From contig JAAYUB010000108.1 of the NCBI GenBank assembly GCA_012517875.1, positions 1-33,207 on the forward strand: DNA of 33,207 nt, given 5' to 3'. The notes under the pieces are model-generated. The model worked only from the letters and a program-made list of their open reading frames with translations, was not told the DNA's origin and searched no databases. Below, one piece after another: positions 1-33,207 of the stretch. This DNA is from Acidobacteriota bacterium (GTDB lineage: Bacteria > Acidobacteriota > JAAYUB01). The stretch's first letter is position 1; the number at the start of each line of letters is the position of its first letter. Position numbers and translations under genes: made by a program.

Positions 1-2
1 CG

Positions 3-1466
3 CCGGGCGCCATCGTGGCCCAGATCACCGAGATCCGCTTCTGGTCGACCCTCGATTACACCCGCGTTGTCATCGACCTGGATCGGGATGTCCCCTTCAC
101 CCACAACGAAGTGGACCACCCCTACCGGATCTACCTGGATTTCAGCCGGACGATCCTGTCCGCTGCGGTCAAGGGGAAGAATTTCGCCGTGGGTGACTCC
201 TACCTGGACCGCATTCGCGTGGGGCAATACCAGCTCGATGTGGCCCGGGTGGTTCTCGATTTCAAGCAGAAGGGCGCGCTGACGGTGTTCACCCTCTATG
301 ATCCATTCCGGGTGGTGGTGGATATCCGCGATCTGGGCAAGGGGCAGAGCCTCGACGAGCGCAAGCGCCGCCTGGCGAGACTGTACAGGGAAAGCCAGGA
401 CCAGGCGAAGTCAGACGACAAGCCCAGGGAACAGTCGGCTGACAAATCCGTGACGGCGCCATCTGCCGGCAAGCCGTCCGCAACCCCCGCACCGGCCGGT
501 GCAACGACCGCGACTTCGCCCGATCCCAAAACCCCGGCGAAACCGGCTTCGCCCGCGGCGAAACCGGCGGCGCAACCGCCGGCACCGGCGGGCGCTTCCG
601 CCGACAAGCCGGCGGCGGAGCGTCCGAAACCGGCCGGGAGCGGCACCCTGCCTCAGCCGTCGGCCGGCGAGCCGGGTTCGGCCGGACCGCTTCCGCCGCC
701 CAAACCGAATCTGGACGGCCGGCGATCGCTGACCCGCATCCTGGGCATGAAGGTGGGCAAGATCGTCATCGATCCCGGTCACGGCGGCAAGGACACCGGC
801 TCCATCGGCTATGGCGGCATCCGGGAAAAGGACGTCACGCTGGCCATCGCCAAAAAACTGAAAGCCGAGCTGGAGAGCCGTCTGAACATCGAAGTATTGC
901 TCACCCGCGAGACGGACGTCTTCATGCCGCTGGAGCAGCGGACCGCCATGGCCAGCGTGGAGAACGCCGACCTGTTCATCTCGCTGCACGCCAACGCGAG
1001 CAACGACAGCAAAGCGGCCGGCATCGAGACGTTCTACCTCGGTCTCACCCGCGACTCCCGCACCCAGTTGCTGGCTGCGGTGGAAAACGCCAGCGCGCAG
1101 CAGAACCTGAGCCAGCTCGAGGACGTGATCAAGAAGATCACCATGTACGAGAAGGTGAACGAGTCGCGGGATTTCGCCACAAAGGTCCATCGCAAGATGA
1201 TCGGCGCCGTGCGCAAACTGGAACCGTCCGTGCGGGACCGCGGCGTTAAAAAAGCGCCTTTTGTCGTGCTGATTGGAACCGACATCCCCGCCATCCTGCT
1301 GGAAATCGGCTTCATTTCCAACAAGCGGGAGGCGCAGATCATCTCGCAGACGGACAGTCAGAGCCGCGTGGCCCAGTCCATCTCCCTGGGCATTGAGGAC
1401 TACCTGGCTAGCCTGGGAACGCTGGCCCGAGCGCGGGCGGCCGCCGGGACCGACCATGTGCGCTGA
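3..1466 (+). CDS. amiC: N-acetylmuramoyl-L-alanine amidase with AMIN domain (5' partial)
   Basis: Cell-wall hydrolase that cleaves the bond between MurNAc and the stem peptide, normally in the periplasm. The frame is open to the window edge and an AMIN peptidoglycan-targeting domain begins almost at once (about residues 1-100 counted from the GTG at 15), so the signal peptide is most likely upstream and the gene is cut. A Pro/Ala-rich linker follows (about 125-235), then the Amidase_3 domain (about 250-470). Zinc ligands are visible: His256 in DPGHGG, Glu271 in IREKD, His325 in SLHAN. Catalytic Glu430 lies in LLEIGFIS. All key residues are present, so it should be active. The stop overlaps the start of the next gene. 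The family is certain; the choice of amiA/B/C-like name is loose. Confidence 0.93.
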   Translation, partial: PGAIVAQITEIRFWSTLDYTRVVIDLDRDVPFTHNEVDHPYRIYLDFSRTILSAAVKGKNFAVGDSYLDRIRVGQYQLDVARVVLDFKQKGALTVFTLYDPFRVVVDIRDLGKGQSLDERKRRLARLYRESQDQAKSDDKPREQSADKSVTAPSAGKPSATPAPAGATTATSPDPKTPAKPASPAAKPAAQPPAPAGASADKPAAERPKPAGSGTLPQPSAGEPGSAGPLPPPKPNLDGRRSLTRILGMKVGKIVIDPGHGGKDTGSIGYGGIREKDVTLAIAKKLKAELESRLNIEVLLTRETDVFMPLEQRTAMASVENADLFISLHANASNDSKAAGIETFYLGLTRDSRTQLLAAVENASAQQNLSQLEDVIKKITMYEKVNESRDFATKVHRKMIGAVRKLEPSVRDRGVKKAPFVVLIGTDIPAILLEIGFISNKREAQIISQTDSQSRVAQSISLGIEDYLASLGTLARARAAAGTDHVR

Positions 1467-2562
1467 TCACCGCCGCCCCCGGGCCGCCTGGGCCGTGTTC
1501 GTGTTGCTGCTGGCCGCCGGACGCGTGCCCGGGCAGGTGATCGAACTGGGCGCGCCGTGCCCGGCGACCGAGGAAGCGATGTCGCCGCCCCTCAAGCCCG
1601 ACGAGGCGCGTGCGCTGGCAACGTTGCCGGACTGTCGGCCGAGCAGTTACCGGCGTTCTTTCGACGGGCAGGTCATCCGGATCGACATCTTCCGTTTCGA
1701 CCAACCGGAAGCGGCGTTCAGCCTGTTCACCTTCATGCAGCGCCCGGGAGCCAAACCGATGTCCGACCTCGTCGGCTGCTACCTTCAGGAACAGGAAATG
1801 GTGGTGTGGCGGGGGCGGACGGTGCTGCGCACCGTCTTTGAACAGGTGGCCCGGGCGCACCTGTCCGAATACTACGAGTGGCTTTCAGAGCAGTTTCAGA
1901 GCCAGGAACCGGTGCCCGATCTGTACCTGAAACTGCCGGTCGAAGGATTGGACCGGCCCTCTCGCCGGTACCTGATCCGGGATAGCCAGTTACCGCTGCT
2001 GACGGAGGCGCCGGCGGGTACGGCGGCCGAGGTGGGACTGAACCGGGGCAATCGCCTGGCAGTCGCCCGGTACCGCGGCGCGGCCGGGGTCACCTGGTCC
2101 GGCTGGCTGTCGCCGGTTTCGGCGGATGACGCTGCGCAATTGCTGACGCGCTTTGAGTCCGCGGACACCATGCCCCGTTTGAAGCGCATGGGCGAGCGCC
2201 TCGCGTTTTACCTGGGCCCGGCGGATCCGGACTCCGTCACGGCGGCGTTCGCCCGGCTGGAGGAGGCCGCGCGCCATCCCGAAGCCTCGGGGGAGATCGA
2301 TCTCACCCGGTTCTTCCGCCGGGACAACTACAGCTATGCCGATCTGGTCCTGGCCGCGCTGCGGTTCGTCGGCCTGATTCTCCTGCTGGCGCTGGGTGCC
2401 GGAGCGCTGGTGTATGGAGCGGTCATCGGGTCCCGGCGAATTCGCCGGCGGCCCGACGGCCTGGCCGCCGAAAACGTCGTGCGGCTGCATCTCGACGGCG
2501 TGACCGGGTCGCAGGATCACATCCCGATTTCCGGTCCCGCCTCCCCATCACCGGAATCATGA
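1456..2562 (+). CDS. DUF6599-like secreted, membrane-anchored protein
   Basis: A 368-residue protein of unknown function. The ATG at 1456 overlaps the amidase stop at 1464-1466, and this start places a hydrophobic signal segment at residues 10-25 (AVFVLLLAAG) ending near VPGQ. The body has the look of the acidobacterial DUF6599 family, with a repeated layout of an early Y-x-R-x-F strand region and later a second copy-like half (about residues 160-270). One transmembrane helix is predicted near residues 300-325 (VGLILLLALGAGALVYG), followed by a short basic cytoplasmic tail. It would therefore expose most of its mass outside the membrane. The overlap with the amidase suggests cotranscription and an envelope role, but no catalytic motif is recognisable. 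Confidence 0.75.
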   Translation: MCADHRRPRAAWAVFVLLLAAGRVPGQVIELGAPCPATEEAMSPPLKPDEARALATLPDCRPSSYRRSFDGQVIRIDIFRFDQPEAAFSLFTFMQRPGAKPMSDLVGCYLQEQEMVVWRGRTVLRTVFEQVARAHLSEYYEWLSEQFQSQEPVPDLYLKLPVEGLDRPSRRYLIRDSQLPLLTEAPAGTAAEVGLNRGNRLAVARYRGAAGVTWSGWLSPVSADDAAQLLTRFESADTMPRLKRMGERLAFYLGPADPDSVTAAFARLEEAARHPEASGEIDLTRFFRRDNYSYADLVLAALRFVGLILLLALGAGALVYGAVIGSRRIRRRPDGLAAENVVRLHLDGVTGSQDHIPISGPASPSPES

Positions 2563-2575
2563 CAAGGAGGTCGCC

Positions 2576-3526
2576 ATGTCCAACCGTCCGTTCACCACGC
2601 CCTGGACTCGCCGGGAAGTTTTGGAGGACTTGCTTGTTCCGGCCGCGGCGGGTATCGCCCTGGCAGGCCTGGCCGGGTGCGGCGGCAGCGGGGAGCTGAG
2701 CGCCGACAAGCGCGTCGGGGCGCCGGCGCACGATCTGGTGGTGGTCCGTAACGGTGAGCCGGAGGCGCTGGTGCGCGAGGCCGTGGCGGCGCTGGGCGGC
2801 ATGAAGCGGTTCGTCGCCCGGGGCGACCGTGTGGTGCTCAAACCGAACATCGGGTTCAACCGCGTGCCGGAGCAGGCGGCCAACACCAACCCGGATGTGG
2901 TCCGGGCGCTGGCTGTGGAGGTTCTCAACGCGGGGGCCAAGACGGTCAAAATCTTCGACCACAGCCTCTATGAGGCCCGCCATTGCTACGCGCGCAGCGG
3001 CATCTCCAGGGCCGTCCATGACCTGGGGGTGGAGCTGGAGTTTGTCGACGAGCGCAAATTCGTGGAGATGACGCTCGGCGGCGAGTGGTTGAAAAAGTGG
3101 CCCATCTACCGCGACGTGCTGGAGGCGGACAAGGTGATCAACGTGCCCGTCGCCAAGCAGCACAGCACCGCGCGGCTCAGCCTCGGGTTCAAGAACCTGA
3201 TGGGCGTGATCGGCGGTCGGCGTGAAGCGTTTCATCAGAACATCCACACCGCGCTGGCGGACCTGGGCGGCTTCGTGCGTCCCACCCTGACGATCCTCGA
3301 CGCCTACCGCATCCTGGTGCGCAACGGTCCGCAGGGGGGCTCCCTCGCCGACGCCGTCCTCTCCCGGACCTTGGTCGCCGGCGTGGACATGGTCGCCGTC
3401 GACGCGTTCGGCTGCAGTCTGTTCGACATCGAACCCGCCCAGATGGGCTTCATCGTCGAAGCCAGCCGGCGCGGCATCGGGCGCATGGACCTGGTCGGCC
3501 TCAAGACCCGAACCGTGGAGCTGTAG
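2576..3526 (+). CDS. DUF362 domain protein with Tat/lipoprotein-type signal
   Basis: A 316-residue member of the DUF362 family, often found next to 4Fe-4S proteins; its reaction is not established. The N-terminus has twin arginines (Arg12-Arg13 in TRREVL), a hydrophobic stretch and a lipobox-like LAGC with Cys35, so export by Tat and lipid anchoring are likely. The DUF362 core begins around VVLKPNIGFN (about residue 84) and includes VPVAKQHSTARLS and the KNLMG segment (about residues 185-212) typical of the family. A strong Shine-Dalgarno AAGGAGG at about 2564-2570 fixes the ATG at 2576. The stop at 3524-3526 directly abuts the ATG of the Fe-S protein, which implies translational coupling and a shared electron-transfer task. 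Confidence 0.85.
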   Translation: MSNRPFTTPWTRREVLEDLLVPAAAGIALAGLAGCGGSGELSADKRVGAPAHDLVVVRNGEPEALVREAVAALGGMKRFVARGDRVVLKPNIGFNRVPEQAANTNPDVVRALAVEVLNAGAKTVKIFDHSLYEARHCYARSGISRAVHDLGVELEFVDERKFVEMTLGGEWLKKWPIYRDVLEADKVINVPVAKQHSTARLSLGFKNLMGVIGGRREAFHQNIHTALADLGGFVRPTLTILDAYRILVRNGPQGGSLADAVLSRTLVAGVDMVAVDAFGCSLFDIEPAQMGFIVEASRRGIGRMDLVGLKTRTVEL

Positions 3527-5197
3527 ATGAACCGCGCGACACGCCTTTTCCGCCTGGTGAATTTTCGCCGGTTCAGCCAGATCGTCTGCTTCGTGCTGTT
3601 CCTGTTCTTGTTCTTCCGGATGGAATTTCCGCCGGTTGGACCGGCGGGCGAGCTGGAGGCCTTCCGCATCCAGGCACCAGTGGGACTGTTCTTTTACCTC
3701 GATCCGCTCCTCGCGGTGACGACATGGATCGCCTCCCGGGAGTTCCTGCCGGTCCTGCTCTGGTCCCTGATCACCGTCCTGTCGGCCATCCTGCTCAACC
3801 GGGCATTCTGCGGCTGGATTTGTCCGTTCGGCACCCTGCAGCAGCTGTTCGCCGCCGGTAAAACTGCCCGCCGGCGGGCAGTGCGGAGCGGGCGCTGGCG
3901 CTGGAACCCGAGGCGCAACCTGAAGTACCTGGTCCTCGCGTTCTTCCTAGCCGGGAGCCTGTTGGGTCTGCAGCAGGTGGGCTGGCTCGATCCGTTTTCG
4001 TTTCTGACGCGGTCCTTGGCCGTCTGGGTGCATCCGGCGCTGGGGTTGGGTCTGGACGGGGTGGTTCGCGTGCTGGATTGGATCGGGTGGATGGCGGCCG
4101 CCGACACCCTGATCGCCGGACTGCGGGGCGTGGTCGTCCCCTTCGACAGCCGCTTCTTCCTGCATGCGTTCTGCATCGGACTCACCTTCGGGGTCGTGCT
4201 GGCGCTCAACCGCTTCGAAACCCGTTTCTGGTGCCGCTACCTCTGCCCGCTGGGTGCTTGGCTGGGGGTGTGTGCGGCGCGGGCCCCATTGACCCTCCAC
4301 AAGCACGCGGACCGCTGCACCCGGTGCAACCGGTGCCTGCAGGGGTGCCAGGGCGGCGACCAGCCGATCCCTGGGGAACCCTGGATCTCATCCGAGTGCC
4401 ACCTGTGCGCCAACTGCGTCGACGTGTGTCCCGAGGACGCGCTGGAGTTTCGGTTCCGCTTCGCGCGTCCGGTGCCGGCGGAGCGCCGGCCGCTGGCCGA
4501 CCTCAGCCGCCGGGCTGTGCTGGGCGCGGCCGTGGGCGGATTCGTGCTGGCGCCTCTCCAGGCCATCGGGGCGGAGAACGCAGAGCAGGACCGGAAGGTC
4601 TTCAAGGCGAGCGACAAGCTCATCCGCCCGCCGGGCGCCCGGGCCGAGGACGATTTCCTGAGCCGGTGCGTGCGGTGCGGCGCGTGCATGAAGGTGTGTC
4701 CGACGAACGCGTTACACCCGGCGGCGTTCGAAGGCGGCGTGGGCGCCCTGTGGACGCCCATCGTGGTGCCCAAGATCGGCTATTGCGACGACCGCTGCAC
4801 GCTGTGCGGTCAGGTGTGTCCCACCGAGGCCATCCGACCGACCACGCTGGATGATCGGCTCGGCCGGAACGGCCGGACGCCGGTCCGCCTGGGCCTGGCG
4901 TATGTGGACCGGAACCGATGCCTGCCGTGGGCCCAGGCCAAGCCGTGCATCGTGTGCGAGGAGGTCTGCCCCACCATCCAGGGGCAGAAGGCAATCAAAC
5001 TGGTCCGGGACCGGGTCCAGGCGCCGGACGGCCGGTGGGCCGACGTCCAGAAACCGGTCATCGATGCGGCCTTTTGCATCGGCTGCGGGATCTGCGAGAA
5101 CAAGTGCCCCATCGCCGACCGGGCCGCGATTCTGGTCACTTGCGTGGGCGAGAGCAGCTCGGTGGCCAACCAGATCTCGCTGCCCGGCGGTCAATAG
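3527..5197 (+). CDS. NapH/NapG-like membrane polyferredoxin (fusion)
   Basis: A 556-residue multi-cluster iron-sulfur membrane protein. The N-terminal part resembles NapH: several transmembrane helices (about residues 20-35, 70-90, 130-150, 200-230) and the paired motifs CGWICPFG and CRYLCPLG. Two ferredoxin clusters follow (CTRCNRC and CHLCANC, about residues 264-305). Near residue 326 lies a second signal-like stretch, SRRAVLGAAVGG, resembling a Tat signal, after which a NapG/MauM-like part carries four more cysteine groups (CVRCGACMKVCP, CTLCGQVCP, CIVCEEVCP, CIGCGICENKCP). The protein thus joins the quinol-side membrane ferredoxin and the periplasmic ferredoxin in one chain. Coupling to the DUF362 gene suggests transfer of electrons to or from that lipoprotein. 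The specific substrate cannot be told. Confidence 0.85.
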   Translation: MNRATRLFRLVNFRRFSQIVCFVLFLFLFFRMEFPPVGPAGELEAFRIQAPVGLFFYLDPLLAVTTWIASREFLPVLLWSLITVLSAILLNRAFCGWICPFGTLQQLFAAGKTARRRAVRSGRWRWNPRRNLKYLVLAFFLAGSLLGLQQVGWLDPFSFLTRSLAVWVHPALGLGLDGVVRVLDWIGWMAAADTLIAGLRGVVVPFDSRFFLHAFCIGLTFGVVLALNRFETRFWCRYLCPLGAWLGVCAARAPLTLHKHADRCTRCNRCLQGCQGGDQPIPGEPWISSECHLCANCVDVCPEDALEFRFRFARPVPAERRPLADLSRRAVLGAAVGGFVLAPLQAIGAENAEQDRKVFKASDKLIRPPGARAEDDFLSRCVRCGACMKVCPTNALHPAAFEGGVGALWTPIVVPKIGYCDDRCTLCGQVCPTEAIRPTTLDDRLGRNGRTPVRLGLAYVDRNRCLPWAQAKPCIVCEEVCPTIQGQKAIKLVRDRVQAPDGRWADVQKPVIDAAFCIGCGICENKCPIADRAAILVTCVGESSSVANQISLPGGQ

Positions 5198-5200
5198 CTG

Positions 5201-5229
5201 TTGCAGATCCGCGGCATTCAGGGTACTAT
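5201..5229 (+). promoter_or_regulatory. Candidate sigma70-type promoter of the crp-like operon
   Basis: TTGCAG (5201-5206), a 17-base spacer and TACTAT (5224-5229) lie in the 68-base gap before the CRP-like gene. The match is moderate (3 of 6 and 4 of 6), but the spacing is ideal and the gap separates two functional groups. Confidence 0.4.
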
Positions 5230-5265
5230 TGAAACAAATGATCCTTGGGTGGTCGAGCGGGTGCC

Positions 5266-5946
5266 GTGACCAGCATCGATTTTTTCAAACGCATCCCCCT
5301 GTTTCACAATCTGACTGCGGCCGAGCTTCAGAATCTCCAGCCCATCTTTCAGGAGCGCGAGTACAAGAAAAACCAGGTCATTTTCATCGAGGAAGAGACC
5401 GGCCAGTACATGTACATCGTCAAGTACGGCGAGGTAAAGGTGCTCCAAACCACGCCGGACGGCCGAGAGAACATCCTCGCGATCCACGGGCCCGGCGACA
5501 CGTTCGGCGAGCTCTCTCTCCTGGACAATGAAACCACCCCGGCCACGGTGGTGGCGATGGAAGACTGCAAGATCATCTCGATCTCCAAGCAGCATTTCGA
5601 GGCCGTGCTGATGAAGAACGCCCAGGTGGTGGAATCGCTGCTGACCATCTTGTGTCGGAAACTGCGGGATTCCTGGAAGACCATCCAGATTCTGAAATTC
5701 AACGACGCCGAAACCCGTCTCAAGCATGTCCTGATGAGCCTAGCCCGCGTGGACGGTCAGTGGGAGGAAGATGAGGTGCTGATCTCGACGAAGATCACCC
5801 ACCAGGACCTGGCGGAGATTGCCGGCACTTCTCGTGAGACCATCAGCCGGATCATCTCCAAGCTGCAGGCTCAGAAGATGCTGAGAATCCGAGCCCACAA
5901 ATTCGTCCTGGTGGGCCACGACCGCTGGAAAAACGTGCAACCATGA
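5266..5946 (+). CDS. CRP/FNR-family transcriptional regulator
   Basis: A 226-residue DNA-binding regulator. The cyclic-nucleotide-binding-type beta barrel spans about residues 5-120 and is followed by a long dimer helix and a winged helix-turn-helix (about 170-205) with the recognition segment TSRETISRIISKL, typical of CRP/FNR proteins. In the pocket the motif reads FGELSLLDNETTPATV: the usual arginine that contacts the cyclic phosphate is replaced (Pro-Ala-Thr), so cAMP is unlikely to be the ligand. No N-terminal cysteine cluster of FNR type is seen. The GTG at 5266 is chosen because the family usually starts just before the first beta strand; a TTG at 5245 in frame is an alternative. The stop overlaps the next start (ATGA at 5943-5946). 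Confidence 0.85.
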   Translation: MTSIDFFKRIPLFHNLTAAELQNLQPIFQEREYKKNQVIFIEEETGQYMYIVKYGEVKVLQTTPDGRENILAIHGPGDTFGELSLLDNETTPATVVAMEDCKIISISKQHFEAVLMKNAQVVESLLTILCRKLRDSWKTIQILKFNDAETRLKHVLMSLARVDGQWEEDEVLISTKITHQDLAEIAGTSRETISRIISKLQAQKMLRIRAHKFVLVGHDRWKNVQP

Positions 5947-6158
5947 GCGGCGCGCCTCCCGACTACCCGGAACGGCTCCGGCGGCTACGACATGACCTGA
6001 ACACCCCCCTGACCACGATCCGGGGGCAGATCGATTTGTTACTGCTCCAGGAAAAGCAGCTGTCGCCGGGAGCCCGCCGGCGGATCGAACGGATCCTTAT
6101 CAGTTGCGAGGAGATCGTACGGCTGCTCAACGACAACTGCCACGAGCCGGAGGATTGA
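5943..6158 (+). CDS. Stand-alone histidine-kinase H-box (DHp/HisKA-like) protein
   Basis: A 71-residue protein that appears to consist only of a two-helix dimerisation and histidine phosphotransfer hairpin. Residues 16-23 read RHDLNTPL, matching the H-box of HisKA domains (H-E/D-L-x-T-P-L) with the phospho-acceptor candidate His17. Helix one covers about 8-36, a Ser-Pro-Gly turn sits at 41-43, and helix two covers about 44-64. No ATPase domain (N, G1, G2 boxes) follows, and the frame is closed by TGA at 6156-6158. It overlaps the CRP-type gene by four bases and lies one base before the response regulator gene, so the three are translated as a unit. It could relay phosphate, act as a phosphatase or docking partner, or be a remnant of a kinase. 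Confidence 0.75.
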   Translation: MSGAPPDYPERLRRLRHDLNTPLTTIRGQIDLLLLQEKQLSPGARRRIERILISCEEIVRLLNDNCHEPED

Positions 6159-6159
6159 C

Positions 6160-7257
6160 ATGCACGCGTCCATCCTGGTTGTCGAAGACGAGCCGAGCGT
6201 ACGTGAGATTCTGACCTGGCGGCTCATGGAGGAAGGGTACAACTGCCAACCGGCGCCCAACGCCCAAAATGCGCTGGATTTTTTTCAACACGGCCAGCGG
6301 TTCGACCTGATGATGAGCGACATCCGGATGCCGGGCATGAGTGGCATCGACCTGCTGAAGAAGGTCCGCGCCCTGGACCCCGACTTGGCGGTGATCATGG
6401 TGACCGCGGTGTCCGACATGAGCATCGCCATCGAAACGCTCAAGATGGGCGCCTCCGATTACATCACCAAGCCATTCAATCTCGACGAGGTGTGCATCGC
6501 CGTCGAGCGGGCCCTGGAGAAGCGCAGCCTGATCCTGAAGAACCGGGAGTATCAGCTGTTCCTGGAAGACAAGGTCGAGGAGCAGACCGTCCAAATCAAG
6601 AACCTGTACCTGGACGCGATCAAGTCGCTGGTCTCGGCGCTGGAAGCCAAGGACAAGTACACTGAGGGCCATTCCCGCCGGGTCACCCGGTACGCCGTGG
6701 AAATCGCTCGGATCATGGGCATTTCCCGCGAGCAGATTCAGAAGGTGTATCTCGCCGGCCTGCTGCACGACATCGGCAAGATCGGGGTCAAGGAAAGCGT
6801 CCTCAACAAGCCCACCTCGCTCGACGCCGAGGAATTCTCGCACATCTACTATCACCCGGCCATCAGCGCCAAGATCCTGTCGCCGATTCTGCGCGACACC
6901 GACATCCTGGGCTACGTCAAACACCACCATGAGTACTGGGACGGCAACGGCCGACCGGACGGGCTCAACGGCGAGGCGATCCCCATCGGCGCCCGCATCC
7001 TGTCGGTGGCCGACGCCTTCGACGCCATCACGTCCGACCGCCCGTACCGGACCGCCCGCCCGGTCTCCTATGCCGTCGAGGAGATCCAGAAGTGTTCCGG
7101 CACCCAGTTCGACCCGGTCATCGTGGCGGCCTTCCTGAAATTCGTTGAGACCTTCTTTCCGGGGGTCGAGTATCTGCGGCCGGTGGTGGAGCGGGTGTTT
7201 CCCGACCTGCAGGCGGCCACCCCCAACATGGACGACATCCTCCAGAAACAGCCATAA
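6160..7257 (+). CDS. Response regulator with HD-GYP c-di-GMP phosphodiesterase domain
   Basis: A 365-residue RpfG-type protein. The receiver domain (about 1-120) is intact: acidic pair Glu-Asp in VVEDEP, phospho-acceptor Asp54 in SDIRMPG, Thr in VTAVSD and Lys in TKPFN. A coiled linker (about 125-160) leads to the HD-GYP domain (about 165-345) with HSRRVTRYA, the HDIGK metal-binding core (His203-Asp204, Lys207), HHHEYWDGNG and ADAFDAI. The name-giving GYP triplet is GRP here. The family hydrolyses cyclic di-GMP to pGpG or GMP in the cytoplasm. The gene directly follows the H-box protein, its most obvious partner, and no complete kinase is encoded in this window. Confidence 0.93.
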   Translation: MHASILVVEDEPSVREILTWRLMEEGYNCQPAPNAQNALDFFQHGQRFDLMMSDIRMPGMSGIDLLKKVRALDPDLAVIMVTAVSDMSIAIETLKMGASDYITKPFNLDEVCIAVERALEKRSLILKNREYQLFLEDKVEEQTVQIKNLYLDAIKSLVSALEAKDKYTEGHSRRVTRYAVEIARIMGISREQIQKVYLAGLLHDIGKIGVKESVLNKPTSLDAEEFSHIYYHPAISAKILSPILRDTDILGYVKHHHEYWDGNGRPDGLNGEAIPIGARILSVADAFDAITSDRPYRTARPVSYAVEEIQKCSGTQFDPVIVAAFLKFVETFFPGVEYLRPVVERVFPDLQAATPNMDDILQKQP

Positions 7258-7319
7258 CCGTCCCCGCCAGGCCCGGCCGAAAGATTATGTCCGACGCGCG
7301 CGATCGTCCGGAGCCGTTG

Positions 7320-7934
7320 TCAAGGGTGTGACGGGAAGTAGCGGTGGCGGCACTCCGGGCAGAGGCCGTGGGTGAAATCCATGTTGGACCGGCCGGCCAG
7401 GAAGCTTTCGATCTCCTGCCACGTGTGATCGGGCAGGCGGATCTTCTTGCAGCCGGCGCAGATGGGAATGAGGCCCTCCAGTTTGCGGATGCGCTCCTCC
7501 ATCTGTTTCTGCAGCGAAATGTCCCGGATGCTGCCGATCACGGCCACCTGGGTGCCCAGGTGGTTGATCACCGGCCATGTCCGCATGGCGGCCCAGACCG
7601 TGAGGCTGTCGGACCGACGCAGCCGGAGCTGGAGCTCCGTGTCGGCTGAGCCCGCTGCCGCCGCCTGCCAGAACGCATCGAAGGCCGGCCGGTGCTCGGT
7701 GTCCACCAGCTCGGCGAGCAGTCCGGGGTTTTCGTAGAATGCCGACGGCTGATGTCCGGTCAGAGTGACGGCCGCCGGGCTGACATACTGGAAGCAACGG
7801 TCGAGAAGGTGGAAACGGATGATGAGGTCTTGGTCGCAGGAAAGGATCTCGCGGAAATTGCGGTTCTCGGAGCGCAGCTTCCGGTTTTCCTCCAGCAGCT
7901 TGTCGATTTCGAAGGAGAGGTAACGGTTATCCAC
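7320..7934 (-). CDS. PAS-domain protein with C-terminal CxxC...CxxC module
   Basis: A 204-residue putative sensor without a recognised output domain. A short coiled coil (about residues 5-30) precedes a PAS domain (about 30-148) that ends in the typical segment GSIRDISLQKQMEERI. The last 50 residues hold PICAGCKKIR ... HGLCPECRHRYFP, a four-cysteine module often seen at the end of sensor and regulator proteins in environmental bacteria; it probably binds a metal, although its role is not established. The GTG at 7934 is supported by a GGAGG seven bases upstream on the minus strand. The gene converges with the HD-GYP gene and lies 42 bases after the GNAT gene, with which it may be cotranscribed. 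Confidence 0.8.
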   Translation of the reverse strand: MDNRYLSFEIDKLLEENRKLRSENRNFREILSCDQDLIIRFHLLDRCFQYVSPAAVTLTGHQPSAFYENPGLLAELVDTEHRPAFDAFWQAAAAGSADTELQLRLRRSDSLTVWAAMRTWPVINHLGTQVAVIGSIRDISLQKQMEERIRKLEGLIPICAGCKKIRLPDHTWQEIESFLAGRSNMDFTHGLCPECRHRYFPSHP

Positions 7935-7976
7935 CCGGGCGCCTCCGGCACTGGAGAGAATATTGACAGCGTCCGG

Positions 7977-8432
7977 CTAACGGGTTGAACTCTCGGGCAG
8001 GGATTTGACATACAGGATGCCGTCGACACCCTTGCCGTAATAATCTTTCAGAACACGGGTATTTTGGTAGTCGAGGGCCTCGTAAATCGTCCGGGCGCGG
8101 CGGTTGTTCTTCCGGACCTCCAGTTGCAGCTGCCGGCACCGCTTGGCCAGCGCCCGCGTCTCCGCCCAGGCCATGAGTTCGCGGCCGAAGCCGCGGCCCT
8201 GGTGTTCCGGAACCACAGCGACCGAGATCACATGGCACGCGTCCAGCTCGGCGGGGAAGAGCAGAACCAGCGAGCCGATGGGTGTTTCGCCGGCCAGAGA
8301 CAGGAACACCTCGCAGTCGGGGCGCAGCAGAAAGCCGGTGTAGAGGGCTTCGCTGAACTGGTCCCGGAGGAAGCAGCGGTGCTCGATGTCCATGAGCACC
8401 GGCAGGTTGTCGATTGCCGCCGGCCGAATCAT
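7977..8432 (-). CDS. GNAT-family N-acetyltransferase (RimI-like)
   Basis: A 151-residue single GNAT domain that transfers acetyl from acetyl-CoA to an amine. The acetyl-CoA loop is clear: VAVVPEHQGRGFGRELM (about residues 72-88), the Q/R-x-x-G-x-G/A pattern. The following LQLEVRKNNRRARTIYEALDY is characteristic of the RimI branch, which acetylates N-terminal amines of proteins. The end, YYGKGVDGILYVK, also fits that branch. The start at 8432 (ATG) gives the normal length; the ribosome-binding site there is weak. A minus-strand promoter candidate lies about 120 bases upstream. The exact protein substrate cannot be told, so no symbol is given. Confidence 0.85.
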   Translation of the reverse strand: MIRPAAIDNLPVLMDIEHRCFLRDQFSEALYTGFLLRPDCEVFLSLAGETPIGSLVLLFPAELDACHVISVAVVPEHQGRGFGRELMAWAETRALAKRCRQLQLEVRKNNRRARTIYEALDYQNTRVLKDYYGKGVDGILYVKSLPESSTR

Positions 8433-8732
8433 GAGACCACCGCCCGGCGGGACGCCCGGCGCGGCAGATCGCGGCGCGGCATCCAGCCTGCTGATGGAGA
8501 TCCAATGCGTAAACGGTGTTGTGGCGAAGACTCGTCCATGTCTGCTGCTTCCTTATTATATGCACGGCGCGGAAAAATTCAAGCGGGACGGCTGGCCCGA
8601 CGGCCGGCCGCCGGTTTTCATGTACAATCGGCCGCCCCTGCATTACAATGAGCGGTCCGTTCTCCGGATGCGGCTCCCGGGTCGCCGGGCCACCCGAACG
8701 GGACCAACGACACTCCAGCTACGAGGTGAATT
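8433..8732. other. Divergent intergenic region between GNAT gene and ahcY
   Basis: 300 bases without a convincing gene. It holds a good minus-strand promoter (listed separately). For ahcY on the plus strand, TACAAT occurs at 8623-8628 and 8644-8649; the second has TGTACA 17 bases upstream, a weak promoter candidate. The GAGGTG at 8723-8728 is the ribosome-binding site of ahcY. No SAM or SAH riboswitch consensus was recognised. Confidence 0.5.
8555..8582 (-). promoter_or_regulatory. Candidate sigma70-type promoter for the GNAT and PAS genes
   Basis: On the minus strand TTGAAT (8582-8577), a 16-base spacer and a perfect TATAAT (8560-8555) point toward the GNAT gene. The predicted leader is about 115 bases long. 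The perfect -10 box in a GC-rich genome is unlikely by chance. Confidence 0.6.
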
Positions 8733-9986
8733 GTGGATTACAAGATCAAGGACATCGCCCTCGCCGAGCAAGGCGCACTCAAGGTCCGCTGGGCCGAGTC
8801 CCGGATGCCGGTGATGATGGCTCTGCGGGAGCGGTTCGCCAAAGAACAGCCACTCAAGGGGATGCGGATCGCCGGCTGCCTGCATGTGACCAAGGAGACC
8901 GCAGTGCTGGTAAAAACGCTGAAGGCGGCGGGCGCCCGGGTGGCCTGGTCGGGCTGCAACCCGCTCTCCACGCAGGACGACATCGCCGCCGCGCTCGTCG
9001 CCGATGGCATCTCTGTCTACGCCTGGCACGGGATGAACGTCGAGGAGTTTTACTGGTGCATCGACAAGACCCTGGAGATCAAGCCCACCCTGACGCTGGA
9101 CGACGGCGCCGACTTGATTTTCACCGTGCACAACCGCCATCCGGAGCTGGCGGCCGCCATTATCGGAGGCACCGAGGAGACCACCACCGGCGTCCACCGG
9201 TTGCGGGCAATGGGCGCTCACGGCAAGCTGATGTATCCGGTGGTCGCCGTCAACGATGCTGAGACCAAGTGGGATTTTGACAACGTCTACGGCACCGGGC
9301 AGTCGTCCCTGGACGGGATCTTGCGCGCCACCAACGTCCTCCTGGCCGGGAAGCACTTCGTGGTCGCCGGCTACGGCCACTGCGGCCGGGGCTGTGCCGT
9401 CCGGGCCAAGGGGATGGGCGCCCGGGTGATCGCCACCGAGGTGAAGGCCACTGCGGCCCTCAAGGCGGTGCTGGACGGCTGTCGGGTGATGACCATGGAC
9501 GAGGCGGCGGCGGTAGGCGATATCTTCATCACCGCCACCGGCGTCAAGGACGTGATTATTGGACGCCATTTCGAGCGGATGAAGGACGGCGCCATCGTCT
9601 GCAACACCGGCCACTACGACGTGGAGGTCAACCTGAACGACCTGGCCGGCTTGGCCAAGTCCGTGCGGGAGATCCGGCCCAACAACGAGGAATACACGCT
9701 GCCGGATGGACGGCGGATCTACGTCCTGGCCAAAGGCCGGCTGGTCAACCTGGCCGCGGCGGAAGGCCATCCGTCCGAGGTCATGGACATGAGCTTCGCC
9801 AACCAGTTCATGAGCATGCTGTTCCTGGCCCGGCACGGGAAGGGGCTTGAGAAGAAGGTTCATGACATTCCGGAGACGCAGGACCAAGAGATCGCGACGC
9901 TGAAGCTGGCGACGATGGGCGTGTCCATCGACACCCTGACTGAGGAGCAGATTCGGTACGTTGACGATTACTCCGCCGGCACATGA
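8733..9986 (+). CDS. ahcY: S-adenosylhomocysteinase
   Basis: Cytoplasmic, NAD-dependent enzyme that splits S-adenosylhomocysteine into homocysteine and adenosine, keeping the methylation cycle running. The 417-residue chain starts with DIALAEQGALKVRWAESRMPVM, has GCLHVTKETAVL and GCNPLSTQDD in the substrate domain, HNRHPEL and GGTEETTTGV, and the NAD-binding loop GYGHCGRG at residues 213-220. The short length and the GYGHCGRG form resemble the thermophile/archaeal type rather than the longer proteobacterial or eukaryotic type with its extra C-terminal Lys-Tyr tail. The GTG start has a GAGGTG ribosome-binding site five bases upstream. It is a single-gene unit followed by a terminator. Confidence 0.96.
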   Translation: MDYKIKDIALAEQGALKVRWAESRMPVMMALRERFAKEQPLKGMRIAGCLHVTKETAVLVKTLKAAGARVAWSGCNPLSTQDDIAAALVADGISVYAWHGMNVEEFYWCIDKTLEIKPTLTLDDGADLIFTVHNRHPELAAAIIGGTEETTTGVHRLRAMGAHGKLMYPVVAVNDAETKWDFDNVYGTGQSSLDGILRATNVLLAGKHFVVAGYGHCGRGCAVRAKGMGARVIATEVKATAALKAVLDGCRVMTMDEAAAVGDIFITATGVKDVIIGRHFERMKDGAIVCNTGHYDVEVNLNDLAGLAKSVREIRPNNEEYTLPDGRRIYVLAKGRLVNLAAAEGHPSEVMDMSFANQFMSMLFLARHGKGLEKKVHDIPETQDQEIATLKLATMGVSIDTLTEEQIRYVDDYSAGT

Positions 9987-10039
9987 TGCGTCGGTGAGTG
10001 GGCGGCGGTTCCCGCCTCCGCACGGTCATGACGATGCCG

Positions 10040-10065
10040 AAGGCCCCCGCTGAACCGGGGGCTTT
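10040..10065. terminator. Intrinsic terminator between convergent ahcY and PDZ gene
   Basis: A stem of GCCCCCG (10043-10049) and CGGGGGC (10056-10062), extended outward by AAG/TTT, with a six-base loop. It sits between two converging genes and can serve both strands, although the T tract is short. Confidence 0.6.
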
Positions 10066-10066
10066 G

Positions 10067-11515
10067 TCATTTCACGGTGACCCGGGTGGTCCGGATTTCC
10101 CCCTGCCGGAAGTAGCGGACGGTGATCTGCCGGCCGGACTGAAGGTTGCGCAGGAGCTTTGGGATTGCGGCCATGTCGGTCACCGGTTGTTCCTGGATAT
10201 TCAGCAGCACGTCGCCGGCCTGGAGCCCGGCGACGGCGGCCGGATATCCGGGCAGAACCGCCGAGATCAGCACGCCGCCTTCGCCCGTCCAGCCCAACAT
10301 CGAGCGCAGCTGCCGGGAGGCCGGGTGCATGAAGATGCCCATGGTCGGGACGGCGGCTGGCTCGGCGGCGGCCGCGGACCGCTGGCCGGCGGTGACCGTC
10401 GCCAGGTCGCGATGCCGGGGTTCCGGCAGCATCTTCAGGAGACGGTCGGTCTCCGTCCGGGCGACGACCTGCCGCCGTCCCAGCACCACGTCGCGGGTCA
10501 GCGTCTCGCCTTCACGGACGACCTCGAGCCGGACCTGGCTGTTCGGGGCGTGGCGGCGCAGCAGCATCACCGCCTGCTGCACCGACTCCACCGGCTGCGG
10601 GCCGATCCGGCCGACGCGATCGCCCGGCCGCAGGCCGGCGTTGGCCGCGGGCGACGCCGGCACGACGCTGCGGACGAACACCGCCGGCCGCGCGCGTCGG
10701 TCCGTGTTCTCGGCCGAGCCGAAGAAGACGCCCAGATAGCCCGAGAGCAGGTCGACCCGGTGCCGGGAGATGTAATCGACGCGGTTGCGAATGTCCGGAG
10801 CCGGCAGCCATTCCCAGCCGTCGGCTGGAACGTTGCCGGTTCGGAACGGATAACAGAACCCGTCGAAGTCGCCGTTCGACCGAAAGACCGGCGCCAGGAT
10901 CGGGGGCGCGCCGGCCTGGACCAGCGGCGCCAGTGCCTGGCGGGAGAGCGCCCGGACCGGGATCAGCCGGAACGACCGGCCCGCGGGTACGCAGACCATC
11001 TTCCAGTCGGTGTCGGGCACCGGCGGCATGCGGATGCCCGACTGCCTGAGCGGCGCGTCGGTCGCGACCGGGGCGGCCGCCCCCGCGATGAGCAGCCCGA
11101 TGCGTTCGTCGATGCCCAGCGTGTCCAGCTTGACCGGACGGTCGGGCAGCGACAGCACCTGGAACGTCGTCTCGGAGAGCATGGCCTGCGGCAGCAGCCA
11201 CTGCAGACCCACCACCACGCTGTGCGCGTCGTCCCACACGACACCGGGCAGCAGGATTTCCTGCTGGATGGAGAGGGCGGCCGAGTTGTCCATCACCGAG
11301 CCGGGTAGGGTGACATACCTGGATGCTGAGGCTCCGGCTGCCGCTGCCGGCTCAAAGCCGGCGACGGTCATGGTGACACGCACCGGGACCACCGGCAGGA
11401 TGACCGGTTCGGCGCCGGCGGCGGTGCCTCCGACCGCCAGAGCCAGCACGGCGGCCATGGCGCCAAACCAGCGGCGCCGGGAGGGGAGTGAGATGGGGGG
11501 TGCGGTGCGGCTCAT
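10067..11515 (-). CDS. Double-PDZ protein with degenerate HtrA-like N-terminal domain
   Basis: A 482-residue exported protein. An N-terminal signal (arginine cluster then AAVLALAVGGTAAGA) is followed by a domain of about 230 residues whose strand pattern recalls a trypsin-like HtrA barrel, but no GNSGGP serine motif or TNxHV histidine motif is present, so protease activity is unlikely. The first PDZ domain is about residues 270-355 (VVPASPAANAGLRPGDRVG) and the second about 395-480 (VLPGYPAAVAGLQAGDVLLNI). The gene follows the ECF sigma and anti-sigma genes with a one-base gap, the place where mucD/degP-like genes sit in other envelope-stress operons. A role as periplasmic sensor or scaffold that binds misfolded protein tails is an inference. 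Confidence 0.8.
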   Translation of the reverse strand: MSRTAPPISLPSRRRWFGAMAAVLALAVGGTAAGAEPVILPVVPVRVTMTVAGFEPAAAAGASASRYVTLPGSVMDNSAALSIQQEILLPGVVWDDAHSVVVGLQWLLPQAMLSETTFQVLSLPDRPVKLDTLGIDERIGLLIAGAAAPVATDAPLRQSGIRMPPVPDTDWKMVCVPAGRSFRLIPVRALSRQALAPLVQAGAPPILAPVFRSNGDFDGFCYPFRTGNVPADGWEWLPAPDIRNRVDYISRHRVDLLSGYLGVFFGSAENTDRRARPAVFVRSVVPASPAANAGLRPGDRVGRIGPQPVESVQQAVMLLRRHAPNSQVRLEVVREGETLTRDVVLGRRQVVARTETDRLLKMLPEPRHRDLATVTAGQRSAAAAEPAAVPTMGIFMHPASRQLRSMLGWTGEGGVLISAVLPGYPAAVAGLQAGDVLLNIQEQPVTDMAAIPKLLRNLQSGRQITVRYFRQGEIRTTRVTVK

Positions 11516-11516
11516 A

Positions 11517-12077
11517 TCAGTGACTCACCTCCATCAGGTAGGGGCCCTCCAGGGCAGACAGGTCCTGCACGGTGTACGAGGCGGGCATTTCCACAAGCAC
11601 TTCCCGGCCGGTGGCCGGATCGCGGGTGACGAAGCGGATCTGGTCCTCGCCCGCCGCCGATCGGTCAGGCTCCACGGGGATGACCACCTCGAGCGGGACG
11701 GCTGCCGGTTGCTGCGCCAGCAGGCGGTTCGGCGCGTCAATCAGTTGGCGTGACTGGAAATACGTGCCGAGCCAGATTCCCAGCGCCAGCAGGACCGAGG
11801 CCGCCAGGGCCACACCCACGTGCCAGTGCAGGGCGGGCGGGCGGCTCCGCTCCCCGCGTTCCGCATCCAGACGGCTCCGGAGGCGATCCTCGAAATCGTC
11901 CGGCGCCGCGACGGGGGGGCAGGCGGCGGCGAGCCGCGCCAGCTGGCCCGCGTCCTGGAAGAACTGGCGGCAGGACAGGCAATCGCCCAGGTGCCGGCGC
12001 ATTGCTTCAGAGTCCTGCGGATGCAGGGTGCCGGCGTCGTACTCGTCGTACATCCGGCGGTAACGTTCGCAGTTCAT
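11517..12077 (-). CDS. Anti-sigma factor with ZAS zinc-binding motif
   Basis: A 186-residue single-pass membrane protein that should hold the adjacent ECF sigma factor inactive. The cytoplasmic N-terminal domain carries Cys3 and the H-x3-C-x2-C motif (His29, Cys33, Cys36) of zinc-binding anti-sigma factors. A transmembrane helix lies at about residues 88-108 (ALAASVLLALGIWL), and a periplasmic tail of about 75 residues follows. The ATG at 12077 overlaps the sigma stop (TGATG); a GTG one codon earlier is also possible and a GAGGT lies at a suitable distance for both. The periplasmic part would be the site where stress signals or proteases act. Confidence 0.85.
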   Translation of the reverse strand: MNCERYRRMYDEYDAGTLHPQDSEAMRRHLGDCLSCRQFFQDAGQLARLAAACPPVAAPDDFEDRLRSRLDAERGERSRPPALHWHVGVALAASVLLALGIWLGTYFQSRQLIDAPNRLLAQQPAAVPLEVVIPVEPDRSAAGEDQIRFVTRDPATGREVLVEMPASYTVQDLSALEGPYLMEVSH

Positions 12078-12724
12078 CACGCATGACCTCGCTGAAAATA
12101 TCCCGTCAGCCGCTCCCGCAGGAATTCGCGCGACCGGAACAGGCGCGATTTCAACGTGCCCACCTTGATCCCGGTGATCTGGCTGATCTCCTCCAGGGGC
12201 AGTTGTTCCATCTCTTTAAGCACGAACAGCTGGCGGTGGTCCGCCGGCAGCTCCTGCAGGGCCGCCAGGATTGCCTGGGCCGCCTCCGACCGCAGCAGCG
12301 CCTGCTCGGGATCGGGCCGATGGGCCGCCTGGGGATCGTGCCGGGCGGCGTGGTCGTCGGGCAGCGACTCGATCTCGCGGGTGAACGGCTGGGTCTGGCG
12401 CCGCTTGCGTCGCCGTAGCTCGTCAAACGCCAGATTGGTGGCGATCTTGTAGATCCAGGTGGAGAACTTGAGCCGGTGGTCGTACCGGTCGATGTTGCGG
12501 AACAGCCGCACGAAAACCTCCTGGGCCAGTTCCGTCGCGCAGTCGTAGTCCCACACCAGCCGATAGACGTAGTTGACCATGAGCTGCTTGTAGCGGCGGA
12601 CCAGCTCCATGTACGCGTCGCCTTCTCCGTTCCGCGCGAACAGCATGAGGGCGTTGTCGTCCAGTTGCGCCAGGCGGTCACAGGCGTTCGCTTGAATCAT
12701 CTCGATCGTCGCTGACTGCATCAT
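12077..12724 (-). CDS. ECF-type RNA polymerase sigma factor (RpoE-like)
   Basis: A 215-residue sigma70-family factor of the extracytoplasmic type. Region 2 is clear at about residues 30-100 (YRLVWDYDCATELAQEVFVRLF and FSTWIYKIATNLAFDELRRRK), which binds the -10 element and core polymerase. Region 4 is at about 150-205 (LPADHRQLFVLKEMEQLPLEEI followed by VGTLKSRLFRSREFLRERL), which binds the -35 element. A poorly conserved, His/Asp-rich linker joins them. The first of two adjacent ATG codons is taken as start. It is cotranscribed with its anti-sigma factor and a PDZ protein, and the promoter in front matches the ECF pattern, suggesting positive autoregulation. Confidence 0.93.
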   Translation of the reverse strand: MMQSATIEMIQANACDRLAQLDDNALMLFARNGEGDAYMELVRRYKQLMVNYVYRLVWDYDCATELAQEVFVRLFRNIDRYDHRLKFSTWIYKIATNLAFDELRRRKRRQTQPFTREIESLPDDHAARHDPQAAHRPDPEQALLRSEAAQAILAALQELPADHRQLFVLKEMEQLPLEEISQITGIKVGTLKSRLFRSREFLRERLTGYFQRGHA

Positions 12725-12763
12725 CGGCCTGCCGGAAGCCGCAACACATCCCTTCGCTCCGGT

Positions 12764-12790
12764 AATACGTCGGCCGCCCGGGCAGGTTCC
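12764..12790 (-). promoter_or_regulatory. Candidate ECF sigma promoter (autoregulatory)
   Basis: On the minus strand GGAACC (12790-12785) is followed, 16 bases after GGAAC, by CGTATT (12769-12764). GGAAC-N16-CGT is the usual pattern for ECF sigma promoters. It lies about 40 bases before the sigma gene start. Confidence 0.6.
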
Positions 12791-12845
12791 GTAATCGTTT
12801 CAGTCCCCAGGCGCCGTCCGCGGCAGCGGGCGGCGCATCACATGG

Positions 12846-13676
12846 TCACCCGATCATCAGCGTATAGATGAAGTTCCAAAACGACAGGACGAAGTTGAAG
12901 AAAAGGAAATTCAGCGCCGCCAGCAGCATGGCGGATCGGCGGGAGAGCCGGAGGCCCGAATGCAACGCGTGGTACTGCACCACCATGAACCAGATGGGCC
13001 CCAGGAAGGGCACGGCGATAAACAGGAATGGCGTGTAGGAGTAGGCGAGCGGGCGGAAGGTGCGGTCGGCCGATGGCGTCGCGCGGCCGCGGGCGAGGAA
13101 CATGCCCATGGTCAGCAGGCGGTGGCCGCCCATCACGATGGCTGCGGCGAGCAGGGGCGCCAGGAGCGACGAGAACTGGAAGAACGTGCTGTCGAGGTGG
13201 ACGCGCTGCATCTCCTGAATGGTTCCCTGCAACCAGGCGGGAATCTCCGCCGACGCGTCCGGCTGCGCCAGCGAGCGCATGAGAAAATCGTAGGACATCG
13301 CCTGCAGTTGGAAATGGACCACCAGGCCGACGGAAGCCATCAGCAGGCCGTAGATGAAGGACCGGCTGTTTTCCGGATGATCCGGGAAACGGCCGTAGGC
13401 CTGGCGGCTGCGGAGCAGGAACAGCGAGACCGTTGCCAGCAGGCGGCCGAGCGCGCCGCCGCGGCCGGTCTCCCACGGGATAGCCACGGCGTCCGTCCGC
13501 TCCGGCTCCGGGGCCGGAGCGGCTGTGGGCGCGGCCGCGGCCGGGTCTTCGGCGGGGGAGCGGTCCGGATTGGCGGGATCGGGAATCCACACCCGGCCGC
13601 CGCAGTGCCGGCAGGTATGCCAACCGGGGTCGTCAACGACCAGGGCTTTTTCACAGCGGGGGCAGAGGGCGAGCAT
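12846..13676 (-). CDS. YIP1-like membrane protein with N-terminal zinc ribbon
   Basis: A 276-residue membrane protein of unknown role. The first 30 residues contain CPRCEKALV and HTCRHCGGRVW, two CxxC knuckles that form a probable zinc ribbon. A Pro/Ala-rich cytoplasmic linker follows to about residue 70. The remainder has about five hydrophobic helices (near 108-125, 165-185, 205-235, 245-275), with the arrangement of YIP1/DUF1282-type proteins. A GAGGG about six bases upstream supports the ATG at 13676. It begins nine bases after the stop of the glycosyltransferase gene, so both are likely cotranscribed on the minus strand. Confidence 0.7.
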   Translation of the reverse strand: MLALCPRCEKALVVDDPGWHTCRHCGGRVWIPDPANPDRSPAEDPAAAAPTAAPAPEPERTDAVAIPWETGRGGALGRLLATVSLFLLRSRQAYGRFPDHPENSRSFIYGLLMASVGLVVHFQLQAMSYDFLMRSLAQPDASAEIPAWLQGTIQEMQRVHLDSTFFQFSSLLAPLLAAAIVMGGHRLLTMGMFLARGRATPSADRTFRPLAYSYTPFLFIAVPFLGPIWFMVVQYHALHSGLRLSRRSAMLLAALNFLFFNFVLSFWNFIYTLMIG

Positions 13677-13685
13677 TGCGCACCC

Positions 13686-14720
13686 TCACCCGAGGATCCG
13701 CGCGTAGACGGCACGCATCTGCTCGGCCACCCGCGGCCACGCAAACTGTTCCGCCTGCAGCCGGGCCGCGCGGCCCATGGCCCGCAGCCGCGCCCGGTCG
13801 CCGGCCGCCGCGACCAACGCGTCGATGAGGTAGTCGGGGTCCTTGGGGGGAGCGATCACCGCGCCGGCCTCGGTCACGTAATCGCGGATGGATCCGGCAG
13901 CCGACGTGAAGACGGGCAGGCCGCATGCGCCGGCCTCGAGCACGGCGTTGTTGGCGGTGCAGTCGTTCAGGGGGAGCAACATGAGGTCGCAGCGCCGGTA
14001 CAGCGCCCGAAGCTCCTCGTCGGCGATCCCGCTGTACATCCGCACGTGGGGTAGGCCCTGGTAAAATTCCTGACACCACGGGAAGGTCACGATGTGGTAC
14101 CGGATGCGGGGCCGCCGCAACTGGCCGGTGATGGCGATCACGCGACGGATGGTCTCAACGTCCCGCAGCCACCAGCCGACGGTGACGCAGTGGAGCTCGT
14201 CGCTCTCGGACGGCGGCTCGCCGGGAGTGAAGTAGTCGGCGTCGATCCCGTGAGGCACGCGGTAGACGTTGTCCCGGCCGGTCAGCCCGCGGAAGTACTC
14301 TTCCTGGCTGCTCCCCACCACGACGATGGCGTCGGCGCGGGCGATCCGCGCGGTCTTCGGAATGGCGCGGGGCAGCACGTCCGGCGGCTGGTGGAAAGTG
14401 GCGACCACCCGGTTGCCGCGGCGCAGCGGCGCATGGCCCAGGAAGCGGAACTGGTTTTCGCCGTACAGGATGTGGAATACGGTGTTGGAGACGAGGTTGA
14501 TGCGGACCAGCAGCTCGGCCTCGGTGCAGAAATACTCGAAGCTGTACCACTCCGGATCGATGGCGCCCACCCAGCGGAAGCGCGCGGGGTTGCGCGCGTA
14601 CAGGAAATGGAAGATCCGGCCCGGCCGGTAGTGGGTGCAGTCCATGTGGCGGCTGAGCTGGTCATAGCCGGAGTGGGCGGAGTGGTGGTCGATGCGTTTC
14701 CAGATGTGGAGTATCTTCAC
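13686..14720 (-). CDS. Glycosyltransferase family 4 protein
   Basis: A protein of about 344 residues with GT-B fold features, transferring a sugar from a nucleotide-sugar donor, probably to a surface glycan. The N-terminus KILHIWKRIDHHSAHSGYDQL is a typical GT-B acceptor-side start. VVVGSSQEEYF and VPHGIDADYFTPG mark the domain junction, and NNAVLEAGACGLPVF in the C-terminal domain corresponds to the donor-binding loop with its conserved glutamate. The GTG at 14720 is chosen because it begins exactly at the first beta strand; the frame stays open further upstream to 14834, but that segment runs into the AT-rich promoter region and looks non-coding. Donor and acceptor cannot be told. Confidence 0.8.
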   Translation of the reverse strand: MKILHIWKRIDHHSAHSGYDQLSRHMDCTHYRPGRIFHFLYARNPARFRWVGAIDPEWYSFEYFCTEAELLVRINLVSNTVFHILYGENQFRFLGHAPLRRGNRVVATFHQPPDVLPRAIPKTARIARADAIVVVGSSQEEYFRGLTGRDNVYRVPHGIDADYFTPGEPPSESDELHCVTVGWWLRDVETIRRVIAITGQLRRPRIRYHIVTFPWCQEFYQGLPHVRMYSGIADEELRALYRRCDLMLLPLNDCTANNAVLEAGACGLPVFTSAAGSIRDYVTEAGAVIAPPKDPDYLIDALVAAAGDRARLRAMGRAARLQAEQFAWPRVAEQMRAVYARILG

Positions 14721-14840
14721 GGCTCTGTCTGATGCTGCCGGTGTCGGTGCAACAAAGGGGGCATTGTAGCAGATGCGGCGCCCGATGCCAATGGCTCTCC
14801 TGGTGGTGGGATGCGACGGGGCCGAGGGTGTCAATGAGAT

Positions 14841-14857
14841 TGTAACAAATTGTTACA
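14841..14857. promoter_or_regulatory. Perfect palindrome upstream of the minor pilin operon (operator candidate)
   Basis: TGTAACAAATTGTTACA has two perfect seven-base arms around AAT. Its centre lies some 53-55 bases before the predicted transcription start, a position suited to an activator, or it could serve the divergent glycosyltransferase gene. Confidence 0.6.
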
Positions 14858-14864
14858 TTTTAAT

Positions 14865-14897
14865 TTGACGCCATGCTGGTAAAAATTGTAATATACT
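14865..14897 (+). promoter_or_regulatory. Candidate sigma70-type promoter of the minor pilin operon
   Basis: TTGACG (14865-14870) is followed after 18 bases by TAATAT (14889-14894), which overlaps a TATACT (14892-14897). The region is far richer in A and T than the surrounding genes. No -24/-12 GG/GC pair of a sigma54 promoter was seen. Confidence 0.55.
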
Positions 14898-14904
14898 TGT
14901 GATC

Positions 14905-14956
14905 AATCAGATAATTGCGCGCGTGCTTCGGCACGTTTCTTGCTAATTATCTGATT
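14905..14956 (+). promoter_or_regulatory. Nested stem-loop in the leader of the minor pilin operon
   Basis: Two perfect 12-base arms, AATCAGATAATT (14905-14916) and AATTATCTGATT (14945-14956), enclose a second hairpin, CGTGC-TTCG-GCACG (14922-14935), capped by a classic cUUCGg tetraloop. No T tract follows on either strand, so it is not a simple terminator. It begins at about the predicted transcription start and ends 32 bases before the ATG, leaving the ribosome-binding site GAGGTG (14980-14985 area) free. It may stabilise or regulate the transcript, or act as a DNA site. Confidence 0.6.
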
Positions 14957-14988
14957 TCAATCGAGCGCCTTTATCTGCGAGGTGAAAG

Positions 14989-15447
14989 ATGTTTTCAGGC
15001 AAGCGACTGCGGCTCAACCGGCGGGGCGCCACGCTGATCACCGCGCTGGTGGCCCTGGTGGTCATGGCCCTGGGGGTCCTGGGCGTGATCCAGGTGTTCC
15101 TGCGGTCCATGAAGAACAACAGCGCCGCGGGGGGCGTGAGCGGCCTCATGTACCTGGGCGAGGTGGTGATGGAGCGGGTGATGCTGCTGCCCGACAACTC
15201 CGCGCTGCTGGACGGCAGCGGGTCGATCACGAGCACCGACCTCAACATGGTCGCCGACTACGTGTATGACACCAACAAGTACGACTTCACCTGCACCACC
15301 AGCACCTCCGACGTGCCGGCGGGAACCGACCAACTGGTCAAGGTGACGGTGGAGGTCAGGTACACCGAAGACTATGCGAAACTGCTCGGGCTTGACGATG
15401 AGTCCGAGCAGGTTGTTCGGATGGTCCTCTACCGGTACCACGACTGA
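14989..15447 (+). CDS. PilV-like type IV minor prepilin
   Basis: A 152-residue prepilin-like protein. A short basic leader ends at Gly13 (LNRRG) and is followed by a hydrophobic helix, ATLITALVALVVMALGVLGV, the layout of prepilins cut by PilD. The pattern ALVALVVMALGVLGVIQ is that of the PilV family. At position +5 of the mature protein there is Thr18 in place of the usual glutamate. The C-terminal part is a small globular domain with no clear catalytic features. It leads an operon with PilW-, PilX- and PilY1-like genes; in known systems these minor pilins form the tip complex that primes pilus assembly. A GAGGTGAAAG just upstream fixes the start. Confidence 0.85.
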   Translation: MFSGKRLRLNRRGATLITALVALVVMALGVLGVIQVFLRSMKNNSAAGGVSGLMYLGEVVMERVMLLPDNSALLDGSGSITSTDLNMVADYVYDTNKYDFTCTTSTSDVPAGTDQLVKVTVEVRYTEDYAKLLGLDDESEQVVRMVLYRYHD

Positions 15448-15464
15448 CGGCAAGGAGAACGGCC

Positions 15465-16589
15465 ATGAGACCCACATCGAACCGACGGCCAAACCGGCGC
15501 GGGTTTTCGCTGCTCGAGGCCATGATCACCCTGGTGATCATGCTGGTCATCATCGGTGGCGCCACCGCGCTCTTCTTCGAGAACCAGAACGCTACCACCG
15601 CCCACGTGGCGCTGGCGGAGCTGCGCACCAACATGCGCTTCGCCCTGGACACAATGGCCTCCGACCTGCGGGTGGTGGGTGCCTACACCAAGTGGGCGCC
15701 GCTGCAAGTTCTCCGGGGCGCTTACCAGTTCAACATTGTGGAGTGCACCAACAGCCAGTGGCAGCCGTTCGTCACCGGCCTGCAGCTGGGCCACTACGCC
15801 GGCTACGATGCCACCATCCCCGACCGGATCCGCGTGGTGGAGCCCGACATCATCAACGACGCCCAGCTCCGCGACGAGTACAATCCCCCCAGCTCCCAGT
15901 TCAAGGCGGTGAAGATCAACGGCGAGCCCTTCCAGGAGGGCGACCTGCTCCTCATCACCAACGCCCCCGTGGTGGACAACCCGTGGGATCCCGGCGCCCA
16001 GATCTTCGCCGACCTGTTCGTGCCCACCACCATCCAGGGCCCGCAGTCGGGCAATCCTTTCACCGAAGTGACCTTCAACGCCGGCGCGAACGATCCTTAC
16101 GGCGTAAACGATCCGCAGGGCTTCCCGCAGTCGTATCCGCCGGGGTCCACCATCATGCGCATTCGTATCTGGGAATATTACATCGACACCAACATCCCCG
16201 ACGTGCCGCGGCTCATGCGGCTGGAAGCACGGCCCAACGCCGTGCCCGAAGAAGTGTCGCGGTATGTGGAGGATCTCCAGGTGGCCATGGGCATCGACGC
16301 CGACGACGACAACAACATCACCGGCGCCGAATGGATCACCACGAATTTCCAGAACATCACCAACGCTCAGCTGCAGCACCTGCGGGCCATGCGCCTCACT
16401 CTCATCGGCCGGACCTTCGCCATGCCGGAGGTTATGGCCGGGGCGCGCACCGGCACCCAGGACATCTACTACCGGCGGCCGGGGATCGAGGACCGCTCCG
16501 CCGGCACCGTCCAGTCGATCCCGCAGTTCCGCGAGGTGTACACGCAGGTGGTCATGTTCCGGAACCTCCGGCCGGAGCCGGAGGAATGA
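15465..16589 (+). CDS. PilW-like type IV minor prepilin
   Basis: A 374-residue prepilin-like protein. The N-terminus RRPNRRGFSLLEAMITLVIM has the complete prepilin motif: Gly13 before the cut, Phe at +1 and Glu18 at +5, then a hydrophobic helix to about residue 38. The long C-terminal domain and the AELRTNMRFALDTMASDLR segment just after the helix are typical of PilW. The gene follows the PilV-like gene by 17 bases with an AAGGAG ribosome-binding site. Its product should sit in the inner membrane before cleavage and then in the pilus tip. Confidence 0.85.
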   Translation: MRPTSNRRPNRRGFSLLEAMITLVIMLVIIGGATALFFENQNATTAHVALAELRTNMRFALDTMASDLRVVGAYTKWAPLQVLRGAYQFNIVECTNSQWQPFVTGLQLGHYAGYDATIPDRIRVVEPDIINDAQLRDEYNPPSSQFKAVKINGEPFQEGDLLLITNAPVVDNPWDPGAQIFADLFVPTTIQGPQSGNPFTEVTFNAGANDPYGVNDPQGFPQSYPPGSTIMRIRIWEYYIDTNIPDVPRLMRLEARPNAVPEEVSRYVEDLQVAMGIDADDDNNITGAEWITTNFQNITNAQLQHLRAMRLTLIGRTFAMPEVMAGARTGTQDIYYRRPGIEDRSAGTVQSIPQFREVYTQVVMFRNLRPEPEE

Positions 16590-16617
16590 CGACGGCGCGC
16601 GCCACAGGAGGCATCGC

Positions 16618-17202
16618 ATGAAACGACAACGCGTCAACAACAGGGGCGTGGCCATGATCATCGCCCTGCTCATCGTGATGGCCTTGGCCATGCTGGCTTC
16701 GGGCGTCATCCTGATCACTACATCCGAGGTCTACGTCACCCGCAACCAGGCGTACGGCAAGGAGGCGTTCTACGCCGCCGAAGCCGGCCTGATGCACGCC
16801 CGGCGGATGCTCCGCAACCTCTCCAGCCGTGAACAGATCTCGGCGATGTACCAGATCAACCCCAGCGTCAACGACTACGACTACGGCCCCACCGGCACCA
16901 CCGGCGCCAAGTGGAAGCGGCTGCTGGATCCCAACAACGGCAACACGCATGTCGCCGCCCTCATCGACACCGGCTCCAACCGGCGCTACGCGGTGTACGT
17001 GGTCAACACCGATCCCACCGAATTGGACACCAACAACCTGCCCATCGAGGCCGACGGCTACTTTTACGTCCGCTCGGTCGGCGAGAGCTGGATGGGATCC
17101 CGCAAGATTCTGGAAGAGATGATTTTTCTGGATACGCCCATCGTCGACGCTTCGAAGGACTCCTTCGGCGGCGGCGAAGGGAACGTCAATCCGCAGAAAT
17201 AG
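16618..17202 (+). CDS. PilX-like minor pilin
   Basis: A 194-residue protein with the PilX N-terminal pattern: a short basic leader ending in NNRG (Gly10), a helix VAMIIALLIVMALAMLASG, and the FYAAEAGLMHARRML segment (about residues 47-61) shared by PilX and GspK-type proteins. Lack of glutamate at +5 is normal in this branch. The ATG at 16618 is chosen because AGGAGG lies six bases upstream; the frame extends upstream but overlaps the PilW-like gene. It lies between pilW-like and pilY1, the usual gene order of minor pilin operons. Confidence 0.85.
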   Translation: MKRQRVNNRGVAMIIALLIVMALAMLASGVILITTSEVYVTRNQAYGKEAFYAAEAGLMHARRMLRNLSSREQISAMYQINPSVNDYDYGPTGTTGAKWKRLLDPNNGNTHVAALIDTGSNRRYAVYVVNTDPTELDTNNLPIEADGYFYVRSVGESWMGSRKILEEMIFLDTPIVDASKDSFGGGEGNVNPQK

Positions 17203-17226
17203 CCGGGCGCAAGAAGGAGGATCAAT

Positions 17227-20200
17227 ATGAATACCCGATGGCTGTGGCTCCTGATAATTCTGGCCCTGAGCGGCCTGTCGGCCGTGGCGCAGACGGGCCA
17301 GAACCAGCCGGTCTACGACCCCAACGACCCCATCGGCCGGCTGCTGCCCCCGAACATTCACTTCGTCATTGACGTGTCAGGCTCCATGTCCTGCCAGCCC
17401 AACGGTGCCAGCGGCGGCCAATGCTCCAACTACGACTTCGCCGGGCAGCGCACCGACTCGAAGATCTATATCACCAAGACGGCCATCAACTCGCTCATGA
17501 GCCGCGACAACCTCCGGTTGCGCTGGTCGTTCTGGATGTACACCAACTCCGACTCCTATGCGCTCGCCCACGACATCAACCGCTATTTCTCCAGCGGCCG
17601 CTGGTACAGCCGCTACGCCTACTTTCCCACCAACCTCTACACCGTCACGGAGCGGAGCGACGGCACCAAGGTGCGTACGTACGACACCTACTTCTTCACC
17701 GGCGCCGGCTGCAGCAGCGATCGGGACCGGTTGCTGGTGCCCCTGCCGCACGGCGCCGACAACGATCCGTTCATGTCCAGCGTCGATCCCGGCTACGACA
17801 ACCGGGCCGCCATCAAGTCGTGGGTGGACCGCAATTTCGACCGCACCACCGGCACCCTCACCGTTCCCGGCCTGAGCTGGAAGTTTGCGACCGAACTGCC
17901 GGCCCGCGGCTCCACGCCCATCAGCTATTCGCTCCAGTCGATTGCCCGCTACCTGTTCAACCGGAATCTCGACAACACGGTGAAGGCCTGTTACTACTTT
18001 GATCTGCCGTCCGGCACTCACAAGAACTGGTCGCCGTACGAGAGCCAGACCGGCCTGACGCCGCTGCCCGATCAGTATTTCAACTGCCGCTACAACGCGA
18101 TCATGCTCCTCACCGACGGCCGCGACACCTGCGCCGGCGTTAGCGCGGCGATCAGCGCCGCTGACAAGCTGCGCAGCCGGCACAAGGTGGATACCTTCGT
18201 CGTCGGGTTCGGCCTCCAGTCCGATTCCGACAAGGCCGGCCTCGACTCCATCGCCCAGGCCGGCGGCACCGGTTACGCCTACTTCGCCGACAACGAGGGC
18301 GACCTCCTCAACTCCCTGGAGAAGATTCTGGGGAGCCTCGGCAGCGAGATCAGCGGCGACACCGAGCCCATCCTGGGCTTCATCGAACCCACGGCCATCA
18401 CGTTCCCGAAGGCCATGCCGGAGAAGGTCCTGCTCCAGAACGTGATGTTCAAGGCCTCCATGACGTACAGCCCCGTGTTCAAGGGGCACATGCGGGCCTT
18501 CCAAGCTCTGACCACCTCCACCCAGGAAGGCAAGATCGACTTCCTGACCGACTTCACCAAGAACTCCGACAACAAGCTGTGGGATTTCGCCGACTGGATC
18601 GACACCACGCCGCACACGGAACGCGTCGTCCTGTTCTTGGACGGCGATGATTTGAAAGAGTTCACGAAGACATCCAGCAACGTCATCGCATCCACCGCCG
18701 GTCTCGGCAGCCTCTCCAAGGACGAACTCGAACTGTTCATCACCTGGGTGCGCACCCTGCCGGTGGGTTCCATCACCTACTCGACACCGGCGTTCGTGGG
18801 CCCGCCGTCCCTGACCGCGTACGGCAGCGCCGAGTATCTCAACTGGGCCAAGAGCCTGCAGGACCGCATCCCCATGCTGCTGTTCGGCTCCAACGACGGC
18901 CAGCTCCACTGCGTGGACGTGGAGACCGGCGCCGAGCTGTGGTCCTTCATCATTCCGGCGGCCATCGAGGGGACCAGCACCCGACCGGCCCGGATTTACA
19001 CCGAGCTGTACGCGTCCGGCGACGTCAACAGCCAGGGGCAGCCCGACGTGTACGGCGCCCGCATCTACAACCGCCGCCCGCACTTCTACTATATGGCGTC
19101 CTCGCCCAAGGTGATCGACGCGCGCGACAGCAGCGGCAACTGGCGCACGCTGTGCGTATTCGGCATCGGCGCGGGCGGCCGCGAGTACTACTGCCTGGAC
19201 ATCACCAATCCCGACAGCCCGGAGTTCCTGTGGCGCTTCAGCGGCACGACCGCGAACCCCCTGGGCGAGACCTGGTCCGTGCCGGCGCTGGGCCGCTTTG
19301 GCCCCGCCACCGCCGATTACCCCAACGGGGTGTTCGGCGCAGTGGTGGGATCCGGTTTCAACCTGAATCCGGCGTTCCCCGAACCCACCAAGCTGGGCAA
19401 ATCGGTGTACATCCTCAAACTCACCGATCCGACCAACGGAGTGCCCTCGATCATCTACTCCTATCACATGGCTGACACCTCCACGACCGCATTCGGGGCG
19501 TCACCCACCGCCCTCGTGAGCCGGGTGGGGAACTGCTTCTTCGCCCCGCCGGTGGCCTTTGTGTCGCCGCGGGACCGCGATCCGTATGTGGATGAGGTCT
19601 ACATCGGCGACTATGACGGCAACCTCTACCAGTTCGTCCTGGACAAGGCCAACATCACCAACACGACCGCCCGGCTGATGTTCCAGGCCAAGAACGGCAC
19701 GCCCATCTACTCGGTGCCGTTTGTGGCCACGATCAACCTGCCCGGCATCGGCTACAAGACGCTCATCGCGTTCAACGAATACGGCAAGCCCATCGACTCG
19801 TCGTTCGGCGCCCGGTCGGCTGGCGTGATGTACTGCCTAGTTAAGGAGAACCTGCCGACGACCGGCGTCATCCCCGTTTCCGACCTGATCGCCAGCACCG
19901 GCGCGACCACCTCCTTCAATCCGAGCACCAGCAAGGGCTTCTATTTTGAGTTTCCGGGAGCCTCGGAAGGCGAGTCCTCGCCCTTCCGGCCCACGATCTT
20001 CTTCACCAAGGACCGGGCCTGGATCGCCACCACCTCCTACAAGTTTTTCGTCGGCGGCACGGGCTGCGATCCGATCAACCACACCGTCGGCGCCGGCACG
20101 TCCTTGGCGTACGTATTCAACGCGCTCAACGGCGGGTACTTCAATTCCACCCCGGTGGAGCTGTCATCCGCCGGCAGCTGGTACGGCCGCGCCTCGGCGT

Positions 20201-20385
20201 TCCACAAGGGCGCCCGCGGCGAGGGCTGGATCGATATCGGCACCGGCGAGACGTGGGGCTGGGGCTACAGTCAGAGCCACGACAAGTTCGAGAAGTTCGA
20301 CGCCGCGGCCGGCAACATCACGTATGACATGAACCCCACGGCCGGCGTGGAAGTCCGGATGAATTACTGGCGCGAATTCAAATAG
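17227..20385 (+). CDS. pilY1: PilY1-like pilus tip adhesin with vWA domain
   Basis: A 1052-residue secreted protein. A signal peptide (about 1-21, ending in AVAQ) is followed by a von Willebrand A domain with the MIDAS motif DVSGSMS at residues 49-55 and a later LLTDGRDT strand (about 295-302). The C-terminal half is the PilY1 beta-propeller domain, recognisable by LLFGSNDGQLHCVDVETGAELW (about 555-576) and by the calcium-binding-type loop DRDPYVDEVYIGDYDGNLYQ (about 783-802). In type IV pilus systems PilY1 sits at the tip with the minor pilins, takes part in adhesion and in pilus extension control. The last gene of the operon, followed at once by a strong terminator. Cysteines are plentiful in the vWA part. 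Confidence 0.93.
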   Translation: MNTRWLWLLIILALSGLSAVAQTGQNQPVYDPNDPIGRLLPPNIHFVIDVSGSMSCQPNGASGGQCSNYDFAGQRTDSKIYITKTAINSLMSRDNLRLRWSFWMYTNSDSYALAHDINRYFSSGRWYSRYAYFPTNLYTVTERSDGTKVRTYDTYFFTGAGCSSDRDRLLVPLPHGADNDPFMSSVDPGYDNRAAIKSWVDRNFDRTTGTLTVPGLSWKFATELPARGSTPISYSLQSIARYLFNRNLDNTVKACYYFDLPSGTHKNWSPYESQTGLTPLPDQYFNCRYNAIMLLTDGRDTCAGVSAAISAADKLRSRHKVDTFVVGFGLQSDSDKAGLDSIAQAGGTGYAYFADNEGDLLNSLEKILGSLGSEISGDTEPILGFIEPTAITFPKAMPEKVLLQNVMFKASMTYSPVFKGHMRAFQALTTSTQEGKIDFLTDFTKNSDNKLWDFADWIDTTPHTERVVLFLDGDDLKEFTKTSSNVIASTAGLGSLSKDELELFITWVRTLPVGSITYSTPAFVGPPSLTAYGSAEYLNWAKSLQDRIPMLLFGSNDGQLHCVDVETGAELWSFIIPAAIEGTSTRPARIYTELYASGDVNSQGQPDVYGARIYNRRPHFYYMASSPKVIDARDSSGNWRTLCVFGIGAGGREYYCLDITNPDSPEFLWRFSGTTANPLGETWSVPALGRFGPATADYPNGVFGAVVGSGFNLNPAFPEPTKLGKSVYILKLTDPTNGVPSIIYSYHMADTSTTAFGASPTALVSRVGNCFFAPPVAFVSPRDRDPYVDEVYIGDYDGNLYQFVLDKANITNTTARLMFQAKNGTPIYSVPFVATINLPGIGYKTLIAFNEYGKPIDSSFGARSAGVMYCLVKENLPTTGVIPVSDLIASTGATTSFNPSTSKGFYFEFPGASEGESSPFRPTIFFTKDRAWIATTSYKFFVGGTGCDPINHTVGAGTSLAYVFNALNGGYFNSTPVELSSAGSWYGRASAFHKGARGEGWIDIGTGETWGWGYSQSHDKFEKFDAAAGNITYDMNPTAGVEVRMNYWREFK

Positions 20386-20395
20386 TTCGCCAACC

Positions 20396-20432
20396 CGGCC
20401 GGAAGGAATCTGCAGCCTTCCGGCCGTTTTTT
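20396..20432 (+). terminator. Rho-independent terminator of the minor pilin operon
   Basis: A perfect 11-base stem, CGGCCGGAAGG (20396-20406) with CCTTCCGGCCG (20416-20426), a nine-base loop and six T (20427-20432), ten bases after the pilY1 stop. Confidence 0.92.
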
Positions 20433-20490
20433 ATCTGCCGCCGTGCCGATTGGACACCGGCCGGCCAGGCGAGCCTACGGGAGACTTCTC

Positions 20491-21069
20491 ATGAAACTGA
20501 CACGCCTGATGACGGGGGCAATGCTCGTTGTGGCGTTCGGGGCGCTGGCGGCGGCCGATAACCCGACCACCCAGCAAGATCCGTCCAAGGGGACGAAGCC
20601 GCGCACTTACAATGACGAGTCGCTCAAGCAATACCGCGGGAAGGGTAACATCACCACTTCGGCGCAACCGCAGGCCGCCAAGACGGCCGGGAAATCCGGC
20701 CCGGCGGCGCCGGACGAAATGTTCATCGCCGATCTGGGCACGGAAGGTCAAGCCATCCGAAATGCTTATTACGCTGCGCGCAAGGACAACCAGCGGGGCA
20801 ACGACGAACTGGCCAAACTCTCGGTGCGCTGGGCGGACTTGCACAAAAAGCTGAGCAGTGCCCGGACGTCGCGGGAGCGCACCCGCCTCCGGAAAGAGGT
20901 GAATGCCTTGCAGACGGAAATGGCCGACGCCACCCAGACGGTGAACCGGGCGGACCAGCGCATGCAGGATGCCCTGGAGAAGGCCGAAAAGGCCAAGATC
21001 CTGAAGCCGCCGCCGGCCGGGGTCAAGGTGGAAAAGGCCGCCGCGGCGCCCGTGGACCCGGGGCGCTGA
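20491..21069 (+). CDS. Small secreted coiled-coil protein, paralogue of the gene at 22208
   Basis: A 192-residue protein of unknown function. The ATG at 20491 is chosen because it starts a clean signal peptide (KLTRLMTGAMLVVAFGALAA, cut near ADN); the frame opens earlier at 20443 but that part would mask the signal. After the signal a short conserved stretch reads KPRTYNDESL...KGNITTS (residues 36-57), followed by a low-complexity Ala/Gln segment and a charged coiled coil (about 75-165). The end carries PPAGVKVEKA. The stretch and the closing PAGV recur in the protein encoded at 22208-22789, so the two arose by duplication. Periplasmic location is likely. Confidence 0.7.
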   Translation: MKLTRLMTGAMLVVAFGALAAADNPTTQQDPSKGTKPRTYNDESLKQYRGKGNITTSAQPQAAKTAGKSGPAAPDEMFIADLGTEGQAIRNAYYAARKDNQRGNDELAKLSVRWADLHKKLSSARTSRERTRLRKEVNALQTEMADATQTVNRADQRMQDALEKAEKAKILKPPPAGVKVEKAAAAPVDPGR

Positions 21070-21108
21070 TCCAGAGTGCGAGCACCGGCGGCAGGGGAGG
21101 TCGATACC

Positions 21109-22095
21109 GTGAATCTGCGATACATGCTGGTTGGCGTGTTGCTGGCGGTTGCGCTGTCTGCTTGGGCGTTGCCGACGGATGTCCTCGTCCTGAACCTGGA
21201 CCGCGACCAGACCGATACCGGACCCGACCCGAACAGTTCCACGACAAGCATCCGGGCGCTGCTCACGGAGCTGGGCTACTCGTACACGTACCAGGAAGTG
21301 AGCCTCCACGATCACACCACTCTGGCCGCGATCGACTACGGCGACTATCCGCTGGTCATCATCGCCGTGGGAGTCAACTGCCTGTTTCAGCACGCTCACA
21401 TTTTCAATGCCGCGGAGGGGCAGCACCTGGTGGACTACCTGAACACCGGCGGCCGGGTATACATGGAAGGCGGCGATGTCTGGTACCAGGACCCGAAAAA
21501 CAACGGCGGTTACAACTTTTGCGCCGCGTTCGGGATCAACTACAGCCAGAGCAGCGACGGCGGAGCCGCCGACTTGTGGCACATCCGCGGGCTGTCGGCC
21601 GCGGCGCCCGTCACCACGGGACTGGCGTTCGACTACGGGCAGGACAACTGCTTCATCGACGTGATCGTCCGTCAGCAGGGTGTGGGTACGCAGATCTTCA
21701 AGAACATCAAGAACGACCCGCCCAATTACACCGAAACGAGCATCGCCGTGGCCCGCGACGCCGGCACGTACCGGACCATCGCCAGTTCCTTCGAGTTCGG
21801 CGGCCTGGTGGACGGCGCGGGGAACAACACCCGGCGGCACCTGCTCGAGATGTACCTCGACTTTTTCGGCGTGGAGCCGGGCGGTTCCCGTTACGGCGAC
21901 CTGGACGGGGACGGAGCGGTCACTGGGGCCGATCTGGTTCTGATGGCTGAATACCTGGCGGCGAACATTGCCGGCTTCGAGGTGGCGCTGGAGTGGGCTG
22001 ACCTGGACACCTCCGGCTGCGTGGATGTCGTGGACCAGACCATCCTGGATCATTTCCTGGCCGGCCATATCCCGACGCTGCCATTCAGCCACTGA
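21109..22095 (+). CDS. Secreted protein with C-terminal dockerin-like domain
   Basis: A 328-residue exported protein. The GTG at 21109 gives a normal signal peptide (RYMLVGVLLAVALSAWA) and has GGGGAGG-like spacing upstream. Residues about 22-260 form an alpha/beta domain of glutamine-amidotransferase-like type: strand TDVLVLNLD, YPLVIIAVGVN, and LVDYLNTGGRVYMEGGD, resembling ThuA/DUF4350-like folds, but a catalytic Cys-His pair is not evident. The last 65 residues contain two calcium-loop repeats, GDLDGDGAVTGADLVLMAEYL and ADLDTSGCVDVVDQTILDHFL, the type I dockerin pattern. Dockerins bind cohesins in cellulosomes but also occur alone in many non-cellulolytic bacteria. It lies between two paralogous secreted proteins. 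Confidence 0.75.
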   Translation: MNLRYMLVGVLLAVALSAWALPTDVLVLNLDRDQTDTGPDPNSSTTSIRALLTELGYSYTYQEVSLHDHTTLAAIDYGDYPLVIIAVGVNCLFQHAHIFNAAEGQHLVDYLNTGGRVYMEGGDVWYQDPKNNGGYNFCAAFGINYSQSSDGGAADLWHIRGLSAAAPVTTGLAFDYGQDNCFIDVIVRQQGVGTQIFKNIKNDPPNYTETSIAVARDAGTYRTIASSFEFGGLVDGAGNNTRRHLLEMYLDFFGVEPGGSRYGDLDGDGAVTGADLVLMAEYLAANIAGFEVALEWADLDTSGCVDVVDQTILDHFLAGHIPTLPFSH

Positions 22096-22148
22096 CCGGC
22101 GGGAAGGGGTCGGGCATGGCAAAATGTTGGCGGTCCGGTGTCAACATC

Positions 22149-22177
22149 TTGCCCTGCACCTCAATTTGACGTACAAT
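22149..22177 (+). promoter_or_regulatory. Candidate sigma70-type promoter
   Basis: TTGCCC (22149-22154), a 17-base spacer and TACAAT (22172-22177) end 30 bases before the ATG at 22208. The surrounding stretch is AT-rich compared with the genes. Confidence 0.55.
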
Positions 22178-22207
22178 ACACACACCAACGTCGTCGGGAG
22201 TATTGCC

Positions 22208-22789
22208 ATGAAAAAACTGGCTTTCTGGATTGTGGTGCTCGCCCTGGCCGCGCCGCTCTCGGCCCAGAGCATTGTGGATCTGGCCAAGCAGACCCGGAAG
22301 GACCGCGAAAGCAAGAAGCCGGCCAAGGTTTACACCAACCAGGACTTGCGATCCAGCAAGGGGAATGTGTCCACTTCCGGCGTGCCGCAGCCGCCCGCCG
22401 ACCAGACGCCGGCCGAAGGCGAAGCCGCTGAACCCGCACCCACCCAGGACCAGGTCAACGAGGAGTACCAGGGCCGGATTGTCACCAAGTGCCGCGAGCT
22501 CCAGGACCTCCGACGCCAGCGGGATGTGGCCCAGCTGAACCTGACCGACGCCCGCAACGCCTACATGAACGAGTCCAGCGGCCATTACGCCAACTCGGTG
22601 CTCAAGCCGCAATGGGACAAGGCCAGACAGCGCCTGGATGACCTGGAGGCCGGGTACAAGAAAGCTGAGGCCGAACTGGGCGAGCTCAAGGACGAGGCGC
22701 GCCGTAAATTGGTTCCGGCCGGAGTCATCCGCAAGGCGGAGGAGGAGGGCATGGCTCAGCCCCCGCCGAACCCGCCGACCAGGAAATAA
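22208..22789 (+). CDS. Small secreted coiled-coil protein, paralogue of the gene at 20491
   Basis: A 193-residue protein of unknown function. A signal peptide (KKLAFWIVVLALAAPLSAQ, about 1-20) follows the ATG at 22208, which has GGGAG upstream. The mature N-terminus holds KPAKVYTNQDLRSSKGNVST (residues 37-56), matching the related stretch in the 20491 protein with KGN at identical positions 51-53. A Pro/Ala/Glu linker is followed by a long charged coiled coil (about 80-165) and KLVPAGVIRKA, again similar to its paralogue. I recall similar T-N-x-D-L stretches after the signal peptide in other acidobacterial proteins, but the role is unknown. It has its own promoter candidate. Confidence 0.75.
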   Translation: MKKLAFWIVVLALAAPLSAQSIVDLAKQTRKDRESKKPAKVYTNQDLRSSKGNVSTSGVPQPPADQTPAEGEAAEPAPTQDQVNEEYQGRIVTKCRELQDLRRQRDVAQLNLTDARNAYMNESSGHYANSVLKPQWDKARQRLDDLEAGYKKAEAELGELKDEARRKLVPAGVIRKAEEEGMAQPPPNPPTRK

Positions 22790-22893
22790 CCCCGTCGGCC
22801 CGGGCGGACGTACATGGAGACGGGGCGGGGCTGCCGATCCGTCGGCCATGTCACATCTCCTGGCTGATTTGAACCGGCGAATGAACACGCCCC

Positions 22894-24336
22894 ATGAACC
22901 GAGCCGACGAACATCCTTCCCTCAAAAACCGGCCGGGTAACGACCCGCCGGCTCCTGGTGCGAGCCGGGTGCTGGTGGTCGAGGACCGCACGGCGCTGCG
23001 CCAGATGCTGACGGAATATCTGACAGGGAAGGGCTACCAGGTGGACGCCGCCGGCAGCCTCCAGGAGGGGTTGGCCCGGTTCCACGGTGCCCGCTACCAC
23101 ATGATCGTCCTCGATCTGAAGCTACCGGACGGTTCGGGCATGGAACTCCTGCGGACGGTCCGGCAGGCGGAACCCACCCAGCCGGTCATTTTGATGACCG
23201 CCTACGGCTCCATCGAGGAATCGGTCCAGGCCATCAAGTACGGAGCGGTGGATTTCATCCAGAAGCCCCTCAACCTGGAGCAGCTCCATGCGCTGATTCA
23301 GCGCGGCATCGAATTCCGCCGCCTGGAGGACGAGGTCCTGCTGTACCGCGAGGAATTCCGCGAGGCCCGCAAGCTGCCGCTGTTGATCAGCCGCAACCCG
23401 GCGATGGAGGCCGTGGCCCGGCAGCTCCAGCGGATGGCTGCCACGGGAGCCACCATCCTGCTGCTGGGCGAGAGCGGGACCGGCAAGGAGCTGTTCGCCC
23501 GGACCATCCATCTGCTCTCGCCGCAGTCGGCGGGGCCGTTCGTCGAGGTCAACTGCGCCGCCATCCCCGAGACGCTCATCGAGAATGAACTGTTCGGCCA
23601 TGTGCGGGGGGCGTACACCGGCGCGGAGTCGGCGATGAAAGGCAAATTCGAGCTGGCGATCGGCGGCACGCTCTTTCTGGACGAGATCGGCGACATGCCG
23701 GTGGGGGTTCAGGCCAAGCTGCTCAAGGCGCTCGAGGAAAAACGGATCAGCCCAATCGGCGGCACGTTCCAGGTGGCCGTCGACGTGCGGATCGTCGTGG
23801 CCACCAACCGCGACCTGGAGACGGAGATGGCCGAAGGGCGGTTCCGCCGGGATCTGTTCTTTCGGATCGGTCAGTTCACTGTCAGCATTCCGCCGCTGCG
23901 GGAACGGCCCGAAGACATCCAGCCGCTGGCCGAACACTTTCTGCGCGAGGCGGCCGCGCGATTCGGACGGCCCCAGCCGGTCCTGGATGCGGCGGCGGTG
24001 CAGGCCCTTGAGCGGTACGCCTGGCCCGGCAACGTCCGCGAGCTCAAGAACCTGGTGGAGCGGGCGGTCATCATCGACGACGATGGCCGCCTTGATCCGG
24101 ACGACCTGTTCCCCGGCCCCGGCCGGAGCGCAACCGGGCCGGTCCAGGCGTCTCTCGAAGGATTTGACCGGATCGGACTGGACGCCTGGCTGCAGCGCGA
24201 GCAGGCCGTGCTGGAACGCGAGGCGTTGGCGCGCCTGCGGGCGCGTCATCCCGCGGACCTGCCGGGCCTGGCGGCGGCCCTGGGGCTGACCGAAGCCGAA
24301 ACCGCGCGCCGATTGAAACGCCACCGAATTTCCTGA
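22894..24336 (+). CDS. NtrC-family sigma54-dependent response regulator
   Basis: A 480-residue transcription activator. The receiver domain (about 27-140) has phospho-acceptor Asp74 in [11 protein letters not shown], Thr in MTAYGS and Lys in QKPLN. The AAA+ domain (about 165-400) shows Walker A GESGTGKE at 192-199, the sigma54-contact loop as GAYTGA at 239-244, Walker [12 protein letters not shown] and the arginine finger region FRRDLFFRI. The C-terminal helix-turn-helix is short and Fis-like ([19 protein letters not shown]). It should activate sigma54 promoters when phosphorylated. No histidine kinase is adjacent; the genes downstream encode a TrpA-like protein and glycosyltransferases only 14 bases away, suggesting one transcript. 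Confidence 0.93.
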
Positions 24337-24350
24337 CACGGTTTTTTCCC

Positions 24351-25091
24351 ATGCGTCTGAAGGAAGCCATCGCGGAACACGGCTATCGGCGTGAGAACCC
24401 GGTGCTTCCGTTTTTCCCCTACCTGCACGAGCACCGCCGCGAATTGCACCAGTTCCTGGAGCGGCTGGCCGCAGCCGGCCCGCTGACCGCCGTGGGCCTG
24501 ATCTATCCGGGCCGGCCGGTCTTGGCCGACTGGCCGGTGCGGGCCGACGACTGGAGCCTGGAGCGCGAGTGGGACCTTCTCCAGTTCATCTACTTTCTGA
24601 AGCAGCGGCTGGCGCTGCCGGTGGTGCTGGCCATCCACTATCTGGACATCTGCCGCTTCGGGGTGATCCCCTACGCCCAGGAGGGCCACACGATCGGAAT
24701 GGACGCCCTGCTGGTGCGGGATCCGTTCCCCGAGGAGCTCGATTTCTTCTCCGCCGAGCTGTCCGCCGGCGGCGTAGGGCTGGCGTTCGCTCTCGACGAC
24801 GGTCTGCCGGAGCCGGACTGCGAACGCCTGGCGGAGTACGCGTCGGCGTTCCTTTACTGGACGGCGGCCGCCGCGGTCGTCCCCGGTGAGTGGGCGAACC
24901 GTCGGACCGACCTGCGCCTGTTTCGAAAGGCCGAGCCGCCGGACGGGCCGCCGCCGGCCGGGCGGACCGCGTGGGTGTTGGAACAACCTACGGGGCTGAC
25001 CGTATGGGAGCCCGACTGGGCCACCATAGACGTCGCCGCTACGGTTGGCCGGATTCGCGCCTGGACCGGTGGCGAGGGAGGCGGTGCATGA
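24351..25091 (+). CDS. TrpA-like (tryptophan synthase alpha) pseudoenzyme
   Basis: A 246-residue protein whose N-terminal two thirds follow the TrpA TIM-barrel: an early PFFPYLHEH strand for the family's PYLTAGDP, then VGLIYPGRPVLADWPV at the place of the ELGVPFSDPLADGP loop, LPVVLAIHYLDICRFGV for the IVLMTYYNPIFRYG strand, MDALLVRDPFPEE for the GLLVPDLPPEE strand, and LAEYASAFLYWTAAAAVVPG for the ASGFVYYVSLAGVTG strand. In this alignment catalytic Asp60 is kept at residue 60, whereas catalytic Glu49 is Gly49. It is therefore unlikely to cleave indole-glycerol phosphate. No trpB or other trp gene is near. It lies in an apparent operon with glycosyltransferases and its stop overlaps the next start (ATGA). 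Function unknown; a role with another sugar phosphate is possible. Confidence 0.65.
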   Translation: MRLKEAIAEHGYRRENPVLPFFPYLHEHRRELHQFLERLAAAGPLTAVGLIYPGRPVLADWPVRADDWSLEREWDLLQFIYFLKQRLALPVVLAIHYLDICRFGVIPYAQEGHTIGMDALLVRDPFPEELDFFSAELSAGGVGLAFALDDGLPEPDCERLAEYASAFLYWTAAAAVVPGEWANRRTDLRLFRKAEPPDGPPPAGRTAWVLEQPTGLTVWEPDWATIDVAATVGRIRAWTGGEGGGA

Positions 25092-25867
25092 GGCGCGTGT
25101 CGGCCATCGTCATCGCCTGCAACGAGGAGCGGAGCCTGCCGCGGGCGCTGGCCAGCCTGGCCTGGGCGGACGAGATCGTGGTGGTGGATTCCGGCAGTAC
25201 CGACGGCACTGTGGCGGCGGCCGAGGCGGCCGGTGCCCGTGTGTGCCACCGCGACTGGACCGGCTTCGTTGACCAGAAAAATCACGCCTTGGATCAGGCG
25301 ACGTCGCCATGGGTATTCTCGCTGGACGCCGACGAGGAGTGCGCGCCGGAATTGATCGCGGAGATCGTCCGTTGGCGGGATCAACCCGAGGCCGAGGGCG
25401 ATCCAGCGGGCTACCGCCTGCCCCGCTTGGCCTGGTTCATGGGACGCTGGATCCGCCATTCCGACTGGTACCCCGATCACCAGCTTCGCCTGTTCCGCAA
25501 GGATGCGGGCCGCTGGACGCCGCGGCGGGTGCACGAGTCGGTCCATGTGGCGGGGGCGGTGGGGACGTTTGCATCCCCCATCCGGCACTATCCGTACGAA
25601 GATCTCGGCGATTACCTCCGCAAGATGGACGCCTACTCCCGGCTGGCTGTCCAGGACCTGTGGGAGCGGGGGCGGCGGGCGTCGGCGGCGAAGGTGCTGG
25701 GTGCGCCCCTGGCGGCGTTTGTCAAAAGCTACGTGTTCAAGCGGGGCTTTCTGGATGGCGGACCGGGTGTCGTCGTGGCGGGAATGTCGCTGGTGTCCAC
25801 GTTCTTCCGCTATGCCCGGCTGTACGAGATGGGGACGGACCATGAACCGCACGCCGACGCCGAGTGA
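25088..25867 (+). CDS. Glycosyltransferase family 2 protein (WaaE/KdtX-like)
   Basis: A 259-residue GT-A glycosyltransferase. VSAIVIACNEERSLPRALASL is the GT2 nucleotide-binding start, VVVDSGSTDGT the following loop, and SLDADEE holds the DxD metal motif (Asp80, Asp82). WIRHSDWYPDHQLRLFRKD and the RRVHESV segment are typical of the branch that includes the lipopolysaccharide core beta-1,4-glucosyltransferase WaaE. The ATG at 25088 overlaps the TrpA-like stop by four bases. A hydrophobic C-terminal part (about 205-245) may attach it to the inner membrane. Most likely it adds a hexose to a lipid-linked glycan; donor and acceptor are not fixed by the sequence. Confidence 0.88.
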   Translation: MRRVSAIVIACNEERSLPRALASLAWADEIVVVDSGSTDGTVAAAEAAGARVCHRDWTGFVDQKNHALDQATSPWVFSLDADEECAPELIAEIVRWRDQPEAEGDPAGYRLPRLAWFMGRWIRHSDWYPDHQLRLFRKDAGRWTPRRVHESVHVAGAVGTFASPIRHYPYEDLGDYLRKMDAYSRLAVQDLWERGRRASAAKVLGAPLAAFVKSYVFKRGFLDGGPGVVVAGMSLVSTFFRYARLYEMGTDHEPHADAE

Positions 25868-26972
25868 TCCTCCGGTTCTGCTGGTGGACGACGAGCCGGC
25901 GTGGCGCGGCGGCCAGGAGTCGCTGTTCAGCCTGGCGGCCACATGGGAGTCGGCCGGGCGCCCCTTCGCGCTGGCGTGCGCCGTCGGTGGCGAACTGGAG
26001 CGCCGCGCCCGGGAGCGGGGCTGGCCGGTGCGGCCGTTCGCGCCGGGCGGGGAACTGTCGCCCCGCGTCTGCCGGTGTTTCACCCGCTGGCTGGACGAGA
26101 TTGCGCCCGGCGTCATCCTCTACAACACGCCCAAGCCGGTCACGGCCGGCCTGCTGGCATCCCGGTGGCGGCGGCGACCAGTGCGGCACGTGGTGGCCCG
26201 ACGGGTTGTGTTTCCGCTCCGAGACCACCGCCTGTCCCGCTGGAAGTACCGTCAGGCGGACCATTTCATCGCTATCTCCGCGGCGGTGGCTGCGGCGCTC
26301 CGCGACTCCGGCATCCCGCCGGCACAGATCACCGTCGTGCCCGAGGGGCTCGACGTGGCCGCCTTCGATGCGGTGGCGCCGGCGCACGAGGAATTCCCGC
26401 GGCGCGCCGGATGCACGTTCGGCTGCCTGGCCGCCCTGACCCGGGAGAAGGGCGTGGACGTGCTGCTCGACGCGCTGGCCCGACACCGGAGGCGGTTTCC
26501 CGACTCCGCCCTGCGGGTGGCCGGCACGGGCGCCGAGGCGGAGGCGCTGAAGCGGCAGGCCGAGGCGCTTGGTTTGGCCGAATCCGTCCGGTTCCTCGGA
26601 TTCCGGTCCGATGTCGCCGCCGTGGTCAAATGCCTCGACGCCGTGGTGCTCCCGTCGCGGGCCGAGGGCTTCGGACGTGCCGCCCTGCTGGCGATGGCGG
26701 CCGGCCTGCCGGTCGCCGCCGCCGCTACGGGCGGCATCCCGGAAGTGGTGGTCGACGGCGTCACCGGCTGGCTTTGCGTGCCGGATGATCCGGACGCGCT
26801 GGCCGGCCTTCTAAACCGGCTCGCCGGCGAGCCGGAGAGGGCTCGAGCCCTGGGGGCGGCGGGACGCGCGCGGCTGCTGGAGCGGTTCACGGTGGTGCAG
26901 ATGAGCGAACAGACGGCGGCGTGTATCGACAAATTGCTTGCCCCGGCGGGCGGATCCGGTGACAATCCGTAA
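25842..26972 (+). CDS. Glycosyltransferase family 4 protein
   Basis: A 376-residue GT-B glycosyltransferase. VLLVDDEPAWRGGQESLFSL is a typical acceptor-side start, followed by VVPEGLDVAAFD at the domain junction, GCLAALTREKGVDVLLDAL, VRFLGFRSDV, and VVLPSRAEGFGRAALLAMAAG. In that last stretch the E-x7-E motif has Glu275, but the second glutamate is a leucine (Leu283). The ATG at 25842 overlaps the GT2 gene by 26 bases, which implies coupled translation. Together with the GT2 gene it probably builds part of a lipopolysaccharide core or another surface glycan. Confidence 0.85.
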   Translation: MNRTPTPSDPPVLLVDDEPAWRGGQESLFSLAATWESAGRPFALACAVGGELERRARERGWPVRPFAPGGELSPRVCRCFTRWLDEIAPGVILYNTPKPVTAGLLASRWRRRPVRHVVARRVVFPLRDHRLSRWKYRQADHFIAISAAVAAALRDSGIPPAQITVVPEGLDVAAFDAVAPAHEEFPRRAGCTFGCLAALTREKGVDVLLDALARHRRRFPDSALRVAGTGAEAEALKRQAEALGLAESVRFLGFRSDVAAVVKCLDAVVLPSRAEGFGRAALLAMAAGLPVAAAATGGIPEVVVDGVTGWLCVPDDPDALAGLLNRLAGEPERARALGAAGRARLLERFTVVQMSEQTAACIDKLLAPAGGSGDNP

Positions 26973-27000
26973 ACGAAATATTCCGCGAGGTGGAAGTCCC

Positions 27001-27912
27001 ATGGCCAACGCATCGTTTCCCACACTGCTCCAGGTTGACCTGCCGGGCTTCGAGCGGGTCGGCAGCGGCAAGGTCCGCGAGATGTTCGCGGTGGACGACC
27101 GCTTGTTGATCGTGACGACCGACCGGATCTCCGCCTTCGATTGCATCCTGCCGGTGGGAATTCCATACAAGGGGATCGTTCTCAACCAAATTTCGTTATT
27201 CTGGTTCCACAAGTTCAAGGATCTGCTCCCCAACCACCTGCTGTGCGGTCGGGTGGACGAGATGCCGCCGGCGCTGCATGCGCATGCCGAGAGTCTGCGG
27301 GGCCGCTCCATGTTGGTGCGGCGCGCCGCGGTGCTGCCGGTGGAGTGCATCGTCCGCGGCTACCTGGCCGGATCCGGATGGAATGAATACCGCATGGACG
27401 GCACCATCTGCGGCCTGCCGCTACCCGGCCGGCTGAGCGAGAGTGACCGGCTGCCGCAGCCCATTTTCACACCGTCGACCAAGTCCGTGTTCGGCCACGA
27501 CGAGAACATCTCCTTCGATGACATGTGCGGCATTGTCGGCGCGGAGAAGGCCGAGCGGGTGCGGGCGCTGTCGCTGGCGCTGTACCAGCAGGCCGCCGCC
27601 TACGCCGAAGGGCAGGGGATCATCATCGCCGACACCAAGTTCGAATTCGGCGACATCGACGGCCAGCTTGTCCTGGTGGACGAGGTGCTTACCCCCGACT
27701 CCAGCCGGTTCTGGCCGGCCGACGGATACAAACCGGGTCGGCCGCAGCCGTCGTTCGACAAGCAGTATGTCCGCGACTACCTGCTGGGACTCGACTGGGA
27801 TCGGCAGCCGCCGGCGCCGCCGTTGCCGGAACCGGTGATCCAGAAGACCTCGGAGAAGTACCTGGAAGCCTACCGGCGGCTGACGGGTGTGGACCTGCTG
27901 GCCAAACGCTAA
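27001..27912 (+). CDS. purC: Phosphoribosylaminoimidazole-succinocarboxamide synthase
   Basis: ATP-dependent enzyme that joins aspartate to CAIR in purine synthesis. The 303-residue chain has the family signature set: RVGSGKVREMFAVDD (ATP-binding start), TTDRISAFDCILPVGIPYKG, VRGYLAGSGWNEY, IFTPSTK, IIIADTKFEFG and LVDEVLTPDSSRFWP. The ATG at 27001 is preceded by GAGGTGGA and gives the usual start; the frame extends upstream into the end of the glycosyltransferase gene. The length matches the longer, yeast-like form of about 300 residues. It starts 28 bases after the glycosyltransferase gene, so it may be on the same transcript without functional link. Confidence 0.96.
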   Translation: MANASFPTLLQVDLPGFERVGSGKVREMFAVDDRLLIVTTDRISAFDCILPVGIPYKGIVLNQISLFWFHKFKDLLPNHLLCGRVDEMPPALHAHAESLRGRSMLVRRAAVLPVECIVRGYLAGSGWNEYRMDGTICGLPLPGRLSESDRLPQPIFTPSTKSVFGHDENISFDDMCGIVGAEKAERVRALSLALYQQAAAYAEGQGIIIADTKFEFGDIDGQLVLVDEVLTPDSSRFWPADGYKPGRPQPSFDKQYVRDYLLGLDWDRQPPAPPLPEPVIQKTSEKYLEAYRRLTGVDLLAKR

Positions 27913-27968
27913 ACCGACTCGCCGTGCCGCGGGCGGGCGCCGTCCCGGCGGCAGTGCAAGGACATGCC

Positions 27969-28547
27969 GTGAATCTGCTCGACCTGGTGTTCATCCTCGT
28001 GCTGGTGGGCTCGGTGGTGCTGGCCATGTTCAAAGGGCTGTTCAAGGAACTGGTCTCGATCGCGGCCCTCGTCGTCGGCGTGATCGTCGCGGGGCAGCTG
28101 TACCGGCAGGGGGCGCGGCTGCTGGCGCCTTGGATGGGTGAGTCCGAGCTGCGGTCCGCCCTCGGGTTTCTGGTGGTGTTCTTCGGCATTCTGCTGGCGG
28201 CCGGGCTGATCATGTTCATCGTGGACCGCATCCTGAAGTTCACCCATCTGAAGTGGATCGACCGGCTGCTGGGCGGGCTGTTCGGGCTGTTGCGCGGCTG
28301 GCTGGTCTGCGCGGTGATCGTTCTGGCGATGACCGCGTGCGGCTGGCAGGTGGCTCGCCTGCGGAAATCCGGACTGGCGCCGTACCTGCTCATGACCGCC
28401 CGCGCCGCGATCCTGCTGGTGCCGGCGCAGCTGCGACAGGAATTCGAAGCCACCTACAGAAGCATTTATCGCGGCTGGCTCGATGAGATGCCGGGGTACC
28501 GTCCGGCGGCGGACGACAACGGGACGGATTCCCCGAAAACCCCTTGA
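27969..28547 (+). CDS. cvpA: CvpA family membrane protein
   Basis: A 192-residue inner-membrane protein. NLLDLVFILVLVGSVVLAMFKGLFKELVSI is the typical CvpA opening, followed by three more hydrophobic segments (about 30-47, 58-80, 95-115), with WIDRLLGGLFGLLRGWLV as the conserved glycine-rich region. The family was named after colicin V production and has been linked to purF expression and envelope stress; its biochemical role is unsettled. The GTG at 27969 is supported by AAGGA about six bases upstream. It lies 56 bases after purC, a fitting neighbour since cvpA often sits with purine genes. Confidence 0.88.
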   Translation: MNLLDLVFILVLVGSVVLAMFKGLFKELVSIAALVVGVIVAGQLYRQGARLLAPWMGESELRSALGFLVVFFGILLAAGLIMFIVDRILKFTHLKWIDRLLGGLFGLLRGWLVCAVIVLAMTACGWQVARLRKSGLAPYLLMTARAAILLVPAQLRQEFEATYRSIYRGWLDEMPGYRPAADDNGTDSPKTP

Positions 28548-28564
28548 CGACCTGTTGACAATAT

Positions 28565-28593
28565 TTGCTTGGCGACAGCCGCTGTGGTATACT
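28565..28593 (+). promoter_or_regulatory. Candidate extended -10 promoter of the Fis-like gene
   Basis: TTGCTT (28565-28570), a 17-base spacer and TATACT (28588-28593) with an upstream TG (28585-28586) forming TGGTATACT. Its end lies about 40 bases before the ATG at 28635. Confidence 0.6.
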
Positions 28594-28634
28594 GGGCGCC
28601 GTTTCGCTGAATGACGACGGCTTGGAACGGGAAT

Positions 28635-28895
28635 ATGAAAGCAATTAAAAACACCCTGCGGGCCGACCTGGAATCGTACGTCGGCGGGTGCGTCAAACAT
28701 GGCATCGGCTACAAGGACGCGCTCGTCCAGATGGACATGGAGTACATCATGCAGGTGCTGGCGCAGACCCGCTACAATATTTCCAAGTCGGCGGACATGC
28801 TGGGTATCAACCGCAACACCCTGAGCAAGAAAATTGTGGAATTCAAGAAATTCGAGCGGTTCCGCAACCACCAGAAAATTCACAACGGCCGATAG
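28635..28895 (+). CDS. Small Fis-type helix-turn-helix protein
   Basis: An 86-residue protein. The C-terminal half is a Fis-like helix-turn-helix (HTH_8): MEYIMQVLAQTRYNISKSADMLG followed by INRNTLSKKIVEFKKF, with the recognition helix around NRNTLSKKI (about residues 60-70). The N-terminal half (about 1-35) is predicted helical and could form the dimer interface, as in Fis. The ATG at 28635 is chosen because GGGAA precedes it; the frame starts earlier at 28611. It has its own strong promoter candidate, as expected for a nucleoid-associated or global regulator. Targets unknown. Confidence 0.82.
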   Translation: MKAIKNTLRADLESYVGGCVKHGIGYKDALVQMDMEYIMQVLAQTRYNISKSADMLGINRNTLSKKIVEFKKFERFRNHQKIHNGR

Positions 28896-28983
28896 CTGGC
28901 CGGACTCCTTTTTCCCCCCCGCCAATAAAGCTGCGCTCGAGCGGGAAGCCGCCCGGCGGCGCCGTGCGCCCGCGCGCGTCGAG

Positions 28984-29595
28984 GTGCGGATCGCGGACTA
29001 CCGGAGCACCGTCGTCCGCGTGGTGCGGCGGGGCGAGCTATGCCGCGTGAGCGTCCACAGCCGATTGGCGGCGGCACCGCCCGGCGTGTTCGCTGCCGCG
29101 GTGCGGTGCGTGTGGGACCGGCTGGACCGGCAGGCGCCGGACCCAGCGGATGTGCGCGCACTCGCCGCCTTCCTGCGGGATCATCGGGCGGCGGTCCCCC
29201 CGCCGACGCCGGCCGGATCCGCAGCCGGCCGCCACGTGGATCTCGCAGCCGTCTGCCGTTCGGTCAATGCGCGGTTTTTCGGCGGGCAGGCGCCGGTGGT
29301 CGGTGTGATGTGGACACCGCGCCGGTCATTCCGCCGGCTGGCGGACTGCCATCCCGAGGCGGGGATCATTCGGGTAAGCCGGCTCCTGGACAGTCCGCGG
29401 GTGCCACCGTACTACATCGAATACTTGATCTACCACGAGCTGCTGCATCTCGTCGTCCCGCCGGTGATGCGCGGCGGACGGCGCTGCTTTCACCACCTGG
29501 CATTCCAACGCCTGGAGCGCCGATTCCCGCAGTACCGGGAGGCGCGGGAGTATCAGGAGCAGATGCTGCTGTCGCTGGCCAGGGCGGCCAGGTAA
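28984..29595 (+). CDS. SprT-like zinc metallopeptidase (start uncertain)
   Basis: A putative metallopeptidase of SprT/M48-like type, common in Acidobacteriota. The core reads NARFFGGQAPVVGVMWTPRR, then IIRVSRLLDSPRVPPYYIEY, LIYHELLHLVVPP with the HExxH zinc motif, and a downstream His pair in RRCFHHLAFQ that can supply the third ligand. The start is unclear: the frame is open from a TTG at 28834 inside the Fis-like gene, codons just before 28984 still look coding (AALEREAARRRR), but the first usual start after the Fis-like stop is the GTG at 28984, without a clear ribosome-binding site. The 3' end overlaps the 3' end of the converging dusB gene by 43 bases. Confidence 0.75.
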   Translation: MRIADYRSTVVRVVRRGELCRVSVHSRLAAAPPGVFAAAVRCVWDRLDRQAPDPADVRALAAFLRDHRAAVPPPTPAGSAAGRHVDLAAVCRSVNARFFGGQAPVVGVMWTPRRSFRRLADCHPEAGIIRVSRLLDSPRVPPYYIEYLIYHELLHLVVPPVMRGGRRCFHHLAFQRLERRFPQYREAREYQEQMLLSLARAAR

Positions 29596-30539
29596 TCCAG
29601 CAGCGCTTGCGGCTCGGTCAGGGCGTAGATCCGCTGCCGGTGCGCCGCCGCCGCCGGGATGCCGTGCACCCACCACGAACAGAATTTTTTCAACTCCCCC
29701 ATGATCCGAACAGGCGGTCCGGCGGCGATGATCTCGCGGCACACGGCGACGCAGAGCTCCAACAGCGCCTCCGGTTCGGTGGGCGCGAACGCGCCCGTCT
29801 CCAGAAAATCGGCGGTCTGCCGCAAGAGCCATGGATTGCGGGTGACGCCCCGCCCCACCATCACCGCGTCGCAGCCGGTTGTGTCGAACATCGCCGCGGC
29901 GTCGGCCGGAACCAGGATGTCGCCGTTGCCGACGACCGGGACGCGGCACGCCGCCTTGAGCTGCCGGATGTGGTCCCAGTCCGAACGGCCGGAGAAGCGC
30001 ATGGTCCGTGTCCGCGGGTGGAGGGTGATGGCGTCGACGCCGCTGTCTTCGGCCAGGCGGCCGATTTCGAGGAAGTTGATCCGATTGGCGTCATAGCCGG
30101 AGCGGATCTTCACGGTCACGGGGACGGACACCGCCCGGCGGACCGCCGTCAGGATCCGCGCCAGCTGCGGCGGGTCCTGCAGCAGGTAGGCGCCGCCATG
30201 GTTTCGAAGCACCTTGCGCGCCGGGCAGCCGGCGTTGATGTCGACGATGTCGGCGCCCGCCGCGACCGCCTGAAGCGCCGCGTCCGCCATCGCCTCGGGC
30301 CGTGAACCGTAAATCTGGATGGCGAAGGGCCGCTCCACCGGATCGGCGGCCATCATCGCCAGGGTGCGGCGCTGGCGGCGCACAATCGCTTCGACGCTCA
30401 GCAACTCGGAGACCGTGAGGCCGCAGCCGCCAAGCTGACGAATCATCCGCCGGAACGGCCGGTCGGTGATCCCGGCCATCGGGGCCAGAATCACGTTGGG
30501 TCTCACTGTCACCGGACCGAGCTGCATGCTGCCGTACAT
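29553..30539 (-). CDS. dusB: tRNA-dihydrouridine synthase
   Basis: Flavoenzyme that reduces uridines in the D-loop of tRNA. The 328-residue chain has APMAGITDRPFRRMIRQLG at the start of the TIM barrel, QIYGSRPEAMADAA, DINAGCPARKVLRNHGGAYLL with the catalytic cysteine (GCPxxKV), TVKIRSGYD, LHPRTRTMRFSG, VVGNGDI and AVMVGRGVTRNPWLL for FMN phosphate binding. These forms fit the DusB group. The ATG at 30539 is chosen because AGGAG lies about ten bases upstream on the minus strand; the frame stays open to 30602. The C-terminal helical domain overlaps the SprT-like gene tail to tail. Confidence 0.93.
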   Translation of the reverse strand: MYGSMQLGPVTVRPNVILAPMAGITDRPFRRMIRQLGGCGLTVSELLSVEAIVRRQRRTLAMMAADPVERPFAIQIYGSRPEAMADAALQAVAAGADIVDINAGCPARKVLRNHGGAYLLQDPPQLARILTAVRRAVSVPVTVKIRSGYDANRINFLEIGRLAEDSGVDAITLHPRTRTMRFSGRSDWDHIRQLKAACRVPVVGNGDILVPADAAAMFDTTGCDAVMVGRGVTRNPWLLRQTADFLETGAFAPTEPEALLELCVAVCREIIAAGPPVRIMGELKKFCSWWVHGIPAAAAHRQRIYALTEPQALLDYLAALASDSSICS

Positions 30540-30604
30540 GACCGCCGTACTCCTGCACATCTGCGCGGGGCCTATTGAAACACATCCCGAACGGTCGGAC
30601 AATG

Positions 30605-30633
30605 TTGAACTTTTCCGCGAAAGCGTCTAGAAT
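30605..30633 (+). promoter_or_regulatory. Candidate sigma70-type promoter of the sdaA operon
   Basis: TTGAAC (30605-30610), a 17-base spacer and TAGAAT (30628-30633) lie in the region between the divergent dusB and sdaA genes. The leader would be about 155 bases; within it a short inverted repeat AATCCG...CGGATT (about 30699-30720) is seen, without a known function. Confidence 0.55.
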
Positions 30634-30795
30634 CCCACCGAGCCGATCAATCCGTTCGGGGAAAAGACCGGCCGGCGTGCAGCTCAGCCAGCAGAGCGAA
30701 TCCGTAACCGCTAGCGGATTTCTAAATGGAGAAAACGGCACCATGCGTGCCGGAATCCGGCGGACGCAGCGATCGGCCGAAAAGGAACAGCGGAC

Positions 30796-32181
30796 ATGGA
30801 CATCGTCGGCACATTCGCCATCTTGAAATTGGCCGTGGGCCCCAGCTCGTCGCACACCCTGGGGCCCTTTTTGGCCGCTCGGGATTTCCGCCGCCGCCTG
30901 GAGGCAGCGCGCCCGGCCGCCGGCGCCCACGTCCGGGTGCACCTGTTCGGGAGCCTCGCCCTCACCGGCCGCGGTCACCTGACCGATCTGGCCGTGACGG
31001 CGGGACTGGCCGGCTGCGAACTGGACATCGAGCCGCCGGCCGACCTGCGCGCCATCGCGCAGGAGATCCGGCAGCACGGCCGCATCCTGGCGGGCGGGGC
31101 GGCGGTCGGTTTCCGCCCGGAAGAGGATGTTATCTTTGACGTCCAGCGCCGGGACGTGCCGCACCCGAACACTCTGCGCTTCGAGCTGCTGGACACGGAC
31201 AGCCGCGTGCTGGCCGAGTCCGAGTACCGGTCGATCGGCGGTGGCCGCATCGCCGGGGGCGGATCCGAGGGAGCGTCGCCGCAGGCGCCGGTGACGGCGC
31301 ATCCCTCGCTGAGCCGCGTCATCGACGACTGTCTGGAGCAGGGCATCGGCTTGGCGGCGTACGTCCGCGAACGGGAGCGGACGTTCGGCGGCCTGGATAC
31401 GGCGGCCGTCGACACGCGACTGGCACGACTGTGGGCAGCCATGACCGGCGCCATCGACGCCGGTCTCCAGGCCGAGGGCGTACTGCCCGGCCGGCTGAAG
31501 CTGCCGCGGCGGGCGGCGGAGATGTTCACCAGCTTCCAGCGCAACATCCGCCATTGGCGCGTGCTGCCGCAGGAAGTCACCCTGGCGGCTGTGTACGCCA
31601 TCGCCGTGGCGGAGCAGAACGCCGCCGGCGGGCGGGTGGTCACCGCGCCCACCTGCGGTTCCGCCGGCGTCGTGCCGGCGGTGCTGCGGATGCTGCAGGA
31701 GCGGTTTCGCCTGGCGGACGAGGCGATCTACGACGCGCTCCTCGTGGCGGCCCTGGTGGGCGGCGTCGTGGCGGCCAACGCCTCGATCGCCGGCGCCGAG
31801 GTGGGGTGCCAGGGCGAGGTGGGCACGGCGAGCGCCATGGCCGCCGCGGCGGCCTGCCACCTGCTGGGCGGCACGGTGCTCCAGGTCGAGTCGGCGGCGG
31901 AGATGGCGCTGGAGCACCACCTTGGGCTGACCTGCGACCCGGTGCAGGGGCTGGTGCAAATCCCGTGCATCGAGCGGAACGCCGTGGGCGCGGTCACCGC
32001 GCTCAACGCCGCCAACCTGGCGCTGCTCAGCAGCGGCGCCCACCGGATCAGCTTCGACCAGGTGGTGGCCACCATGAAGCAGGTGGGGCAGGACATGTCG
32101 GCGAAATACAAGGAAACCGCACTGGGCGGACTGGCGGCGGCGGATGTCGCGGCGCCCCGGCGCCCCGGTGCCGACGCGTGA
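30796..32181 (+). CDS. sdaA: L-serine ammonia-lyase, iron-sulfur dependent, single chain
   Basis: Enzyme that deaminates L-serine to pyruvate and ammonia using a [4Fe-4S] cluster. The 461-residue chain joins the beta domain (start MDIVGTFAILKLAVGPSSSHTLGP) and the alpha domain. Cluster and active-site cysteines are visible: Cys287 in TAPTCGSAG, Cys338 in GCQGEVG, Cys380 in LTCDPVQG and Cys391 in IPCIERN. AAGGA upstream fixes the ATG. It is followed closely by a PPOX-family gene and pdhA, so its product pyruvate may feed straight into pyruvate dehydrogenase. The single-chain form is typical of E. coli SdaA-like enzymes. Confidence 0.95.
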   Translation: MDIVGTFAILKLAVGPSSSHTLGPFLAARDFRRRLEAARPAAGAHVRVHLFGSLALTGRGHLTDLAVTAGLAGCELDIEPPADLRAIAQEIRQHGRILAGGAAVGFRPEEDVIFDVQRRDVPHPNTLRFELLDTDSRVLAESEYRSIGGGRIAGGGSEGASPQAPVTAHPSLSRVIDDCLEQGIGLAAYVRERERTFGGLDTAAVDTRLARLWAAMTGAIDAGLQAEGVLPGRLKLPRRAAEMFTSFQRNIRHWRVLPQEVTLAAVYAIAVAEQNAAGGRVVTAPTCGSAGVVPAVLRMLQERFRLADEAIYDALLVAALVGGVVAANASIAGAEVGCQGEVGTASAMAAAAACHLLGGTVLQVESAAEMALEHHLGLTCDPVQGLVQIPCIERNAVGAVTALNAANLALLSSGAHRISFDQVVATMKQVGQDMSAKYKETALGGLAAADVAAPRRPGADA

Positions 32182-32211
32182 CGGCGAGCGACAATCTAGA
32201 AGGTGAGGTCG

Positions 32212-32655
32212 ATGGATAAACAGGAACTGATGCGACTGCTGGCCGAGTTGATCGAGGAGTCGAAAGTGGGGCTGCTGGCCACGGTGGACGCCGACGGGCA
32301 TCCGCACGTCCGGTGGATGGTGCCGGCCCTCCTGCGGGGCCGGGCCGGCTCGCTGTACACCGTCTCGGCGCCGGACGCGCCGAAGATCGCCCACCTGGAA
32401 GAACACCCCGACGTGGAATGGATCATCCAGACCCGGGCCATCCACCGCGTCATCAATCTGCGGGGTCGGATGTACGCGGTGGACAACCCCTCGCTGCGCA
32501 ACGAGGTGCTCGAAACCATGGGCCGGCGACTGACCGCCTTCTGGCAGCAATCGGCCGACACCGCGTCCTTCGTGGTGCTGGAAACCGTGCTGGCGGAAGC
32601 GGCGTACTACCTGCCCATGAAGGGCATTCGGTTCGTCGTGCCGCTGGCGGAGTGA
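32212..32655 (+). CDS. Pyridoxamine 5'-phosphate oxidase-family (split-barrel flavin) protein
   Basis: A 147-residue small split-barrel protein. KVGLLATVDADGHPHVRWMVP is the typical first strand pair of the PPOX/general stress protein 26 group, followed by SLYTVSAPDAPKIAHLEEHPDVEW, where the K-x-x-x-L segment usually contacts the flavin phosphate. It is shorter than true PdxH and lacks its C-terminal signature, so pyridoxine synthesis is unlikely; FMN or F420 binding is possible. The ATG at 32212 is preferred over the GTG at 32203 because GGTGAGG lies just upstream. It sits four bases before pdhA. Confidence 0.85.
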   Translation: MDKQELMRLLAELIEESKVGLLATVDADGHPHVRWMVPALLRGRAGSLYTVSAPDAPKIAHLEEHPDVEWIIQTRAIHRVINLRGRMYAVDNPSLRNEVLETMGRRLTAFWQQSADTASFVVLETVLAEAAYYLPMKGIRFVVPLAE

Positions 32656-32659
32656 CGCG

Positions 32660-33207
32660 ATGGCCAAGCAAGAGGATCTCACAGCCTACGGGCGGGAACT
32701 GACCACGCAGCTGCTGCGGGACATGGTGCTGATGCGTCGGTTCGAGGAGAAGGCCGGCCAGATGTACGGCCTGCGCAAGATCGGCGGCTTCTGCCATCTT
32801 TACATCGGGCAGGAGGCCGTCGCCACCGGCGCGGTGGCGGCGCTGGACCTGGTTCGCGATTACGTGATCACCGCCTACCGCGACCACGGCCACGCGCTGG
32901 CGTGCGGCATGGATCCCGGGGCGCTGATGGCCGAGCTCTACGGCAAGGCCACCGGCTGTTCCAAGGGCAAGGGCGGCTCCATGCACCTGTTCGACGCCCC
33001 GCGCCATTTTCTCGGCGGGCACGGCATCGTCGGTGGACAGATCCCGCTGGCCGCCGGCGTCGCCTTCAAGATCCGCTATCGGGATGAGGGCGGCGTGGTC
33101 CTCTGCTTCTTCGGCGACGGTGCCATCCACCAGGGTGCGTTCCACGAGAGCCTCAATATGGCCAAGATTTGGAAGCTGCCGGTGATCTTCATCTGCGAAA
33201 ACAACCA
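32660..33207 (+). CDS. pdhA: Pyruvate dehydrogenase E1 component, alpha subunit (3' partial)
   Basis: Thiamine-diphosphate enzyme subunit of the complex that turns pyruvate into acetyl-CoA. The visible 182 residues contain LLRDMVLMRRFEEKAGQMYG, GFCHLYIGQEAVATG, ITAYRDHGHALACG, SKGKGGSMHLF, GGHGIVGGQIPLAAG and the start of the ThDP motif GDGAIHQGAFHESLNMAKIW through FICENN. The window ends in this motif, so the last half is missing. The ATG at 32660 lies four bases after the PPOX gene stop. The beta subunit and E2 genes would be expected next. The order sdaA, PPOX, pdhA suggests pyruvate supply from serine. Confidence 0.94.
   Translation, partial: MAKQEDLTAYGRELTTQLLRDMVLMRRFEEKAGQMYGLRKIGGFCHLYIGQEAVATGAVAALDLVRDYVITAYRDHGHALACGMDPGALMAELYGKATGCSKGKGGSMHLFDAPRHFLGGHGIVGGQIPLAAGVAFKIRYRDEGGVVLCFFGDGAIHQGAFHESLNMAKIWKLPVIFICENN

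Follow-up and report, generated by a model that had tools for sequence, protein, structure and literature searches.

Two-component systems are defined by the pairing of a kinase with a regulator, and several described proteins share part of this machinery with the small HisKA protein (mini-HisKA) reported here. Spo0B and ChpT are DHp-derived proteins that have no kinase activity, serve one relay, and keep a degenerate CA-like domain. RpfC-RpfG and other kinase/REC-HD-GYP systems have a REC-HD-GYP output. In archaea, HisKA proteins without HATPase are known (classified in P2CS as "possible incomplete histidine kinase"), for which a phosphoacceptor or phosphatase role has been suggested (PMC5847659). 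Moreover, the DHp domain of EnvZ (domain A) or NtrB is alone sufficient to dephosphorylate its cognate regulator, with CA domains greatly raising this activity (PMC3510030); phosphatase activity of DHp-only EnvZ was not seen in mammalian cells (PMC8971529).

The window, i.e., the whole stretch of 33,207 nucleotides of acidobacterial DNA that was analysed, carries a 71-aa mini-HisKA gene between a CRP-type gene and a REC-HD-GYP gene. Like the archaeal proteins, mini-HisKA has the conserved His and lacks HATPase, but those proteins bear N-terminal PAS/GAF sensors, whereas mini-HisKA is a bare DHp without any sensor domain in Pfam, coupled to one response regulator, and thus falls outside a class defined by an N-terminal sensor plus HisKA (PMC5847659). 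Similarly, the lack of HATPase_c in the same protein sets it apart from histidine kinases. It resembles EnvZ domain A and the NtrB DHp in size and fold, but these are laboratory truncations whereas mini-HisKA occurs naturally. Spo0B and ChpT each have a dedicated family, none of which matches mini-HisKA in Pfam, and the partner in RpfC-RpfG is a full hybrid kinase, whereas the present locus encodes no kinase. No report of the CRP > mini-HisKA > REC-HD-GYP cassette was found in searches of open-licence PMC papers. What is new is the minimal bare-domain form and its fixed pairing with one regulator, HATPase-less HisKA as such being already known.

Gene layout and domain content of the cassette

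The mini-HisKA reading frame runs from ATG at 5943 to TGA at 6156-6158. Its start overlaps the end of the CRP-type gene (5946) by 4 bp (ATGA), and the REC-HD-GYP gene starts at 6160, one base past its stop, with a ribosome-binding sequence inside the mini-HisKA gene, suggesting joint translation of the three genes as a single unit. The original prediction of a complete 71-residue gene with His17 in RHDLNTPL, overlapped by a CRP-type gene and one base from a REC-HD-GYP gene, was exact to the base. A sigma-70 promoter scan found none and a terminator scan gave a count near chance. The features are as follows.

5266-5946, + strand: 226-aa transcription factor of the CRP/FNR type, start GTG 5266 (TTG 5245 gives the longest ORF); Pfam cNMP_binding 1.9e-29, HTH_Crp_2 4.6e-13
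5943-6158, + strand: stand-alone HisKA/DHp mini-protein, 71 aa; Pfam HisKA 1.3e-10; in 6/6 class genomes; dN/dS 0.09-0.18
5964-6050, + strand: helix 1 of the predicted DHp hairpin, residues 8-36 (AlphaFold2 model)
5991-5993, + strand: His17 codon, predicted phospho-acceptor/catalytic His; invariant across aligned orthologues
5994-5996, + strand: Asp18 codon (H+1, kinase acid); Asn in two family-f2 orthologues; role per PMC3510030, PMC2991266
6003-6005, + strand: Thr21 codon (H+4, phosphatase position); Thr/Ser/Asn among orthologues; role per PMC3510030
6066-6137, + strand: helix 2 of the predicted DHp hairpin, residues 42-65, with invariant Cys55 (AlphaFold2 model; invariant columns)
6149-6153, + strand: ribosome-binding sequence (GGAGG) for REC-HD-GYP, located within the mini-HisKA frame (read from the sequence)
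6160-7257, + strand: 365-aa response regulator of the REC-HD-GYP type, on which mini-HisKA likely acts; Pfam Response_reg 5.4e-30, HD_5 5.3e-39
6319-6321, + strand: Asp54 codon, receiver phosphorylation site (alignment)

Residues 13-64 of mini-HisKA match Pfam HisKA (PF00512) with 41.6 bits (cut-off 26.9), and HATPase, Hpt (PF01627), SPOB_a (Spo0B, PF14689), HPTransfase (ChpT, PF10090), and other families were absent at E<=1. The window's own genome has 36 PF00512 matches, of which only mini-HisKA lies in so short a frame, the next shortest being 253 and 262 aa. AlphaFold2 predicted a two-helix hairpin (pLDDT 84), for which the best PDB folds in Foldseek were the DHp domains of GacS/RetS, ERS1, and EnvZ; the divergent orthologue in G005, unrecognised by Pfam, was likewise predicted as a two-helix hairpin (pLDDT 93) with the DHp domains of GacS/RetS and ZraS as best folds. 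In both cases the Foldseek probability was high and E was >0.05, as is usual at such a small fold size, and a PDB sequence search with mini-HisKA gave no match at E<=0.01. The expected HisKA-like hairpin is supported by Pfam, the structure model, and the fold comparison, and Pfam shows no ATPase domain.

The closest PDB fold, a RetS-GacS DHp complex (7n0e), also suggests that mini-HisKA might act by binding rather than chemistry, either forming a mixed four-helix bundle with the DHp of another kinase in the style of RetS-GacS, or shielding the receiver and titrating the signal, and a lone DHp could compete effectively. However, the gene linked to it encodes a regulator, not a kinase, and an invariant His17 with a polar H+4 suggests chemistry, making such a role improbable.

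In the REC-HD-GYP regulator, the acidic pocket, Asp54, Thr, and Lys of the receiver are kept in the five complete orthologues, which also have the HD metal-site residues (HD, HHE, D). The GYP motif is altered in all of them, with its tyrosine replaced by Arg (GRP in G000-G002 and G005) or Gly (GGP in G003). The window's genome contains 12 GGDEF matches, which makes c-di-GMP signalling plausible in this organism. The EnvZ specificity positions T250, L254, and A255 correspond to T24, G28, and Q29 of mini-HisKA, all invariant and suggestive of regulator docking; invariant residues were not significantly enriched at the positions that contact the regulator (p=0.12). The CRP/FNR-type gene is the first cassette gene in the six genomes. 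All six orthologous products have lost the Arg-Ser from the cyclic-nucleotide phosphate cassette (FGELSLLDNETTPATVVA in the window), which makes cAMP an improbable ligand. Convergent to the cassette lies a gene for a PAS-domain protein with a Cys-rich tail (CAGCKKIR...CPEC; 7320-7934, - strand), which is kept in the two closest genomes.

Conservation of the cassette within the class

A scan of GTDB species genomes for close homologues recovered only two orthologues, with 94 and 90% identity, both from acidobacterial MAGs, and the in-depth search covered Acidobacteriota. Within the class, four orthologues were obtained by the first search, and those of G005 and G004 were added via synteny and profile search; several of the compared genomes are MAGs, and the G004 contig stops inside REC, so that REC-HD-GYP is complete in five orthologues. 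The gene order CRP > mini-HisKA > REC-HD-GYP was found in all six genomes analysed for the class, spanning three genera and two families, with mini-HisKA lengths of 71, 71, 71, 82, 68, and 67 aa (range 67-82). None of the orthologues has a HATPase_c CA domain in Pfam. The HisKA score was 28.9 bits in G003 (cut-off 26.9), and the two orthologues of family f2 fell under the cut-off, one without a match and one at 17.4 bits.

Identity between the two families is only ~33%, and H17, L23, T24, G28, Q29, L32, L33, E37, S41, R47, C55, I58, and L62 are invariant over the six genomes. The dN/dS ratio was 0.09-0.18 for the mini-HisKA gene versus 0.02-0.11 for neighbour genes; synonymous changes dominate, and the gene is under purifying selection. 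Cys55, invariant in the cassette proteins, is also present in several other CA-less HisKA relatives.

By comparison, when other orders of the phylum were examined, the 25 next-nearest REC-HD-GYP homologues (42-49% identity) had neither a mini-HisKA nor the CRP gene within ~1.5 kb on either side, and together with the presence of the cassette throughout the class, this indicates that the mini-protein tracks the REC-HD-GYP regulator of the cassette. No close homologue was found in IMG/VR or among plasmids.

The gene is very short and HisKA is normally part of a kinase, so that a decaying histidine-kinase remnant or a chance ORF had to be considered. Such an origin is scarcely credible given the constrained dN/dS, the constant gene order over two families, the absence of HATPase downstream, and the translational coupling. 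A frameshifted or truncated kinase was ruled out on the same dN/dS, all six proteins being short, without HATPase, and directly followed by REC-HD-GYP on the 3' side. The original prediction had named full-length kinase homologues with a frameshift here, or an unconserved His17 among short homologues, as outcomes that would count against it; neither occurred, and the expectation of a protein always short and always beside REC-HD-GYP held throughout the class.

H-box residues and the likely role of mini-HisKA

In HisKA proteins, the acid at H+1 is needed for the kinase activity only and Thr/Asn at H+4 for the phosphatase activity only (PMC3510030); accordingly, mutation of EnvZ D244 (H+1) abolishes autophosphorylation (PMC2991266). 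DHp domains typically have Thr or Asn at H+4, and true HPts carry Gly (87%), Ser (10%), or Thr or Asn (0.3% each) at this position (PMC6341664). At H+1/H+4, the three genomes of the window's genus have D/T, G003 has D/S, and the two f2 genomes have N/N, i.e., H+1 is acidic in the four genomes of family f1 and Asn in the two of f2, and H+4 is Thr in three genomes, Ser in one, and Asn in two. Arguments from these residues thus draw on only three independent lineages.

The invariant His17, the Asn at H+1 combined with Asn at H+4 in f2, and the precedent of phosphatase activity by DHp alone favour mini-HisKA as a dedicated DHp phosphatase, possibly a reversible phosphotransferase, for the adjacent receiver. 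In the f2 branch, loss of the H+1 acid with Asn at H+4 is a change that a phosphatase would tolerate. The window protein, however, retains Asp at H+1, which counts against this reading, and Ser at H+4 in G003 argues against uniform phosphatase chemistry. As the overall best explanation, with close to an even chance of being right, mini-HisKA would reset the adjacent REC-HD-GYP by dephosphorylation rather than activate it.

The Ser of G003, common in HPts, leaves room for an HPt-like phosphotransferase that passes phosphate from a hybrid-kinase receiver through His17 to Asp54 of the REC-HD-GYP regulator, in the manner of Spo0B and ChpT. Such a relay should not need the H+1 acid, His17 is invariant, the genome has large HisKA-HATPase proteins that are potential hybrid kinases, and related CA-less HisKA/regulator pairs in families f5 and f47 carry HPt-like Gly/Ala at H+4. 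However, two of the three lineages with the cassette have Thr or Asn, each rare in HPts, Hpt, SPOB_a, and HPTransfase are unmatched in Pfam, and the locus has no linked hybrid kinase, leaving the relay rather unlikely, though the likeliest of the rival readings.

Another possibility is a split kinase like CheA3/CheA4 with mini-HisKA as its substrate half, in which a CA domain encoded elsewhere would phosphorylate His17 in trans before donation to REC-HD-GYP. The EnvZ DHp domain can undergo phosphorylation in trans, and the Asp at H+1 is kept by the f1 genera. Split histidine kinases do exist (PMC3591291). Nevertheless, this possibility appears remote, as the acid required for kinase activity is replaced by Asn in both f2 genomes, where Asn at H+4 likewise counts against it. 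Furthermore, the HATPase matches without HisKA in the window's genome resemble RsbW-like, LytS-like, and LuxR-type proteins and a contig-edge fragment, none being convincing as a dedicated lone CA partner.

The gene product is a complete DHp (HisKA) protein of a single domain. Under the favoured phosphatase reading, it would dimerise to give the four-helix bundle usual for DHp domains. The face of helix 1 below His17 would dock on the receiver of the co-translated REC-HD-GYP, as suggested by the translational coupling and the invariant contact positions. Having no CA domain, mini-HisKA is incapable of self-phosphorylation, and its main job would most likely be to take the phosphate off Asp54 via H17 and the Thr/Asn at H+4, returning the receiver to the unphosphorylated state after its phosphorylation by another kinase or a small-molecule donor. 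The amount of the mini-HisKA/REC-HD-GYP pair may be controlled by the CRP/FNR-type factor encoded with it.

Other CA-less HisKA proteins in Acidobacteriota

A wider profile search of 396 Acidobacteriota genomes revealed further HisKA proteins without HATPase. In family f5 (L130, L134-L138, L141), proteins of 186-245 aa (with a weak PAS match in one) precede an NtrC-type regulator, and no HATPase match lies within ~5 kb of three of these pairs. Family f47 (L132, L133, L142) has a PAS-HisKA protein followed by a REC protein, and in L133 and L142 the next ORF after REC bears a HATPase; in G286 (L127) a HATPase-less HisKA precedes NtrC. These pairs resemble the cassette in that a HATPase-less HisKA lies upstream of, and overlaps or abuts, a response regulator gene. 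They differ in being mostly longer (some with PAS), in having Gly/Ala at H+4 (f5 and f47, HPt-like) and NtrC-type or other REC partners, and in that no CRP gene was detected alongside. Other forms include, in G376 (L149), a HATPase-less fusion with the layout GAF-GAF-PAS-HisKA-REC, 712 aa long with one open end, and solitary HisKA proteins of ~100 aa (RHEINNPL or RHEVNNPL) without an adjoining response regulator in family f21 (L143, L145, L146, L148).

In the window's own genome, L115:1406-3542 (C17) carries the gene of a 248-aa protein with only a weak HisKA match in Pfam, overlap-coupled to an NtrC-type regulator; a degenerate CA domain may make up the C-terminal half of the 248-aa protein. 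Across L124-L148, nearly all CA-less HisKA proteins have Arg/Lys before the His, and CA-bearing kinases have Ser/Ala/Thr or a hydrophobic residue; this query-biased pattern was not used as evidence because the profile that collected these proteins itself contained that feature.

The original prediction of a phospho-relay or phosphatase partner for an HD-GYP regulator remains the best reading, but calling it a new kind went too far in view of the archaeal HATPase-less HisKA proteins (PMC5847659), the EnvZ and NtrB DHp phosphatases (PMC3510030), and the similar CA-less HisKA/regulator pairs elsewhere in this phylum. As a tentative and somewhat doubtful generalisation, Acidobacteriota may recurrently use a layout in which the gene-linked partner of a regulator is a kinase-less DHp, with bare proteins bearing Thr/Asn at H+4 acting as receiver phosphatases and PAS-DHp proteins bearing Gly/Ala as HPt-like relays; ATP-dependent phosphorylation would come from elsewhere and the local partner would only reset or route it. 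The H+4 contrast among otherwise similar CA-less pairs makes the distinction between phosphatase and HPt directly testable. Short HisKA-only proteins are readily overlooked or misannotated as kinases, and a natural isolated DHp maintained next to one regulator would be what the EnvZ domain-A truncation is in the laboratory, offering a clean test of whether DHp alone suffices for phosphatase control in cells.
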